Below, one piece after another: positions 1-64,000 of a DNA stretch of 64,000 nt (the stretch's first letter is position 1; each line of letters begins with the position of its first letter). Position numbers and translations under genes: made by a program. Location of the stretch: assembly GCA_036504215.1 (NCBI GenBank), contig DASXVO010000059.1:186001-250000 (forward strand), in the 5' to 3' direction. The stretch comes from Vicinamibacterales bacterium (GTDB lineage Bacteria; Acidobacteriota; Vicinamibacteria; Vicinamibacterales; Fen-181). The notes under the pieces are model-generated. The model saw only the letters and a list, made by a program, of their open reading frames with translations. It ran no database searches and was not told the DNA's origin.

Positions 1-1
1 G

Positions 2-208
2 CTGTGGTCGACGCCGTGGGGCGGGGAGGTGCCGGGGGATGTGGTGGTGCCCGGCGAGTACGACGGGGACGGGAAGATGGACCCGACGATCTGGCGATCG
101 GCGAACGGGTACTACTACGTCCGGCCGTCGAGTACGGGCTATGTCGGGTGGATCACGTGGCCGCTCGGCAACAGCACCCAGGGCTGGGTGCCGGTGAGGG
201 TGCGATGA
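2..208 (+). CDS. C-terminal fragment of a VCBS/FG-GAP-repeat protein (partial)
   Basis: The reading frame is open from base 2 to a TGA at 206-208 and gives 68 residues that run off the left edge. The residues DGDGKMDPTIWRSANGYYYV show the Asp-rich calcium loop followed by a Trp/Tyr-rich strand pair typical of VCBS/FG-GAP beta-propeller blades in secreted proteins. The last strand ends in WVPVRVR, so this is the true C-terminus. Such proteins often sit beside RHS genes in Acidobacteriota, and an RHS remnant follows here. Only one blade is visible, so overall size and role cannot be judged. Confidence 0.6.
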   Translation: MWSTPWGGEVPGDVVVPGEYDGDGKMDPTIWRSANGYYYVRPSSTGYVGWITWPLGNSTQGWVPVRVR

Positions 209-452
209 GGGCGCGGGGCTGGACGGCACAGGAGCAAGCGTCGGTCCGTCAACCACTGCGCATCCCGATGGGGCACCCGATGAACAGGCACGACACCCGG
301 ACGGCGGGAGAGACGGATCAGAGGCGCGGCGACGGGCGGCGGGGGCTGTCTTGGCTGGTGTGCATGGTCGCGCTGACCGCCCTGCTCTGCCCTGCGATCG
401 TGCAGGCGCAGACGAGTGAGGAGATCGAGTACTATGCGACCGATGCGCTGGC

Positions 453-553
453 CCATTCGCCACGGCTCCATGAAACAGACCGGAGCCGGCTCAGGGCCAC
501 CCTGAGCGAGCGCCGCGATCGCCCGCGCGAGCCGAAGCCCGAAGGGCGAATGG
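453..553. repeat. Hairpin-rich repeat inserted in the RHS core (element 1)
   Basis: The segment is bounded by a perfect 9-bp inverted repeat (CCATTCGCC at 453-461, GGCGAATGG at 545-553). It contains two further perfect stems: CGGCTCC/GGAGCCG at 463-469 and 482-488, and CTCAGGG/CCCTGAG at 490-496 and 500-506. It splits the RHS core exactly between ...YYATDAL and GSVRLV... and shifts the frame. This looks like a REP- or MITE-like element; no transposase is present. Confidence 0.5.
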
Positions 554-689
554 CAACGCCATTCGGGTCGGGTCGGTGCGCCTCGTCTTCGATGCACAGG
601 GCAACGTGAAAGGGCGCTCCGACTACCTGCCGTTCGGCGAGACCTTCAACCAGACCGGCGCGCTGCCCCGCCAGCGGTTCACGGGACAG

Positions 690-763
690 CCGCCTTCGCC
701 TCCATCTTGACCGTGTTGACCCGTCGGCTTCGGCGGGCCAAGGGAACGCGACGGCGAAGCGGG
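690..763. repeat. Second hairpin-type repeat inserted in the RHS core (element 2)
   Basis: The segment has near-perfect inverted ends (CCGCCTTCGCC at 690-700 against GGCGAAGCGG at 753-762, one base of difference) and an inner imperfect palindrome around CCCGTCGGCTTCGGCGGG. It separates RFTGQ from GMDYF in the RHS core. It keeps the reading frame but brings in a TGA at 708-710. Its sequence differs from the element at 453-553. Confidence 0.45.
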
Positions 764-1246
764 GATGGACTACTTCAACGCGCGGTCGCTCCAACTGCGG
801 ACAGGCCGCTTCAATCGGCCGGATCCGCTCTTCGCGGGGGCGATGGGGAACCCGCAGGGGTGGAATCGGTACGCGTATGTCGGGAACAATCCACTGAAGT
901 ACGTTGATCCGACCGGCAACAACCTTGAAATCGTCGTCAATGTTGTGGGGAGGATGCCGCCACCGGATCCCACGGCTACCCTGGACCCCACGAATCAGTG
1001 GGCAAGCTGGGCCGGGTACAAGGCGTGTGGGACGGACTGCGACTTGGCTGGCGGATCCTACGACGCGACACCAATTGAGGAATCTGCCGGAAGCAGTGGC
1101 GGCGGTGTCCTGCCGTCAAAGCCAGTCATCCCGCTGGTGACCCCGCCGGTGATGCCGCCGACGCTGCCGGGCGGTGACACTGTTCAGAAGAACGTGGAGT
1201 TGACGATGGCGAGAGTCCGCGAAGTCGGCCAGGTGAAGGCATTCCT

Positions 1247-1588
1247 ATGGTGGAAGAGCATGGTGCAGTCCGGAGGGAGATGGGACTGGTAGTGGACATC
1301 CATCCTCCGAGTGCCAGACCGACACTGTGGGAGAGAGCGCTTCAGCTCAGAAAGGCTGATGAAGTGTGTCTGCGTTGGCGGTCGCCGCGTCACCTGGAGA
1401 TTACGTATCCGTCGAGCGCCTCCCTCATGCAGTCGAGCACGAAGGTGTCGGTTGGGGATGAGATCAAGATCACGGTCAAGACAGCGCCAGGTCGAAATGG
1501 GGTGTTCATTAGCGATCAGTGTCAAGGTTGCCGAGCCACGATGGACGGGCTCCAGTCCCCATGGCGTTGGTGCGACTCGACTAAGTAG
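1247..1588 (+). CDS. Small hypothetical protein downstream of the RHS tip
   Basis: This 113-residue ORF overlaps the RHS tail in another frame. ATG 1280, just after a GGAGGGAG stretch, is an alternative start. The translation has two cysteines near the C-terminus (DQCQGC) and a beta-rich look (VSVGDEIKITVKTAP). I do not recognise it. Its position, directly after a toxin tip and before a membrane ORF, would suit a degraded immunity or partner gene, but there is no homology to support that. It may be non-coding. Confidence 0.3.
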   Translation: MVEEHGAVRREMGLVVDIHPPSARPTLWERALQLRKADEVCLRWRSPRHLEITYPSSASLMQSSTKVSVGDEIKITVKTAPGRNGVFISDQCQGCRATMDGLQSPWRWCDSTK

Positions 1589-1591
1589 CCT

Positions 1592-1948
1592 GTGCACCGG
1601 CTGACAGAGATGAGTGCCTGTCAGCTGAAGGTGACTCAGACGACGTGGAGTCTGGCCACGCTCATCATGCACGCCACCACGGTGGTGGCGTCGTCTCCTG
1701 GCGCCCAGCCCCTCGCACCAAGCATGGACCCGGCACGGCCAGCCGAGGTGCTCTCCGCGCGATTGACGCTCGCAACGCTTGGTGGATTTCCTTTGATTGT
1801 GGTCGTGCTGCTGTTTGCGGCTCTCAATCTGCTCGCCGCCAGATTTGGCAAGCGGTCGCCTGTACTCGACAGATTCTCGCGGGCCGTGGTCGCGATGGTC
1901 GGCATTCTCGGCGTTTCGGCCATGGTCGCGATCGCGCTCAGCACGTGA
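1592..1948 (+). CDS. Small predicted two-helix membrane protein
   Basis: The frame begins with GTG (ATG 1610 is an alternative) and codes for 118 residues. Two hydrophobic segments are clear: LATLGGFPLIVVVLLFAALN and, near the C-terminus, AVVAMVGILGVSAMVAIALS, separated by a basic loop (RFGKRSPVLDR). It begins 3 bases after the preceding ORF. The function is unknown. RHS immunity proteins are sometimes small membrane proteins, which is the only contextual hint. Confidence 0.35.
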   Translation: MHRLTEMSACQLKVTQTTWSLATLIMHATTVVASSPGAQPLAPSMDPARPAEVLSARLTLATLGGFPLIVVVLLFAALNLLAARFGKRSPVLDRFSRAVVAMVGILGVSAMVAIALST

Positions 1949-2217
1949 ATCTGGACGCGTTCGATTCCCATCTGCAGGACGCTGTCTGGATTCGAGAGAT
2001 CCTCCGGCCGGAGATCACCGGTGGGGAATCCGAAGGCGACAAGCGCGGTGAGCAGGTGCTCGGCGTTGTCCGCGGTGGGCCGGATGAACACGCCGATGTC
2101 GCCCGTGAAGCGCGGCGCACCGTGATAGGCAAGGGCGTACGCGCCGACGATCAGGAACTCAACGTCGTGGGCGATCAACGAGCCGAAGAACTCGTCGAAG
2201 TCTGGCGCCAGTTCCAT
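1636..2217 (-). pseudogene. Truncated MNT/AbiEii-type nucleotidyltransferase
   Basis: The first ~92 residues (2217 down to about 1942) resemble the small nucleotidyltransferases of toxin-antitoxin-like loci: FLIVGAYALAYHGAPRFTGDIG matches the family's GG...H...R.T.D.D block. After IHVL the homology stops, and the frame continues only as the antisense of the membrane ORF at 1592-1948, so the 3' part is missing. The catalytic pattern is eroded: the GG pair is G25-A26, and the second Asp of the DxD pair is Gly42 after Asp40. Probably inactive. The short upstream gene at 2159-2356 is the usual partner. Confidence 0.55.
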
Positions 2218-2356
2218 TTTGTTGCCTCCGCAAGAACTCGACAGCAGCCAGGCGTTCCTCGACGGGCCGGGTCAGCCAGTATCGATGCGCCTCGCCCGCC
2301 GACGCGTGCGATGCCGCGCTCGTCACCCGGAGCAGCCGCTGGAGCTTGAATTCCAC
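2159..2356 (-). CDS. Small partner protein of the nucleotidyltransferase
   Basis: This 65-residue protein starts at GTG 2356. It contains YWLTRPVEERLAAVEFLRRQ, a motif I know from short proteins encoded just upstream of MNT/AbiEii-type nucleotidyltransferases in many environmental bacteria. It overlaps the start of that gene by 59 bases in a different frame. There is no Shine-Dalgarno sequence, but TAGACT lies six bases upstream (2368-2363, minus strand), as expected for a leaderless transcript. Its biochemical role is unknown; a toxin-antitoxin role is inferred from pairing only. Confidence 0.55.
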   Translation of the reverse strand: MEFKLQRLLRVTSAASHASAGEAHRYWLTRPVEERLAAVEFLRRQQNGTGARLRRVLRLVDRPRR

Positions 2357-2362
2357 AGGCGC

Positions 2363-2368
2363 AGTCTA
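2363..2368 (-). promoter_or_regulatory. Probable -10 box (TAGACT) for the leaderless 65-residue gene
   Basis: TAGACT on the minus strand is separated by six bases from GTG 2356, so transcription would begin at the start codon. No clear -35 is visible. Confidence 0.35.
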
Positions 2369-2426
2369 CCGCGTCGACAGCGCTATTCGAGCCGACCTGG
2401 TGTGCGACGCAACGGCGCTCAGGGTT

Positions 2427-2432
2427 TAGAAT
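2427..2432 (+). promoter_or_regulatory. Probable -10 box (TAGAAT) for the glycosidase-like gene
   Basis: TAGAAT lies six bases before ATG 2439 and there is no Shine-Dalgarno sequence between them. This predicts a leaderless mRNA, back to back with the minus-strand promoter at 2363-2368. Confidence 0.4.
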
Positions 2433-2438
2433 CCCCCA

Positions 2439-5297
2439 ATGCCGATCCGCCTCATCGGTCGCGTCTGCCTTGCAGTCGTCATCGCACTCTTGTTCAGCGA
2501 CCGCGGCGAGGCCGCCAAGGTGATTGCCCTCGACAATGGACGACTGTTCGCCCGGTTCGGCGACCGCGGCCTGACACGCATCTCGACGAGCACTGCCGGC
2601 TCGATTCAGTTCCAGCAGGACGACTTCCTCGTCGTCATCGGCGGAACGACGTACGACAGCGCGAAGCTGCCCGCACCCGCCAGGATCGCGACGCCGGGCC
2701 GCGTGATCTACACGTGGACTGCGCCGCCGTATCGCCTGGTCGTCGCGTACGAACTGGCCCGGGACTGGCGATTCGTCAGCAAGCAGATCTCGATCGCGGC
2801 ATCAGCGCCGCGCTTCCACGTGGACGACATCGTCGTGTTCCAGGCGCGCATCGCCGAGCCGATCTCGGGCCACGTCGTGCCGACGAGCGCCCGGCCGAAC
2901 CTGGCCACCGGCGACTACGGCGCCTGCCTGCGCCTCGATGGCCAGCGGAGCCTGCTGGCCGTCGCCCAGAATCCGTTCCTCGATTTCACGCGCGATGGGC
3001 AGACGTTCTCGCTTCGCTACAAGCCGGACATGGACTGGTCGAGCGCCGACGGGCCATTTGTCGCCGACCGCGGCCTGCTCGCGACCGCGCACCTGACCGG
3101 CCGCGTGCTGCCGGCGCGCATGCAGCCGGAGTGGAAACTCGGGCCGGCCGACGCGACGCCGGGCATGGACGAGGCGGAGATCGCAGCCTTCACCGACATG
3201 GTGCGCGCGTTCCTGCTGGTGAAGCCGGCCAAGCCGTCCAACGTGTTCGTGCCCTGGTGCCTCAACGACTACCAGATCGATATCGCCACGCCCGAGGGTC
3301 GTGCCGAGTACAAGCGCATGCTCGACAGCGCGGCCGAACTGGGCGCCGAGCACGTGATTTTCGCCCCGACGAACTCGGACCTCGCCAGGCGAGAGGACAG
3401 CGCCGACGACTGGAGCTGGGAGAACCTGCTGTGGATCGGATTTGGCCAGAAGATTCGGAAGAACGAGTGGAGTCCGAAGACGGGAGCCATTCCCCCCTCC
3501 GTGCAGGAAATGCTGGACCACGCAAAACAGAAGCACCTCACACTCCTCGCATACGTTTACCCCGTGCTGGCGTTCTCACAGAACCCGTCGTGGCTCGTCT
3601 CGCGCAAGGACCGTCCGAACCGACAGTACGCGAACCTGGGCTTCCGCAGCCTGCAGGATTGGCTGATCGACACGCTCGTCACGTTCCACGATCGGCTCGG
3701 CCTGGGCGGCTACTCGTTCGACCACACGTTCCTCAACTTCGATGGAACGAGCCGCTATGCGCAGTGGTTTGGCTGGCGCCGCGTGATGGAAGAACTCCGC
3801 CGCCGCATCCCGGACATCGTCATCGACGGCCGACAGGCGTATCACCTCTACGGGCCGTGGGGATGGCTGGCGGGCACCTACCCGCATCCGACGTTCAACG
3901 ACGAGCAGCCGGAGAGCTTCGTGCCGTTTCCGGACCTGCACTTCGACCGCGTGTCGGCCGACCGCGAGCGATTCACCGCGTATCGCTATCGGAACTACGA
4001 GTTCGCGCCAAGCGAAATCGTCCCGGGCTTCATCACCCACCAGACGTCACGCGGCGACGACACGGGCGACATGCCGCAGAAGAAGACCGATCGCGGCGTG
4101 ATGCTGCTGCCCTTGCGAACGCGCGACTGGGACTATCTCGGCTGGCGATACTCGCTTCTCTCGTCGATCGCGATCGCGGGCTGGAACAACGTGATCGACA
4201 TGATTCCCGCGCGCGACATCGAGGAGCACCGAAACTTCTCGGAGGCCGATCGGCGCTGGTTTCGCCGGTGGATCGACTGGACGGCGACCAACAAGGAGTA
4301 CCTGCGCCACACCCGCACGATCCTCGGCCAGCCGGCCATCGGCAAGATCGACGGGACCTCGGCGATTGTCGGGAACCGTGGCTTCATCTTCCTGTTCAAC
4401 CCGAATGGCCGGCGTCTCGACGCGGAGTTCGCCCTCGACGCCACGATCGGCCTCGACGCGACCGGTCGATTCCTCCTCAGGGAACTGCACCCGTTCGAAG
4501 GGCGGCTCGTCGGCAAGGCAGGTGCGGGCCCCTGGTCGTCCGACGATCGCGTGCGCGTCACACTCGACGGCGGCTCGGCCTTGGTGCTCGAACTCCAGCC
4601 GGCGCCGACCGCGATCGTCGAGCCCCTGCTCTTCAATTCGCCTGGCACCGTGGCGCTCGTCCAGGGGGCGCTCACGCTCGACAACGTGCTCGGCTCGGCC
4701 GGCACCGCAACCGAGTTGCTCGTCGTCATACCCGCCGGGCAGGCGGTGACATCGGCCGCGGTCAACGGGCAGGCGGTGGCGCCGCGGCATGTCGGTCCAT
4801 CGCTGTGGTCGCTCGACGTGACCTTCGACGGCGCGGCGTTCGGCCCGTACCACCCCGTCGGTCCGGTCGATCCGGCGTTTGCCGGCGGCACGTTCGCCGC
4901 GCGGTTCACGGTGCCTCGCCGCGTGTTCGACCAACTGGCGGCGCGTCGTCTGGCGTGGCCGATTCCCTGGACGGCCGAGGATTACCGAACGACCTGGCTC
5001 GCGCCCGAACGGCTGCTGCTCTTCGTTCAGATTGCCGAACCGGATAGTCGCTGGGAGGCCAGCCTGAGGATCGACGGCCGATCGATCGAATTCAGGAAGG
5101 CCTACTCGGCCGTGCGATCCGAGCCGGGCACGTTCGTTGGTTTCTACGCCGACCTGTCGCTACTCTCCGCCGACGTCGAACACACGCTGGAACTCGAGTT
5201 GCCCGCACTCAGGCCCGGCCAGCTCCAGGGTGTCTTCCTCGAGAACATCGAGCCCGAGTACACGCGTCTGTGCCGCCCGACCGTCGCGAAGCGGTGA
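2439..5297 (+). CDS. Secreted glycosidase-like protein (clan GH-D/GH36-like TIM barrel, tentative)
   Basis: The protein has 952 residues and an N-terminal signal peptide (VCLAVVIALLFSDRGEA). A beta-rich N-terminal third resembles the supersandwich of GH36-type enzymes. The middle has alternating strand/helix character with FVPWCLNDYQ, AEHVIFAPTNSD, LLAYVYPVLAFS, GGYSFDHTFLNFDG and PDIVIDGRQAYH, the layout of a TIM barrel with acidic residues at strand ends (the Asp of YSFDH and of VIDGR are candidates). The C-terminal third is again beta-rich. I infer a periplasmic or secreted glycan-degrading enzyme; substrate and exact family are unknown. The start is supported by the TAGAAT box six bases upstream and the good signal peptide. 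Confidence 0.55.
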   Translation: MPIRLIGRVCLAVVIALLFSDRGEAAKVIALDNGRLFARFGDRGLTRISTSTAGSIQFQQDDFLVVIGGTTYDSAKLPAPARIATPGRVIYTWTAPPYRLVVAYELARDWRFVSKQISIAASAPRFHVDDIVVFQARIAEPISGHVVPTSARPNLATGDYGACLRLDGQRSLLAVAQNPFLDFTRDGQTFSLRYKPDMDWSSADGPFVADRGLLATAHLTGRVLPARMQPEWKLGPADATPGMDEAEIAAFTDMVRAFLLVKPAKPSNVFVPWCLNDYQIDIATPEGRAEYKRMLDSAAELGAEHVIFAPTNSDLARREDSADDWSWENLLWIGFGQKIRKNEWSPKTGAIPPSVQEMLDHAKQKHLTLLAYVYPVLAFSQNPSWLVSRKDRPNRQYANLGFRSLQDWLIDTLVTFHDRLGLGGYSFDHTFLNFDGTSRYAQWFGWRRVMEELRRRIPDIVIDGRQAYHLYGPWGWLAGTYPHPTFNDEQPESFVPFPDLHFDRVSADRERFTAYRYRNYEFAPSEIVPGFITHQTSRGDDTGDMPQKKTDRGVMLLPLRTRDWDYLGWRYSLLSSIAIAGWNNVIDMIPARDIEEHRNFSEADRRWFRRWIDWTATNKEYLRHTRTILGQPAIGKIDGTSAIVGNRGFIFLFNPNGRRLDAEFALDATIGLDATGRFLLRELHPFEGRLVGKAGAGPWSSDDRVRVTLDGGSALVLELQPAPTAIVEPLLFNSPGTVALVQGALTLDNVLGSAGTATELLVVIPAGQAVTSAAVNGQAVAPRHVGPSLWSLDVTFDGAAFGPYHPVGPVDPAFAGGTFAARFTVPRRVFDQLAARRLAWPIPWTAEDYRTTWLAPERLLLFVQIAEPDSRWEASLRIDGRSIEFRKAYSAVRSEPGTFVGFYADLSLLSADVEHTLELELPALRPGQLQGVFLENIEPEYTRLCRPTVAKR

Positions 5298-5386
5298 CGC
5301 TCGAGTTGACCCACTTCGCGGGCCGGAGTATCGTGCCTACCCGGCCCTCATCTCGCCCCTCCGTTCGACTCCTGCATCCAAGGAGA

Positions 5387-6952
5387 ATGGCCGTGCTGAA
5401 GAGACTGCTCATCGCCTGCGCGCTGGCGGTGCTGGCGTTCCCGACCTCGGTCCTGGCGCAGAGACCGCAACAGGAAGTACCGTACCTGTTCGACGCGCCC
5501 GCACGAGTGGCCGGCGCGTCGGGCCGGGCCGAGGCACCGAAGGACACCTACGTCGATCGCACGTCGGACACGACGCACGTGACCCGCATCGGTGGACAGG
5601 AGATTCGCTACACCGCCACCGCCGGATCGCTGCCGCTCGTGGACAGGGCCGGCACCGTGAAGGCGCACATGTTCTTCGTCGCCTACACGAAGGACGGCGT
5701 GACCGACCCTGCCACGCGGCCGGTGACCTTCGCGTACAACGGCGGACCCGGATCGGCGTCGGTGTGGCTGCACATGGGCACGCTCGGTCCCAAGCGGGTT
5801 CAGATGGCCGATGATGGATTCCAGCCGGCCCCGCCCTTCAAGCTCGTGGACAACGAAGAGTCGCTGCTCGACGTGACCGACATCGTGATGATCGACGCGA
5901 TGTCCACCGGCTACAGCCGGCCGGCGGCGGGTGAGGACCCGCGGCAGTTCCACGGCTCGGCCGCGGACATCCAGACGTTCGGCGAGTTCATCCGGTGCTA
6001 CATCACGAAGTTCAAGCGCTGGCCGTCGCCGAAGTTCCTGTTCGGCGAGAGCTACGGCACCACGCGGTCAGCCGGCCTCTCGGCCGAGTTGCAGCAGCGC
6101 CACGGCATCGAGCTGAGCGGCATCGTCCTGGTGTCGGCCGTGGTGGATTTCGGATCGCAGGAGTACGCGCCGGGTCATGACCTCGCCTACGCAACCTATC
6201 TGCCCACGTTGACCGCCACCGCGTGGTACCACAAGAAGCTCGCGCCCGAGCTGCAGGCCGATCTGAAGAAGACCGTCGCGGAGGCGAAGGGCTTCGCGCT
6301 CGGCGAGTACCTGACCGCGCTCGCGAAGGGCAACCGGCTGACCGAGGTCGAGCGGAAGGCCCTGGCGAAGAAGCTGTCGCGCTATCTCGGCGTGTCGGAG
6401 AGCTTCATCCTCAGCTGTCACCTGCGCGTGACCGACGCGCGCTTCCGCAAGGAGTTGCTCCGCGACCGCGGGCTGATGGTGGGACGCCTCGACGGCCGCT
6501 TCACCGGCCTCGACGCCGACTACGCCGGCGAGCGCCAGGAATTCGACCCGGCGAACACGGCGCTCCAGGGCGCGTGGACCGCGATGTTCAGCGACTACGT
6601 GCGCCGCGATCTGAAGTACGAGAACGACATCAAGTACGACACCTCGGGCAACGTGCGGCCGTGGAGCTACGCCGAGTTCCAGAACCGGTACGTGAACATG
6701 ACCGAGCCGCTGCGGTCGGCCATGGCGCGCAATCCGTTCCTCAAGGTGTTCGTGGCCAACGGGTACTACGACATGGCCACGCCGTTCTTCTCGACGGAGT
6801 TCACGTTCGATCACCTCGGCTTCGAGCAGACCTATCGCGACCGCGTCAGCATGGGCTTCTACGAGGCCGGCCACATGATGTACATCCGTCCGAGCGCCCA
6901 CAAGGAACTGAAACGCGACGTCGCGGCGTTCATCAGGAGTTGTACGAAGTAA
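5387..6952 (+). CDS. Secreted S10-family serine carboxypeptidase
   Basis: This S10 (carboxypeptidase Y-like) peptidase removes C-terminal residues from peptides. ATG 5387 is preceded by AAGGAG at 5380-5385 and followed by a signal peptide (LLIACALAVLAFPTSVLAQ), which decides the start within a longer open frame; the product is 521 residues. The catalytic triad is visible: Ser222 in FGESYGTT, Asp462 in ANGYYDMATP and His496 in EAGHMMY. The oxyanion region YNGGPGSASVWLHMG near residue 125 is intact. The enzyme is likely periplasmic or secreted. A hairpin-forming repeat follows the gene and may act as a terminator. Confidence 0.9.
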   Translation: MAVLKRLLIACALAVLAFPTSVLAQRPQQEVPYLFDAPARVAGASGRAEAPKDTYVDRTSDTTHVTRIGGQEIRYTATAGSLPLVDRAGTVKAHMFFVAYTKDGVTDPATRPVTFAYNGGPGSASVWLHMGTLGPKRVQMADDGFQPAPPFKLVDNEESLLDVTDIVMIDAMSTGYSRPAAGEDPRQFHGSAADIQTFGEFIRCYITKFKRWPSPKFLFGESYGTTRSAGLSAELQQRHGIELSGIVLVSAVVDFGSQEYAPGHDLAYATYLPTLTATAWYHKKLAPELQADLKKTVAEAKGFALGEYLTALAKGNRLTEVERKALAKKLSRYLGVSESFILSCHLRVTDARFRKELLRDRGLMVGRLDGRFTGLDADYAGERQEFDPANTALQGAWTAMFSDYVRRDLKYENDIKYDTSGNVRPWSYAEFQNRYVNMTEPLRSAMARNPFLKVFVANGYYDMATPFFSTEFTFDHLGFEQTYRDRVSMGFYEAGHMMYIRPSAHKELKRDVAAFIRSCTK

Positions 6953-6956
6953 TCAA

Positions 6957-7040
6957 CCGGTGCTGGAGGTGCCAGGGGTGCTGAAGGTGCCCAGCACTGG
7001 CACCTGAAGCACCCATAGCACCCGTGGCACCATCAGCACC
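6957..7040. repeat. CAGCACC-family repeat block with hairpin
   Basis: The left half reads GGTGCTGGAGGTGC-like words and the right half the complementary GCACC words, so the block folds on itself. A perfect 8-bp stem is GGTGCCAG (6968-6975) with CTGGCACC (6997-7004). It fills the gap between the carboxypeptidase and the decarboxylase. Related blocks lie at 19408-19558 and 54796-54915. It could attenuate transcription but has no T-tract. Confidence 0.6.
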
Positions 7041-7043
7041 GAC

Positions 7044-8492
7044 ATGGATCCAATATCCTCCGTTCTCTCCTCTCTCGAGTCCGACGCCTCGATCGAAACC
7101 GCCCAGGCGTTCGCTCGCCTGGTCGTCGACTACCTGGCCGCGACCCGCACGTCAGAGGGTCGCGTCTCCACCGGCCTGTCCCCGTCCGAACTCGCCCGCC
7201 GATTCGACGAACCGCTGCCGGCTGGCGGGCATCCGATCGATGAGATCCTCGCCCGCCTCGAACGCGACGTGCTGCCCGATTGCAACCGCCTCACACACCC
7301 TCGCTCGATGGGGCACCAGGTGTCGGCGCCGGTGCCGGTCGCGGTGTGGACCGAGGCGCTGACGGCGGCGTTGAACCAGTCGGGCGCGGTCTGGGAAATG
7401 TCACCGGTCGGCACGGTCATCGAAGCACGGGTGATTCGGTGGATGTGCGATCTGGCCGGGCTCGGTCCGGCGGCCGGCGGCACGTTCACCTCCGGCGGAA
7501 CCGAAGCGACGTTCGCGGGCCTGCTGGCCGCGCGTCAGGCCGCCCTGCCAGATGCCTGGAAGCGGGGCGTTGGCGGTCGCCCGCCGGTCGTCGTCTGCGG
7601 AGAGCACTCCCACTACGGTGTGGCGCGGGCGATCGGCGAACTTGGTATCGGGACCGACAATGCCGTCATCGTGCCTTCGGCCGATTTCCGCATGGACGTT
7701 GCGGCCCTCGGACGGCACCTCGACCGTCTGCGTGCCGAATCACGTGCGGTCATGGCCGTCGTCGCGACGGCCGGCACGACGGCAACCGGGTCGTTCGACG
7801 ACATCGACGCGATCGGCCGCCTGTGCGAGGCGCGAGACCTTTGGCTCCACGTCGATGGGGCGCACGGGGCCTCGGCGCTGTTCTCGCCCTCGCACCGCCA
7901 CCGCCTGTCCGGAATCGAGCGGGCGCGCTCGATCGCGTGGGACCCTCACAAGATGATGCTCATGCCGCTGACGGCCAGCGTCGTCCTGGTCCGCGACGAG
8001 CAGGACCTCGAGGCCGCATTCAGCCAGCGCGCACCGTACCTCTTCCACGCGAGGGAAGGCGAGCGAAACTGGGATCAGGGGCTGCGGAGCTTCACCTGCT
8101 CACGGCGAATCGACGCGCTGAAGGTGTGGGTGGGCCTGCAACGGTACGGCGCCGCCGGCCTCGGGGCGCTCTACGACCACCTGTGCGGAAACGCGAGGGC
8201 CCTGCACGACGCTGTCGCCGCGCGCCGTGACTTCGCCACGCCGCACGTTCCCGAGTCGAACATCCTGTGCTTCCGGTACGTCGGCGATGGCTCGCTGAAC
8301 GACGAACAACTGGACGTGCTGAACCTTCGCCTGCGCGAGGAGTACAACCGCAAGGGCACGGGCTGGATCACGACGACGATGCTGGCCGGACGCCGGGTGC
8401 TGCGGGCCACGCTCATGAACCCACGGACGACGAGACGCGACCTCCACGACATGGTCGAGGAGGTGGGGGTTATGGCGGAGGAACTGCGCTAG
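7044..8492 (+). CDS. PLP-dependent group II decarboxylase (aromatic-amino-acid/glutamate type)
   Basis: The 482-residue protein belongs to the group II pyridoxal-phosphate decarboxylases, which turn amino acids into amines. Family signatures appear in order: FTSGGTEATFAGLLAAR (cofactor phosphate binding), CGEHSHYGVARA (ring-stacking His), HVDGAHGASALF (Asp contacting the pyridine nitrogen) and WDPHKMMLMP, where Lys303 is the Schiff-base lysine. The C-terminal small domain (LCFRYVGDG, TTMLAGRRVLRATLMNPRTT) is complete. It is cytoplasmic, with no signal peptide. The substrate cannot be fixed from sequence. It stands alone between two repeat blocks, so it is probably its own transcription unit. 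Confidence 0.8.
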   Translation: MDPISSVLSSLESDASIETAQAFARLVVDYLAATRTSEGRVSTGLSPSELARRFDEPLPAGGHPIDEILARLERDVLPDCNRLTHPRSMGHQVSAPVPVAVWTEALTAALNQSGAVWEMSPVGTVIEARVIRWMCDLAGLGPAAGGTFTSGGTEATFAGLLAARQAALPDAWKRGVGGRPPVVVCGEHSHYGVARAIGELGIGTDNAVIVPSADFRMDVAALGRHLDRLRAESRAVMAVVATAGTTATGSFDDIDAIGRLCEARDLWLHVDGAHGASALFSPSHRHRLSGIERARSIAWDPHKMMLMPLTASVVLVRDEQDLEAAFSQRAPYLFHAREGERNWDQGLRSFTCSRRIDALKVWVGLQRYGAAGLGALYDHLCGNARALHDAVAARRDFATPHVPESNILCFRYVGDGSLNDEQLDVLNLRLREEYNRKGTGWITTTMLAGRRVLRATLMNPRTTRRDLHDMVEEVGVMAEELR

Positions 8493-8521
8493 GTGCTACG
8501 TGCTAGGTGCTACGTGCTGAG
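8491..8521 (+). repeat. GTGCTACGTGCTAG word repeat
   Basis: Two tandem copies of GGTGCTACGTGCT follow the decarboxylase stop codon, which lies inside the first copy. The same words occur in the opposite orientation at 48962-48990. Confidence 0.5.
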
Positions 8522-8529
8522 AGGTCGGC

Positions 8530-9561
8530 ATGATGAATGTCCTGGCGTTTCTTGTGGCGGTTGCGTCGGCCCTGGTGGCGGCGCCGTTCTGGCAAATCCA
8601 GGCGAGCGGGACGCAGGAACGGCTGCGGGCGGTGAGCGCGGTCAGCGATCGCGTCGCGTGGGCGAGCGGGAACAAGGGCACGGTGCTGCGGACGACCAAC
8701 GGTGGCGCGTCGTGGATGCGCCTGATCGTGCCAGGGACCGACGACCTCGACTTCCGAGACGTCGAGGCCTTCGACGCCTACATTGCCTACGTCCTCAGCA
8801 TCGGCCCTGGCAACCGCTCGCGCATCTACAAGACGACGGATGGCGGGACGTCCTGGAAGCTGCAATTCACCAACGACGACCCGAAGGGGTTCTACGACGC
8901 CATCGCGTTCTGGGATGAGAAGCATGGCGTGGCCGTTGGCGATCCGGTGGACGGACGGTTCGCAGTCATCCGTACCTCGGACGGCGGCACGACCTGGTCC
9001 CCGGTACCGCAGGACAGCCGCCCACAGGCCCTCCCCGGCGACGGAATGTTCGCGGCCAGCGGCACGTGTCTGGTCGTGCAAGGGCGCTCGAATGCGTGGA
9101 TCGGAACAGGCGGCGGCGCGCGCGCACGGATTCTCCGCTCGACCGACCAGGGTGCATCCTGGTCCGAAGCCGACACGCCGATTGCCGCAGGCGCCCCATC
9201 AGCCGGCATCTTCTCGATTGCCTTCGACGATGGCTTGAAGGGCGTGACCGTCGGAGGCGACTACCGCAAGGAGCAGGAGCCGAGCGACAACCTGGCGCGA
9301 ACGACCGACGGCGGCAAGACGTGGTCGAGAATCGCCGCGACGCGTCTCCGCGCCTTTCGATCGGGTGTGGTCTTCGTGCCGGGTTCGAGTGGCAACCGGT
9401 TGATTGTGGTGGGTCCATCCGGCACCGACCTGTCAGTCGACGGCGGTGCCACGTGGTCGTCTCTCGGGGACGTCGGCTTCCACGCGGTCGGCATCGAACG
9501 TGGCGGCCGAACGGCGTGGGCCGTCGGCGACCAGGGGCGGATTGGGAAGCTGACAATCTAG
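8530..9561 (+). CDS. Secreted BNR/Ycf48-like beta-propeller protein
   Basis: The 343-residue protein starts with a hydrophobic segment (MMNVLAFLVAVASALVAAPF) that looks like a signal peptide and is preceded by GAGGT. Asp-box/BNR motifs recur at regular spacing: TTNGGASW, TTDGGTSW, TSDGGTTW, STDQGASW and TTDGGKTW, plus a last SVDGGATW. This predicts a six- or seven-bladed propeller like Ycf48 or sialidase-type BNR proteins. Sialidase active-site residues are not evident, so I do not call an enzyme. Its stop codon overlaps the stop of the convergent patatin gene by four bases. Confidence 0.75.
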   Translation: MMNVLAFLVAVASALVAAPFWQIQASGTQERLRAVSAVSDRVAWASGNKGTVLRTTNGGASWMRLIVPGTDDLDFRDVEAFDAYIAYVLSIGPGNRSRIYKTTDGGTSWKLQFTNDDPKGFYDAIAFWDEKHGVAVGDPVDGRFAVIRTSDGGTTWSPVPQDSRPQALPGDGMFAASGTCLVVQGRSNAWIGTGGGARARILRSTDQGASWSEADTPIAAGAPSAGIFSIAFDDGLKGVTVGGDYRKEQEPSDNLARTTDGGKTWSRIAATRLRAFRSGVVFVPGSSGNRLIVVGPSGTDLSVDGGATWSSLGDVGFHAVGIERGGRTAWAVGDQGRIGKLTI

Positions 9562-11807
9562 CGGAACAGCGGCCCAAGCGACACGTAGAGGCGGTTCTGT
9601 CCGCCGAAGGCCACGCTGCCGCCTGCGAACACGGGCCCGATCAGGGTTTCGACGACGACACCGACCGCCACGTCGCCGTGCCATGCGGCGGTCTTCCAGT
9701 CGGCGAACGCCGATCCCGCCTCGATCCAACCGCCAACGAAGACGTTCCCGCCGATGACGTCGGTCAGCCTTCCCGTCCGCCTGAGGTACCCGGCCACACC
9801 GAGCAGGTAGTTGGCGCCACGAAGTTCGTCGGTGTTGAACGCTCCCATGCGCATTGGTCCGCCGAGCGAGAAGTCGTCGTACAGCGGATGCGCGCCGAAC
9901 GACGTGCCGCCGCCCGCGATGCCGAAGACGCGATCCTGGCCGCGCACGCGCTCGAATGCCGAAGCCCGCACCTCGGCCTGCCAGAAGCGCCGCGGCGAGT
10001 TCTCGTGTGCCGTTAGAGTGCCCTGCGCGACCGGGTTCGGCTCCTCGAAGTACCGCTTCAGTGTCATGCCAACGCGGACGCCGTGCGAAGGCACGATCGG
10101 GCTGTCCTGCCCGTCGAGCAGCATCTGGGCCGTCGCGACCTGTTCGAGGCCGACGACCTCGGGCAGAGTCGGATTTCCCACGTTCAGCCGTGCGCGCACA
10201 TCGGCGATGTCGTAGCCCAGGCGCAGCTCGGCGTATCGGCCGCCGCTGATGCCGACATCGATGCCGCCGCCCGCCCGCTTGACCCAGTGCTCGGCCACGA
10301 GAGCTTCGTCCACGTACTCGTTGCGTCCCGCCCGGCTGAAATATAGCCGTGGCGCCACGAACAGGGGCGTCGCGGCGATCGGCTTGTACAGTTCGGCTCC
10401 GACGGCCTGCCTCGTGCCGAGCACGAAGTTCGTCCGCAACTCGGAGCCTGCGCCGAAGCGGTCGTAGGTGGTGACGCGGCCAGCCAGGTTGAAGGCGAAG
10501 TTGGTCGAATCGACATTGTTCAAGTCGATTCCGACATCGAGGAACGGCGGCCCGTGGCTCTTCGGGTGTACGGTCACCAGCAAGCTGGGGCCGTCCGGGC
10601 TCTCAACGACCTCATACGTGAGGTGCTCGTAGCGGTCTGTGCCGCCGATGCGGAGGATGTCGAGCGCCAGCCGATCGGGATCGACGGGCCGTCCGACATT
10701 GTGCGCCAGTTCCTCGCGGATGTACTGCTGTTCTCGGGACAACACGCCGACAACAGTGACGGACTCAGGCGTTGGCGCCGCCGTGCGCTGGCGCGTTCGG
10801 CGGGCGGCCACGAACGCCGAGTATTCCGACTCGCTCACGGCGTACCGGAGCAGCTTTGCCGACATCGCCGCCGCGGCCTGGTAGCCCCGGTTCGCCAACT
10901 CGTCGCTCTGGCGCCAGGACATCGAGTCGAGACCTTTCAGATTCGGAACGATGACGAGGTCCGCCGACGCGAGGCTCTTCCTGACCTCCGCGGCCATCAC
11001 GGTGTCGATCGTCCGGCCGAGCAGCGTGAAGAGCGACTGGTCTCCGGCCCCCGACGTGTCCAACTCGCCGCTGACGTTCACGGCGATTACGACGTCGGCA
11101 CCCATCTGGCGCGTCACGTTCACGGGAACGTTGTTCAACGCGCCGCCATCCACGAGCAGCCACCGGTCGTAGGTCACCGGCGTGAACACGCCGGGGATCG
11201 CCATCGTGGCGCGCATCGCGCGCGACAGCGGCCCTCTGCCCAGCACGATCGGCTCGGAACTCTTCAAGTCCGTGGCCACGCAGCGGAACGGCGTCGGCAG
11301 ATCGTCGAACGTGGCGATGGCGTAGTACGGCAGGGCGATCCGGTCGAGCATCAAGGCGACTTGCTGCCCGGGATTCAGCCCACCGGGCAGAGTCACGCCA
11401 TTCTTGAGGCCGAACTCGAGCGGCGAGGGAAACGCCCGCTTATCCTGCTTCCGCCGGAACGTCTTGAACTCGTAGGGCGAGTCCGACTGGAACATGGCGT
11501 CCCAATCGGTTGTCCGCATGAGCTGACGGATATCCGCGGGCGACATTCCCGTCGCGTAGAACCCGCCGACCAGGCCACCCATGCTCGTGCCGGCGATCTC
11601 ATCCACCGGAATGCGGTGCTCGTCGAACCACTGGAGTACGCCGATGTGCGCGAATCCCCTTGCACTGCCGCCGCCGAGCGCGAGGCCGAACCGAGGGCGG
11701 ACCCCCTGCTCAGCCGAAGCCGCCGGCTGGGCCGACGCCAGCGAAGGGATGAGGATCGAAGCCAGCGCGACGAGCGCGCGGAGAGCGGAGGTGGGATGAT
11801 GCAGCAT
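9558..11807 (-). CDS. Patatin-like phospholipase with POTRA and outer-membrane barrel (PlpD-type, type Vd)
   Basis: The 749-residue protein has a signal peptide (ALRALVALASILIPSLASAQ), a patatin lipase domain, a POTRA-like segment (VTVVGVLSREQQYIREELAHN) and a C-terminal 16-strand-type Omp85 barrel. The catalytic dyad is Ser75 in AGTSMGG and Asp220 in LVDGGALNN; the oxyanion loop is LALGGGSARG. This is the layout of Pseudomonas PlpD, which exports or anchors its own lipase domain. ATG 11807 was chosen because it gives the signal peptide; the frame is open further upstream into the DUF481 gene. It lies 14 bases after that gene and may be co-transcribed. Likely role: outer-membrane phospholipase A1/A2 activity, inferred from the family. 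Confidence 0.88.
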   Translation of the reverse strand: MLHHPTSALRALVALASILIPSLASAQPAASAEQGVRPRFGLALGGGSARGFAHIGVLQWFDEHRIPVDEIAGTSMGGLVGGFYATGMSPADIRQLMRTTDWDAMFQSDSPYEFKTFRRKQDKRAFPSPLEFGLKNGVTLPGGLNPGQQVALMLDRIALPYYAIATFDDLPTPFRCVATDLKSSEPIVLGRGPLSRAMRATMAIPGVFTPVTYDRWLLVDGGALNNVPVNVTRQMGADVVIAVNVSGELDTSGAGDQSLFTLLGRTIDTVMAAEVRKSLASADLVIVPNLKGLDSMSWRQSDELANRGYQAAAAMSAKLLRYAVSESEYSAFVAARRTRQRTAAPTPESVTVVGVLSREQQYIREELAHNVGRPVDPDRLALDILRIGGTDRYEHLTYEVVESPDGPSLLVTVHPKSHGPPFLDVGIDLNNVDSTNFAFNLAGRVTTYDRFGAGSELRTNFVLGTRQAVGAELYKPIAATPLFVAPRLYFSRAGRNEYVDEALVAEHWVKRAGGGIDVGISGGRYAELRLGYDIADVRARLNVGNPTLPEVVGLEQVATAQMLLDGQDSPIVPSHGVRVGMTLKRYFEEPNPVAQGTLTAHENSPRRFWQAEVRASAFERVRGQDRVFGIAGGGTSFGAHPLYDDFSLGGPMRMGAFNTDELRGANYLLGVAGYLRRTGRLTDVIGGNVFVGGWIEAGSAFADWKTAAWHGDVAVGVVVETLIGPVFAGGSVAFGGQNRLYVSLGPLFR

Positions 11808-11821
11808 CGGCGGCAGTCGGA

Positions 11822-12586
11822 TCAGAACTTGTAGACGACTCCCATCACGAGCGCGATGTCGTTGCTCTTCATCTTCGGGTCGGGGGGCTTTGCCTTGTAG
11901 GTGTCGAGCATCTCGACTTTCAACTGCGCCTGGCTCGTGATGCTGGCAGCCAGGTTCACGCCGAAGGCATACAGCGCGTCGCCCATGTCGCTGGTCTTCC
12001 ACAACCCCGAGAACGCCTGTCCCGCCGTGGCCGTCTTCGTGAGCTTGTGCGTGAACTTCTCGTCGAAGGTCAGCGCGCCGCTCGCCTGCACGTCGAAGCC
12101 AATGTCCTTCTCCCACACGCCGCCGGCGCCGACCGACACCGACAAGGCCGTCGTCGGAACATCGATGACCTTGTAGCCGATGCCGGCCGACGGCGAGTAC
12201 AGATAGCTGATGCCCTTGAAGTGGTCGTGCAGGTAACGGAGGTCACCGAACACGAACGCACGCGGGTTGAAGGAGTACTCGTCGCGAAGCGTGAGCCCGT
12301 ACTGCTCGGCCGACAGTTCGTCGCCCGTCTTGCCGTACAGGAACAGGCCGGACGTCTTGAACACGTTCTTCGTCTTCGGATCGTACTTGGCCTCGAACCC
12401 GAGGTTGAAGTTCGTGGTGTCCTTGTTGCCGTTGGTGAGCGAGAGACCGAAGCTGACATTCCCCGACCACGGCTTCGGCGGCGGCGCGGGGGGCGGAGCG
12501 CCCGATGCGGCAGGCGCCTGGGCGAACAGCGGGGTGGTGGTCAGCGCCAGCACGAAGACCGCCGCAGCAATGATCTTGCGCACCAC
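11822..12586 (-). CDS. DUF481-family outer-membrane protein
   Basis: The product is 254 residues. The start is GTG 12586 (or the adjacent GTG 12583), four or seven bases after GGAGG at 12591-12595. A signal peptide (KIIAAAVFVLALTTTPLFAQ) is followed by a Pro/Ala linker and then repeated amphipathic strands: NVSFGLSLTNGNKDTTNFNLG, FGDLRYLHDHFKG, SPSAGIGYKVID, ending VMGVVYKF. The SLTNGN pattern and terminal Phe are typical of the DUF481/YdiY beta-barrel family, whose function is unknown. It lies upstream of the patatin gene in the same direction. Confidence 0.75.
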   Translation of the reverse strand: MVRKIIAAAVFVLALTTTPLFAQAPAASGAPPPAPPPKPWSGNVSFGLSLTNGNKDTTNFNLGFEAKYDPKTKNVFKTSGLFLYGKTGDELSAEQYGLTLRDEYSFNPRAFVFGDLRYLHDHFKGISYLYSPSAGIGYKVIDVPTTALSVSVGAGGVWEKDIGFDVQASGALTFDEKFTHKLTKTATAGQAFSGLWKTSDMGDALYAFGVNLAASITSQAQLKVEMLDTYKAKPPDPKMKSNDIALVMGVVYKF

Positions 12587-12772
12587 ACATCCTCCTTGTC
12601 TTCCAGTGGGGCCAACAGCCGGAGCGTGTTGTTGCGGACCAGGTGAGAAGCAGGGACTCAACCATCCTACGACCAACGGGGGAGGATTGCGATTGCGGGC
12701 TTGCGAGGGCAACCCCGGGGCGACAAGCTCTGTCACCCCGGCGCTGCGTGTTGACGGGTTTCGGTAAACGAG

Positions 12773-13366
12773 CTACTTCAGGCCTTCCGGAACCGGCATG
12801 CCGAGAGCACCCATGATCTCGGCCGCCTTGCCTTTCACCGCTGTGGCCTTGGCCACGGCATCCTTCAGGTTGCCGCCCCCGAACGCGGCCGTGGCGGCGG
12901 TCCAATTCTGCTTGACCTCCGCCAGGCCGGTCTTTGCGGATTCGAACTTCGCCTTGTCCATGCCGGCCGGGAGCTTCTTCGCCTTGGACAGAATGTCCAC
13001 GCGGCTCTGGATGGCCTCGACGACCTTCGGCAGACCCGCGCTCATGCCTTCCCAGCCCTTCGTCAACTCGTTCTTCTTGGCCGTTGCAGCCGTGGCGAGG
13101 GCCGTCACCTTTTCGGGGATCGCCTGGGCCGCCGTCAGCGCGGCCTGGTAGTCGCCCTTGGCGAACGCGTCCTTCGCGCTCTTCAGCGCCTCTTCGACCC
13201 CGGCGATCTGATCGGGCGCGTACGCAGTCGCCTCGCCCTTCACCGCGTCGAATGCCTGTTCGGCCGCTTTGATCGCGGCTTCAGCCGGAACCTTCTGGGT
13301 GGCGCAGGCAACGCCGAACATCGCGACCAGCACGACGAGCATGAGGCCGGCGGTACGTTTCAGCAT
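12773..13366 (-). CDS. Alanine-rich helical lipoprotein of unknown function
   Basis: ATG 13366 follows a GGAGGGAGGA ribosome binding site and starts MLKRTAGLMLVVLVAMFGVAC, a lipoprotein signal with lipobox VAC. The mature 170-odd residues are Ala/Lys-rich and predicted almost wholly helical, with heptad-like spacing (AAIKAAEQAFDAVKGEA, ALKSAKDAFAKGDYQAAL). It probably forms a periplasmic helical bundle anchored in a membrane. The start follows the LysM gene by 20 bases, so the two may form an operon of envelope proteins. I recognise no named family. Confidence 0.7.
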   Translation of the reverse strand: MLKRTAGLMLVVLVAMFGVACATQKVPAEAAIKAAEQAFDAVKGEATAYAPDQIAGVEEALKSAKDAFAKGDYQAALTAAQAIPEKVTALATAATAKKNELTKGWEGMSAGLPKVVEAIQSRVDILSKAKKLPAGMDKAKFESAKTGLAEVKQNWTAATAAFGGGNLKDAVAKATAVKGKAAEIMGALGMPVPEGLK

Positions 13367-13386
13367 CGATCCTCCCTCCACGGTGG

Positions 13387-13584
13387 TTACGGAATGCGGA
13401 GTTTCTGGCCAACCCGAATCAGGTTCGGGTCATCGAGGACGTCACGATTCGCCTCGAAAATCTGGGGGTAGAGTGCCGGATCGCCGTAGTACTTCTCGGC
13501 GATCTTCGAGAGCGTGTCTCCCGGCACGACCTCGTGCCACTGCGTGGCATCAAAAGCGTCGGGAGCCTTGGGAGCGTCGGGCAT
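13387..13584 (-). CDS. Small LysM-domain protein
   Basis: The 65-residue protein starts at ATG 13584 after GGAGGA and consists of a short Pro/Ala leader and one LysM domain (WHEVVPGDTLSKIAEKYYGD ... ILDDPNLIRVGQKLRIP-like end). LysM binds N-acetylglucosamine in peptidoglycan. There is no signal peptide, which resembles the YgaU/Kbp type of LysM proteins rather than a cell-wall hydrolase. It precedes the lipoprotein gene. A TATAAT box lies about 70 bases upstream. Confidence 0.8.
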   Translation of the reverse strand: MPDAPKAPDAFDATQWHEVVPGDTLSKIAEKYYGDPALYPQIFEANRDVLDDPNLIRVGQKLRIP

Positions 13585-13654
13585 CGAATCGTCCTCCTCG
13601 GCGCCGGGGTGACCCACAGCGTTCGGGCATGGGGGGCGGCGCCAGCTCAAGGAG

Positions 13655-13660
13655 ATTATA
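13655..13660 (-). promoter_or_regulatory. Probable -10 box (TATAAT) for the LysM-lipoprotein genes
   Basis: A consensus TATAAT on the minus strand lies 70 bases upstream of ATG 13584, in the gap between divergent genes. A clear -35 hexamer is not visible. Confidence 0.35.
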
Positions 13661-13755
13661 GGACCTTGAACGCGGCAGTGCCACTGGACCAGGACGGGTA
13701 CCTTCGACTACAGTCAACCCGTCCCGGACGAGTCGCTTCCAGGGCTTTCCATCCC

Positions 13756-15024
13756 ATGCTTCGCGTGTCCGCGCTCTGCCTGGCGGTCGTCATCTTCGCA
13801 GGTTCCGTCCGGGACGGCGCCGCGCAGGCGGTCGTGCAACCGGCACCCGCCGCCAAATCGCCTCCGGCCGGCACGTCGGAGGAGACGATGGATCTCCTCG
13901 ACCTGGTGCGCGTCCTCCGCCACAAGGAACCGCACACCCTCGGCCCGGCTTCGTGGGAACCGCTGAAGCCGATGATCGCGTCCGCCCCGGTTGTCGGCTA
14001 CAAGCCGTCGAGCGGCGGGCTGGTCGGGCTGGCCGGCAATGTGGCGTTGTTCCACGGGGATCCCGGCAACACCCGTATCTCCTCTGCGGTGGCGAGCCTC
14101 ACGTATTCTTCGAAGAAACAAGTATCGGCCCTGGCACGGTTCAGCATCTTTGCGCGGGGTGACCGCCGCCGCCTGGACGGTGACAATCGCCTGCAGTGGA
14201 CCTCGGAGGACACGTACGGCCTCGGCACGGAGACCACCCCGGCGGACCGAACGAATGCGAGGTTCGACTTCTTCCGCTTCTACGACACGGAGTACTTCCG
14301 GGTCCACCACGACCTGTTCGTCGGCGTCGGCCTTCACTACAGCCGCCACTCCAACGTCGCGGCCGGCGAGGGCGCGAGTGAAGGCTGGGACACGTCACCG
14401 TATGTCCGGTACAGCCGGCAGAACGGGTTTGCGCTCGACGGTCAGACGTCGGGAGGGCTCAGCGCCAACCTGCTGGTGGACACTCGTGACAGTGCGATCA
14501 ACGCGCAGCGCGGATGGCTGGTCAGTGCAACCTACCGGCCGTTCATCCGGGGGTTCATGGGCGGGGACTCGACCTGGCACGAGGCCAAATTCGACATCCG
14601 CACCTACCTGAAGATGTCGGACGACGGCCGTCATCGCGTGGCGCTGTGGCTGCTTGGCGACGTCATCGTGAGCGGCGTGGCGCCGTTCTTCGACCTGCCC
14701 GCCACCGGCCTGGACACGTACGGCCGGTCGGCGCGGGGTTACTCGGAAGGGCGCTTCCGCGGCGAACGGTTGCTGTACGGCGAGATCGAGTACCGCGTGT
14801 CACTGATGCGGAATGGGTTGCTGGGACTGGTGGTCTTCGCGAATACGACGACGCTCAGCAACCTCCAGGCGCGTGAGCACCTGACCGACTCGTTTCTCGG
14901 CGCGGGAGGGATCGGCTTGCGCATGTTGATCAACAAGCGATCGAGGACCAACCTCTGCATCGACGTCGGCGTCGGCCAGAAAGGATCGCACGGGTTGTAC
15001 CTGGCCATCCAGGAAGCCTTCTGA
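13756..15024 (+). CDS. Outer-membrane beta-barrel protein (Omp85/D15-like)
   Basis: ATG 13756 is followed by a signal peptide (LRVSALCLAVVIFAGSVRDGAAQA); the product is 422 residues. After a helical linker (DLLDLVRVLRHKEPHTLGP) the protein consists of paired strands with D15-like features: GNVALFHGDPGNTRISSAVASL, NLLVDTRDSAINAQRGWLVS (the DTRD...GW segment is typical of Omp85 barrels), GERLLYGEIEYRVSLM and a C-terminal Phe. No POTRA domain is seen, so it resembles standalone 'surface antigen' barrels. Function unknown; possibly lipid or protein transport. Confidence 0.7.
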   Translation: MLRVSALCLAVVIFAGSVRDGAAQAVVQPAPAAKSPPAGTSEETMDLLDLVRVLRHKEPHTLGPASWEPLKPMIASAPVVGYKPSSGGLVGLAGNVALFHGDPGNTRISSAVASLTYSSKKQVSALARFSIFARGDRRRLDGDNRLQWTSEDTYGLGTETTPADRTNARFDFFRFYDTEYFRVHHDLFVGVGLHYSRHSNVAAGEGASEGWDTSPYVRYSRQNGFALDGQTSGGLSANLLVDTRDSAINAQRGWLVSATYRPFIRGFMGGDSTWHEAKFDIRTYLKMSDDGRHRVALWLLGDVIVSGVAPFFDLPATGLDTYGRSARGYSEGRFRGERLLYGEIEYRVSLMRNGLLGLVVFANTTTLSNLQAREHLTDSFLGAGGIGLRMLINKRSRTNLCIDVGVGQKGSHGLYLAIQEAF

Positions 15025-15077
15025 GCCGCTGAGGTCACGCAGGCACGAGCCAGGACGCCCGGATCGCGCGGGGCGGA

Positions 15078-16253
15078 TCAGGCGGCGCGCATGCGCAGCC
15101 TGGTGAACAGACCCACGCCGATGAGGCCGTAGGCGGACGAGAGCACCACCAGAGCGGTCAGTTCGAACCAGACCTCCCCGAGGCCGGCGCCGAGCGTGAG
15201 CACCTTGTTCAGGGCGATGACAGCGTGGGTCGGCGGGAGCAGGTCCCAGATGGCCACGGCCCGTCCGGCGACGGTGACGAGCGTGGGGCGCGGCACCGGG
15301 AGCATCGCGCCCGAGAAGAACATCAGCAAGCCGAGGGGAAAGTTCGCGACGACGAAAGCCTGTGTGACCGTCCTGCAGAACGCCGCCACCATCAGTCCCA
15401 CGCCGATGATCGAGACGGTCGTCACCGCGCCGACGACAACGGCCAGCCACATCGGTCCCTGGCTGTGGAAGCCGAAGGCGATTGCCGTGAGGAACGTCAC
15501 GACGACCGAGGCGATCCCGATGGCGACGAGCACGATGCTCGTCCCCCCGAGCAGATCCCACGCGGTCATCGAAGTCATCCGCAGCCGGCGCAGCGTGCCG
15601 CTCTCCGCCTCGCGCGTCACCCACATGGCGGTCTGGAACACGAGCATGATCACGGCGAAGACGAGGATGCCCGGCACCGCCATCTCGAAGTCACTTCGAA
15701 CTCCGGAGCCGCCCATCGGCTCCTCGTGAACGGCGACGAGAGAGGGCGCGCCGAGGGTCGAGCGGACGAATCCGTCCAGTGCGGCGTTGGCGAGCACTGC
15801 GGCGACGGCGTACGTCGGGCTCGAGAGATCGCCAACGAAGGTGATCACCGGGGCCGGGGAGACCGCCTCGCGGTCGTCGCGTGCTGCCGCGATCGCTTCG
15901 GAGAAACGAGGACCGATCACCACCAGCGCCGATACCTTCCGGTCCGCGATCTGGCGGAGCGCGGCGCGGCGATCACTGACCCGCTCGACGTGGAGCATCG
16001 CGCGACCGCTGGCGTCCATCTGCGCGGCCAACCTGGCGGTCAGTTCGCGCGCGCCATCGACGGCGACGCCGGACGCGAGCGCGGACGGGGTGTCCTCGGA
16101 CAGCACCGCGACGCCGTAGCTCGGGATGAAGGAGGGGAACGTCAGCCAGTAGAGGAACACGAAGAACGGCGCGAACGAGACCGACAGGGCGATCAGCAGC
16201 TTGTCGCGCTTCGCCTCACGCGCGCACTTCCGGCAGACGGAGAGCACCTTCAT
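15078..16253 (-). CDS. ABC-2 type transporter permease
   Basis: The 391-residue permease has one N-terminal membrane helix (LIALSVSFAPFFVFLYWLTFP), a ~150-residue extracytoplasmic domain and five or six C-terminal helices with the ABC-2 signature region (FFSGAMLPVPRP). This is the YhfI/DrrB-like layout of drug, heme or polysaccharide exporters with an enlarged outer domain. Its ATG overlaps the stop of the ATPase gene by four bases (ATGA), so the two are translationally coupled. The substrate is unknown. Confidence 0.85.
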   Translation of the reverse strand: MKVLSVCRKCAREAKRDKLLIALSVSFAPFFVFLYWLTFPSFIPSYGVAVLSEDTPSALASGVAVDGARELTARLAAQMDASGRAMLHVERVSDRRAALRQIADRKVSALVVIGPRFSEAIAAARDDREAVSPAPVITFVGDLSSPTYAVAAVLANAALDGFVRSTLGAPSLVAVHEEPMGGSGVRSDFEMAVPGILVFAVIMLVFQTAMWVTREAESGTLRRLRMTSMTAWDLLGGTSIVLVAIGIASVVVTFLTAIAFGFHSQGPMWLAVVVGAVTTVSIIGVGLMVAAFCRTVTQAFVVANFPLGLLMFFSGAMLPVPRPTLVTVAGRAVAIWDLLPPTHAVIALNKVLTLGAGLGEVWFELTALVVLSSAYGLIGVGLFTRLRMRAA

Positions 16254-17227
16254 GATCGCAACCCCCGGCCGGTCAGCGCGACGAAGACGTCCTCGAGCGA
16301 GGCCGAGCGGAGCCGCACGTCGCCCACCGGCACACCGGCGGCGCGCAGCGCGTTCAACGCGTCGCCAAGGTGCGAGAGCGCATCCCGAGAACGCAAGGTC
16401 GCCACGTTGGCCGTGACGCGCACGACGGCAACCGACGTCAAGCCGGCGAGCGCCGCCTCGGCGCGTCCCGGGTCGTCGTCGGCCGCCAGGCCGATCTCGA
16501 TGAGATCGCCTTCACCAACCCGCCGCTTCAGGCCTTCCGGCGTGTCGAGCACGAGCAGCCGCCCGTGGTCGATGATCGCGACCCGGTCGGCCAGACGCTC
16601 CGCCTCGTCCATGTTGTGCGTCGTGAGGACGACGGTCTTCCGGCGGGCGAGCGAACGAATGAACTCACGGACGGTGATGCGGCTCTGCGGATCCAGCCCG
16701 GCCTCGGGCTCGTCGAGCACCACGACGTCCGGATCGTGAACGAGGGCGAGGGCCAGGTTCAGACGGCGCTTCATCCCGCCCGAGAGCGTGGCAGCCAGGG
16801 CGCCGGCTTTCTCGGTCAGACCGAGCGTCTCGAGCAACTCCCGGCCGCGTCGTCGCGCTTCCGCGCGAGGGACGGCGTACATCTCGCCGACGAACTCGAG
16901 CTGCTCGAGACACGTGAGGCGCTCCCAGATCACCACGTCCTGCGGACAGACGCCGATCGAGCTCCGGGTGCCCGCGCCGGCCGTCATCAGACGACCGTGC
17001 ACCAGCACGCGTCCGGCATCGGGCGCAAGGAGCCCGCAGATCATCGAGATGGCGGTCGTCTTCCCGGCGCCGTTCGGACCGAGGAACCCGAACACTTCTC
17101 CGGCGCGGACGTCGAAGCTGAGATCCTCGACGGCGACAAGATCCCCATAGCGTTTGACGAGACCGTCCACGGCCAGGACGATCTCGGCGTCGGTTGTCGC
17201 GTGCGTGTTCACGCTTCGCCCCGTCAT
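16250..17227 (-). CDS. ABC transporter ATP-binding protein
   Basis: This 325-residue ATPase has Walker A GPNGAGKTT, Q-loop CPQDVVIW, signature LSGGMKRRLN, Walker B VVVLDEPEAGLD and switch His (TTHNMDEAE), followed by the ~90-residue C-terminal domain typical of CcmA/DrrA-type exporters. The start ATG 17227 overlaps the TGA of the M1 peptidase gene. It pairs with the permease at 15078-16253. The coupling to a membrane or secreted peptidase is unusual but is also seen in other Acidobacteriota-like clusters (from memory). Confidence 0.92.
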   Translation of the reverse strand: MTGRSVNTHATTDAEIVLAVDGLVKRYGDLVAVEDLSFDVRAGEVFGFLGPNGAGKTTAISMICGLLAPDAGRVLVHGRLMTAGAGTRSSIGVCPQDVVIWERLTCLEQLEFVGEMYAVPRAEARRRGRELLETLGLTEKAGALAATLSGGMKRRLNLALALVHDPDVVVLDEPEAGLDPQSRITVREFIRSLARRKTVVLTTHNMDEAERLADRVAIIDHGRLLVLDTPEGLKRRVGEGDLIEIGLAADDDPGRAEAALAGLTSVAVVRVTANVATLRSRDALSHLGDALNALRAAGVPVGDVRLRSASLEDVFVALTGRGLRS

Positions 17228-18819
17228 CGCCGGACGATGCTGCCGTCGACCAGCGCTCGCACGTTCGGGTCGAGCGTGATCGTCGTGCGCTGGCGGCGGT
17301 CGGTCAACGCCATCTTCTCGACTCGCAGCGGCTGCGTTTCGTCGATCCTGATGCCGAACTCGAGCGGCAGTTCGAACGGATCGTCCTGCTGGGTTTGTGA
17401 CACCTCGATGTCGAGCGCATTCCGCGCCGCGTCGTAGTGCCACGTGGCGGCGACGGCCGGGACTCCTGGACGGTTCAGCCACTGCCGGAAGAACGCCGAG
17501 AGATCCTGGCCGGACGCGGCCTCCATCACCTGGCGGAACCCGTCGGTGGTGGCGGTCCGGTTCAGGTACCGCTGGTAGTACGTCCGCAGGCCGGTTCGAA
17601 AGCTCTCGGCGCCGATCCGCTCGCGCAGCATGTGAAGAACCCAGCCGCCCTTCTGGTAGACGAACGTGTTCAGCACCTTGTCCAGGTTCGAGAGGTTCCG
17701 ATGGATGATTGGCGTGTCGGGGCTCTTCTTCTCGGCGGCGATGACACGGTCGCGGTCGCGCGCCAGCGCGGCGGTGAACGCGTCGTGTCCATTCACGTGC
17801 TCGACGAACAGGTTCGTCAGGAACGTCGCGAAGCCCTCGCTCAGCCACACTTCGTCCCAGTCGCGCTCGGTGACGCCGTCGCCGAACCAGGCGTGCGCGA
17901 TCTCGTGCGCGACCAGCGTCTGAATCGGCCGTCCGTCGATCGCCGCCTCGCCGTAGGCAATGGCCGTCGCGTGCTCCATGCCGCCGCCGAACCCGGAGGC
18001 CTCGACGTTCGCCAGCTTCCGATAGGGATAGGGACCGACGAGATCGCTGAAGAACTCGATCGCCTGGCGGGCGGGCAGCTCGAACGCCTTGCGCCCGGCG
18101 TCGCGGTCGCGCGAGAACACCCATGTCTCGAGGGGTGTTCCCATGACGGCGTCCGCATGATGGACGGCGAAGCGGCCCACGCCAATCGTGTAGAGCCAGG
18201 GCGCGATCGGTTCCGGCTGTCTCCAATGCGTGCGGCGGAGATCGCCGGGCAGATCCATCTCCTCGACCAGCACGCCGTTGGACACGACCTGGTAGTGCGC
18301 GGGAGCCGTGACGACGAACTCGCCGGTGGCTTTGTAGGAGATGTGGTCGATGGTCGGAAGCCACTGCCGCGCCTTGTCCGGCCAGCTCTCGCCGAAGAAG
18401 CAGCGCTCGCCGAACTTGTTCGCGCCGATTCGCAGTCCCGAGACCGGCACGCCGCGGTACTTGACGACCACCGTGACGCTTTCCAGTGCCCGCGAGGGCG
18501 AGGGCAGCGAGATTCGCAGCCGGCTGTTCTCGTGCGCGAAGCGAAGCGGCCGGCCACCGGCGGAAACCTCCGACACCGTCATGCCCTTGCCACCCGCAGC
18601 CGACGCGAGATCGAACGAGACTTCAGTGACGCCCTGTTCGAGCAACTCGAGCGTTGCGGCCGTCTCACCGGCAATCTCGTCGGTATCGTCCCTCAACTCG
18701 AGATGGAAGACGTAGTGGATGGCGCCGATCGGCTGGCGTGGATAGGTATCCGCCGCCGCCAGGTTCACCGCCGCCAGTAGCGCAATCGCAAGCAGGATTG
18801 TTCTTCGCATCATCGTCAC
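17224..18819 (-). CDS. Secreted M1-family metallopeptidase
   Basis: The 531-residue protein starts with a signal peptide (TILLAIALLAAVNLAAAD). It has the M1 beta-sandwich domain and the zinc site HEIAHAWFGDGVTERDWDEV: His305, Glu306 and His309, with the third ligand Glu328 in LSEGFAT. The exopeptidase motif is GGGMEHATAI in place of GAMEN. M1 enzymes remove N-terminal residues; here the lack of the full GxMEN Asn leaves exact specificity open. At 531 residues it lacks the long C-terminal helical domain of PepN. It heads the coupled ATPase-permease pair and begins three bases after the DUF6805-like gene. Confidence 0.88.
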   Translation of the reverse strand: MTMMRRTILLAIALLAAVNLAAADTYPRQPIGAIHYVFHLELRDDTDEIAGETAATLELLEQGVTEVSFDLASAAGGKGMTVSEVSAGGRPLRFAHENSRLRISLPSPSRALESVTVVVKYRGVPVSGLRIGANKFGERCFFGESWPDKARQWLPTIDHISYKATGEFVVTAPAHYQVVSNGVLVEEMDLPGDLRRTHWRQPEPIAPWLYTIGVGRFAVHHADAVMGTPLETWVFSRDRDAGRKAFELPARQAIEFFSDLVGPYPYRKLANVEASGFGGGMEHATAIAYGEAAIDGRPIQTLVAHEIAHAWFGDGVTERDWDEVWLSEGFATFLTNLFVEHVNGHDAFTAALARDRDRVIAAEKKSPDTPIIHRNLSNLDKVLNTFVYQKGGWVLHMLRERIGAESFRTGLRTYYQRYLNRTATTDGFRQVMEAASGQDLSAFFRQWLNRPGVPAVAATWHYDAARNALDIEVSQTQQDDPFELPLEFGIRIDETQPLRVEKMALTDRRQRTTITLDPNVRALVDGSIVRR

Positions 18820-18822
18820 GCC

Positions 18823-19407
18823 TCAGTTCCTGGACGTCGTCTGCCGCTGTGCCGGGCTGGCCGGGTGCCGCATCGACTCGGTGGCTGCCCGACCGGCGTG
18901 GGCGGCTGCCGCCTGCTCCAGATGTTCCTGCACGACGCGCAACTCGACGAGGCCAGGGGTGGTCTTCCCGGCGCGGGCGCGAAATCTCACCGTGATGGCC
19001 GTTCGCCCGCGCGTCAGCGCGTCCGGCACGCTGACGGTCGTCGAGCACGGTTCCGAACCAGCGCGGCGTGAAGCGTCCGCCTCCAGTGTCGCGTCCTCGA
19101 CCATGATGTCGAACGTGGGCCGGTCGAGCACGGGGTCCGCCCACACGCAGACGAGTGTGACCGGCGTGTCGTCGTACACGCGGACCGTGTACTCGAACCA
19201 CTCGCGAGACGCGCGCCAGTTCCGGCTGCCGTATCGCCCTTCGAACGCGGCGACGCCCCGGTAGTGGTGCGCCTGTTCGCTGGCCGGGGAACCGACGTCC
19301 ACCGCGTCCACCACCCGCAGGCCCTGTGCCAGCGACCCGCCAGAGGTCAGGCCGGCAACGCCCCACGCGCACACAAGGAGCAATCCCACCTGCAGCACTC
19401 TCGGCAC
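18823..19407 (-). CDS. Secreted DUF6805-like beta-sandwich protein
   Basis: I chose GTG 19407 as start because it directly precedes a signal peptide (VLQVGLLLVCAWGVAGL); the frame is open further upstream but there only translates the CAGCACC array into LEVRV repeats. The mature part holds WFEYTVRVYDDTPVTLVCVW, FDIMVEDATL and TAITVRFRARAGKTTPGLVELRVV, which resemble the DUF6805 domain found at the C-terminus of GH127-type proteins. Standing alone at about 195 residues, it probably binds sugar or is a fragment. It ends three bases before the M1 peptidase start. Confidence 0.55.
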   Translation of the reverse strand: MPRVLQVGLLLVCAWGVAGLTSGGSLAQGLRVVDAVDVGSPASEQAHHYRGVAAFEGRYGSRNWRASREWFEYTVRVYDDTPVTLVCVWADPVLDRPTFDIMVEDATLEADASRRAGSEPCSTTVSVPDALTRGRTAITVRFRARAGKTTPGLVELRVVQEHLEQAAAAHAGRAATESMRHPASPAQRQTTSRN

Positions 19408-19558
19408 CCGCACCTCCAGCACTCGCACCTCCAGCACTCGCACCTCCAGCACCAGCACCTCCAGCACCGCACCTCCAGCACCAGCAGCACCTTCAGCACC
19501 CCCAGCACGGCACCTTCAGCACCAGCAGCACCTCCAGCACCCCCAGCACCAGCCCAGC
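19408..19558. repeat. Long CAGCACC(TCC) array
   Basis: About 150 bases consist of imperfect copies of GCACCTCCAGCACTC and CAGCACCCC words, all in one orientation, between the M24 peptidase and the DUF6805-like gene. Unit length varies (mostly 6, 9 and 15 bases), which rules out a CRISPR. Read on the minus strand it is the purine-rich (GGAGGTGCTG)n and offers several ribosome-binding-like GGAGG sites. Confidence 0.75.
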
Positions 19559-19571
19559 CTCCCTCTCTCTT

Positions 19572-20894
19572 CTACTTGATCAAGTGCATCCCCGTCTGCC
19601 GCTGGTCGAGAAACTTCACACCGTCCTTCGTCAGCACCGCGTCCTGCTCGAGCGGAAAGCGGACATCCTGGTTGCCCCATTCCGGGACGGCCGATATCAC
19701 GTTCAACTCGATCGAGTGGACCGTGTCCTCGAAGAACCGCAAGTCGCCGACGCCAGGCACCCCGCCCTGCATGTCCCACATGCCCACGAGCGTCCCGGCG
19801 GCGTGGCCATGGGTGCCGAGCGGATGCGTGTAGATGCTCGGTCGCAGCCCCTCGGCCTTCGCCCGCTTCAGCGCGGCGGCCAGCACTTCATTCCCGGTTC
19901 GCCCGGGCTTCATCTCAGCGAGGTGAATGTCCTGCAACTTGTTGCCCGCCGCGAGCCCGTCCTTCAGGCCCTTCGGCGCATCGGTCTCCCCCTCCCTGAG
20001 CACGTAGGCGAGCTGCTGCGTGTCGGTGCACAGCCGCAGGTAGACGATCCCGAAGTCGCAGTGGAGGAGATCGCCGCGATGGATGACCGGGCTGTCCTTG
20101 TAGGGGCTGTCCTTGGGCCGCTGGATGTCCACGGTCGGGTGGAACCAGTTGGTGAGCCCGAGTTGTCGCGAGCGCTCCCGCATCCACCACGCCACGTCCT
20201 CACCGGTGGTCACGCCAGGCGTGATGACGCCGCGCGTGAACGCCTCCGCGATGATGCTGTGCGCGATGGACACGATGTGGGGGTAGGTTTCGAGTTCCTC
20301 GACGGACCGGCGTTCCAGCCAGCGAATGGCGAGGTGCTCGGACGACTGGACGCGGGGCACGAAGTCAGGGGGCAGCGATGCGAGCAGCTTCTTCTTCAGC
20401 GAGGCGGTCATGCCGTCGCCATAGTTGTCCACGTCCGACTCGTTGATGCCGATCTTCTTCGGATTGCGTTCCTTGATTACCTGCACCAGCCGGGCCCACT
20501 GTTCGATCTTCTCCGGCTCCCATACGCTCTTGTACAACCCGCCGATGCCCGATCGGCCGACCGTCAGCCGCTCCACGCCCTCGACGCCGCGGTCGAAGAA
20601 GACGAGCATCGTGGTGCGGCTGGCGTAGAGGTTGTTGAACGGCACCAGCGAAGAGAACACCGGGTCCTCGTTGTTCTCGCGGCAGATCACGAGCCACATG
20701 TCGAACCCTTCCTGCCGCATCAACTCCGGCAGGATCTTCTCGAGCCGGTTCTTCAACCAGGTGTTGTAGACAGCCGCCTGTTCTCGGAGGGTGAGAATGG
20801 CTGGCGTGCCGCCGGCCGCGTGCGCCGGCTCCGGCGCCAACACCGCGAAGCCCACCAGGACGAGGAATATCGTTCTCAGTCGCCAATTACGCAT
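19572..20894 (-). CDS. Secreted M24-family Xaa-Pro aminopeptidase-like protein
   Basis: The 440-residue protein begins with a signal peptide (TIFLVLVGFAVLAPEPAHA). An N-terminal creatinase-like domain is followed by the pita-bread metallopeptidase fold with the five metal ligands in order: Asp in LLHCDFG, Asp in RLCTDTQQ, His in THPLGTHGH, Glu in SIELN and Glu in FPLEQDAV. M24 enzymes of this type cleave Xaa-Pro or related dipeptides using two metal ions. It follows the D-aminoacylase-like gene by 46 bases in the same direction, suggesting joint use in peptide breakdown. Confidence 0.85.
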   Translation of the reverse strand: MRNWRLRTIFLVLVGFAVLAPEPAHAAGGTPAILTLREQAAVYNTWLKNRLEKILPELMRQEGFDMWLVICRENNEDPVFSSLVPFNNLYASRTTMLVFFDRGVEGVERLTVGRSGIGGLYKSVWEPEKIEQWARLVQVIKERNPKKIGINESDVDNYGDGMTASLKKKLLASLPPDFVPRVQSSEHLAIRWLERRSVEELETYPHIVSIAHSIIAEAFTRGVITPGVTTGEDVAWWMRERSRQLGLTNWFHPTVDIQRPKDSPYKDSPVIHRGDLLHCDFGIVYLRLCTDTQQLAYVLREGETDAPKGLKDGLAAGNKLQDIHLAEMKPGRTGNEVLAAALKRAKAEGLRPSIYTHPLGTHGHAAGTLVGMWDMQGGVPGVGDLRFFEDTVHSIELNVISAVPEWGNQDVRFPLEQDAVLTKDGVKFLDQRQTGMHLIK

Positions 20895-20940
20895 GGAGTG
20901 TCCTTTCGCCTCGAACCACGAGAACCACCAACACCTCGTG

Positions 20941-22587
20941 CTATTTCTGCTTCGCCGGGCCGTACAGGATCCGTCCGGGGCGGGCGGGGGTCATCGCGCC
21001 CTTCTCGTAGATGATCTGCCCGTTCACGATGACGTGCGCGAATCCTTCGGCGTACTGATGCGGGCGGTCGAAGGTCGCGGTGTCGCGGACCCGCACGGGG
21101 TCGAACACCGCGATGTCGGCCTTCATCCCAGGGCGGAGGATGCCGCGGTCCGGCAAGCCGAGGCGCCAGGCGGGCAGCGACGTCATCTTCCGCACGCCCT
21201 CCTCGAGGCTGAGCACGCCCTTCTCGCGCACGTAGACGGCGAGCACGCGCGCAAACGTGCCGTAGCTGCGCGGATGCGGCGCGTTCCTGCCGAAGACCGG
21301 CACCTCGCCATCCGACGCGATCATCGTCACCGGGCACGCGATGATCCGTTCGAGGTCCTTCTCGTCGATGGCGTGGAAGATGCCGCTCGCGCCCCCCTTC
21401 TCGACGATCCACATCGTGGTCTCGGCGGCGTTGTCGATCGTCGGATCCTGTCCGCGCAGGCGGGTGATCTCGGCGAGATTCTTCCCGGCCAGCGACGCGT
21501 CCCACGGGCACGACGAGACACTGATGTTCTTCGGGTCGCCGCCACCCCGGTCGAACTTGATGTTGTCGATGACGGTCGCCTTGATCCGCTGCCGCTGGGC
21601 CGGATCGTTCAGCCGGCCGACCACGTCCGCCCGGCCGCCCTCGAGAGCCCAGGGCGGGAAGAGGGCGTTGATCCCGGTGGCGGACGCCGTGTAGGGGTAC
21701 TGATCGATGGTCACATCGACGCCGCGCGCCCGGGCGTCGAGCACGAGCTTCACCGTGTCGACGCTCTTGCCCCAGTTCTGCACGCCGATGATCTTGTGGT
21801 GCGTGACCTGCGTGGGCAGGCCGCCGCGTTCGCCGATGGCAATCGTCTCCCGGACACTGTCGAGCACACCCGTCGCCTCATTGCGCATGTGCGAGACGTG
21901 AATGCCGCCCATGGCCCCGGCCACCTTGGCCAGTTCGACGACCTCGTCGGTCGGTGTGAAGATGCCGGGCACGTAGAACAGGCCGGTGCTGAGGCCAACG
22001 GCGCCGTCGAGCATCCCCTGGCGCACCAGTTCGCGCATTCGGTCGATCTCGGCTGGCGTGGCCTTCCGGTCGACGGTGCCGATGACCTGCTCGCGGGCCG
22101 ATCCCTGTCCGACGAACGTGCCGAAATTCGGCGACACGCGGGTGGCGGCGACGCGGTCGAGGAACGCCTTGATCGGCAGTGGCGAGCTGCCATCCGGGCC
22201 CTCGTAAATCGTTGTGACACCCTGCCGCGTATAGTTGTCCGCCGTCGGCACCTCGAAGATCCCGCGGCGTGCGTGGGTGTGGATGTCGATGAACCCTGGC
22301 GAGACGACCAGGCCCGTGACATCGATGACGCGCGCGGCCGGACCGTCGATGCGAGGCGCGATCGCCACGATCGTGTCGCCGGTGACGGCGACGTCGGCTT
22401 TGACCCACGGGCTGCCCGTACCGTCGATGACGTGTCCGCCCCGCAGCAGCAAATCGTAGCGGCGTGCCTCCTGCGCGGGGACGCCCATCGTCGTCCACCC
22501 GGCGAGCACCGCGCCGGCCAGGGCCACCAATCCCCAGCGCATGGCCGGGAGGGAAGTCGAGCGTGCAAACCTACGGCTGTCGGCCAT
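20941..22587 (-). CDS. Secreted N-acyl-D-amino-acid deacylase-like amidohydrolase
   Basis: The product (548 residues from ATG 22587) has a signal-anchor-like segment (GLVALAGAVLAGWTTMG) and the amidohydrolase pattern: YDLLLRGGHVIDGTGSPW, GFIDIHTHARR, GIHVSHMRNEA, VTHHKIIG, DVTIDQYPYTAS, MIASDGEV and the closing GMKADIAVFDPV. This matches D-aminoacylases, zinc enzymes that hydrolyse N-acyl-D-amino acids. ATG 22605 is an alternative start; both overlap the thioesterase gene. Its neighbours are a thioesterase and an Xaa-Pro peptidase. The exact substrate (D-amino acids, dipeptides or others) is not determined. Confidence 0.85.
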   Translation of the reverse strand: MADSRRFARSTSLPAMRWGLVALAGAVLAGWTTMGVPAQEARRYDLLLRGGHVIDGTGSPWVKADVAVTGDTIVAIAPRIDGPAARVIDVTGLVVSPGFIDIHTHARRGIFEVPTADNYTRQGVTTIYEGPDGSSPLPIKAFLDRVAATRVSPNFGTFVGQGSAREQVIGTVDRKATPAEIDRMRELVRQGMLDGAVGLSTGLFYVPGIFTPTDEVVELAKVAGAMGGIHVSHMRNEATGVLDSVRETIAIGERGGLPTQVTHHKIIGVQNWGKSVDTVKLVLDARARGVDVTIDQYPYTASATGINALFPPWALEGGRADVVGRLNDPAQRQRIKATVIDNIKFDRGGGDPKNISVSSCPWDASLAGKNLAEITRLRGQDPTIDNAAETTMWIVEKGGASGIFHAIDEKDLERIIACPVTMIASDGEVPVFGRNAPHPRSYGTFARVLAVYVREKGVLSLEEGVRKMTSLPAWRLGLPDRGILRPGMKADIAVFDPVRVRDTATFDRPHQYAEGFAHVIVNGQIIYEKGAMTPARPGRILYGPAKQK

Positions 22588-23122
22588 CGCGTGCCTCCAT
22601 GTCAAACCGCGCGGGATCGGTGATCGCCATCATCGCCTCGAGTTCCGCCAGGATGTCGCCGGTATCGCTGCCCGCCCTGATTTCTGCCCGAGCGCGGACC
22701 GCACGCTGAGAGGAGAACGTGATTCGGCCCGTGATGACGAGGCGCATCCCGACACGTGCCGACACCCGGAACCGCGCATCGGCCTTCGCCGTGACGCAGT
22801 ACAACCCGGCGAAGGTACAAGCCGAGGCGACCGCCTCGTCCATGAGTGTGAACAACAGACCGCCATGGATGATCCCCGGCCAGCCGACGTGTTCGGGCTG
22901 CGCCACGTATTCGGCGCGGCTGCCACCCGCCGGATCGGGCGAGAACGGGACGTGGAGACCGGCCTTGTTCTCGGCCCCGCACACGTAGCAGTGGGGAAAC
23001 GTCCGGACCCTGGTTTCCGACACGAAAGCTCCTCCACTCGGATCGGACTCGTCGAGCACCCGCGACTCGCCGGCGTACCGCCCATGGCGCACCTGGAAGG
23101 CGGCTCCTCCGGCCGGCGACAT
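22571..23122 (-). CDS. PaaI/hotdog-fold acyl-CoA thioesterase
   Basis: The 183-residue protein has a Cys pair near the N-terminus (HCYVCGAENKAGL), then the hotdog signature HVGWPGIIHGGLLFTLMDEAVASA, in which the HGG segment and Asp/Glu pair form the active site of PaaI-type thioesterases, and ends with the long strand RITFSSQRAVRARAEI. The CxxCG...N..GL leader is typical of the environmental subfamily of PaaI proteins. It overlaps the downstream amidohydrolase by 17 bases. Substrate unknown. Confidence 0.8.
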   Translation of the reverse strand: MSPAGGAAFQVRHGRYAGESRVLDESDPSGGAFVSETRVRTFPHCYVCGAENKAGLHVPFSPDPAGGSRAEYVAQPEHVGWPGIIHGGLLFTLMDEAVASACTFAGLYCVTAKADARFRVSARVGMRLVITGRITFSSQRAVRARAEIRAGSDTGDILAELEAMMAITDPARFDMEARDGRQP

Positions 23123-23146
23123 TCTATCCGCTTCCTCCGAATCTGC

Positions 23147-23152
23147 TAAAGT
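23147..23152 (+). promoter_or_regulatory. Probable -10 box (TAAAGT) for the lipid kinase gene
   Basis: TAAAGT lies eight bases before ATG 23161, predicting a leaderless or nearly leaderless transcript. The neighbouring thioesterase gene diverges from here. Confidence 0.3.
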
Positions 23153-23160
23153 GCCACAGG

Positions 23161-24078
23161 ATGTCCACGCTCGTCATCGTCAACCCGGTGTCCGGCGGAC
23201 GTCGTCGCGGTCTGACCTGGGAACAGCGCCTTCGCATCGCGAGGGCGGCGCTCGACCGACACGGCGACGGCGGGCGCGTCGTGATGACCGAGCATGCCGG
23301 GCACGCGCACGAACTGGCTCGATGCGGCGTGGCCGAAGGCCGCCGGGCCGTGGTCGCCTGGGGTGGCGACGGAACGATCAACGAAGTGGCGTCGGCCGTG
23401 GCGGACACCGACGTGGCGCTCGGCGTGGTCCCGGCCGGTTCCGGCAACGGCCTGGCCAGGGAGCTTCGCCTGCCCAGGTCTCCGGTGGAGGCGCTCGACA
23501 TCGCGTTCGCCGGCAGCGAGCGCCTGATCGACGCCGGTCGAGTCAACGGGCACTGGTTCGTGAACATCGCCGGCGTGGGTTTCGATGCCGCGATGGCCGA
23601 GGCGTTCAACGCGCTGGGACAGCAAATCCGCGGACCGGTCCGGTACGTCCTGTCGGTGGCCCGAGCGGGATTCACGTACCAGCCCGTTGAGTATCACATC
23701 GATGTCGACGGCCGGCACATCCGCGTTCACGCCCTGCTCGTGGCGCTGGCCAACCTGCGGCAGTACGGCATCAACGCGGTCATTGCGCCCGCCGCGCGGC
23801 CAGACGATGGAGCGATGGATCTGGTGATTGTCGAGTCCCGGGGAATACTGGGCCGCCTGGCGCTCGTTCCGCGCCTGTTCAACCGGACGATCCACCGGGC
23901 GCCCCGCGTCACCATCCTGCCGGCGCGCCGCGTTACGATTCGCGCTGCACAGCCGATGGTCTTCCACTGCGACGGCGAGACGTGGACGGCGCCCGACCGC
24001 GTCGAAGCCGTCACCCATCCAGGCGCCCTGCGGATCCGCGTGGCAGCCGGAGCCGAAACGAGTGTGAACCATGCCTGA
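23161..24078 (+). CDS. Diacylglycerol/sphingosine-kinase-family lipid kinase
   Basis: The 305-residue protein belongs to the DagK/YegS lipid kinase family. The nucleotide site is VVAWGGDGTINEVASAV, followed by GVVPAGSGNGLAREL and a typical C-terminal beta domain (MVFHCDGE is the conserved DGE). It would phosphorylate a lipid hydroxyl on the inner membrane face with ATP. The start codon directly follows VNPVSGG-type residues (MSTLVIVNPVSGGRR), as usual for the family. It overlaps the next gene by eight bases, so the two are translationally coupled. Confidence 0.88.
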   Translation: MSTLVIVNPVSGGRRRGLTWEQRLRIARAALDRHGDGGRVVMTEHAGHAHELARCGVAEGRRAVVAWGGDGTINEVASAVADTDVALGVVPAGSGNGLARELRLPRSPVEALDIAFAGSERLIDAGRVNGHWFVNIAGVGFDAAMAEAFNALGQQIRGPVRYVLSVARAGFTYQPVEYHIDVDGRHIRVHALLVALANLRQYGINAVIAPAARPDDGAMDLVIVESRGILGRLALVPRLFNRTIHRAPRVTILPARRVTIRAAQPMVFHCDGETWTAPDRVEAVTHPGALRIRVAAGAETSVNHA

Positions 24079-26188
24079 CCAGTCCAAACTGCGCGTCCAA
24101 CAGGTCGATCGCTTCATGCGCCTGATCCGGCGTCAGGACGAGACGTGGCAGGGCGACGTGGTCGGCCTGCCGTTTTTCGACGACGACCCCGCGAGCGGTG
24201 AACCGCGGCGGGAGTACTCGGCGATCTGGGTCAATGCATCCACGCAGGTTGCCGCGCTCAGCACGACAGTCGGCACCGGTCCAGGCGGATGGAGCGACGC
24301 TCTCAAGGCATTCCTCGACCTGGGTCTGAAGAGCCGCAAGGAGCGGGACGGGCGGCCCGCGCGTATCGAGGTGCGGGACGGCGCGCTTGGCGCGTTCATC
24401 AAGGAGTCGATCGGCGATCCCGAACTCGAGGTGGCGATCGTGCCGGACGTGCCGCTGGTGCGCGAGGAGGCGAGCGCGCTGGTGCGCGGAGCCATCGAAG
24501 GCAGCATCCCGCCGTCCGCCATGGAGGCGCCCGGCGTGAACCTCGACCGTATGCGCGCGTTTGCCGAGGCTGCGCGAGATTTCTACCTGCGCGGGTTGGC
24601 GGAAGAACTGACCGACCAGGACCTGATCCAGGTGGAAGCACCCGATGCGCCTCACGGACTGAAGTGCTGTGTGGTTCGTCCAGACGGCGAGACGCTGAAC
24701 GTCGATTTCTACGCCACCCGCGACGAGTTCGAAGAGGACGAGGAGGACGAGGAGGAAGAGGAAGAGGAAGACGACGACCACCACCACGCCGGTCGTGAGG
24801 AGGACGAAGAGGACGACGACGAGGAGGAAGAAGACGACGAAAAGGTAGACGGGGACGATGACGAGGACGAGGAAGAAGTTGACGCAGAGGACGATGAGGT
24901 ATTGACCGGCGAAGACGGGATTGAGTGGACGCTCACATTCGGAGCGGCGCCCGATCTGCCACCGTTCGACGTCGCGCTGTGGCTCGATCGGGACCTCCCG
25001 GTGGCCGGGCCGGCGGCCTATCCGTCGATCGTCGGTTGGATGGGACCAGCCCATTACGACCGTCCCGACGGCGGCCAACTCGCCTTCCTGGAAGGGCTCC
25101 TTCGAGCGCTTGGCGCGACGACCGAAGCGGAGATTGATTCCGGACGCTGGACCAGGAAGGTGCTGACGGCCGAAGGGGAGGTCACCTACCGCCTGTCTCT
25201 CGCGTCGATCGTCGGTGATGGCGACGCAACCGGACCCGAGGCGACGGCTGAACGCGAGGAACAGGAACGCGTCGGCGGCTGCCTCTCGCGGATTCTTGCC
25301 GAGGGTGGGTTCTCGGATCTCGACGAAGCCGCGGAGTCGCTCAGGGCCGCCGTGAAGGCGGGGCGCTTCGAGGCGCCGCCAGCCACCACGCCACTCGAGC
25401 GGGCTCAGGAATTGGCGTATCGGGCGCATGGCGCGCCAGGGCGCCGACAATTGCAGCTCGTTCGCGACGCGCTCCGGCTGTCGCCCGATTGCGCGGATGC
25501 ATATCTCACGCTCGCCGAGCGTCAACGCGAGCCTGAGCGAGGGCTCCCGCTGTTCAACCAGGCCACGGAAGCCGTCGAGCGGATCCTTGGCTCCGAGGAG
25601 TTGAAGCGCCGCAAGGGCCATTTCTGGGACTCACCGCAGACGCGGACGTACCTCCGGGCGCGCTTCGGCGCCGCCGCGGCGCTCCGGGCCCTCGACCGGG
25701 TGCCGGACGCGATTGCCGAATACCGCCGCCTGATCGAACTGGATACCGATGATCACGCAGGCGCCGGCTACTACCTGCTTGCCGTGCTCCTGGAGACCGG
25801 TCGTGATCAGGAGGCGGTCGAGTTGCTCGACGAGTACGAGGACGACGGCCCGGAGTGGGCGTACGGACATGTGCTGTGGATGTTCAGGAACCGCCCGGTA
25901 TCTGCGGCGCACGAGGCGCTCAAAGAAGCGCTCGCGTCGCATCCGGTCGTCGCACTGCTGTTGTCCGAGCCTGAAGATGCCGACCCGGATGACGGCGAGC
26001 AGACGGATCCTCTCAGGGGGCTGGCGTCCGAAGACGACGAGATCGAAGAGGCGCTCGACTGCCTGACGTTGTTCCGCCGGGCGTGGGAACTGACCCCCGG
26101 CGCGGTCGAGTGGCTGAGGGCCGAACTCGACCGCCGCCACCGATCTCGGCGCGGCAGGAGCGGCCGTCGCGGCCATCGCGTCCACTGA
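24071..26188 (+). CDS. Large TPR-like protein with a very acidic central stretch
   Basis: The 705-residue protein has no signal peptide. Residues 218-282 are almost entirely Asp and Glu with one His cluster and a few Lys, a disordered polyanion. The N-terminal part is alpha/beta ([20 protein letters not shown]). The C-terminal half has helical repeats resembling TPRs ([51 protein letters not shown]). I do not recognise a named family. It is coupled to the lipid kinase by an eight-base overlap. The polyacid tract could act as a flexible spacer, a metal or basic-protein binding site, or a DNA mimic; none of these is shown. Confidence 0.7.
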
Positions 26189-26255
26189 TGTCGTGACAGG
26201 GTGGCGGCCGGCAGGCACGGCCGCGCCACGGCCATTCACAGCCTGTGGGCTGGGC

Positions 26256-26261
26256 TATACT
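26256..26261 (+). promoter_or_regulatory. Probable -10 box (TATACT) for glnS
   Basis: TATACT lies six bases upstream of ATG 26268 with no Shine-Dalgarno sequence between, the same spacing as at 2427-2432. A leaderless glnS mRNA is predicted. Confidence 0.45.
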
Positions 26262-26267
26262 CCCACT

Positions 26268-27998
<1,731 letters not shown>

Positions 27999-28006
27999 GG
28001 CGCCTC

Positions 28007-29809
28007 ATGAACCAGAAGCTGCAGGACAAGCAGGACATCATCGCCCAGTGGTCGTTCGACACCAGGCCGATCCTCGGCCGCTTCCACATCTGGCTCGACG
28101 ATGTGGAGATCGAGTGGGTGAGGGGGGAGCCTTCGAAGGAGTTCACGCGCGAGCTGGCGTTCATGGACGGCCGGATGGAGCGGCTGTTCGCGATGACCGG
28201 TGCCGTGACGGCCATGGGCACACAGGTGTTCGGCCGGCCGGGCGCGGGCGCGAATCTCGACAAAGCCGCCCTCAACCAGGTGAAGAAGGACGCGGACGCG
28301 ATCTCGGCGTACGCGATGAGCGAAAGCCTGTGGTATCTCTCGCGGCAGCTTCCCGAGAACCACGCCATCATGGTGTGCCTCGGCGAAGGCCTGATGCCGA
28401 AGGCCGGCGAGACGCCGGAAATGGGGTCGAATCCCCAGATCGGATTCGGCCGCGTCTACGCACGACCGGAGGTCGCCCGCTGGCTCGACCAGCGCGTCGT
28501 CCGCCTGCTGAACGACCCCAGCTACGGTTGGCCGGGGTTCTATGGTGAGATCAAGTCGTCGGGCATCACCGTCTGGGGTGCGGCGATCGACACACTGGAA
28601 AACACCTCGCGGTTCGCGAAAGGCAGCCCGAGCGGGCCGATGACGGTGCTCCACCTGTTCAATCAGCCGCTGCTCATCTCCCGGCCGTACGAAGGTTACG
28701 TCGGGATGGTGATGCTGCCGAAGGCGGTCGTGGAGCGGGCGGCCGAGCATGCGGTGCTCATCGACTTCCGCACGCCCCGCGGCGTGATCGTCGAGGCGAT
28801 CAAGGCCACCTACCCGGGCATCAAGACCGAGCACATCCACGTCTGGACGCTGGGGGGCAAGAGCCGTGCACCTCGGATCTCGAGCCTGTGGAAAGCCTGG
28901 CTGGACAGTGGCGTCCACGTCGTCGAGGAAGGGTGGATGCTGCCGAGTGGCAGTCCGGCGTTCACCGAGTCGGGCACCTACGCCCCCACGTTTCGCGTCG
29001 GCACCTGGAACGACGCGAACGGCGACTTGCACCTGTTCCTCTGCGACGGCTACGCGGCGTCGGCCGAGGCGGTCCAGTCGGCCAGTCTCGCACCGATGCT
29101 CGGTCTCAACGTGTCGATGGTGCCGTTCACCTCGCGCTTCGACCTGCCGTACGAGAAGGAACAGGACGTCATGCGCCTCGACCCCGAGGCGTCCAACTTC
29201 GAACAGAAGCTCGTGGACCTGGCCGGCGCGCCACTCGACGCGAAGACCGTGGGCAACTACCGGCGGATGATTCGAGAGGCGAACGACGCCGGTCTGTTGC
29301 CCGGCCGCCTGACGCTCACCGCCGATGATTTCTTCCCCGAGAAGCGCTGGGAGGTTCTGGCCATCTCCGGCTACATGGGACCGGATCCCTATTCCGGGGC
29401 GCCCGGTGTGCAGGAGGTCTCCCCCGGCATCTACCGGGTGACGGTGAGGCTTGCGTCAGCCGCCGGCGACAAGCGCATCACGCTGACGCTCCGCCTGGGC
29501 GAGACGCTCGAACAGAGCCGGCTGGTGTTCAATCCGCTGCTCAATCGCTTCCTGGCCGGCGAGTCGTTCGACACGCGGCCGGTGAAGATCTCGGACTCGG
29601 GACGGATCCGCAACGAACTGCAGACGTTGTGCGCCGAGGCCCTCGAGTTCGTAGATTCGCGATCGATGCGCCTGCACTTCGACCGCATCCCGCCCGAAGT
29701 CATTCCGCTCGACAAACAGAAGAAGCTGCTCGAGGTTCTCCGGTGGTACAAGAAGCGACACCCGATGTGGTTTGCCTGGATGGAGCTGGTGGAATCCACC
29801 AGCCGGTGA
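28007..29809 (+). CDS. Conserved-looking 600-residue cytoplasmic protein of unknown function
   Basis: The predicted protein starts MNQKLQDKQDIIAQWSFDTR nine bases after glnS and has 600 residues without signal peptide or membrane helix. The first ~370 residues are alpha/beta (GFGRVYARPEVARWLDQRVV, GVIVEAIKATYPGIKTEHIHVWTLGG); the tail is helical and basic (VIPLDKQKKLLEVLRWYKKRHP). I do not recognise it. Its TGA overlaps the GTG start of lpxD (GTGA), so expression is coupled to lipid A synthesis and probably to glnS. Codon use and GC resemble the neighbours. Confidence 0.75.
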   Translation: MNQKLQDKQDIIAQWSFDTRPILGRFHIWLDDVEIEWVRGEPSKEFTRELAFMDGRMERLFAMTGAVTAMGTQVFGRPGAGANLDKAALNQVKKDADAISAYAMSESLWYLSRQLPENHAIMVCLGEGLMPKAGETPEMGSNPQIGFGRVYARPEVARWLDQRVVRLLNDPSYGWPGFYGEIKSSGITVWGAAIDTLENTSRFAKGSPSGPMTVLHLFNQPLLISRPYEGYVGMVMLPKAVVERAAEHAVLIDFRTPRGVIVEAIKATYPGIKTEHIHVWTLGGKSRAPRISSLWKAWLDSGVHVVEEGWMLPSGSPAFTESGTYAPTFRVGTWNDANGDLHLFLCDGYAASAEAVQSASLAPMLGLNVSMVPFTSRFDLPYEKEQDVMRLDPEASNFEQKLVDLAGAPLDAKTVGNYRRMIREANDAGLLPGRLTLTADDFFPEKRWEVLAISGYMGPDPYSGAPGVQEVSPGIYRVTVRLASAAGDKRITLTLRLGETLEQSRLVFNPLLNRFLAGESFDTRPVKISDSGRIRNELQTLCAEALEFVDSRSMRLHFDRIPPEVIPLDKQKKLLEVLRWYKKRHPMWFAWMELVESTSR

Positions 29810-30819
29810 CCCTCACGGCGGGCGCGATTGCCGCGCTCGTTGGCGGTCGCGTCATCGGCGATCGGTCGAGAGCGGTCGAGCGGCCGGCGACGCTGTCGGC
29901 CGCGACTCCGCGCGACCTCTCCTTCGTGGACGACGCGAAGAAGTGGCCCGACGCGGAGTCGTCGCGCGCCGGCGTCATCATCGCGGGTCCCTTTGCCGAG
30001 TCGTCGGCCCGCGAGGGTGCAACCGTCATCTGCGCCCAGCCCCGCCTCGCTTTTGCCCGCGTGGCGCGCCAACTGTGTCCACCCGTCCCGCCGCCCCGCG
30101 GCATCCATCGGACCGCGGTCGTCGACCCGGCAGTGAAGTCTGGCCAGGACGTCTCGATCGGGCCGTATGCCGTGATCGAGGCGGGCGTGACGCTCGGCGA
30201 CCGGGTAACGATCGAGGCCGGCGTCCTCATTGGCCGGGGCGTCACGATTGACGCCGACACCACGCTGAAGGCCAATGTCGTCGTCTACGCCGGCACGACC
30301 ATCGGGCGGCGCGTCGTGGTTCAGGCCGGGACCGTGCTCGGCAGCGACGGCTTCGGCTACGTGCGCGACGACGCAACGGGTCGATACGAGGGGTTCCCGC
30401 AGGTGGGCCGGCTCGTGATCGAGGACGACGTGGAACTTGGTGCGCTCTGTTCGGTGGACCGCGGCGCGCTGGGGGAGACGCGGATCAAGCGAGGCACCAA
30501 GCTCGACAACCAGGTGCACGTGGCACACAACGTCGAGATCGGCGAAGACGTCGTCATTGCCGCACAAACCGGAGTCGCCGGCAGTTCCGTGATCGAAGAC
30601 AAGGTCGTTGTGGCCGGCCAGGTGGGAATTGCCGACCACGTGCGCATCGGGACCGGCGCCATCCTCGGTGCGCAGGCCGGAGTGCCCACCGGCAAGGTCA
30701 TCGCGGGGCCGGGCATCCTCTTCTGGGGCACGCCGGCGAGGCCGATCAAGGAATATCTCAAGCAACTCGCGGTGCTGGCGCGGCTCGCGAGGAGGCAACA
30801 AAAGAAGGATGAAGGATGA
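29806..30819 (+). CDS. lpxD: UDP-3-O-acylglucosamine N-acyltransferase
   Basis: LpxD adds the N-linked acyl chain in lipid A synthesis. The 337-residue product has an N-terminal uridine-binding domain (LTAGAIAALVGGRVIGD ... LSFVDDAKK), then a left-handed beta-helix of hexapeptide repeats, with catalytic His241 in NQVHVAHNVEIG and GSDGFGYVRD as in the family. GTG 29806 overlaps the preceding TGA; a longer open frame lies upstream inside that gene. The last codons (KKDEG then TGA) are supplied by the GGATGAA repeat at 30803, so the normal C-terminus has been replaced or extended by repeat DNA. Confidence 0.9.
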   Translation: MTLTAGAIAALVGGRVIGDRSRAVERPATLSAATPRDLSFVDDAKKWPDAESSRAGVIIAGPFAESSAREGATVICAQPRLAFARVARQLCPPVPPPRGIHRTAVVDPAVKSGQDVSIGPYAVIEAGVTLGDRVTIEAGVLIGRGVTIDADTTLKANVVVYAGTTIGRRVVVQAGTVLGSDGFGYVRDDATGRYEGFPQVGRLVIEDDVELGALCSVDRGALGETRIKRGTKLDNQVHVAHNVEIGEDVVIAAQTGVAGSSVIEDKVVVAGQVGIADHVRIGTGAILGAQAGVPTGKVIAGPGILFWGTPARPIKEYLKQLAVLARLARRQQKKDEG

Positions 30820-31242
30820 AGGATGAAAGAGGAATGATGAAGGAGGAAGGATGAAAGACCTGGCGTCACGCACACGTGAGTTCGCTGTTTGCATCGTCCG
30901 CTTCTTTGCGACGTTGCCAAAGACGACAGAGGCACAGGTGATTGGCAAGCAGATGTTGCGGGCTGGAATGTCAGTGGGAGCTCACTATCGCGAGGCGACT
31001 CGGTCGAGATCGAATGCAGAGTTCGTCAGCAAGATTGAGGCAGGGCTTCAAGAGCTCGAAGAAACCCAATATTGGATCGAAATCCTGAGGGACGTTTCCA
31101 TGGGCAAACCAGAAGACCTGTCGGCGCTGGCCCGAGAAGCCGATGAACTGACCGCAATCCTCGTCACCGTGGTCAAGAAGCGAAAGGCGGCAAGGTAAGA
31201 CTCTTCCTCCTTCCGTCTTCATCCTTCATCCTTCATCCTTCT
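30803..31242. mobile_element. Candidate inverted-repeat unit enclosing a four-helix-bundle gene
   Basis: A 25-base perfect inverted repeat made of (GGATGAA) words lies at 30803-30827 and 31218-31242 and encloses one gene, at 30851-31198. Additional imperfect copies extend both arms inward (to 30850 and from 31205). The transcript could form a long purine/pyrimidine stem. The arrangement recalls the intervening sequences of 23S rRNA, which also carry S23-type four-helix-bundle genes between pairing ends. Mobility is inference; no target duplication is recognisable. Confidence 0.45.
30851..31198 (+). CDS. Four-helix-bundle protein of the S23/23S-IVS family
   Basis: The 115-residue all-helical protein contains the family pattern: RTREFAVCIVRFFATLP, AQVIGKQMLRAGMSVGAHYREATRSRS and the second half FVSKIEAGLQELEETQYWIEIL. 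This family (TIGR02436) includes proteins coded inside 23S rRNA intervening sequences and bAvd of diversity-generating retroelements, which form pentameric barrels that bind nucleic acid. The start ATG and its GGAGGAAGG ribosome binding site are both parts of the flanking GGATGAA repeat. No reverse transcriptase or variable repeat is present nearby, so a retroelement role is unlikely here. Its own role is unknown. Confidence 0.85.
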   Translation: MKDLASRTREFAVCIVRFFATLPKTTEAQVIGKQMLRAGMSVGAHYREATRSRSNAEFVSKIEAGLQELEETQYWIEILRDVSMGKPEDLSALAREADELTAILVTVVKKRKAAR

Positions 31243-31246
31243 CTCA

Positions 31247-31555
31247 CTACCCCCCCCATCCCCGCATCGCATAGTCGCTCAGGATCAGCACCAGCAGGAT
31301 GCCGAGCCAGAACACGGCGGCACCGCCGATGATCCAGGTCAGGCGCGAGCTGTATTTCATGTGCATGAAGAACAGCACGACGAGCGAGGCCTTGAGGACG
31401 GCAATGCTCAGCGCGACGATCGGGTTGGCGAGCCCAAGGTCGAAGAACGCCACGAACGTCGTCAGCCCCGTGAGGACTATCAACGCCGCGAAGATCGTGA
31501 AGTACATCGAGCGCGGCACGATGACGTGCGACGCCGCGTGTGCCTGTTGGTTCAT
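31247..31555 (-). CDS. ctaF: Cytochrome c oxidase subunit IV (caa3 type)
   Basis: The 102-residue protein has three membrane helices (FAALIVLTGLTTFVAFFDLG, PIVALSIAVLKASLVVLFFM, AVFWLGILLVLILSDYAM), the pattern of small subunit IV of bacterial caa3/bo3-type oxidases. HMKYSSRL after helix 2 is typical. It is the last gene of the respiratory block and is separated from ctaE by a 104-base repeat-filled gap. Confidence 0.85.
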   Translation of the reverse strand: MNQQAHAASHVIVPRSMYFTIFAALIVLTGLTTFVAFFDLGLANPIVALSIAVLKASLVVLFFMHMKYSSRLTWIIGGAAVFWLGILLVLILSDYAMRGWGG

Positions 31556-31659
31556 GCTTCCGTCTTCATCCTTCCCCCTTCCGACTTCATCTTTCCTCTG
31601 TGCCTATTCCTCCTTGCTCCTTTCCGTCTTCATCCTTCATCCTTCATCCTTCATCCTTT
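31556..31659. repeat. CTTCATC/GGATGAA repeats between ctaE and ctaF
   Basis: The gap contains two copies of CTTCCGTCTTCATCCTT and four tandem TTCATCC units, the same orientation as the right arm at 31205-31242. In mRNA sense (minus strand) these are GGATGAA and GGAAGG words and may give ctaF its ribosome binding site. Confidence 0.65.
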
Positions 31660-32355
31660 CTATCTGTGCCTGTCCACCAGGTACAGCAACGGAAACAGGA
31701 AGATCCAGATGATGTCGACGAAGTGCCAGTAGAGGCCGCTGATTTCGACGGGCGTATGCCACGCTTCGGTGAACCTGCCTCTCCAGGCCATATACAGAAT
31801 CACCGACAGGATGCCGAGGCCGATGATCATGTGCAGTGCGTGCAGGCCCGTCATCGCGAAATAGAGCGAGAAGAAGAGGTTTGCGCGTTCCGGCGCCTGG
31901 CCTTCGAACCGGAAGTCGAGACCAGGGACGTGGTGTTCGGCGAACTTCTGGTAATACTCGAAGCTCTTGATCCCCAGGAACGCAACGCCCAGGACCATCG
32001 TCACGACGAGGAACGACATTACCTTGCGCCGTTCGTTCGTGGCGGCGGCATGCACGGCGAGCGCCATCGTCAGGCTGCTCGTGATGAGGACGATCGTATT
32101 GACCGTCCCGAGCGTGATGTCGAGTGTGCGGCTGGCGTCGCCCCACGTGCCCGGATACCAGACGCGATAGATCATGTACGCGGAGAACAGGCCGCCGAAG
32201 AACATCACCTCGGTCGCCAGGAAGAGCCACATGCCAAGCGTGGCCGCCTCGTGCTGCTGGGCGAGGTCGTCGAAGTGGTGCCTGAGCGCCGGGTCGGACG
32301 CCGGCGCGGCGTTCTCGTCGGGGACGAGCGCGCTGGACGATTCATGCTTAGGCAA
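31660..32355 (-). CDS. ctaE: Cytochrome c oxidase subunit III
   Basis: The 231-residue protein has five to six membrane helices and the subunit III pattern: [58 protein letters not shown] and [20 protein letters not shown], with the lipid-binding Glu in ATEVMFF and the HFVDIIW near the end. It overlaps ctaD by eight bases. It stabilises the oxidase core and the proton uptake path. Confidence 0.93.
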
Positions 32356-33967
32356 GCTTCTTCTCCACCGTGTCGTACGCGTACGCCGGCTCGGTGACCA
32401 CGGGCGTCTCGTCGAAATTGAACGTCGGCGGCGGAGATGGCGTCGTCCACTCCAGCCCCTTGGCGCCCCACGGATTCGGCCCGGCGATCGGGCCGTACTT
32501 CAACGACCAGAACAGGTAGATTGCCGGCATCAGGTAACCGATGCCCATCACCGAGGCGCCCGCCGTGGACAAGACGTTCAACGCCTGGAACTCGGGCGGA
32601 TAGGCATGGTAGCGCCGCGGCATGCCCAGGTAGCCGAGGATGAACTGCGGGAAGAACGTCAGGTTGAAGCCCAGGAACGTGACGACGGCGGCGACGCGCC
32701 CCCAGAGATCCGGGTACATTCGGCCCGTCATCTTCGGCCACCAGTAGTGGAGACCGCCGAGATACCCCATCAGGGCTCCGCCGACCATGATGTAGTGGAA
32801 GTGTGCGACGACGAAATACGTGTCGGTCACGTGGACGTCGATGCCGAGCGATGCGAGGAACAGGCCGGTCAGGCCGCCAATCGTGAACAGGCCGATGAAA
32901 CCGAGCGCGTACAGCATGGGGGTCTGGTACGACACCGAGCCCTTGTACAGGGTGGCCGTCCAGTTGAACACCTTCACGGCCGACGGCACGGCCACGAGGA
33001 AGCTCAGGACGGAGAAGATCATCGCGCCGTAGACCGACATTCCGGCCACGAACATGTGGTGGCCCCACACCAGGAAGCCGAACACCGCGATCGCCAGGCT
33101 CGAGAAGGCGACGAAGGTGTAGCCGAAGATGTTCTTTCGCGAGAAGGCGGCGATCAGTTCGCTCACGATGCCCATGGATGGGAGAATCATGATGTAGACG
33201 GCCGGGTGCGAGTAGAACCAGAACAGGTGCTGGAAGAGCAGCGGGTCACCGCCGTAGGCGGGATCGAAGATACCCAGGTGGAACGCCCGCTCGAGCGCCA
33301 CCGACACGATGGTGATGGCCAGGACCGGGGTGCCGAGGACGTTGATCAGGCTCGTCGCGTACATCGCCCACAGGAACAACGGCATCCGGAACCAGGTCAT
33401 GCCCGGAGCCCGCATGGTGTGGATCGTGACGATGAAGTTCAACCCCGTGAGGATCGACGAGAACCCCATGATGAAGATGCCGACCGCAGCGGCCATCACG
33501 TTGCTCGTCGAGGCCATCGTGCTGAAGGGCGTGTAGAACGTCCAGCCAGTGTCCACGCCGCCGGTGACGATGGCGTAGAGCGTGAAGCACCCGCCAATCA
33601 TGAAGATGTACCAGCTCAGCAGGTTCAGCCGCGGGAACGCGAGGTCACGCGCACCGATCATGATCGGCACGAAGAAGTTCCCCATCACCGACGGAATCGA
33701 CGGGATCAGGAACATGAAGATCATCACGATGCCATGCATCGTAAAGAGCTTGTTGTAGGTGTCGTCCGACACGAGATCGCCAGGCGGCGTCAGCAGTTCG
33801 AGGCGGATCATCCCCGCGAAGATCCCGCCGAGCACGAAGAACATCGAGATGCTGCCGAGGAACAACAGGCCGATGCGCTTGTGGTCGGTCGTCAGGAGCC
33901 ACGACGCGAGGCCGAACTCCGCGTTGAGATAGTGCGTCCGAGGGAGTGCGAGAGTATCCGTGTCCAT
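32348..33967 (-). CDS. ctaD: Cytochrome c oxidase subunit I (A2-type)
   Basis: This 539-residue protein is the catalytic subunit, reducing oxygen to water and pumping protons. Heme and CuB ligands are present: His in TMHGIVMIF (heme a), His-Tyr in [12 protein letters not shown] (CuB with cross-linked Tyr), HH in WGHHMFV (CuB) and the last pair in [12 protein letters not shown] (heme a3, heme a). The motif YSHPAVY, with no Glu before the Tyr pair, is that of A2-type oxidases (as in Rhodothermus and Thermus caa3), where Tyr-Ser replaces the A1 glutamate. ATG 33967 lies six bases after ctaC. The frame is open further up but there only mirrors ctaC. Confidence 0.95.
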
Positions 33968-33972
33968 GCTGC

Positions 33973-34923
33973 TCACTTCTTGGTGGTGTTCAGCTCGCGG
34001 CCCTTGAGCGATTTCACGTACTCGATGAGCGACAGCAGTTGCTCTTCGCTGACCAACCCCTGGAAGGTCGGCATGATCGGCTGAAAGCCTGCCACGACTT
34101 TTGCCGACGGCGACAGCACCGACTCGCGGATATACGCATCGTCGGCAACGACGATGCGGCCATCCACCAGATCGACCTTGGAACCGTACACGCCGTCCAG
34201 GATCGGGCCGCGACCTTCTCCATCCGCTCGGTGGCAGGTGATGCACGCGAGATCCTGGAACAGCTTCTGTCCCTGCGACACGAGCGACCCTTCGCCGCCC
34301 CCGCCGGCCAGCCAGGCCTGGTACTCGCTCGGCTCCATGACGACAATCGTGCCGATCATGCCGGAGTGCCTGGTGCCACAGTATTCGGCGCAGAAGAGGT
34401 GGTAGCGCCCGGTCTTGGTCGCGTTGAACCAGAGCGTTGTGTATCGGCCCGGGATGATGTCCGCCTTCATGCGGAACGCCGGGACGAAGAACGAGTGGAT
34501 GACGTCCTCGGATGTGCCCGTCAATCGCACCGCGCGCCCGACCGGCACGTGCAGTTCGTTGATCTCGCGCTGACCGTCGAGGTGCTGGAACCTCCACATC
34601 CACTGCTTTCCGACGACATAGATGTCGAGCGTCTCGGCGGGCGGTCGCGACTCGACGAAGTACACGTTCGCGCCCCAGAAGAACATCACCAGGCCGAGGC
34701 CGAGCGGGATGATTGTCCAGGTGAGTTCGAGTGCCAGCGATGGGATGACCTTCGCGCCGACTTCGCCGTGCGCGCGGCGGCGGTAGCGGATCGCAAAGAA
34801 GATGATGAGGGCCGCCACGAGCACCACGAAGAAGGCGCTCACCGAGACCAGGAAGAAGTAGAGTGCATCGACCTTCCCGGCCATCGTGGAGGCTTGCGTC
34901 GGAAACAGCGGCAGCTCGGGCAT
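33973..34923 (-). CDS. ctaC: Cytochrome c oxidase subunit II with fused cytochrome c (caa3)
   Basis: The 316-residue protein has two membrane helices ([22 protein letters not shown] and [21 protein letters not shown]), the cupredoxin domain with CuA ligands ([10 protein letters not shown], then [12 protein letters not shown]) and a C-terminal cytochrome c domain with CITCH and a likely axial Met in PIMPTF. The fused heme domain makes this a caa3 oxidase that can take electrons directly from the quinol-oxidising complex. It begins four bases after sco. Confidence 0.95.
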
Positions 34924-34927
34924 AAGT

Positions 34928-35818
34928 TCAGTTCGCCACCTGCGAGGGCGGTCCGCTCTGCCCGGCGTGGATCCGCCTTTCGCGCGATCGCATCAGCAGG
35001 ATGAATGCACCGAGCGACACGAGGGTGACCAGCCCACCCAGCCGGATGACGTTGAGCAGGACCAATCCGTACTTCCCGCTCGTCGGGTCGTAGTGATAGC
35101 AGTAGAGCAGGAGCCGGTCGACCGGCGTGCCGACCTTGTGGTCGGACGCTTCCACGAGCGCCAGCCGAATGTCGCGCGGCCCGTAATCGATACCGTAGAT
35201 GTATTTCGACGTCTTGCCTTCAGGCGTGAGCACGATGATGCCGGTCGGATGGGCGTACTGCTTGGTCGGCGCATCGTAGACGTAGTGGAACCCCACGGTG
35301 TCGGTCAGCAGGCGGATCGACGCGTCGTTGCCCGTCAGAAAGTGCCAGGCGTCGGCCGTGCCGGGCTTGTTCAGCCTGGCGACGTACTGATCCTTCTTCC
35401 CGGCAGCCTGTGTTGGCGTCTCGTTCGGGTTGAAGCTGACCGTGACGATGGCGTAGTCGCGGCCGGGCTCGAGGGCCAGCACCTTCAGCGACTTCGTCAG
35501 GCCGTTGAGCGCCTGCGTGCAGAGCATCGGGCACTCGTAGTAGACGAGCGCGAGGACCACCGGCCGGCCGGTGAAGTACTGGCGCAGATGCACGGCGCGG
35601 CCGGTTTCGTCGATGAACGGGAGGTCGAGCGGTACCTGGACGCCCAGGTTCTGATCGAACGCGACCTTCTTGAGTTCATCGGGGGTGATCCCGGCGGGGG
35701 CCGACCCCTTGGTCATCATCCCCGAGCGGGGCACGCCGTTGTACTGCGCCCACCCGCCGTGGGCCACGAGCAACGCGACGACCATGAACGAGGCGACAGC
35801 CGAGAATCGGTGATTCAT
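34928..35818 (-). CDS. sco: SCO1/SenC copper chaperone with C-terminal membrane helix
   Basis: The 296-residue protein has a signal peptide (SAVASFMVVALLVAHGGWAQ), a thioredoxin fold with the copper-binding CxxxC (YYECPMLCTQAL) and the distal His in GFHYVYD, and a C-terminal membrane helix (RLGGLVTLVSLGAFILLM). Sco proteins deliver copper to the CuA site of subunit II, and ctaC is the next gene. The tail anchor and 296-residue length are typical of the ACIII-linked Sco subgroup. Confidence 0.92.
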   Translation of the reverse strand: MNHRFSAVASFMVVALLVAHGGWAQYNGVPRSGMMTKGSAPAGITPDELKKVAFDQNLGVQVPLDLPFIDETGRAVHLRQYFTGRPVVLALVYYECPMLCTQALNGLTKSLKVLALEPGRDYAIVTVSFNPNETPTQAAGKKDQYVARLNKPGTADAWHFLTGNDASIRLLTDTVGFHYVYDAPTKQYAHPTGIIVLTPEGKTSKYIYGIDYGPRDIRLALVEASDHKVGTPVDRLLLYCYHYDPTSGKYGLVLLNVIRLGGLVTLVSLGAFILLMRSRERRIHAGQSGPPSQVAN

Positions 35819-35823
35819 GATGG

Positions 35824-36297
35824 CTACTTCCGCACGGATTCGCCCACCGCGCGCCCTGAACTCGAGCGATCCGGCGGACCACCGGGTTCATCGGCCGGTG
35901 CCTGGGCTCGCACCGGCAGTCCGTGTTCGAGCGTCAGTCGCATCGCCTCGTCAATCGGAATGTGCACCACGGCCGCCGTGCGGTCGAGCCAGCCGTACGA
36001 GTGGAGAACCTGTTCCTCGTCGGCACGCATCTGCTCGAACTCCTCGCGAGGCTTCGTCTGCAGCCGCGGTGCGGGCGGTTGCCGGGGCGCGCCGACCTGC
36101 GCCATCGGATACTCGCGCGGGTAGGCCTTGTCGTTCAGGCTGCCGAAGTACAGAAACAGCAGCCAGATCGCGGCAAATACCACGACCGCGCCGACCATCA
36201 GCGCGGTGGCGAAGATGACCACCACACGTGTCGAGACATCCCGCGTCTCGTGCCCTGCGCCCGGTGCGGGCCCGTTCGCCTCGTGCATCTCAACCAT
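35824..36297 (-). CDS. Small membrane-anchored protein of the ACIII-caa3 block
   Basis: The 157-residue protein has one membrane helix (VVVIFATALMVGAVVVFAAIWLLFLYF) and an outside domain with YPREYPMAQVGAPRQPPAPRLQ, LQTKPREEFEQMRADEEQVL, SYGWLDRTAAVVHIPIDEAM. It lies 5 bases before sco and 30 after actF. Proteins with the YGWLD...VVHIPIDEAM motif are regular members of ACIII-oxidase operons; their role is unknown, perhaps assembly or a bridging subunit. Confidence 0.75.
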   Translation of the reverse strand: MVEMHEANGPAPGAGHETRDVSTRVVVIFATALMVGAVVVFAAIWLLFLYFGSLNDKAYPREYPMAQVGAPRQPPAPRLQTKPREEFEQMRADEEQVLHSYGWLDRTAAVVHIPIDEAMRLTLEHGLPVRAQAPADEPGGPPDRSSSGRAVGESVRK

Positions 36298-36327
36298 AAG
36301 CCGTTGCGTGCGTCTTCTGAGCCGCGG

Positions 36328-37500
36328 TCAGTGTCTGCGTGCCAGCGCCGGCGCCAACTCTGGATCGTTCGGCGGCAGCAGTGGCCGTGCGCCGAGGCGC
36401 CAGATGAACATCGTCAACCAGAGACCGCCGAGGCCGACGAGCGCCGTCAGATCCAGCCAGTGGACGCTCAGATGGTCCCGGTAGAACTCGGGCGCAATGA
36501 GGAAGAACACGTCGAAGACCCGCGCGATGATGATGCCGACCGCGACGATCGTCAGCCGGTAGTGCTGTCGCTTGTTGTTGCGGCCGAGCAGGACCAGGAA
36601 CGGCACCGCGAAATAGAAGACGGCGAGCACGATGGCGATGTAGTTCCAGCCGCCGGCTATCCGGTGGAGGTACCAGGGAATCTCCTCCGGCAGGTTGCCC
36701 GCCCAGATGATGAGCAACTGCGAAAAGGACAGGTACGCCCAGATCATCACGAACGCGAGCAGGAGGTTGCCGAGGTCGTTCAAGATCGTCGGCGCGAGCA
36801 CTCGCCCGAACTCCGGCCGCCGCGACAGCAAGTACGCGATGGCAATGACGAAGGCCATCGCGCCAAGACCCTGGCCGCCGAGGAACAGCAGGCCGAAGAT
36901 CGTCGAGAACCAGTGCGGTTCGAGCGACATCACCCAGTCGAACGCCGCGAAGGTGACCGTGAACCCGAGCAGCACGATTCCGCCCCCGCTCAGCTTGCGC
37001 ATGCGGACGGCGAGTCGAGGATCGCCCGTGCGATCCTGTGCGCCGGACCAACGGTCGAGGAAGTGGGCCAGCGCCAGCCAGGCGACGAAGTAGATCGCGG
37101 CGCGGGTGACGAAGAACGGCACGTTCAGATACGCGACCTTCCTGCTCAGCACGGGGTCGGCCATCATCGCGCGCGTGTCGGTCCACTCGTAGATCTGCGG
37201 GAGGCCGAACAGCAGGGGCACGAACAGCAACGCCATCAGAGGCAGCGTCGCGGCACCGGCCTCCACCAGCCGGCGCACGGCGACGCCCCAACCGCCACCG
37301 GTCAGGTGGTAGATCATGCTGATGGCCAGGCAGCCGATGCCAAGACCGAACCAGTACACGTAGGCGAACAGGTACGAATGGAAGAACTGCGCCGGGCTGA
37401 AGAACGCGCCGACGAGCGACGCGAGTACACCGCCGGCGCCGAGCACCAGCGCGGCGATCCGCAGGCCAGCGAGTTCGGGCAGAGACGTGGCGTCGTTCAT
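36328..37500 (-). CDS. actF: Alternative Complex III subunit ActF
   Basis: The 390-residue polytopic protein has about ten membrane helices, e.g. VLASLVGAFFSPAQFFHSYLFAYVYWFG and YLSFSQLLIIWAGNLPEEIPWY, characteristic of the ActF/NrfD-like quinol-interacting subunits. In ACIII, ActC and ActF are paralogous quinol-side membrane subunits. It overlaps actE by four bases and comes before the small membrane protein gene. Frame and length (about 390-430) match the family. Confidence 0.9.
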   Translation of the reverse strand: MNDATSLPELAGLRIAALVLGAGGVLASLVGAFFSPAQFFHSYLFAYVYWFGLGIGCLAISMIYHLTGGGWGVAVRRLVEAGAATLPLMALLFVPLLFGLPQIYEWTDTRAMMADPVLSRKVAYLNVPFFVTRAAIYFVAWLALAHFLDRWSGAQDRTGDPRLAVRMRKLSGGGIVLLGFTVTFAAFDWVMSLEPHWFSTIFGLLFLGGQGLGAMAFVIAIAYLLSRRPEFGRVLAPTILNDLGNLLLAFVMIWAYLSFSQLLIIWAGNLPEEIPWYLHRIAGGWNYIAIVLAVFYFAVPFLVLLGRNNKRQHYRLTIVAVGIIIARVFDVFFLIAPEFYRDHLSVHWLDLTALVGLGGLWLTMFIWRLGARPLLPPNDPELAPALARRH

Positions 37501-38096
37501 CGACCGGTTCCTGGTGCGAGTCTGTTCCGTTCTTCAACCGGAACGTCGTTCAGTGTCGCGTGCTGACTGAGTTGCAGCGCCCGAATATAGGCGACAATCG
37601 CCCAGCGATCGCGGACCGGGATCTGCGTCCGATAGTCGGACATCGCTCCGAAGCCGTTGGTCATGACATCGAAGAAATGGCCAATCGGTGCCTGACGGAG
37701 ACGGTCGATGTGATAGGACGGCGGCTGCCGGTACCCCCGGCGTACGATCATCCCGTCGCCGCGGCCCGTCCTGTCGTGGCAGGGCGCGCAGAAGATGTTG
37801 AAGCGGTCCTGGCCGCGCGCCATCGTGTCGGCCGTGACCGGGAAGGGGAACTCGGTCGCCAGTTGGCCGTTCGTCTTCCCGGTGTTGAGCAGTTCGTCTT
37901 CGGCGAGAAAGCCGCGCGCGACCGTGCCTTCGACCACCGGCCTCGCCGACCGGTGATCGGCATAGAAGTCGCTCGCGCGGAGCGGGATGAACTTCGGCTG
38001 GTTGTGCATGTCCTGCCGACAGCCCCCCGCGACGAGCAGGGCCGCCAGCCCCGCCAGAGCCAGCGCACGTCGGGGATGATGGTCCTTACGCCTCAA
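37497..38096 (-). CDS. actE: Alternative Complex III cytochrome c subunit ActE
   Basis: The 199-residue lipoprotein (LAALLVAGGC lipobox) has one heme c site (IFCAPCHDRTG) and a probable axial Met in FGAMSDYRTQI. MHNQPKFIPL at the mature N-terminus is a common ACIII ActE feature. It receives electrons from ActA/ActB and would pass them to the caa3 oxidase. It overlaps actD by 11 bases and actF by four. Confidence 0.92.
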   Translation of the reverse strand: MRRKDHHPRRALALAGLAALLVAGGCRQDMHNQPKFIPLRASDFYADHRSARPVVEGTVARGFLAEDELLNTGKTNGQLATEFPFPVTADTMARGQDRFNIFCAPCHDRTGRGDGMIVRRGYRQPPSYHIDRLRQAPIGHFFDVMTNGFGAMSDYRTQIPVRDRWAIVAYIRALQLSQHATLNDVPVEERNRLAPGTGR

Positions 38097-38640
38097 CGTC
38101 GGTCACCTCGCGAGGAGCGAAGCTCTCCAGGAACCGGCGCGTCGATTCCCGGTCGAACTTCGGATCGGCCGCCTCGATGCAGAGGAAGAACCTGTCGCGC
38201 GTCGCCAGCGCAAACCGCGGCACGTTGAACACCGGGTGGTACGGCATCGGCAGCTTGTTGAGCGCGAACATGCCGAACACCGCCGTCAGGGCGGCCACGA
38301 GCACCGTCATCTCGAAGGTCACCGGGATGAACGACGGCCAGCTGTGAAGCGGCCGTCCACCCACATTGAGCGGATACGCGATCGTCGCCACCCAGTACTG
38401 CAGACCGTAGCCCGACAACCCGCCCACGATTCCGCCGATGAGCACCAGCAGCGGCACCTTCGTCGAATGGAGGCCGAGCGCGTCGTTCAGTTCCTCGACC
38501 GGGAACGGCGTGTACGCGTCCATGTTGCGGTAGCCCTCGACCCGTGCGCGGCGGCTTGCCGCGACGAGCGTGTCGGGGTTGTCGAACTCCGCCATCAAGC
38601 CATAGAGCCGCGGCTCGTGCGGAACTGCGATGTGCGCCAT
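38086..38640 (-). CDS. actD: Alternative Complex III subunit ActD (DUF3341)
   Basis: The 184-residue protein begins MAHIAVPHEPRLYGLMAEFD, then GYRNMDAYTPFPVEELNDAL, both hallmarks of DUF3341/ActD, followed by two membrane helices (VPLLVLIGGIVGGLSGYGLQ and FEMTVLVAALTAVFGMFALN). ActD is a small membrane subunit at the complex edge. ATG 38640 was chosen by the family N-terminus; the frame is open further into actC. Confidence 0.92.
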   Translation of the reverse strand: MAHIAVPHEPRLYGLMAEFDNPDTLVAASRRARVEGYRNMDAYTPFPVEELNDALGLHSTKVPLLVLIGGIVGGLSGYGLQYWVATIAYPLNVGGRPLHSWPSFIPVTFEMTVLVAALTAVFGMFALNKLPMPYHPVFNVPRFALATRDRFFLCIEAADPKFDRESTRRFLESFAPREVTDVEA

Positions 38641-38648
38641 GGGAGTTG

Positions 38649-40052
38649 CTACACCTTCTCCTTGACGTGCGATTCCGGCAGCAGCGTGCGCATCTCGAAG
38701 ATCGAGATCATCGGCAAGAAGCGCAGGAACAGGAACAGCAGCGTCACGAACAGACCGAGGGTCCCCACATACGTGAACCAGTCCCAGATCGTCGGGTAGT
38801 ACATGCCCCACGAGGACGGCAGGAAGTCGCGGTGCAGGCTCGTCACCACGATGACGAAACGCTCCAGCCACATGCCGGTGTTCACAATCAGCGCGATGCC
38901 GAACAGCAGCGGCGTGTTCCGTCGTACCTTCTTCAGCCACAGCAACTGCGGGATCGCGATGTTGGTCGCAATCAGCGCCCAGAACGCGGGCCAGTAGGGA
39001 CCGGTGACGCGGTTCCAGTACATGAACCGCTCGTACGTGTTGCCGCTGTACCACGCCATGAAGGCCTCGAGGCTGTATCCGTAGGCCACGATCAGGCCCG
39101 TGGCCAGCATGATCTTCGCCATGTTCTCGAGGTGGCGATCGGTGATGAAGTCCTTCAGGCCGTACGCGGCGCGGATCGGAATGGCCAGCGTCAGGACCAT
39201 GGCAAAGCCGGAGTAGATGGCCCCCGCCACGAAGTAGGGCGGGAAGATCGTCGTGTGCCAGCCCGGAACGATCGCAATCGCGAAGTCGAAGCTGACGACC
39301 GTGTGAACGGAGATGACGAGCGGCGTGGCCAGTCCCGCCAGCAGCAGGTACGCCGTCTCGTAGCGGGCCCAGTGACGCGCCGAGCCACGCCAGCCCAACG
39401 CGAGCACGCCGTAGATCACCCGCCCGACAGGCGACGTCGACCGATCACGCAGCGTCGCGACGTCGGGCACGAGACCGACGAACCAGAACAGCGCCGACAC
39501 CGTCGCATAGGTGGACACGGCGAACACGTCCCAGATCAACGGACTCCGGAACTGCGGCCAGACCGACATCGAGTTCGGATACGGGAACAACCAGTACGCG
39601 AGCCAGGGGCGGCCGGTGTGGAGGATCGGGAACACCCCCGCGCAGGACACGGCGAACAGCGTCATCGCTTCCGCGAACCGGTTGATCGACGTCCGCCATC
39701 GCTGGTGCAGGAGCAGCAGAATGGCGGAGATGAGCGTGCCCGCATGCCCAATCCCGATCCACCAGACGAAGTTGACGATCGCGAAGCCCCACCCCACGGG
39801 AATATTGATGCCCCAGATGCCGACACCCTTGATGAACAGCCAGGTGACGGCCAGGAGGAACAGCGCCGTGAGCGCCATTCCGATCGCCAGGCCAATCAGC
39901 CAGCCGACGGGCGTCCGCCGCGTGAGGACGATCGCGCTGATCTTGTCAGTAATCGTGGCGAAGGTGTGGCCCGGCGCAATCACCGGCGGCTCGGCGAGCG
40001 CCGCCGACGAGGGCGGATCGGGCGGGTGCTGGTGCGAGACAGGGGACATCAA
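38649..40052 (-). CDS. actC: Alternative Complex III NrfD-like subunit ActC
   Basis: The 467-residue protein has about ten membrane helices and NrfD/PsrC features: [53 protein letters not shown] and [28 protein letters not shown]. In ACIII structures ActC binds the quinol near the [3Fe-4S] cluster of ActB. It begins three bases after actB and ends before actD, all on the minus strand. Confidence 0.93.
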
Positions 40053-40055
40053 CCG

Positions 40056-43000
40056 TTACCTCTCCGCCCCGACCGTGCGAGCGTCCGGCATGTCGGGATT
40101 CGGATTCCTGACCGCCGCCAGGTAGGTCGTGCGCGGCCGCGTATTGAGTTCCTCGAGCAAGCCGTAGTTCAGCGGATCGGCCTTGAGCTTCGCGACCCGG
40201 CTGCCCGGATCGTTCAGATCACCGAACACGATCGCCTGCGCCGGGCACACCGCCTCGCACGCGGTCACGATCTCTCCATCCCGCACCGGGCGATTCTCCG
40301 TCTCGGCCTCGATCTTCGCCGCGTTGATCCGCTGCACGCAGTAGGTGCACTTCTCCATGACGCCCCGGCTCCGAACCGTCACGTCCGGATTGCGGAGCAT
40401 CTTCAGCGTCGGGGTGTTCCAGTCCTGGTACAGCAGGAAGTTGAACCGCCGCACCTTGTAGGGACAGTTGTTCGAGCAATATCGCGTCCCCACGCAGCGG
40501 TTGTAGACCATGTCGTTCAACCCCTCCGCGCTATGGACGGTCGCCGCCGTCGGGCAGACCACCTCGCACGGTGCGTTCTCGCACTGCATGCACGGCACGG
40601 GCTGGTTGAACGCCGTCGGGTTGTCCGGCTCGCCGGTGTAGTAGCGGTCGACGCGCAGCCAGTGCATCTTGTGGCCGCGGCTGACCTCGGTCTTGCCGAC
40701 GACGGGAATGTTGTTCTCCGCCTGGCAGGCCACCACGCACGCATTGCAGCCGATGCACGTGTTCAAATCGATGGCCATGCCCCACTTGTAGCCGTTGTAG
40801 GCGTGCTCGGGATACAGCGTGTCATCCTTGCGAGGCGCCTCGCCCTGCAGGTGCGCGAAGCCCGGCGTCTTCAGGAATACGTCGAGCGGTGCGGACCTCA
40901 CGATTGCGCGGCCCTGCATCGCTTGCTCGTTCTGCGTGGACGCCAGTTGCGCGCGTTCGCCCGTCGGTCTGATCTCGAGGCCGCGCTCGAACCAGAGCGC
41001 CCGGCTCGTCCGAATCGTGTAGGCGCTGAACCCGGCGCCCGTCCCAACACGGCCCGCGCGGGTCCGGCCGTAGCCGAGATGCACGGTGATCGAGTCTGGC
41101 GCCTGGCCCGGCAAGACCCACACCGTGCCTTTCACGTGCCGTCCGCGATAGCCGAGCTCGACCACGTCCTCCTGATGCACGCCGAGGCGATCGGCCGTCG
41201 ACGGGCTGACCAGGACCGCGTTGTCCCACGTGAGCTTCGTATGCGGCTTCGGCAATTCCTGCAGCCAGCCGTTGTTCGCGAACCGGCCGTCGAACACCGA
41301 AGGGTCGGCGCGGAACACGATCTCGCGCCCATGGCCGGGCCGCGGAATGGCGGTCGGATCCACCGGCTTCGCGCTCACCAACTTCACCGCCGCCGCCGTG
41401 TCCGGCACCATCCCGTCGTGAAGCGACTTGCGCCAGAAGCGGTCGAACACCGCGCCTTCGGTGCCGATCCGCTGCTGCCAGTACGCCCGCACCAGGTCGT
41501 GCGCGGACTGACCGGCCGTCCGCGACGACATCGCGCCGATGACTTCGTGCGCGGTCCGGCCGTTGTAGAGTGGCGCGATCAGCGGCTGGATCAGCGAGAC
41601 GGTGCCGTCGGCCGCGCGAGCGTCGCTCCACGACTCGAGATAGTGCGCGGCGGGAACGTGCCAGTGACAGAGCGCCGCAGTCTCGTCGTGGTAGAGGCCG
41701 ACGTGAATCCGTCGCGACACCTTGCCCATCAGGCGTTCGCCGAACGCGAAATCCGCCGGCGCCGTGTAGACCGGGTTGCTGTCGACGATGATGAGGGTGT
41801 CCACGTGGCCCGCCTGCATGTCGGCTACGAGCTGCCGCAGGGAGGCGAGCTGATCGGTGGGACTGGCCTCGACCGGCGTGATGTAGGTGACCGTCTGGCC
41901 GACATTGCCGAGCGACTGGTTGATCGCGTGGACCAGCGCATGAACCGCGGCCGGCTGTTCGTCACCGGCAACCACGAGGCCCGTGCCCCGGTGCCGCTGG
42001 AGATCGCGCGCAATCGGCCCGACCCAGTTCGCGAAGCTGCGCACCGACGCGGGATCCGGAGCGCCCGGCACGCCGAGCGCCGCCGCCAGTGCCAGCGCGA
42101 AACTTCCGACCGCGCTCGCCTGGATCGGCAACCGATGATCGGCAACCGAACCGGTCTGCGACGGCGTGCACTCGACGACGTACAGCCGGTTCATCTCCCG
42201 GCGGCCGCCAGTCAGACGGCGGCCGGTGGCGAACGCCCGCGCGTGACGCAGGCTGTCAGGGCCGCAGCCGAGGACATCCGCGTCGAGCGTCAGGATCACC
42301 TCCGCCCGGTCGAGGTGGTACTGAACGTCCACGTATTCGCCGAACGCCAGCCGGGATCCCTCGCGCGCCTGGTCGCGGCCAGCCGGTTCCCATTGGTGCC
42401 ACTTGAGCGCCGGGAATTCGGCCACGAGTTGCTGGAGTTGGCTCGCAAGCGTCGGCGACGTAATCGAACCGGTGAGAACCCGGATGCCGTCGCCACCGAC
42501 AGCGCGCCTGGCGTCCACCGCGGACGTGATGGCGCTCAGGAACGCACCCCAGGCCCTGATTTCGCCGCGATACGTCAACGTCTGCGACCGGTCGGGGTCG
42601 TAGAGGCCGAGAATCGAGGCCTGAGCGAAGACGTCGGTCGAGCCGCGCGTCACGGGGTGTTCAGGGTTGCCCTCGATCTTCGTCGGACGCCCTTCGTGGC
42701 TCTCGACGAGCACCGGCACGGCATACCCCGCCAGCGGCATGGCGGTAGCGAAGTACAGCGGCCTGCCCGGGACGATTTCCTCGGGCTGCCGCACGTAGGG
42801 CACGATCGTCTCGGCGGGCTGCCGCGTGCAGGCCGTGACACCGGCCAGCGCGAGCGAGGCGCCCATCAGCTTCACGAAGGTACGACGACTCACGGGATCG
42901 ATCATCTCGGACGCGCCCTGCGGAAATTCCCGGTGCAGCAGTTCCTGGAATTCCGGCGTGTCGGCCAACTCGTCGAGGCTCCGCCAGTACTCTGGGCCGC

Positions 43001-43061
43001 TCGTGCCCTGCAGCCGCGAGCGCACCACCTTCAGATCGAACGTCTTCGCGTCGTCGTTCAT
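40056..43061 (-). CDS. actB: Alternative Complex III iron-sulfur subunit ActB
   Basis: The 1001-residue protein fuses a molybdopterin-oxidoreductase-like domain (without a cofactor in known ACIII) with a ferredoxin-like domain. A Tat-like leader SRRTFVKLMGASLALAGVTAC lies near residue 60. The cluster motifs near the C-terminus are CIGCNACVVACQAENN, CMQCENAPCEVVCPT, CVGTRYCSNNCPYKVRR and CTYC with CEAVCPAQA, enough for three [4Fe-4S] and one [3Fe-4S]-type cluster. It moves electrons from quinol to the hemes of ActA and ActE. ATG 43061 starts MNDDAKTFDLKVVRSR as in relatives; the gap to actA is 35 bases. Confidence 0.95.
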   Translation of the reverse strand: MNDDAKTFDLKVVRSRLQGTSGPEYWRSLDELADTPEFQELLHREFPQGASEMIDPVSRRTFVKLMGASLALAGVTACTRQPAETIVPYVRQPEEIVPGRPLYFATAMPLAGYAVPVLVESHEGRPTKIEGNPEHPVTRGSTDVFAQASILGLYDPDRSQTLTYRGEIRAWGAFLSAITSAVDARRAVGGDGIRVLTGSITSPTLASQLQQLVAEFPALKWHQWEPAGRDQAREGSRLAFGEYVDVQYHLDRAEVILTLDADVLGCGPDSLRHARAFATGRRLTGGRREMNRLYVVECTPSQTGSVADHRLPIQASAVGSFALALAAALGVPGAPDPASVRSFANWVGPIARDLQRHRGTGLVVAGDEQPAAVHALVHAINQSLGNVGQTVTYITPVEASPTDQLASLRQLVADMQAGHVDTLIIVDSNPVYTAPADFAFGERLMGKVSRRIHVGLYHDETAALCHWHVPAAHYLESWSDARAADGTVSLIQPLIAPLYNGRTAHEVIGAMSSRTAGQSAHDLVRAYWQQRIGTEGAVFDRFWRKSLHDGMVPDTAAAVKLVSAKPVDPTAIPRPGHGREIVFRADPSVFDGRFANNGWLQELPKPHTKLTWDNAVLVSPSTADRLGVHQEDVVELGYRGRHVKGTVWVLPGQAPDSITVHLGYGRTRAGRVGTGAGFSAYTIRTSRALWFERGLEIRPTGERAQLASTQNEQAMQGRAIVRSAPLDVFLKTPGFAHLQGEAPRKDDTLYPEHAYNGYKWGMAIDLNTCIGCNACVVACQAENNIPVVGKTEVSRGHKMHWLRVDRYYTGEPDNPTAFNQPVPCMQCENAPCEVVCPTAATVHSAEGLNDMVYNRCVGTRYCSNNCPYKVRRFNFLLYQDWNTPTLKMLRNPDVTVRSRGVMEKCTYCVQRINAAKIEAETENRPVRDGEIVTACEAVCPAQAIVFGDLNDPGSRVAKLKADPLNYGLLEELNTRPRTTYLAAVRNPNPDMPDARTVGAER

Positions 43062-43096
43062 GAGATGTTCGCTGACCCCCGGTCCCGGCATTCCTC

Positions 43097-43747
43097 CTAC
43101 CTGTGGCACGTCGAGCAACTCGTCAGCTTCTGGATCCTGTATTCCGCAACCAACTGGCGGCCGAGCGCGAGTTGGTCGGACGGCGCCCGATAGTTCATCT
43201 GATAGACCGCCGCCCGTGGTCGGACGTATTGCTCCGGGTTCCGGTGGCATTCGAGGCACCACGACATCTGGAGCGTCTGCACCTGGAACATGAGCGGCAT
43301 TCGGTCCACGCGCCCGTGGCAGGTGGAGCAGCCCACACCCTTGTTCACGTGAATGCTGTGATTGAAGTAGACGAAATCTGGCAAGTCGTGCACCCGCGTC
43401 CACTCGATCGACCGATTCTCGCGGAAGCTCGCGCGCACCGGCTCGAGGAAGGGCTGGTCCGCGAAGATCTGCGAATGGCAGTTCATGCAGGTCTTCGTCG
43501 GCGGAATCCCCGCGAACGCCGACGTCTCGACCGACGTGTGACAGTAGCGGCAGTCGATGCCGTTACCGGCCACGTGCCGCTCGTGGCTGAACTGGATCGG
43601 CTGCGCGCGCGCATCGAAGGCGCGCGTCACCCAGGGCGAACTCTGGAGCGCGTACGCCAGACCGACCAGGCCTCCGACGAGGAGGACCAACCCGATCAGG
43701 CTCACCACGAAGATGGTGTTCGCGCCGCGATGGAAGGTTTGCGCCAT
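43097..43747 (-). CDS. actA: Alternative Complex III pentaheme cytochrome c ActA
   Basis: The 216-residue protein starts MAQTFHRGANTIFVVSLIGLVL with one N-terminal membrane helix, then five heme c sites: CRYCH, CMNCH, CSTCH, CLECH and a last CSTCH at the very C-terminus. QPIQFSHERHV and VYFNHSIHV supply distal His ligands. This is the standard ActA layout. It is the first gene of the block, whose promoter must lie in the 43748-43971 gap; I see no convincing minus-strand -10 box there. Confidence 0.94.
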   Translation of the reverse strand: MAQTFHRGANTIFVVSLIGLVLLVGGLVGLAYALQSSPWVTRAFDARAQPIQFSHERHVAGNGIDCRYCHTSVETSAFAGIPPTKTCMNCHSQIFADQPFLEPVRASFRENRSIEWTRVHDLPDFVYFNHSIHVNKGVGCSTCHGRVDRMPLMFQVQTLQMSWCLECHRNPEQYVRPRAAVYQMNYRAPSDQLALGRQLVAEYRIQKLTSCSTCHR

Positions 43748-43971
43748 CGTGCGAGTCGAGAGAGACAAGCGTCGCGCCGCCGCCCGAGCGCACAGGCGCT
43801 CGGCCGACACGACCCAGCATTACGGACCGACTGGTTGAAAACCCATCTCCAGCTTACCGACTTTCACGAATGATTGCGAGATCCCGCCCGGAATCTGCCA
43901 CACGGGATGTAGCAGGAAACAACCGCAGGTGTCAAGGTTCAGCTGGTCTTTCGCGATACAATGGGCCAGCG

Positions 43972-44403
43972 ATGAGTGACCGCAAGTACCGTCAACGTGG
44001 GTACCAGGACGACGAGCGCGATCGGAAGCCGGCGGGTGGCCCCAGGCCACCAGGTGGCGCGCCGGGTTCCCGGCCGGAGCGCCCGGAGGGGCCGCGGACG
44101 CCGAACCTGATGGCGGCGCGTCAGGTGGTGCGCTGCGCGCGCTGCGGCGGCGAGATCACGTCGCCGTTCACGTTCGACAGCCGATGCGGGAAGTGCGGGT
44201 CGGATGTCCACGCCTGCGCCCAGTGTGTCTACTTCGATCCAGGCGCCCGGTTCCAGTGCATGCAGGCGATTTCCGAGCGCGTCCCGCGCAAGGACATCAA
44301 GAACAGTTGCACGTTGTGGGAGCCGCGGAAGACCGTCGAGCGCGAGACTCACTCCGTGGCCACCAACTCGGCCCGGCAGGCGTTCGACGATCTGTTCAAG
44401 TAG
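43972..44403 (+). CDS. Zinc-ribbon protein of unknown function
   Basis: The 143-residue protein has a disordered basic, Pro/Gly-rich N-terminus (residues 1-45) and then three Cys pairs: VRCARCGGEI, SRCGKCGSDVHACAQC, and a later FQCMQA and NSCTLW. This looks like one or two zinc ribbons. RVPRKDIKNSCTLWEPRKTVE is conserved in proteins I associate with Acidobacteriota, function unknown. ATG 43972 lies nine bases after TACAAT (43957-43962), suggesting a short or no leader. It diverges from actA. Confidence 0.75.
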   Translation: MSDRKYRQRGYQDDERDRKPAGGPRPPGGAPGSRPERPEGPRTPNLMAARQVVRCARCGGEITSPFTFDSRCGKCGSDVHACAQCVYFDPGARFQCMQAISERVPRKDIKNSCTLWEPRKTVERETHSVATNSARQAFDDLFK

Positions 44404-44537
44404 GCTGGTCGCTCGCCTTCGTTGCTCCGCAACTCCGGTGCGCCCGCCCGGTCCTTGTCGCCCTCCGTGCCTAGTGGCCATGGTTCTTGGCGGTCTCTGC
44501 GATCTTCGGTGTCGACGATCAGACGGCGGGCCAGCGG

Positions 44538-46145
44538 CTACCGTTCCGGGAACAGCACGCCGGGAGAGAGCTTGCCATCGGGGTCGAGCGCGTGCTTCAC
44601 CGCGCGCATCTCGGCAATCCCCCGCTCTCCGTACAGCTCGCGGAGGAGGGCCTGCTTGATTGCGCTCCGGCCGACGCCGTGCTCGGAGAGCGGTGAGCCG
44701 CCGAGGGCGATGACGGCGCGGCCGAAGTCGAGGATGGCCTCCTGGCCGGACGTGACATCCGCGAGCGAACGCGGGATGACATTCGGGTGCACGTTGCCGT
44801 CCGAGACATGCCCCCAGATGGCGTAGTCGAGCCCTCGCGCCTCGTAACCATCCCGGTACACCTGCAGCATCTCGCCGAAGCGTTCGAACGGCACGATCAT
44901 GTCGGCAGCCGTCTTCTGAATGCCAGGGTCCACCTGCTGCTTGGCCACCGACACGCGGTACTTGACCGCCTCGGGCGCCGCCTCGCGAAAGGCGAACAAC
45001 TGCGCGGCGCGCGCGCGGTCGCCTGGGACGGCAACTTCGACGTGATCGAGCACGCCTGCCTCATCGAGCATCCGGCAGAAACGGCCGAGCGGGGTATCGG
45101 ACGCCCCCTCGTCCAGAGCCGACGCAATCTGATCGAACGCCTCCTCGCCGGTGGCCGCGGGCGGCAATTCGACCTGGATTAGCATCGCGACGGAGGTGTC
45201 GTCGGGCAGCGCAATCCCGTTCTTGGCGTCGCTGCCATCGGCGTGCAGCATCGCGAGGCACCGGCGATCGAGCATCTCGATGGCCGACACGTCGAGCCCC
45301 TTCGGGTCCTGGCTGCCCCACGTCAGCTTCGACTGCTGCCGCAGCCTGCCGACCACGCGGAGGGCGAGCGCCTCGTCCGGGAACGGCACGAGCGCCAGGC
45401 AGGCGCCGGGCGCGGGCGTGACGATCCCGAGGGTCGCTTCGACAATCACGCCGAGCGTGCCTTCCGAGCCGATGAACAGATCGATCAGGTCCATGCCCGG
45501 CTGCGCGAAGTACCCGGCCGATCGCTTCGGAACGTCCGGCATCACGTACGTCGGCACCGGGACACGAAGCACACCGCGCGACGTTTCGATCTCGAAGATC
45601 CCGTTGCGGCTCGCAAACACCCGACCGCGTTCGATGTCGAGAACCTCGCCGCACGCGAGCACCACCGTCAACGCCTTCACCCAGTTCCGCGTGCTGCCGT
45701 ACTTGAACGTGGCGGCGCCAGAGGCATTCGTGGCAATCGTCCCGCCCACGAAGGCGCCGTCGTAGGTTGGCGCGGGCGGGTAGTAGCGACCCTGCGCGGT
45801 CAGCGTCTCCTTGAGCGTCACGAGCGGCAGGCCCGGCTGCACGCGGGCGACCTCGTCCCCGATCTCGATGATGGCCGCCATCTTCGCGGTGCTCAGCACC
45901 ACCTCGCCCCGCGGCGTGGCGCCGCCCGTCACCGACGACTGAGCCCCGATTGGCAGCACGCGAGGGTGGTCGCGAACCACGGCCGCCACCTCGCCCTCGC
46001 TCCGCGGCACGACGACGCCGGCGGCGACTCCGCCCGGATAGTGCGCCGCGTCCTCCAAATACGACTGCAGCGTGGAGGCGTCGGAATCGACCGGCGGTGA
46101 CGAGACAGGACCACGGGGGGCGCGCGCAGCGATACGATGCGACAT
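44538..46145 (-). CDS. GlcD-type FAD-binding oxidase/dehydrogenase
   Basis: The 535-residue flavoenzyme has the PCMH FAD domain (VVVPRSEGEVAAVVRDH, VLPIGAQSSVTGGATP, PTYDGAFVGGTIATNASGAATFKYGSTRNWV) and the C-terminal oxidase domain (DYAIWGHVSDGNVHPNVIPRS, GGSPLSEHGVGRSAIKQALL). These match glycolate and D-lactate dehydrogenases of the FAD-linked oxidase C family, which hand electrons to the quinone pool or a partner. No iron-sulfur partner is nearby. ATG 46145 lies eight bases after a TATCAT -10 box, suggesting a leaderless start. Substrate not determined. Confidence 0.85.
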   Translation of the reverse strand: MSHRIAARAPRGPVSSPPVDSDASTLQSYLEDAAHYPGGVAAGVVVPRSEGEVAAVVRDHPRVLPIGAQSSVTGGATPRGEVVLSTAKMAAIIEIGDEVARVQPGLPLVTLKETLTAQGRYYPPAPTYDGAFVGGTIATNASGAATFKYGSTRNWVKALTVVLACGEVLDIERGRVFASRNGIFEIETSRGVLRVPVPTYVMPDVPKRSAGYFAQPGMDLIDLFIGSEGTLGVIVEATLGIVTPAPGACLALVPFPDEALALRVVGRLRQQSKLTWGSQDPKGLDVSAIEMLDRRCLAMLHADGSDAKNGIALPDDTSVAMLIQVELPPAATGEEAFDQIASALDEGASDTPLGRFCRMLDEAGVLDHVEVAVPGDRARAAQLFAFREAAPEAVKYRVSVAKQQVDPGIQKTAADMIVPFERFGEMLQVYRDGYEARGLDYAIWGHVSDGNVHPNVIPRSLADVTSGQEAILDFGRAVIALGGSPLSEHGVGRSAIKQALLRELYGERGIAEMRAVKHALDPDGKLSPGVLFPER

Positions 46146-46152
46146 ACGAAGG

Positions 46153-46159
46153 TATGATA
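46153..46159. promoter_or_regulatory. Overlapping divergent -10 boxes
   Basis: The seven bases TATGATA read TATGAT (46153-46158) towards the rhodanese-like gene and TATCAT (46159-46154) towards the FAD oxidase. Both sit at plausible -10 distance, so RNA polymerase could fire in only one direction at a time. Confidence 0.4.
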
Positions 46160-46180
46160 ACGTCCACTTGGGAGTTTGTG

Positions 46181-46600
46181 ATGACACCATTGTTCAGATA
46201 CCTGGCCGCGTTCGCCCTGTTCGCGGTGCCCGCGATGGCGGCCGGACAGACGCCCGCGGCGCCGGACCTGTCCGCGGCGCCCCGGATCACGCTGGAAGAG
46301 TTCAAGAAGATCCACGACGCCAACGCCGTCCTCGTCGTGGACGTGCGCGACGCCGAGTCGTTCGCGCAGGGACACATTCCGGGCGCCATCCTCGTGCCGC
46401 TCGCGCAGGTGACGCAGCAGTTGAAGCAACTGAAGGCGTCGCCGAAGCCCATCGTGACCTACTGTGCTTGACCGGAGGAACACACGAGCGCCCGTGCGGC
46501 GCTGGATCTCGCGTCGGCCGGTATCAGGAACGTGAAGGCATTGAAGGGCGGATGGAACGAGTGGGTCGGGAAGGGGAATCCGGTGGAGAAAGGGAAGTAG
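46181..46600 (+). CDS. Secreted rhodanese-like protein with in-frame TGA (candidate selenoprotein)
   Basis: ATG 46181 follows GGAG (46171-46174) and starts a signal peptide (FRYLAAFALFAVPAMAAGQ). The rhodanese fold follows: ITLEEFKKIHDANAVLVVDVRD, FAQGHIPGAILVPL. At codon 97 (46469-46471) there is a TGA, after which the same frame continues with clear rhodanese sequence to TAG 46598-46600, including GIRNVKALKGGWNEWV. With TGA as selenocysteine the active loop reads TYCAUPEEHTSARAALDL; relatives as I know them have CACP or CSCP there, so U replaces a Cys. A SECIS-like hairpin follows. The other reading is a nonsense mutation giving a 96-residue remnant. Full length is 139 residues, likely periplasmic sulfur transfer or redox. 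Confidence 0.7.
46469..46522 (+). promoter_or_regulatory. SECIS-like hairpin directly after the in-frame TGA
   Basis: A perfect 6-bp stem AGCGCC (46487-46492) with GGCGCT (46498-46503) closes a CGUGC loop whose G lies 23 bases after the TGA, within the usual bacterial range of about 16-37. An outer 5-bp helix ACCGG (46471-46475) with CCGGT (46518-46522) starts at the A of the TGA. The fold was judged by eye only. Confidence 0.45.
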
Positions 46601-46614
46601 CGACGCCGACAGCC

Positions 46615-46746
46615 ATGACCGATGACAAGACGGGCGCGCAGGCTGAACCGCCGCCCCGAAGCCGAACGGGTACCTACGTCGCCGTCCTCGTCGTCGAGGG
46701 GTTGGTGGTGGCCGTGCTCTGGGCCTTCGGGCGGTACTTCTCATGA
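46615..46746 (+). CDS. Tiny single-helix membrane protein
   Basis: The 43-residue product MTDDKTGAQAEPPPRS... has one membrane helix (YVAVLVVEGLVVAVLWAFGRYF) and a polar N-terminus. It starts 14 bases after the TAG of the rhodanese-like gene and reads in a different frame. Such short helix proteins often precede Na+/solute symporters as in this case (46886), and may be an accessory. Coding is supported by the clean hydrophobic pattern only. Confidence 0.55.
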   Translation: MTDDKTGAQAEPPPRSRTGTYVAVLVVEGLVVAVLWAFGRYFS

Positions 46747-46875
46747 GCACGGGCGGGACGCCCGTCCCACTCTGACCATGAATTCAGTGGCGCGGGCGTG
46801 GCGCGGGCTGGCAGCGTCTCGAGTGGCGCGGGCTGGCGGCGTCTCGAGTGGCGCGGGCGTCCCGCCCGCGTCGTG
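46747..46875. repeat. GC-rich repeat block (GTGGCGCGGGC, GGCGTCTCGA)
   Basis: Direct copies of GGCAGCGTCTCGAGTGGCGC (46809-46828) recur one base different at 46836-46855, and GCGGGCGTCCCGCCCGC at 46853-46869 is a near-palindrome whose halves echo GGGCGGGACGCCCGTCCC at 46753. This may be another mobile or intergenic palindrome family. Confidence 0.5.
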
Positions 46876-46885
46876 AGTCGATTCC

Positions 46886-48598
46886 ATGCACATTGTCGAC
46901 TGGCTGGTCATCGCGGTGTACCTCGTCTGGATCGTCTATGACGGTCTGAAGCGCACGCGCTCGGCCAACGAGATCGACGGCTACCTGCTGGCCAAGCGAA
47001 GCCTGCCTTGGTGGGCGGTCGGCCTGTCGGTGATGGCCACGCAACTGAGCGCCATCACGCTCGTCGGGACCACCGGGCAGGGCTACGCCGACGGCATGCG
47101 CTTCGTGCAGTTCTACTTCGGCCTGCCCATCGCGATGGTGATCCTCTCCCTCACCGTCGTCCCCTTCTTCAATCGGGCGCGTGTCTACACCGCGTACGAG
47201 TATCTGGAGCAGCGTTTCGACGCGAAGACGCGGGGCCTGGCGACGCTGCTGTTCCTGGGCGGGCGCAGCCTGTCGTGCGGCGTGATCATCGCGGCGCCGG
47301 CCGTCATCCTGTCGGTCGTGCTCGGATGGAATCTGACGCTCACCGTGCTGGCCATCGGCATCCCGACCGCCACCTATACGATGTTCGGCGGCGTGCAGGC
47401 GGTCGCGTGGACCGATGTGAAGCAGATGGTGGTGGTCGTGGCGGCGGTCCTCTGTGCAGTCGTCGCGCTCGTGTTCGGCCTCCCGCGGGAGGTGGGCCTG
47501 GGTGACGCGCTGCACATCGCCGGCGCGGTCGGCCGCCTCCAGACGCTCGACTTCTCGCTGAACCCCGCCGAGAAGTACACCGTCTGGTCGGGCACCCTTG
47601 CCGGCCTGTTCCTGATGCTGTCGTACTTCGGCTGCGATCAGAGCCAGGTCCAACGCTACCTGACCGCGAAATCGATCGACGAGGGACGCAGTTCGTTGAT
47701 GATCAGCGCCTTCGTGAAGATCCCGTTCCAGGCGCTCATTCTGCTGACCGGCGTGCTCGTGTTCGCCTTCTACCTGTTCACTCAGCCGCCGATGCTCTTC
47801 AACCCGGTCTATCAATCCCGGGTGGCGTCGAGCGACCGGGCGGGTGAGTACCGCGCGCTCGAGCAGGACTTCAATTCGACGTTCGAACGACGGCGCCAGG
47901 CGGCGCTCGCCTTCGCAGCCTCGAGACGGTCGGGAAACACACCCGCCGCCGATGCGGCCCGCGCGGCGTTCACCGCCGCCAACGCCAGTTTGACGGCGAC
48001 GCGGGCCCAGGCAACGACGCTCGTGCGGCAGGTGACGGGCGACTCAATCTACAACGACGTGAACTACGTGTTCCCGACGTTCGTGACGACGCGCCTGCCC
48101 ATCGGACTCGTCGGGCTGGTGATTGCCGCGATCTTCGCGGCCGCGATGTCCGCGTCCGCCGGCGAGATGAACGCGCTCGCGACGTCGACCGTGATTGACA
48201 TCTACCGCCGCCACATCCGCAAGCGGGCGCCAGATGCCCACTACCTGCTCGTCTCGAAGCTGGCCACCGGCGTCTGGGGGCTGACCGCCTGCGTGTTCGC
48301 GCTCTACGCCGCCCGCGCCGGGTCGCTCATCGAAGTGGTGAACAAGGTGGGGTCGCTGTTCTACGGCACGCTGCTTGGCGCATTCGCGCTGGCGATCGGC
48401 ACACGGCGCGCGACCGGCACTGGCGCCTTCGTCGGCATGCTCGCCGGCTTCGCGACGGTCCTCTGGGCCGCCCGCTACTCCAACATCTCCTACCTCTGGT
48501 ACAACGTCGTCGGCGCGGTCGTCGTGGTGGTCGTCGGCCTCCTGGTGAGTGCGGCGCAAGGAACTCAACCGCGCCCCGCGGTCGGGAGTCAGAACTGA
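46886..48598 (+). CDS. Sodium:solute symporter (SSS family)
   Basis: The 570-residue transporter has about 13 membrane helices and SSS features: [36 protein letters not shown] and [35 protein letters not shown]. Between helices 8 and 9 (about residues 310-385) is an Ala-rich, charged helical loop of some 75 residues ([18 protein letters not shown]), longer than in PutP. It imports a solute with Na+; the solute (sugar, amino acid or carboxylate) is not predictable. ATG 46886 follows the repeat block without an obvious promoter. Confidence 0.9.
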
Positions 48599-48613
48599 CA
48601 GGATGGTGCACCG

Positions 48614-48976
48614 ATGAAGGACTTCGCCGTGTTTCTGACGTTTGCCGCGCTGCTCGTCGTCCCGCTCGCGCTCTTCGCGCAGTCGCCAGGAGGGGGCGCC
48701 AGCCCGTCCGAGAAGGACAAGGCCGCCGCCGTGGAGCGCGCCCGAACGTTCCTGAGCAAGAAACTCGAAGTTCCCGTCGAGCGGCTGACGCTCGACTCCG
48801 CAACCGCCGCCACGTGGCCAGACGCCAGTCTCGGCTGCCCTGAGAAGGACCGCATGTTCGCCCAGGTCCTCACGAACGGATTCAAGGTTCTATTCAAGGC
48901 CGATGGGAAGACCCACGAAGTCCGCGTGGCAGGGAAGCGGGTGGTGAGTTGTGAGCGGACAGCACAGAGCACGTAG
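48614..48976 (+). CDS. Small secreted protein of unknown function
   Basis: The 120-residue protein has a signal peptide (FAVFLTFAALLVVPLALFAQ), a helical part (AAAVERARTFLSKKL) and a beta-rich end with WPDASLGCPEKDRMFAQVLTNGFKVLF and VRVAGKRVVSCER. Two Cys residues could form a disulfide. The WPD.SLGCP motif recurs in small exported proteins of Acidobacteriota and Cyanobacteria, without a known role. It follows the symporter by 15 bases. The last codons run into a GCACGTAGCAC repeat. Confidence 0.65.
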   Translation: MKDFAVFLTFAALLVVPLALFAQSPGGGASPSEKDKAAAVERARTFLSKKLEVPVERLTLDSATAATWPDASLGCPEKDRMFAQVLTNGFKVLFKADGKTHEVRVAGKRVVSCERTAQST

Positions 48977-48990
48977 CACGTAGCACCTTT
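48962..48990 (-). repeat. GTAGCAC word repeat (reverse of 8491-8521)
   Basis: GCACGTAGCACGTAGCACC follows or overlaps the stop of the small secreted protein and is the reverse complement of the words after the decarboxylase at 8491. The TAG in the repeat is the stop codon. Confidence 0.5.
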
Positions 48991-49031
48991 CTCTGCACTT
49001 CCATATCCCCGACCTCTTCAGTCCTAGATGT

Positions 49032-49051
49032 GTTATATTGGAGACCATAAC
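49032..49051 (+). promoter_or_regulatory. suf promoter with GTTAT-N10-ATAAC palindrome
   Basis: TATATT (49034-49039) is the best -10 box in the gap before sufB, giving a leader of about 105 bases. It lies inside a perfect inverted repeat GTTAT (49032-49036) and ATAAC (49047-49051). Such a site over the -10 suits a repressor, possibly an Rrf2/SufR-like iron-sulfur sensor, but no regulator gene is near. Confidence 0.4.
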
Positions 49052-49151
49052 GGTCGGATTGACTGACGCTGACCGGGAGCCGGCCCCCAATTCCGGTCAG
49101 CCTTCATCGAGTCGGGGCGGTTCGAGAGCCGCCTGGCGGTCGAGGGATCTG

Positions 49152-50597
49152 ATGAGCACCGCGACGCGGACCATCGAGGAGTTGGCTACCCAGGACTACA
49201 AATACGGGTTCGTGACCGACGTCGAGGCGGACACGATGCCCCGCGGTCTGAACGAGGACGTCATCCGGCAGATTTCCAGCCTGAAAGGCGAGCCGCGGTG
49301 GCTCCTCGACTGGCGGTTAAAGTCCTATCGCACCTGGCTGACGCTCGCGGATCCCGACTGGGCCAACGTCAAATACGATCCGATCGACTACCAGGACATC
49401 ATCTACTACTCGGCACCCAGGCGGAAGAAGGCGCTGCAGAGTCTCGACGAGTTCGATCCCGAGATCCGCCGGACGTTCGAGAAGCTCGGCATTCCGGTCG
49501 AAGAACAGAAGGCGCTTGCCGGCGTCGCGGTCGATGCGGTGTTCGACAGCGTGTCGGTGGCCACGACCTTCAAGGGCAAACTGGCCGAACTCGGCATCAT
49601 CTTCTGCTCGTTTTCCGAAGCCGTTCGCGAGCATCCCGACCTGGTTCGCCAGTACCTCGGATCGGTCGTGCCGCACTCCGACAACTTCTATGCAGCCCTG
49701 AACTCCGCGGTCTTCAGCGACGGCTCGTTCTGCTACGTGCCCAAGGGCGTCCGGTGCCCGATGGAGTTGTCGACGTACTTCCGCATCAACGCGCAGAACA
49801 CGGGACAGTTCGAGCGGACGTTGATCATCGCGGACGAAGGCGCGCACGTCAGCTACCTCGAAGGCTGCACGGCGCCGATGCGGGACGAGAACCAGTTGCA
49901 CGCGGCCGTTGTCGAGCTGGTCGCACTCGACAACTCCACCATCAAGTACTCGACCGTGCAGAACTGGTACCCCGGCGACAAGAACGGGAAGGGCGGCATC
50001 TACAACTTCGTGACCAAACGCGGCCATTGCCGCGGCGCGAACTCGAAGATCACCTGGACGCAGGTGGAGACGGGCTCGGCGATCACGTGGAAGTACCCGA
50101 GCTGCATCCTGCAAGGCGACAACTCGGTGGGCGAGTTCTACTCGGTCGCCGTGACGAACAACTACCAGCAGGCCGACACCGGCACGAAGATGATCCATCT
50201 CGGGAAGAACACCCGCAGCACGATCGTCTCGAAAGGGATCTCGGCCGGCCACGGACAGAACACGTACCGCGGCATGGTGAAGATCGCCAGGAACGCCGCC
50301 AACGCGCGCAACTACTCGCAGTGCGACTCGCTCCTGATCGGCGACCTCTGCGGCGCGCACACGTTCCCCTACATCGAGATCAAGAACACCTCGTCTCAGA
50401 TGGAGCACGAAGCGTCCACGTCGAAGATCGGCGAAGACCAGATTTTCTACTGCCGCCAGCGCGGCCTCTCGACCGAGGACGCGGTGAACATGATCGTGAG
50501 CGGGTTCTGCAAGGAGGTCTTCCGCGAGCTGCCGATGGAGTTCGCCGTCGAGGCGCAGAAGCTGCTCGGGGTGAGCCTCGAAGGGTCGGTGGGATAG
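49152..50597 (+). CDS. sufB: Fe-S cluster assembly scaffold SufB
   Basis: The 481-residue SufB is the scaffold core of SufBC2D. Family blocks are [69 protein letters not shown], and [15 protein letters not shown] with AEASTSK-like [21 protein letters not shown]; the conserved Cys in CRQRG is the cluster or sulfur ligand. ATG 49152 matches the family N-terminus ([12 protein letters not shown]); a longer TTG-initiated frame is less likely. It leads the operon sufBCDSU-sufT. Confidence 0.96.
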
Positions 50598-50599
50598 AG

Positions 50600-50645
50600 A
50601 GGCGGGTAGGCGGACAGGCGGCGAGCCGGACAGGCGACGAGGCGG
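50600..50645 (+). repeat. GGCGGACAGGCGG word repeat between sufB and sufC
   Basis: The gap consists of GAGGCGGGTAGGCGGACAGG-like words repeated about four times with changes, ending in GGCGGCAAGGAG, which serves as the ribosome binding site of sufC. Confidence 0.5.
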
Positions 50646-50651
50646 CAAGGA

Positions 50652-51413
50652 GTGGACAACGCGATGCTCGAAATCAAGAACCTCCATGCCCGGGTGGGCA
50701 ACAAGGAGATCCTCAAGGGGATCGACCTGACGTTGAAAGCGGGTGAAGTACACGCGGTCATGGGTCCCAACGGATCCGGGAAGAGCACGCTCGCCGGCGT
50801 CCTGGCCGGACGCGCCGAGTACGAAGTGACCGAGGGCTCGGTCCTCTACCAGGACAAGGACCTGCTGGGTCTCGCGCCGGAAGAACGGGCGCGTGAAGGG
50901 ATTTTCCTGGCGTTCCAGTATCCAGTGGAGATTCCGGGCGTCAACAATGCCTACTTCCTCAAGGCCGCGTTGAACGCCTTGCGCAGACACCGTGGCGAAA
51001 CCGAACTCGACGCGATCGAGTTCATGGCGCTCGTGCGCGCCAAGATGAAGTTGCTCGACATGGATCAGGCGCTCATGAGCCGGCCGGTGAACGACGGGTT
51101 TTCGGGTGGCGAGAAGAAGCGCAATGAAATCTTCCAGATGTCGGTTCTCGAACCGAAGCTGGCGATCCTCGACGAGACCGACTCGGGTCTCGACATCGAC
51201 GCGCTGAAGATCGTCGCCAACGGCGTCAACGCCCTTCGCAGCCCGGAGCGCTCCGCCATCGTCGTCACGCACTATCAGCGCCTGCTGGACTACATCGTCC
51301 CCGACTATGTGCACGTGCTGTCGGAAGGGCGAATCGTCCGATCGGGCGGCAGGGAACTGGCGCTCGAGCTCGAGGAGAAGGGCTACGGATGGCTGGAGGC
51401 GGCCCATGCCTGA
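50652..51413 (+). CDS. sufC: Fe-S cluster assembly ATPase SufC
   Basis: The 253-residue ABC-type ATPase has Walker A GPNGSGKSTLAGVLAG, the SufC-typical YQYPVE-like FQYPVEIPGV, signature FSGGEKKRNEI, Walker B LAILDETDSGLDIDAL and VTHYQRLL. It powers conformational change of SufBD. GTG 50652 follows AAGGAG; ATG 50664 is the alternative. Its stop overlaps sufD by eight bases. Confidence 0.96.
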   Translation: MDNAMLEIKNLHARVGNKEILKGIDLTLKAGEVHAVMGPNGSGKSTLAGVLAGRAEYEVTEGSVLYQDKDLLGLAPEERAREGIFLAFQYPVEIPGVNNAYFLKAALNALRRHRGETELDAIEFMALVRAKMKLLDMDQALMSRPVNDGFSGGEKKRNEIFQMSVLEPKLAILDETDSGLDIDALKIVANGVNALRSPERSAIVVTHYQRLLDYIVPDYVHVLSEGRIVRSGGRELALELEEKGYGWLEAAHA

Positions 51414-52749
51414 CGTCACGCTGAAGTCACCAACCGCGGCCGGGCACGTCGTGGCCCTATTCGAGCGCCTCGAAGGTCAACGCTCAGCCGAGCCGGCGTG
51501 GCTCCGCACGCGCCGTCGCAACGCGATGATCGCCTTCGAGCACCTGGGGTTCCCGACGACGCGCGACGAAGAGTGGCGGTTCACGAACATCAAGCCGATC
51601 GCCGGCGCGCGCTTCTCGCCGGCGCCGTCTGTGACGGCCGTCTCGAGTCAGGCGGCCGCGGGCTATCTGATTCCGGGCATCGATGGGTCCGTCCTCACGT
51701 TCGTGAACGGTCGGTTTGCGCCCGCGCTCTCCTCGCTGCGTCCCGGCGTCCGGCTCGGCAGCATGGCGGAGTTGCTGAGATCCGATGCGACGATACTGGA
51801 GCGTCACCTGGGGCGATACGCCTCCACCGCCGATCGCGCGTTCGTCGCGCTGAACACCGCCCTCTTCGAGGACGGCGCGGTGATCGACGTGGAGCCGGAT
51901 ACGGTCGTCGGCGCGCCCGTCCAGCTCGTCTTTCTCTCCGCCGACAACGGGACGCCGATCGCAAGCCATCCACGGGTGCTCATCGTAGCCGGCCGGAACA
52001 GCCAGGTTCGGGTGATCGAGTCGTTCGGTGGGGTGGACGGCGGCGCGCGGACGTTCACGAACGCCGTGACGGAGATCGTGACCGAGGCCGGCGCGGTCGT
52101 CGAGCACTACCGGCTGCAGCGCGAGCGCGACGAGTCGTTCCACATCGGCCACACGCAGTTCCAGCTCGGACGTTCGAGCAACTCGACCTCGCACGCCGTC
52201 TCGATCGGCGGACTCATCGCCCGCCACGAGGCGGTCGCCGTCCTGGCGGACGAAGGCGTGGAGTGCACGCTGAACGGGCTCTACCTCGCCGACGGGAGCC
52301 GGCTGGTGGACAACCACACCGAGATCGACCACGCCATGCCGCATGGCGGCAGCCACGAGCTGTACAAGGGCATCCTCGCCGGCCAGGCGCGCGCCGTCTT
52401 CAACGGTCGGATCCGGGTTCGACCCGATGCGCAGAAGACCGACGCGAAGCAGACGAACAAGACGCTCCTGTTGTCCGACGATGCGCAGATCAATACCAAG
52501 CCGCAGTTGGAGATCCTCGCCAACGACGTGAAGTGCACGCACGGCGCGACCGTCGGTCAATTGAGCGAGGATGCGATGTTCTACCTGCGGGCGCGCGGCA
52601 TTGGCGCCGATGAGGCCAGGGGCCTGTTGATCCGCGCCTTTGCGATCGACGTCGTCAACCGGATGTCGCTGGAGCCGGTGCGCGCAGAACTCGACCGCCT
52701 GCTCGCGTCGTGGCTGCCCGGCGCCCTGGCACGGGAGGTCGTCGCATGA
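51406..52749 (+). CDS. sufD: Fe-S cluster assembly protein SufD
   Basis: The 447-residue SufD pairs with SufB. It shows WLRTRRRNAMIAFEHLGFPTTRDEEWRFTNI, the family N-terminus, and in the beta-helix core HIGHTQFQLGRSSNSTSHAVSIGG, NGLYLADGSRLVDNHTEIDHAMPH and the end INTKPQLEILANDVKCTHGAT with the conserved KC(T/S)HG. The start ATG 51406 overlaps sufC by eight bases; the stop overlaps sufS by four (ATGA). Confidence 0.95.
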   Translation: MPDVTLKSPTAAGHVVALFERLEGQRSAEPAWLRTRRRNAMIAFEHLGFPTTRDEEWRFTNIKPIAGARFSPAPSVTAVSSQAAAGYLIPGIDGSVLTFVNGRFAPALSSLRPGVRLGSMAELLRSDATILERHLGRYASTADRAFVALNTALFEDGAVIDVEPDTVVGAPVQLVFLSADNGTPIASHPRVLIVAGRNSQVRVIESFGGVDGGARTFTNAVTEIVTEAGAVVEHYRLQRERDESFHIGHTQFQLGRSSNSTSHAVSIGGLIARHEAVAVLADEGVECTLNGLYLADGSRLVDNHTEIDHAMPHGGSHELYKGILAGQARAVFNGRIRVRPDAQKTDAKQTNKTLLLSDDAQINTKPQLEILANDVKCTHGATVGQLSEDAMFYLRARGIGADEARGLLIRAFAIDVVNRMSLEPVRAELDRLLASWLPGALAREVVA

Positions 52750-54011
52750 GCACCGCCATCATGAAGCGGAGCGGAATCGTCCAGGTGCCGGTGCGGCCGT
52801 TCGACGTGGAGGCCGTCCGCCGCGACTTTCCGATTCTGCGGCAGGAGGTTCACGGCAGGCCGCTCGCGTACCTCGACAACGCAGCGACCACGCAGAAGCC
52901 GACCTCCGTCGTCGAGGCGCTGACGCACTACTACCTGCACGACAACGCGAACATCCATCGCGGCGTGCACCTGCTGAGCGAGCGCGCGACAGCCGCCTAC
53001 GAGGCTGCGCGCCAGGTCGTGCAGCGGTTTCTGAACGCCAGGGAAGCGCGTGAAATCGTGTTCGTCCGGGGCACCACGGAGGCGATCAACCTCGTCGCAC
53101 AGACGTTCGGCCGCCAACTGAAGACCGGCGACGAGATCGTCACGTCGGTGCTCGAGCACCACTCGAACTTCGTTCCGTGGAAGATGGTGAGCGAGCAGAC
53201 CGGCGCGAGCCTCCGGGTCGTGCCGATCACCGATGCAGGCGAGTTGCGGATGGACGAGTACGAGAGACTGTTGAACGACCGCACGCGTCTCGTTGCGCTC
53301 GGCCACGTCTCGAACGCGCTCGGCACCGTCAATCCGGTGGCCGAGATTGTCCGCCTGGCTCATGCGCGCGGCATCCCGGTGCTGATCGACGGCGCGCAGG
53401 CCGTGGCGCACGTGCCGATGGACGTGCAGGCGCTCGATTGCGATTTCTACGCGTTCTCTGGCCACAAACTGTACGGCCCGACCGGCATCGGCGCGCTGTA
53501 CGGCAAGGCCGCGATGCTCGACCGCCTGCCGCCGTGGCAAGGTGGCGGCGACATGATCAGCTCCGTCATGCTCGACGAAGTCCGCTACAACACGTTGCCC
53601 GCGAAGTTCGAGGCGGGCACGCCGAATATCGCCGGCGCGATTGGCCTGGCGGCTGCGATCGGGTACTTCGGGGCACTCGACCTCGACGGAGCAGCCGCTC
53701 ACGAGGCCGATCTGTTCGACTACGCGGTCCGTCGTCTCGCGGAGGTCCCGGGCGTTCGTCCAGTCGGCCAGGCGGCCCACCGCACGAGCATCGTCTCGTT
53801 CGTGATGGACCAGGCCCACCCGCACGACATCGGTACCATCCTCGACGGAGAGGGGGTGGCGATCCGGACCGGTCACCACTGTTGTCAACCCCTGATGCAT
53901 CGACTTGGCGTCGCCGCGACTGCGCGTGTCTCGATCGCGTTCTACAACACGCGCGAGGAAATCGACAGGGTCGTCGCCGCGCTCGAGCGTGTGCGGGAGG
54001 TGTTCGGCTGA
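52746..54011 (+). CDS. sufS: Cysteine desulfurase SufS
   Basis: The 421-residue PLP enzyme releases sulfur from cysteine. It has YLDNAATTQKP, HHSNFVPW, DGAQAVAHVPMDVQAL, the Schiff-base Lys in FSGHKLYGPTG and the catalytic Cys loop RTGHHCCQPLMHR. Most relatives have one Cys in GHHCAQP; here the Ala position is a second Cys. Class II desulfurases of this kind work with SufU, encoded next. The start is ATG 52746, overlapping sufD. Confidence 0.96.
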   Translation: MSTAIMKRSGIVQVPVRPFDVEAVRRDFPILRQEVHGRPLAYLDNAATTQKPTSVVEALTHYYLHDNANIHRGVHLLSERATAAYEAARQVVQRFLNAREAREIVFVRGTTEAINLVAQTFGRQLKTGDEIVTSVLEHHSNFVPWKMVSEQTGASLRVVPITDAGELRMDEYERLLNDRTRLVALGHVSNALGTVNPVAEIVRLAHARGIPVLIDGAQAVAHVPMDVQALDCDFYAFSGHKLYGPTGIGALYGKAAMLDRLPPWQGGGDMISSVMLDEVRYNTLPAKFEAGTPNIAGAIGLAAAIGYFGALDLDGAAAHEADLFDYAVRRLAEVPGVRPVGQAAHRTSIVSFVMDQAHPHDIGTILDGEGVAIRTGHHCCQPLMHRLGVAATARVSIAFYNTREEIDRVVAALERVREVFG

Positions 54012-54460
54012 TGTCGGATCTTCGCGAACTCTACCAGGAAGTCATCCTCGACCATAACAAGCGGCCGCGGAACTTCGGCACGCTGCCCGAAGCCAACCAT
54101 CACGCCGAAGGGCACAATCCGCTGTGCGGCGACCGGCTCAGGCTGTACGTGGACGTCGAAGACGGCATCATCCGTGACCTGCGTTTCGACGGTGCCGGCT
54201 GCGCGATTTCTCGCGCGTCCGCGTCCTTGATGACCGACGCGGTGAAGGGCAAGCCGATCGCCGAAGCGGAGAAGCTGTTCGAGGAGTTCCACCAGATGGT
54301 CACGTCGGGTGTGGACGAGGAGGTCGAAGCGGCGCTCGGGAAGCTGAGCGTGTTCTGCGGCGTGCGCGAGTTCCCGTCGCGCGTGAAGTGCGCCAGCCTG
54401 GCCTGGCACACGCTGCACGCGGCGCTCGACGAGAACGCCCAGCCGGTCACCACGGAGTAG
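54011..54460 (+). CDS. sufU: SufU sulfur-transfer protein
   Basis: The 149-residue protein has three Cys in the SufU order: NPLCGDR, GAGCAISRASASLM and SRVKCASLAWHT, with the conserved Asp in CGD; these bind zinc and accept sulfur from SufS. The ~20-residue insert between the second and third Cys (GVDEEVEAALGKLSVFCGVREF) distinguishes SufU from IscU. Its ATG overlaps the last base of sufS. It begins MSDLRELYQEVILDHNKRPRN as usual. Confidence 0.95.
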   Translation: MSDLRELYQEVILDHNKRPRNFGTLPEANHHAEGHNPLCGDRLRLYVDVEDGIIRDLRFDGAGCAISRASASLMTDAVKGKPIAEAEKLFEEFHQMVTSGVDEEVEAALGKLSVFCGVREFPSRVKCASLAWHTLHAALDENAQPVTTE

Positions 54461-54468
54461 GGTTTACG

Positions 54469-54795
54469 ATGTCCTCGGATCCCATTCGCACCTTGTCGCT
54501 GCGCCCCCAGGTCATCGACGCCATCTGTTCGGTCTATGACCCGGAGATTCCCGTGAACATCTGGGAACTGGGGCTCATCTACGACATCGACATCGATGCC
54601 GACGCCCGCGTCCAGGTCCGCATGACCTTGACCGCACCCGCCTGCCCGTCGGCGCAATCACTGCCTGTCGAGGTCGAGCGCAGGATCCGCGAAGTCCCCG
54701 GCGTGAAGGACGCCTACGTGGAAGTCGTCTGGGACCCCGCCTGGTCCCCCGAGCGGATGACCGACGCCGCCAAGCTCCAACTGGGCATGCTCTAG
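54469..54795 (+). CDS. sufT: DUF59/MIP18-family Fe-S assembly protein (SufT-like)
   Basis: The 108-residue protein carries the MIP18/DUF59 pattern DPEIPVNIWELGLIYDIDID and MTLTAPACPSAQSLP with the conserved Cys, then VEVVWDPAWSPERMTDAAKLQLGM. Proteins of this kind are the last gene of many suf operons and help in maturation of Fe-S proteins. It starts nine bases after sufU. The stop codon is followed directly by the CAGCACC array. Confidence 0.92.
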   Translation: MSSDPIRTLSLRPQVIDAICSVYDPEIPVNIWELGLIYDIDIDADARVQVRMTLTAPACPSAQSLPVEVERRIREVPGVKDAYVEVVWDPAWSPERMTDAAKLQLGML

Positions 54796-54915
54796 CACCC
54801 CCAGCACCCCCAGCACCCCCAGCACTTGCACCTTTAGCACCCGTAGCACCCGCCGCACCTCCAGCACTTGCACCCCCAGCACCCGTAGCACCCCCAGCAC
54901 CTCCAGCACCTGATT
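54796..54915. repeat. CAGCACCCC array after the suf operon
   Basis: About 120 bases of CAGCACCCC, CAGCACTTGCACC, CCCGTAGCACC and similar words in one orientation follow sufT. Unit lengths of 6, 9 and 12 occur without a fixed spacer. It is of the same family as 6957-7040 and 19408-19558. Confidence 0.75.
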
Positions 54916-55105
54916 CCCCCCTGTCACGAATCCGTCATTCATGTTTCAGTTTGGAACACGCCTTGGCGGTTTCCTGCCGCAGTCGAGCGAGCGATTTGCA
55001 TTAATGCGCCGCTTCCGTTACCCAGCCAGACGGAACGTGATTTGCGGTAAGGCTGGTGCCTGCTAGAAGCGCTGCCGTCTGGAACGCGCTGAAGGGATAC
55101 ACGAA
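54916..55105. other. Gap upstream of the pilin cluster
   Basis: No gene is seen. The AT-richer segment holds a perfect palindrome GCATTAATGC (54998-55007) and two TGGAAC words (54952, 55078) that faintly recall a sigma-54 -24 element (TGGAAC-N5-TTGG at 54952-54966), but the -12 GC is absent. It probably contains the promoter of the pilin genes; I cannot place it exactly. Confidence 0.35.
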
Positions 55106-55705
55106 ATGCCACCAGCGCTCGCCGCCGATCACCCCGCCCGACCGGCTCCGCCGAGGCCGGCAACGGCCGGTTTCTCGATCATCGAACTTCTCGTGGTCGT
55201 GGGCCTGATTGCCGTCGTGACCGGCATCGCCGTGTTGATGATGCCCGGCACCGTCCGGTCCAGCAAAGCCGACTCCGCGTTGACGGTGCTGACGGGGACG
55301 TTGCGGAAGGCGCGCGACCGCGCGGTTTCCGAGCGGCGTGACATGGAAGTCCGATTCGTCGGGACGAACGAGATTGACATCTATCGCTGGGAAGTCCCCA
55401 GCGGCACGACGCTGGTCTCGCGCACGGTCCTCGAGGACGGAGCCCGGTTCCTGCTGTACTCCGCGCTGCCCGACACGCCTGATGGGTTTGGCAAGACGAG
55501 TTCGGTGTGTTTTGGATCTGCCACGGCGCTCGTCTTCCGGAGCGAAGGCACCTTCACCGACAACAACGCGAACCTCGACCCTATCAGTGGAACGGTATTC
55601 ATCGGCATGGACGATGACACCGTCAGCGGGCGGGCGGCGACGATCTTCGGCCCGACCGCGCTCGTGCGGGGCTATCGCTGGGACGGCCGGCAGTGGTCCG
55701 AATGA
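55106..55705 (+). CDS. GspH/FimT-type pseudopilin
   Basis: The 199-residue protein has the type IV prepilin signature GFSIIELLVVVGLIAVVTGIAVLM with Gly-Phe cleavage after a 22-residue leader and Glu at +5. The remainder is beta-rich with a GspH-like domain (SERRDMEVRFVGTNEIDIYRW, DGARFLLYSALP). It would be a minor pilin that primes the pilus or secretion filament. It is the first of four genes at 55106-60245. Confidence 0.8.
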   Translation: MPPALAADHPARPAPPRPATAGFSIIELLVVVGLIAVVTGIAVLMMPGTVRSSKADSALTVLTGTLRKARDRAVSERRDMEVRFVGTNEIDIYRWEVPSGTTLVSRTVLEDGARFLLYSALPDTPDGFGKTSSVCFGSATALVFRSEGTFTDNNANLDPISGTVFIGMDDDTVSGRAATIFGPTALVRGYRWDGRQWSE

Positions 55706-55816
55706 CGCGGCAAGACGGCAAAGCGGGAAGGTTGCGGGCCCCAGGACGAAAGGCGGAAGGCAGGCGCGCCACGCCGAAGTGGTAGCGGCTCAGAGTGCCG
55801 CGAAGGCGGAACGACG

Positions 55817-56356
55817 ATGCACGGACAACGACCAACCAAGTTGGACGCCGGCTTCACGCTCATGGAAGCGCTCGTCGCCATGATGGTCCTGGCGTTCGGT
55901 CTGCTCGGGCTTGCCCAGGTGTTCGCGCTCGGGATGCGGCACATGAGTACGTCGACATACGATGCCATCGCCCGCGAAAAGGCGCGCGAGGCGGTGGAGA
56001 GCGTGCACACCGCCCGGGACACCCGCATCATCACCTGGACTCAGATTCGGAACGTCACCCAGGGCGGCGTCTTCACGGACGGCGAAACGACGCTCCGGCT
56101 TGCGGGACCCGACGGCTTGATGAACACCGCCGACGACCCGGCGACGCTCGAGGAGGAGCTGGCGCCAGGCCCCGATCGAATCCTGGGCACAGCGGACGAT
56201 GTCCACGTGCCGCTGACGAACTTCTGGCGGACCATCACCATCACCGACGTCGTCGGCGAACCGTCCCTTCGACAGTTGCGCGTCACGATCCGCTACCGCG
56301 TTGGAAGCGAGAACCGGACATACGTACTGACGACCTTCGTGTCCTCCTACGCGTGA
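55817..56356 (+). CDS. PilV-like minor pilin with paired GPD..TADD motifs
   Basis: The 179-residue protein has leader MHGQRPTKLDAG and FTLMEALVAMMVLAFGLLGLAQVF, as in PilV. The C-terminal domain holds two similar acidic segments, GPDGLMNTADDP (97-108) and GPDRILGTADDV (118-129), which may be small calcium-type loops. It ends TYVLTTFVSSYA. The 111-base gap before it is filled by purine-rich words (GGCGGAAGG). It belongs to the minor pilin cluster. Confidence 0.75.
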   Translation: MHGQRPTKLDAGFTLMEALVAMMVLAFGLLGLAQVFALGMRHMSTSTYDAIAREKAREAVESVHTARDTRIITWTQIRNVTQGGVFTDGETTLRLAGPDGLMNTADDPATLEEELAPGPDRILGTADDVHVPLTNFWRTITITDVVGEPSLRQLRVTIRYRVGSENRTYVLTTFVSSYA

Positions 56357-56365
56357 TCGTCCTTG

Positions 56366-56445
56366 AAAGGATGAAGGATGAAGGATGAAGACCGAAGGAT
56401 GAAGGATGAAGGCGGAAGGACGAAGGCGGAAGGATGAAAGGCCTG
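56366..56445 (+). repeat. GGATGAA repeats before the PilW-like gene
   Basis: AAGGATGAAGGATGAAGG words and AAGGCGGAAGG variants fill the gap and the first codons of the next gene. The array supplies its ribosome binding site (AAGGA, 56395-56399) and start ATG 56406. It is of the same family as 30803-30850, 31205-31242 and 31556-31659. Confidence 0.7.
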
Positions 56446-57521
56446 GAGCAGTGAGCATCACCGCGCGATCGGAATCGGGCTTCACGCTGGTCGAGTTGCT
56501 CGTGTCGATGACCATCACGGCGATCGTGATGGCGGGCGCGTTCATGGTCTTCTCGCAGGCGACCAGGATGAACCAGGTTGCGGCCGAGACCATTTCGGTC
56601 AACCGAGATCAGGCGAACGCGATGGACCTCGTCGTTCGCGACCTCCTGCAGGTCGGCCAGGGCCTGCCGAGCTCGAAGGTCGTGTCGGTTCCGAATGGCA
56701 CCGGCATCACCATCAACCGGCCCGGCCCAACCGCGGCCACGGTCAGCCTGTCCGATTGGCCGGCGGTCCTGCCAGGTCCCGGAAGCGGGCCGAGCGTCGA
56801 CGGCGGTCCGGCCACCGACGTGCTGACGCTTCTCTACGTCGACACCATGTTCGTAACGTCGACGGGCCAGGCGCCGGCAGCGACGGTGGCAGCAAATGGC
56901 GCGAGCATGACGGTCACCGCTCCGATCACCCTCGAAGTCGGAGACCTGGTGCTGTTCGATGTCTCCGGGAGGGACGCCGTTCAGGTCGCGACCGGGGTCA
57001 CGGTGGATGCCAGCAGCCTTCAAACGGTCCAGTTCGCCGCCGGCGACAAACTCAACTTCAACCAGCGGACGGCGACTGCCGGGACGATCCTGCAGATCCA
57101 GCCGGTCGCCAACACCGCATTCACCGCCAACGTCAGCCGGCTCCGGATGATCACGTACTACATCGACGCGAATCGAACGCCCGCCGCGTTGATCCGCTGC
57201 CTCAACAACCAGTGCGTCGGATCGAACCCGATTCCCGGCCAGGTCGTCGCGCTCGGCGTCGAGAACCTCCAATTCTCGTTCGACATTGTCGATGGCGACA
57301 CCAACCCATCGAACATCAAGATGACCGCCACGGACCTGGCGGGTGGCGGCGCCTGCGGGACCGACCCGTGTTCCACGAATCAGATCCGGAAGGCGAACGT
57401 GGCGCTGTCGATGCGCTCGCGGCACCGCGTGCAGCAACTGAACGACTTCGTCCACCGCCTCCTGACGACGCAGGTGAGCCTCAGGAATCTCAGCTTCGTG
57501 GATCGATATCCGACAACGTAA
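56406..57521 (+). CDS. PilW-like minor pilin
   Basis: The 371-residue protein has prepilin signature SGFTLVELLVSMTITAIVMAGAFM. The leader length depends on the start: ATG 56406 (in the repeat) gives 24 residues, GTG 56451 gives nine. The body resembles PilW (QATRMNQVAAETISVNRDQANAMDLVVRDLLQVGQ) with a Cys pair late (CLNNQCVGS; GACGTDPC). It lies between PilV-like and PilX-like genes and probably forms the tip complex with them. Confidence 0.75.
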   Translation: MKAEGRRRKDERPGAVSITARSESGFTLVELLVSMTITAIVMAGAFMVFSQATRMNQVAAETISVNRDQANAMDLVVRDLLQVGQGLPSSKVVSVPNGTGITINRPGPTAATVSLSDWPAVLPGPGSGPSVDGGPATDVLTLLYVDTMFVTSTGQAPAATVAANGASMTVTAPITLEVGDLVLFDVSGRDAVQVATGVTVDASSLQTVQFAAGDKLNFNQRTATAGTILQIQPVANTAFTANVSRLRMITYYIDANRTPAALIRCLNNQCVGSNPIPGQVVALGVENLQFSFDIVDGDTNPSNIKMTATDLAGGGACGTDPCSTNQIRKANVALSMRSRHRVQQLNDFVHRLLTTQVSLRNLSFVDRYPTT

Positions 57522-57533
57522 GAGGCAACTTCC

Positions 57534-60245
57534 ATGGGCACGACCAATCAACCGACGGATCGACGAAGCGAGGACGGTGTCGCGCTGCTCTCGGTCATCC
57601 TCGTCCTGATGCTGACCTCGGCGTTGCTGGTCGGCTTCGTCGCGCTCGTCATGAGCGATCAGCGCTCGCAGTTCTCCAATCGCGATCAGACGCTGGCGTA
57701 CGGCGCGGCCCATGCCGGTCTCGAGCAATTGACCAGCAAGCTCGGGGAACTGTTCGCCGCCAATTTCCGCCCGACATCGACGCAGGTGCTGGCGCTGGCC
57801 AACGCCGCACCCGACTTGCGCGACACCTACGGGAATCCGTACGTCACGTTCACGCTTCCCGGGAACACCCCGGTGGCGAACGACGTCAGTGGCTACCGGA
57901 TCGTCTTCACGAGCGTGGGCGGGTACCCGCAGACGGAAACAACGCCGCGGCCGATCGGAAGCGGACCGTACCAGGGACTGCAGGGGATCGCCACGCCGTA
58001 TACGATCGAGGTGACCGCGCGGACCACGTCCGGAGCCGAGGTGCGGATGCGCCGGACGATGCAGACGATGCTGATTCCCGCGTTCCAGTTCGGGGTCTTC
58101 TCGGAAGGGCCCCTGGCGTTCCATGCTGGCAGCGCGTTCAACTTCGGCGGCCGGGTGCACACCAACTCCAACCTCTTCATCGCGGAAGGCGACGGGGCGA
58201 CGCTGACGGTCAGCGACAAGGTGACGGCGGTTGGCGAGGTCATCCGCGCGCGCCTGCCGAACGGCGTCTTGACGTCGGTTCAGCACAGGGGCGCGGTGAA
58301 CATCCCGAACGCCACCAAGGTGCTCGGGATGACCGAGGGGAGCGTGGTGGACGGCGTCGGCTCGGCGCAGAACGAGCCGGCCTGGACGGGCGCCGTCGCC
58401 CGCCTCAACCGGATGATCATCAACGGCCGGACGGGCGCGAGGCGGCTCGATCTGCCGCTCGTCCAGATGGGCGCGCGTCCGATCGACCTGATTCGCCGCC
58501 CGCCCTTGACCGAGGCGACCACGAACGTCGTCTACACGCAGAGATATTTCTCCCGAGCCAGCCTGCGGATTCTCCTGTCGGACTTCGCTGAAGATCTCTC
58601 GAACCTGCCCGGCGTCACGGCCGCGGCCCCGGTGAACCTCGAACTCTTCAGGACGGGCACGACCCCGGCGTGGTACCCGATTCCAGGCCGTGCGCCGGCG
58701 GCGACGGTACCCGCGACCTACTACAACTCAGTGACATCGACATGGGTGCCGCTCACGGCGGACTACGCAGCCGATTCCACCGGCTACTACGACGTGGCCG
58801 GCACGCCGCTCCTGCGCGGCTACATCAAGATCGAGAAGCAGAACACGGCAGGCGTCTGGTCCGACGTGACGCAGGAGATCCTGACGCTGGGCTTCACCGG
58901 CAAGCGCCTGACGGCGACAGCCAGCTTTCAAAGCGTCGGTGCGGCGTCCCCGTGCGCCAACGTCGATACCAACGCCATCCTCCGGCTGCAACGCGTCAAG
59001 GACGATCATCGCACTGCCGTGCCCGGCGCCGAGTTCGGAGCCGCCGGCACGCCGGCCACGCCCTGCGGCATGCTGACGGCGGCTGCTGGCACCAATCCGG
59101 CCGGCACTCCCATCGCCGTGGGCGACGACTACTGGCCGAATGCGCTCTACGACGCGCGCGAAGGCACATTCCGCGATTCGGACCAGCGCGCAGAGATGCG
59201 AGTATTCCGGGGCGGCGTCATGCACTACATCGAGCTCGACGTCGCCAACCTCGCGAAGTGGTTTGCCGGCACCATCGGAACGACGGGGTCCACGGCGGAG
59301 AACAGCGACGGCGGGTACGTGGTCTACATCTCGGACCGGCGGACGAACAAGCTCCGCCCGCTCGTGCCGACCATTGCAGAGGAGACGGGCGAGTACGGCT
59401 TCGAGGACAACGTGAACCCGTTGAACGCGACCGGTTATCCTGGCAACGGAACGCTCGACACGGGCGAGGACGTCAACGGAAATGGTGTGCTCGACATCTA
59501 CGGGCAGGATCCCTACGCCTATGCCTCGCCGACGCTCCTGCGCGCCGGCCGCACGTCACCGCCGGTGACGACGGGCACCAGGCCCTGGGACCTCGCCTCT
59601 GCGAGGGAGGCGCGTTCGAACGCCCCGCTCTTCTTCCGGCGGGCGGTCAAGCTGGTCGATGGCGCTGACGCCACCGGTTCGACGCTCCGGTTCCTGCCCG
59701 CCGGCACGGGCCTCAGCATCGTCGCCGAGAATCCGGTCTACGTGGAGGGCAACTACAACACCGGAACGGGCTGGACGACGACACACCGACCGAGCGCGGT
59801 CATTGCCGACGCCGTCACGCTGCTGTCCGCGAACTGGACCGACGCGAAATCGTTCGCGTCGCCGCACAATATCGCGGGACGTACCGGAACGACGAGTTGG
59901 TTCCGGACGGCGATCGTCAGCGGCAAGACGCTCTTCTTCCCGAAGCAGGCCTGGGGTTCGAACGACGCCGGGTCGGACGGCGGGATGCACAACTACCTGC
60001 GGTATCTCGAGGACCTGGGCGGAACCACGATGAACTACCTGGGCTCGATGGTCAGCTTCTACTACGGACGTCAGGCCGTCGGGATCTTCAAATATGGGTC
60101 CAACAACCCGGTCTACGGCGTTCCGACGCGCAGCTACGCCTTCGACACCGAGTTCCTGACGTTCAGCCTGCTGCCGCCCAAGCCTCCGTCGTTCCGCGAC
60201 GTGAACACGCTGACGTTCAGGCAGATTCTGCGCGCCACGCAGTAG
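57534..60245 (+). CDS. Large PilX-N-domain pilus protein with calcium-type loop
   Basis: The 903-residue protein begins with a PilX N-terminal domain (EDGVALLSVILVLMLTSALLVGFVALVMSDQRSQFSNRDQTLAYGAAHAG). PilX proteins are usually about 200 residues; the rest here is a long extracellular part with VHTNSNLFIAEGDGATLTVS, an EF-hand-like loop DVNGNGVLD at residues 646-654, and an aromatic-rich C-terminal region. No pilY1 follows, so this protein may play the tip-adhesin role itself. The start ATG 57534 is 12 bases after the PilW-like gene. Confidence 0.75.
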   Translation: MGTTNQPTDRRSEDGVALLSVILVLMLTSALLVGFVALVMSDQRSQFSNRDQTLAYGAAHAGLEQLTSKLGELFAANFRPTSTQVLALANAAPDLRDTYGNPYVTFTLPGNTPVANDVSGYRIVFTSVGGYPQTETTPRPIGSGPYQGLQGIATPYTIEVTARTTSGAEVRMRRTMQTMLIPAFQFGVFSEGPLAFHAGSAFNFGGRVHTNSNLFIAEGDGATLTVSDKVTAVGEVIRARLPNGVLTSVQHRGAVNIPNATKVLGMTEGSVVDGVGSAQNEPAWTGAVARLNRMIINGRTGARRLDLPLVQMGARPIDLIRRPPLTEATTNVVYTQRYFSRASLRILLSDFAEDLSNLPGVTAAAPVNLELFRTGTTPAWYPIPGRAPAATVPATYYNSVTSTWVPLTADYAADSTGYYDVAGTPLLRGYIKIEKQNTAGVWSDVTQEILTLGFTGKRLTATASFQSVGAASPCANVDTNAILRLQRVKDDHRTAVPGAEFGAAGTPATPCGMLTAAAGTNPAGTPIAVGDDYWPNALYDAREGTFRDSDQRAEMRVFRGGVMHYIELDVANLAKWFAGTIGTTGSTAENSDGGYVVYISDRRTNKLRPLVPTIAEETGEYGFEDNVNPLNATGYPGNGTLDTGEDVNGNGVLDIYGQDPYAYASPTLLRAGRTSPPVTTGTRPWDLASAREARSNAPLFFRRAVKLVDGADATGSTLRFLPAGTGLSIVAENPVYVEGNYNTGTGWTTTHRPSAVIADAVTLLSANWTDAKSFASPHNIAGRTGTTSWFRTAIVSGKTLFFPKQAWGSNDAGSDGGMHNYLRYLEDLGGTTMNYLGSMVSFYYGRQAVGIFKYGSNNPVYGVPTRSYAFDTEFLTFSLLPPKPPSFRDVNTLTFRQILRATQ

Positions 60246-60333
60246 CAACTTGCGCCGAGACCGCGAGAGAGATCGGCCGGGCGTTCTCGGCGTCCTCTGC
60301 GTGCTCTGTGTGTGACGGTACCGTGGCGCGCAA

Positions 60334-62922
60334 TCATCTCCCGCTCTTCATCCCGATGGGGTCTCCGGGAGGCACCGGCAACGGTACCGTCCGTTTGTAC
60401 GGCGAGTCTGGCCGCGACAGGAAGCGCTTGATGTTGTCGGCCGTCGCCGCGAGGTGATCGGCTGACGTCCCGAGGCCGACGGGCCCAGCGGACGCGATGA
60501 GGCGCCCCTCGAGACGATCGCGAAGCTCCCGCAGCCGGCCCGCGGCCGCCGCGCGCACGGCAGGCGACGCATCACCGTTGGCCGCCAGATCCATGAGCCG
60601 CGTGACCACCAGATCCTGCACGGCCGCGAGAACGATCAACCCCTCCCCATCCTTGGACTTCTCAGTCGCCGGGTAGTACCACGTCTGGCGCAGCAGCGCC
60701 CGGACGACCTCGTTGAAGTCCGGATTCGCGGTGTTCCTCGCATGGAACTCGGTCAGGCGGGCGGCGCGCTCCGGCTGGAGCAGCGCGGAGATGGCCAGGT
60801 CCGCGGCGATCGTGGCAGCGCCGACGGGGTCGAATACGCGGTCGGTTCGCCGCTCGAACAGTTCCGTCGGTGTGTCGCCGTAACCGAAGGCCGGCGGCGG
60901 GATCAGGTCCCGGATGCGACCGGGAATGACCAGTTCCTCCACCCGGATCGTGTCGAGCACGGCACCGAGCGCGGCCCGCTGACGATCGGGCGGCACGATG
61001 TCCGCCACCGGTGTCGGCAACGGCGCGCCGGCCGTCTTCACCGCGTAGGTGTACGACAGGCCGCCGAGCGTCTTCACCGCCGCCAGCAGTTGATAGCGGT
61101 GATGCAGGTACAGCGGCAGGAACTTTGCCTCGAGCATCGACAGCGGTGTGCCGTCCGGAATGCTGCCCAGACCAAACTGCGAGAGGCCGATTCGCCGGAC
61201 GTCCATCTCGTGCCTTAGCGTCGCCACCGGGTCGCTGCCGTTGTCCCAGAGGCTGGCCAGCGGGTGCGACGCGCCAGCGGGGCGGGCATCCTCGTCCGAG
61301 ATGAACAGCATCCCGTTGGCAACACCGGCCGCGACGACGTTCGACAGCTCCCGCTCTTCGCTCGCCCCGGGCGGGAACTCCGCGTAGGCGTACGTCACGG
61401 CGAACGAATCGAACGCGCCGATGCCCTTCCCGTAGGCGTCCGACAGATCGATGTGACCGTTCGTGATTCCGACGGTTGGCGCGGGATAGTCCATCACCGA
61501 CGCGCGGCCGTACGTGCTGGCCGCGAAGTTGTGGGCGAAGCCGAGCGTGTGTCCGGTCTCGTGCGCCGAGAGTTGACGGATACGCGCCAAGGACAGCGCG
61601 ACGGCGTCACTGCCGGGATCCAGGGAGGCCAGGTAGTCGAGATCGGGCAGCGCGCCGAAATCACACGCGAAATGGCCCGGATCCCCGTGCTGGTGGGCGT
61701 CGGTCTCCGCCTCGGCGAACTGCGGCACGAGGCCGCTGCCGATCAGGTAGTCCTGCCGGATGCGCAGCGACCCGAGTGTGACGTTGCCTTTCAGGATCTC
61801 GCCCGTCCGCGGATCGACGACGCTTCCCCCGTAGGACCAGCCGCGCGACGACCGGTGGACCCAGTTGATCATGTTGTAGCGAAGGTCCATCGGGTCCGCG
61901 TCCTCGGGCAGCACTCTCACCTGGAACGCATTCCGAAATCCGGCCGCCTCGAACGCGGTGTTCCACCACGAGGCTCCCTCGACGAGCGCACTCCGGATTG
62001 GTTCGGGCGCACCGTTGTCCACGTAGTAGACGATCGGCGCAATCGGGTCGGACACGGGCGCGGCCGGATCCTTCTTGTGCAGACGATGACGCGCGATCCA
62101 GCGCTTCTCGATAGGGTCCGAGATGGGAGAAGCGTAATCGTTGAACTGGATTCCAAAGGAACTGACGCGCGCGTCGTGCCGGCGCGGCCGGTAGCCCTGA
62201 CCGAGCGCCGGCAATTCCACGAACGCGTGGTGCTCCCGCACGGTGACGGCTTCGGCCGACGGCGTCACCTCCCGCACGAGCCGGCCGGGATCCTCATCTG
62301 TCGTGAACGTCAGTGTCGTCTCGACCTCGGTGTTCTTCGGAAACCCCTTCGTGCGGGGAACGTAGAAGGCCGACCGCGTGTCGTCCAGCTTGTAGCGGCC
62401 CTGCTTGGCCTGACGGAGCCGGCCGACCACCCCGTGCGCATCGCGAAGGAAGAAGCCCGTGGCGTCCACGAGCACCGTCGGGCCCTCGGACGCCTCGACC
62501 GTGAAGCCCCACAGCACCGATCGCGCGAACGACTGATCGACCGCGCGTCGCTCGGCGACGTCTTCCGTCAACGCGCGGTAGCGGTAATTCGGTTGGACCA
62601 TCAGCACCTTTGGTCCGACGCGCTCGAACACGACGACGGCCGACACGCCGAGTTGCCCGCGATCCAGGCCGATCGCATTCGATCCGACGCCGGCCGGCAG
62701 CGACACCTGGTAGAGCAGTTCGGAGCCGAAACGAGAGATCTCCATCCACATCTTCCCGGACGCCTCGTCCCAGTACAACGGTACGAAGCCGTCGATCCGA
62801 TGCAGGTTGGCGACGATATCCGCGACCCGCTTCGGGGCGTGAACAGGGGACTGTTGCCGATCCCGAGCAGCGGCCGACACCGAGAGGACAACCGAGAACA
62901 CGACGATCAGTGGAATGCGCAT
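60334..62922 (-). CDS. Secreted zinc metalloprotease (DUF5117/DUF4953 type)
   Basis: The 862-residue protein starts at ATG 62922 with a signal peptide ([19 protein letters not shown]). Family parts are [38 protein letters not shown] (DUF5118/5117), then [31 protein letters not shown] and the metzincin-like zinc site [18 protein letters not shown] (His454, Glu455, His458, His464). SVMDYPAP is the Met-turn. The family is common in Acidobacteriota and Bacteroidota with unknown substrates. It is convergent with the pilus gene. Confidence 0.88.
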
Positions 62923-63246
62923 ACAGATCTCCGGACCGGACACTGTCGCTGGTGAGGGCCGAACGACGAAGCCAGGAACAAACGACATCGAACGAAGGAC
63001 AGGCGACTGGCAACGGAGAACTCAGAGCGAAGAGGCGTGAAACGGAGAACGGAGACGACCCGGGTTCTCCGTTCCACGTCTTCCGTTGAACGGCTGGACA
63101 TCTTCCAGGGGTTAGAGCGTGCCGAATGAACCACGCTCTCGCGCCGCGCTTCCGCCCCTGGAAGATGTCGATGACGACGCCGGAGGCGTCGTCCAGAAAC
63201 AACGTGGGCTGGCGAAGCGAGTTCGGCAGTTCGAGGCGAAGCTCCG
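62923..63246. other. Intergenic region with nested inverted repeats and degenerate words
   Basis: No complete gene is seen in these 324 bases. Segment 63010-63090 is made of ACGGAGAAC-like words in both directions. At 63099-63167 two stems are nested: CATCTTCCAGGGG with CCCCTGGAAGATG (13 bp) around AGAGCGTG with CACGCTCT. On the minus strand the part after the S9 stop can be read LFLDDASGVVIDIFQGRKRG, perhaps a gene remnant. Any terminator for the S9 gene should lie here. Confidence 0.5.
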
Positions 63247-64000
63247 CTAGTGTCCCTTGGTCGGCGTGGTTCCGCGCGGCGGCGCGTTCTTCACGTACTT
63301 GTCGAACCAGCCGATCATCTCGGCCAGCGTGTGCAGTACCGATTCGCGGCCCGTGTAGCCATGCGCCTCGTTCGGCAGCGTGACGTACCGCACCGTGGCG
63401 CCGTGCCCCTTGAGGGCCATGTAGAACCGCTCGGACTGGATGGGGAAAGTGCCCGAGTTGTCGTCCGCCTCGCCATGAGTCAGCAGGATTGGGTCCTTGA
63501 CGTTGTTGGCATAGTAGAAGGGCGACATCCTGGCGTAGACCTCCGGCACCTCCCAGAAGGTCCGCCTCTCGGCCTGGAAGCCAAAGGGTGTCAGCGTCCT
63601 GTTGTAGGCGCCGCTACGGGCGATGCCGGCGCGGAACAGGCGCGAGTGCGACAGCAGGTTGGCTGTCATGAACGCCCCGTAGCTGTGACCGCCCACGCCG
63701 ATGCGATCGCGATCGGCGACGCCCAGGTCGACGACCTTGTCGATGGCGGCTTCTGCACTCGCCACGAGCTGGTCGATGTAGGTGTCATTGGCCGTCTCCC
63801 CGGCCCCGACAATCGGCATCGTCGGGTTGTCGAGCACGGCGTAGCCCTGGGTGAGGAAGAACATGTGCGACGGCCCCGTGTAGGTCGTGAAGCGGTACGG
63901 CGAGCCACTCACCTGGCTGGCGAGGCTCGGGTCGGTGAACTCGCGCGGATACGCCCACATGACGAGCGGCAGCCGCTCGCCCTTCTTGTAGCCGGGCGGC
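63247..64000 (-). CDS. C-terminal part of an S9 prolyl-oligopeptidase-like enzyme (partial)
   Basis: The frame runs off the right edge; 250 residues are visible. The catalytic Ser is in GVGGHSYGAFMTANLL, the Asp in LTHGEADDNSGTFPIQS and the His in PNEAHGYTGRESV, in the order and spacing of S9 peptidases. PGYKKGERLPLVMWAYPREF at the edge is the usual entry to the hydrolase domain. The N-terminal propeller lies outside the window. FFLTQGYAVLDNPTMPIVGAGE places it in the S9C/acylaminoacyl-peptidase-like group. Confidence 0.88.
   Translation of the reverse strand, partial: PPGYKKGERLPLVMWAYPREFTDPSLASQVSGSPYRFTTYTGPSHMFFLTQGYAVLDNPTMPIVGAGETANDTYIDQLVASAEAAIDKVVDLGVADRDRIGVGGHSYGAFMTANLLSHSRLFRAGIARSGAYNRTLTPFGFQAERRTFWEVPEVYARMSPFYYANNVKDPILLTHGEADDNSGTFPIQSERFYMALKGHGATVRYVTLPNEAHGYTGRESVLHTLAEMIGWFDKYVKNAPPRGTTPTKGH

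Follow-up and report, generated by a model that had tools for sequence, protein, structure and literature searches.

A rhodanese reading frame that runs through TGA

The gene lies in the window, the 64,000-nucleotide stretch of Vicinamibacterales DNA analysed here, whose host genome amounts to 5.9 Mb in 90 contigs. Its features and neighbours are as follows.

44538–46145, − strand: gene for an FAD-linked oxidase (FAD_binding_4, FAD-oxidase_C), divergently oriented
46170–46174, + strand: likely ribosome-binding site GGGAG, 6 nt before the ATG (from the sequence)
46181–46600, + strand: predicted gene for a CxU rhodanese selenoprotein, from ATG to TAG, 139 residues with Sec97 (frame and homologues)
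46181–46240, + strand: signal-peptide-like N-terminus, MTPLFRYLAAFALFAVPAMA, picked out by eye from the translation, cleavage guessed after AMA
46289–46570, + strand: rhodanese domain, residues 37–130 (Pfam PF00581, AlphaFold2 model and PDB matches)
46463–46465, + strand: TGT, Cys95, invariant in 41 aligned homologues
46469–46471, + strand: TGA, codon 97, read here as selenocysteine (putative Sec97; translation and homologue alignment)
46486–46504, + strand: bacterial SECIS hairpin within the coding sequence, stem 46487–46492/46498–46503, loop 46493–46497 (CGUGC)
46886–48598, + strand: sodium:solute symporter (SSF), the next family-matched gene downstream

Translation of 46181–46600 on the forward strand confirms the arrangement described in the first-pass annotation: TGA at codon 97 is followed by 42 sense codons and then by TAG. 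The PF00581 match to the read-through protein (E 8e-20) runs across the TGA, which disfavours a chance frame. AlphaFold2 returns a confident rhodanese (mean pLDDT 90.9; 94–98 in the domain) whose best PDB matches are rhodaneses, placing Cys95 directly after the active-site strand and Sec97 in the loop before helix 101–112. An ordinary annotation would end the gene at residue 96, so that the final third of the domain would go missing and the active-site partner with it.

Judged by eye from its signal-peptide-like N-terminus, the rhodanese is probably exported. The FAD-linked oxidase stands back to back with it, and a homologous neighbour does so in 14 of 42 loci examined, Sec and two Cys forms among them. 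This pairing hints at shared regulation; it names no substrate. A small membrane peptide suspected downstream was set aside, since translation of its coordinates begins with a stop.

Conservation of the TGA and its hairpin

All four selenocysteine genes proposed as a check on the TGA are present in the host genome: SelA (437 bits, G000:C56), SelB (359.5 bits, C35), tRNA-Sec (66.3 bits, C43; called tRNA-SeC with anticodon tca by ARAGORN) and SelD (348.9 bits, C47). A second Rfam tRNA-Sec match above the cut-off (L003) was set aside; ARAGORN calls it tRNA-Ser(tga). The host SelD is itself a selenoprotein, with an in-frame TGA in MAKRLTEMVSCSGUASKL (L048, G000:C47:5642–6571, − strand), where CSGU (CxGU) is the usual Sec/Cys site of SelD. 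Within the order, strong selA accompanies the TGA form in 28 of 29 genomes, the remaining carrier (G133, fragmented and 81% complete) having a weak SelA-like match only; selA is present in 123 of the order's 149 genomes in any case, which makes the agreement weak evidence.

Best homologues in 60 related genomes mostly contain one TGA apiece. In aligned codons, 25 close genes (the window's included) have a Cys codon at column 95 and TGA two columns on, at column 97, and so do a further 11 more distant genes of the order. Eight other homologues of the order, four of them from one genus, have TGC or TGT at column 97 (named examples L016, L020, L022, L025, L026, L054 and L055). The predicted exchange of Cys and TGA at codon 97 is therefore seen within a single column, and the proposed pairing of selenocysteine with a conserved Cys (C-x-U) holds at −2 in every one of the 25 close TGA genes. 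A tree of 145 rows requires at least three Sec/Cys changes, a figure resting on few columns and weak forks. Cys95, position 97 and Gly 123–124 are invariant in the wide alignment, with Tyr94 and Glu100 nearly so. Occurrence is patchy, four other genomes of the same genus having no gene at comparable similarity.

The frame beyond the TGA is kept for 40–47 codons in each of the 25 close TGA genes. Variation at the first, second and third codon positions is 0.31/0.24/0.40 before the TGA and 0.28/0.26/0.34 after it, so that the third position is the most variable either side of it; past the TGA, third-position change is held down by the hairpin.

This hairpin was expected from the first-pass annotation, and it is present, conserved and covarying. 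By the 2005 rule of Zhang and Gladyshev, a bacterial SECIS reportedly has a G as first or second base of its loop, and that loop about 16–37 nt past the UGA. The window hairpin agrees with this rule: its loop (CGUGC, G in place 2) lies 21 nt from the UGA. Its folding energy is ordinary for this GC-rich gene (z −0.2 over 42 nt, −1.7 over 25 nt); single-hairpin folding energy being uninformative, the evidence is one of conservation, and we used synonymous-recoding and covariation tests in its place.

In the order alignment, counted from the T of TGA, columns 18–24 pair with 30–36, and a five-base loop N-G-[U/G]-N-N lies exactly 21 nt past the UGA in 35 of 35 genes compared. The peptide TSARAA occurs in the products of 23 genes, and 21 of these spell it with one and the same string, ACG AGC GCC CGT GCG GCG, which has a chance of 6.6e-4 per gene under the codon usage of the same genes (CGT makes up 7% of Arg codons); Cys homologues use different codons at this stretch. 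A 5-bp stem whose loop has G in second place occurs in 35 of 36 Sec genes, against 2.6 expected and a maximum of 9 in 500 trials of synonymous recoding, and in none of the eight Cys genes. Three nearly identical copies among the 36 come from a single bin (G142), without effect on the picture. Two distant genes (L098 and L099) replace A-U, G-C and C-G pairs with G-C, C-G and U-A. Both sides change in four stem pairs in all, the covariation score is above all 500 shuffles, and 93% of cells pair, against 26–53% for structures slid by 1–3 columns.

The TGA might have arisen by nonsense mutation, or by an error in sequencing, within a rhodanese of the usual Cys type, leaving a pseudogene or short protein, and the TGC and TGT codons of some homologues of the order do lie one base from it. 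This TGA nevertheless recurs in another 24 close genes, as well as in independent, named genomes from many phyla; the frame past it is conserved, selection maintains the hairpin in TGA forms only, and the genome encodes the Sec machinery. Because the TGA column is shared and the hairpin conserved, a nonsense mutation is refuted in practice, and we give it next to no credence. It is just as hard to believe that TGA encodes an ordinary amino acid through a changed code, or is read through without a specific signal: the frame is indeed open once TGA is taken as a residue, but a dedicated tRNA-Sec(UCA), SelA, SelB and SelD are present, a hairpin kept at fixed distance would be needless under a changed code, and homologous genes in related genomes end in TGA.

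Comparison thus strongly supports the reading of TGA at codon 97 as selenocysteine, which we regard as very probable. The sel genes, the Cys/TGA exchange, the shared TGA and the SECIS hairpin all support this earlier proposal.

Predicted recoding and chemistry

During translation, SelB and Sec-tRNA(UCA) would bind the hairpin located 21 nt past the UGA, selenocysteine would be inserted at position 97 and the ribosome would continue to the TAG at 46598. The resulting protein would have Cys95-Ala-Sec97 on the loop that joins the active-site strand (91–94) to the helix (101–112). Cys95 would act as the rhodanese nucleophile, accepting sulfane sulfur or becoming oxidised; Sec97 could then resolve it through a Cys-S-Se-Sec bond, which an outside reductant would reopen.

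Single-domain rhodaneses such as GlpE, PspE and YgaP resemble the window protein in fold and in having the active-site Cys after strand four. The ordinary homologues aligned keep this Cys and differ in having no Cys or Sec at +2 and a pre-helix loop shorter by about two residues. Sec likewise sits in the rhodanese domain of TsoB, a rhodanese/DsbD fusion-like selenoprotein (NF045694), whose motif is instead UxxxxU and which has a further domain; the window protein scores 27.7 bits on that model, against a cut-off of 805.

Going by position and family, the protein is most likely a thiol/persulfide (or peroxide) redox enzyme of the cell envelope and not simply a thiosulfate sulfurtransferase, a proposal we hold at roughly even odds. 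The main rival on chemistry accepts the selenoprotein and sees in it a classical sulfurtransferase in which Sec97 does no more than tune the Cys95 persulfide. Retention of the rhodanese fold and the strand-loop-helix active site, together with the invariance of Cys95, speaks for a sulfurtransferase; maintenance of the C-x-U/C-x-C pair in the group, when the ordinary rhodaneses aligned have no second thiol there, speaks against it. We consider a sulfurtransferase a serious contender, though we lean away from it. The literature found describes no tested function for any CxU rhodanese, which makes these proteins a target for functional work.

Known CxU rhodaneses, distribution and fusions

The first-pass annotation had called this a candidate new selenoprotein. 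The selenoprotein part stands, and the novelty falls in part: CxU rhodaneses are already recorded in two reviews (PMC9312934, PMC13188914) and in an NCBIfam model, NF041203. Both reviews treat it as a selenoprotein subfamily of its own, under 'COG0607 form 2, CxU' (PMC9312934) and 'Rhodanese-like form 3, CxU, TKB26178.1' (PMC13188914), and the newer of the two credits Zhang and Gladyshev 2005 for the CxU rhodanese. With a rhodanese domain carrying Cys-x-Sec, the window protein falls under the review definition.

Its best NCBIfam family is NF041203 (rhodanese_LYCAU, 'rhodanese-related (seleno)protein'), which, like the CxU rhodanese of the reviews, has the same domain, Y-C-A-U-P motif, Sec position and hairpin type. 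At 89.6 bits the window protein stays below the NF041203 cut-off of 115 bits, and none of the NCBIfam sulfurtransferase models matches it at cut-off. None of the 149 genomes of the order passes the NF041203 cut-off either, the best reaching 95 bits, whereas 25 of 55 sampled proteins do. L151 of Desulfopila sp. IMCC35006, found by a pattern from the window's group, scores 168 bits on NF041203 and is 33% identical to the window protein. L151 may be the reviews' example TKB26178.1.

Since it and the whole order score below the NF041203 cut-off, the window gene is a diverged member of the known CxU kind, unnamed by the curated model. With the whole order below that model, its CxU rhodanese genes have probably been misannotated on a wide scale.

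The conserved hairpin supplies a simple, specific search pattern for such genes. Written for DNA of named genomes as YC[AST]U..E plus inner stem and loop, it matched at least 119 stretches where about one was expected (a rough estimate from information content). Two simple rhodanese-frame marks are passed by 106 of these at least 119 matches, and several others are rhodanese-like on reading. Going by submitters' names, the matches listed come from Acidobacteriota, Chloroflexota, Myxococcota, Thermodesulfobacteriota, Rokubacteria, Gemmatimonadota, Nitrospirota and others. As the pattern itself demands the hairpin, these loci serve for distribution only. Their loops include GGTCT, which is also the loop of the Escherichia coli fdhF SECIS. 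Of 297 genomes across the phylum, 61 yield a match at 1e-20, and many of these contain a single TGA.

Some CxU rhodanese domains with in-frame TGA and hairpin are fused C-terminally to Na+/H+ exchangers (L058, L062, L096 and L180); the exchanger part of L058 matches PF00999 at E 7e-38, and that of L062 was assigned by likeness. No NCBIfam model for an exchanger–rhodanese selenoprotein fusion is matched by L058 or L096, and a literature search found no exchanger–CxU rhodanese selenoprotein fusion. Other TGA-containing CxU rhodanese domains are joined to VTT/DedA proteins (L052, L082 and L123; L082 by likeness only), to a trypsin-like/HtrA-like protease (L109) and to methyltransferases (L091 and L097; L097 by likeness only).

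The CxU rhodanese domain may, tentatively, be a selenol module in broad use that extends far beyond NF041203, spanning exported single-domain forms and antiporter, VTT/DedA, HtrA-like and methyltransferase fusions, each with UGA and hairpin; we hold this as a possibility on the unlikely side of even. If true, the fusions would suggest that transport and envelope functions are under redox control by selenium.

Also common in the order are rhodanese paralogues in which Asp occupies the two active-site positions, giving YDSDP as against YCxCP/YCxUP (L060, L063, L064, L069–L071, L073, L074, L076, L077, L079 and L080), and L067, with YCSDP, is intermediate between the Cys and Asp forms. A few NF041203-like matches have an inner TAG or TAA, not TGA (L064, at G018:C176; G098:C398; G019:C32); of these, L064 is of the YDSDP kind.
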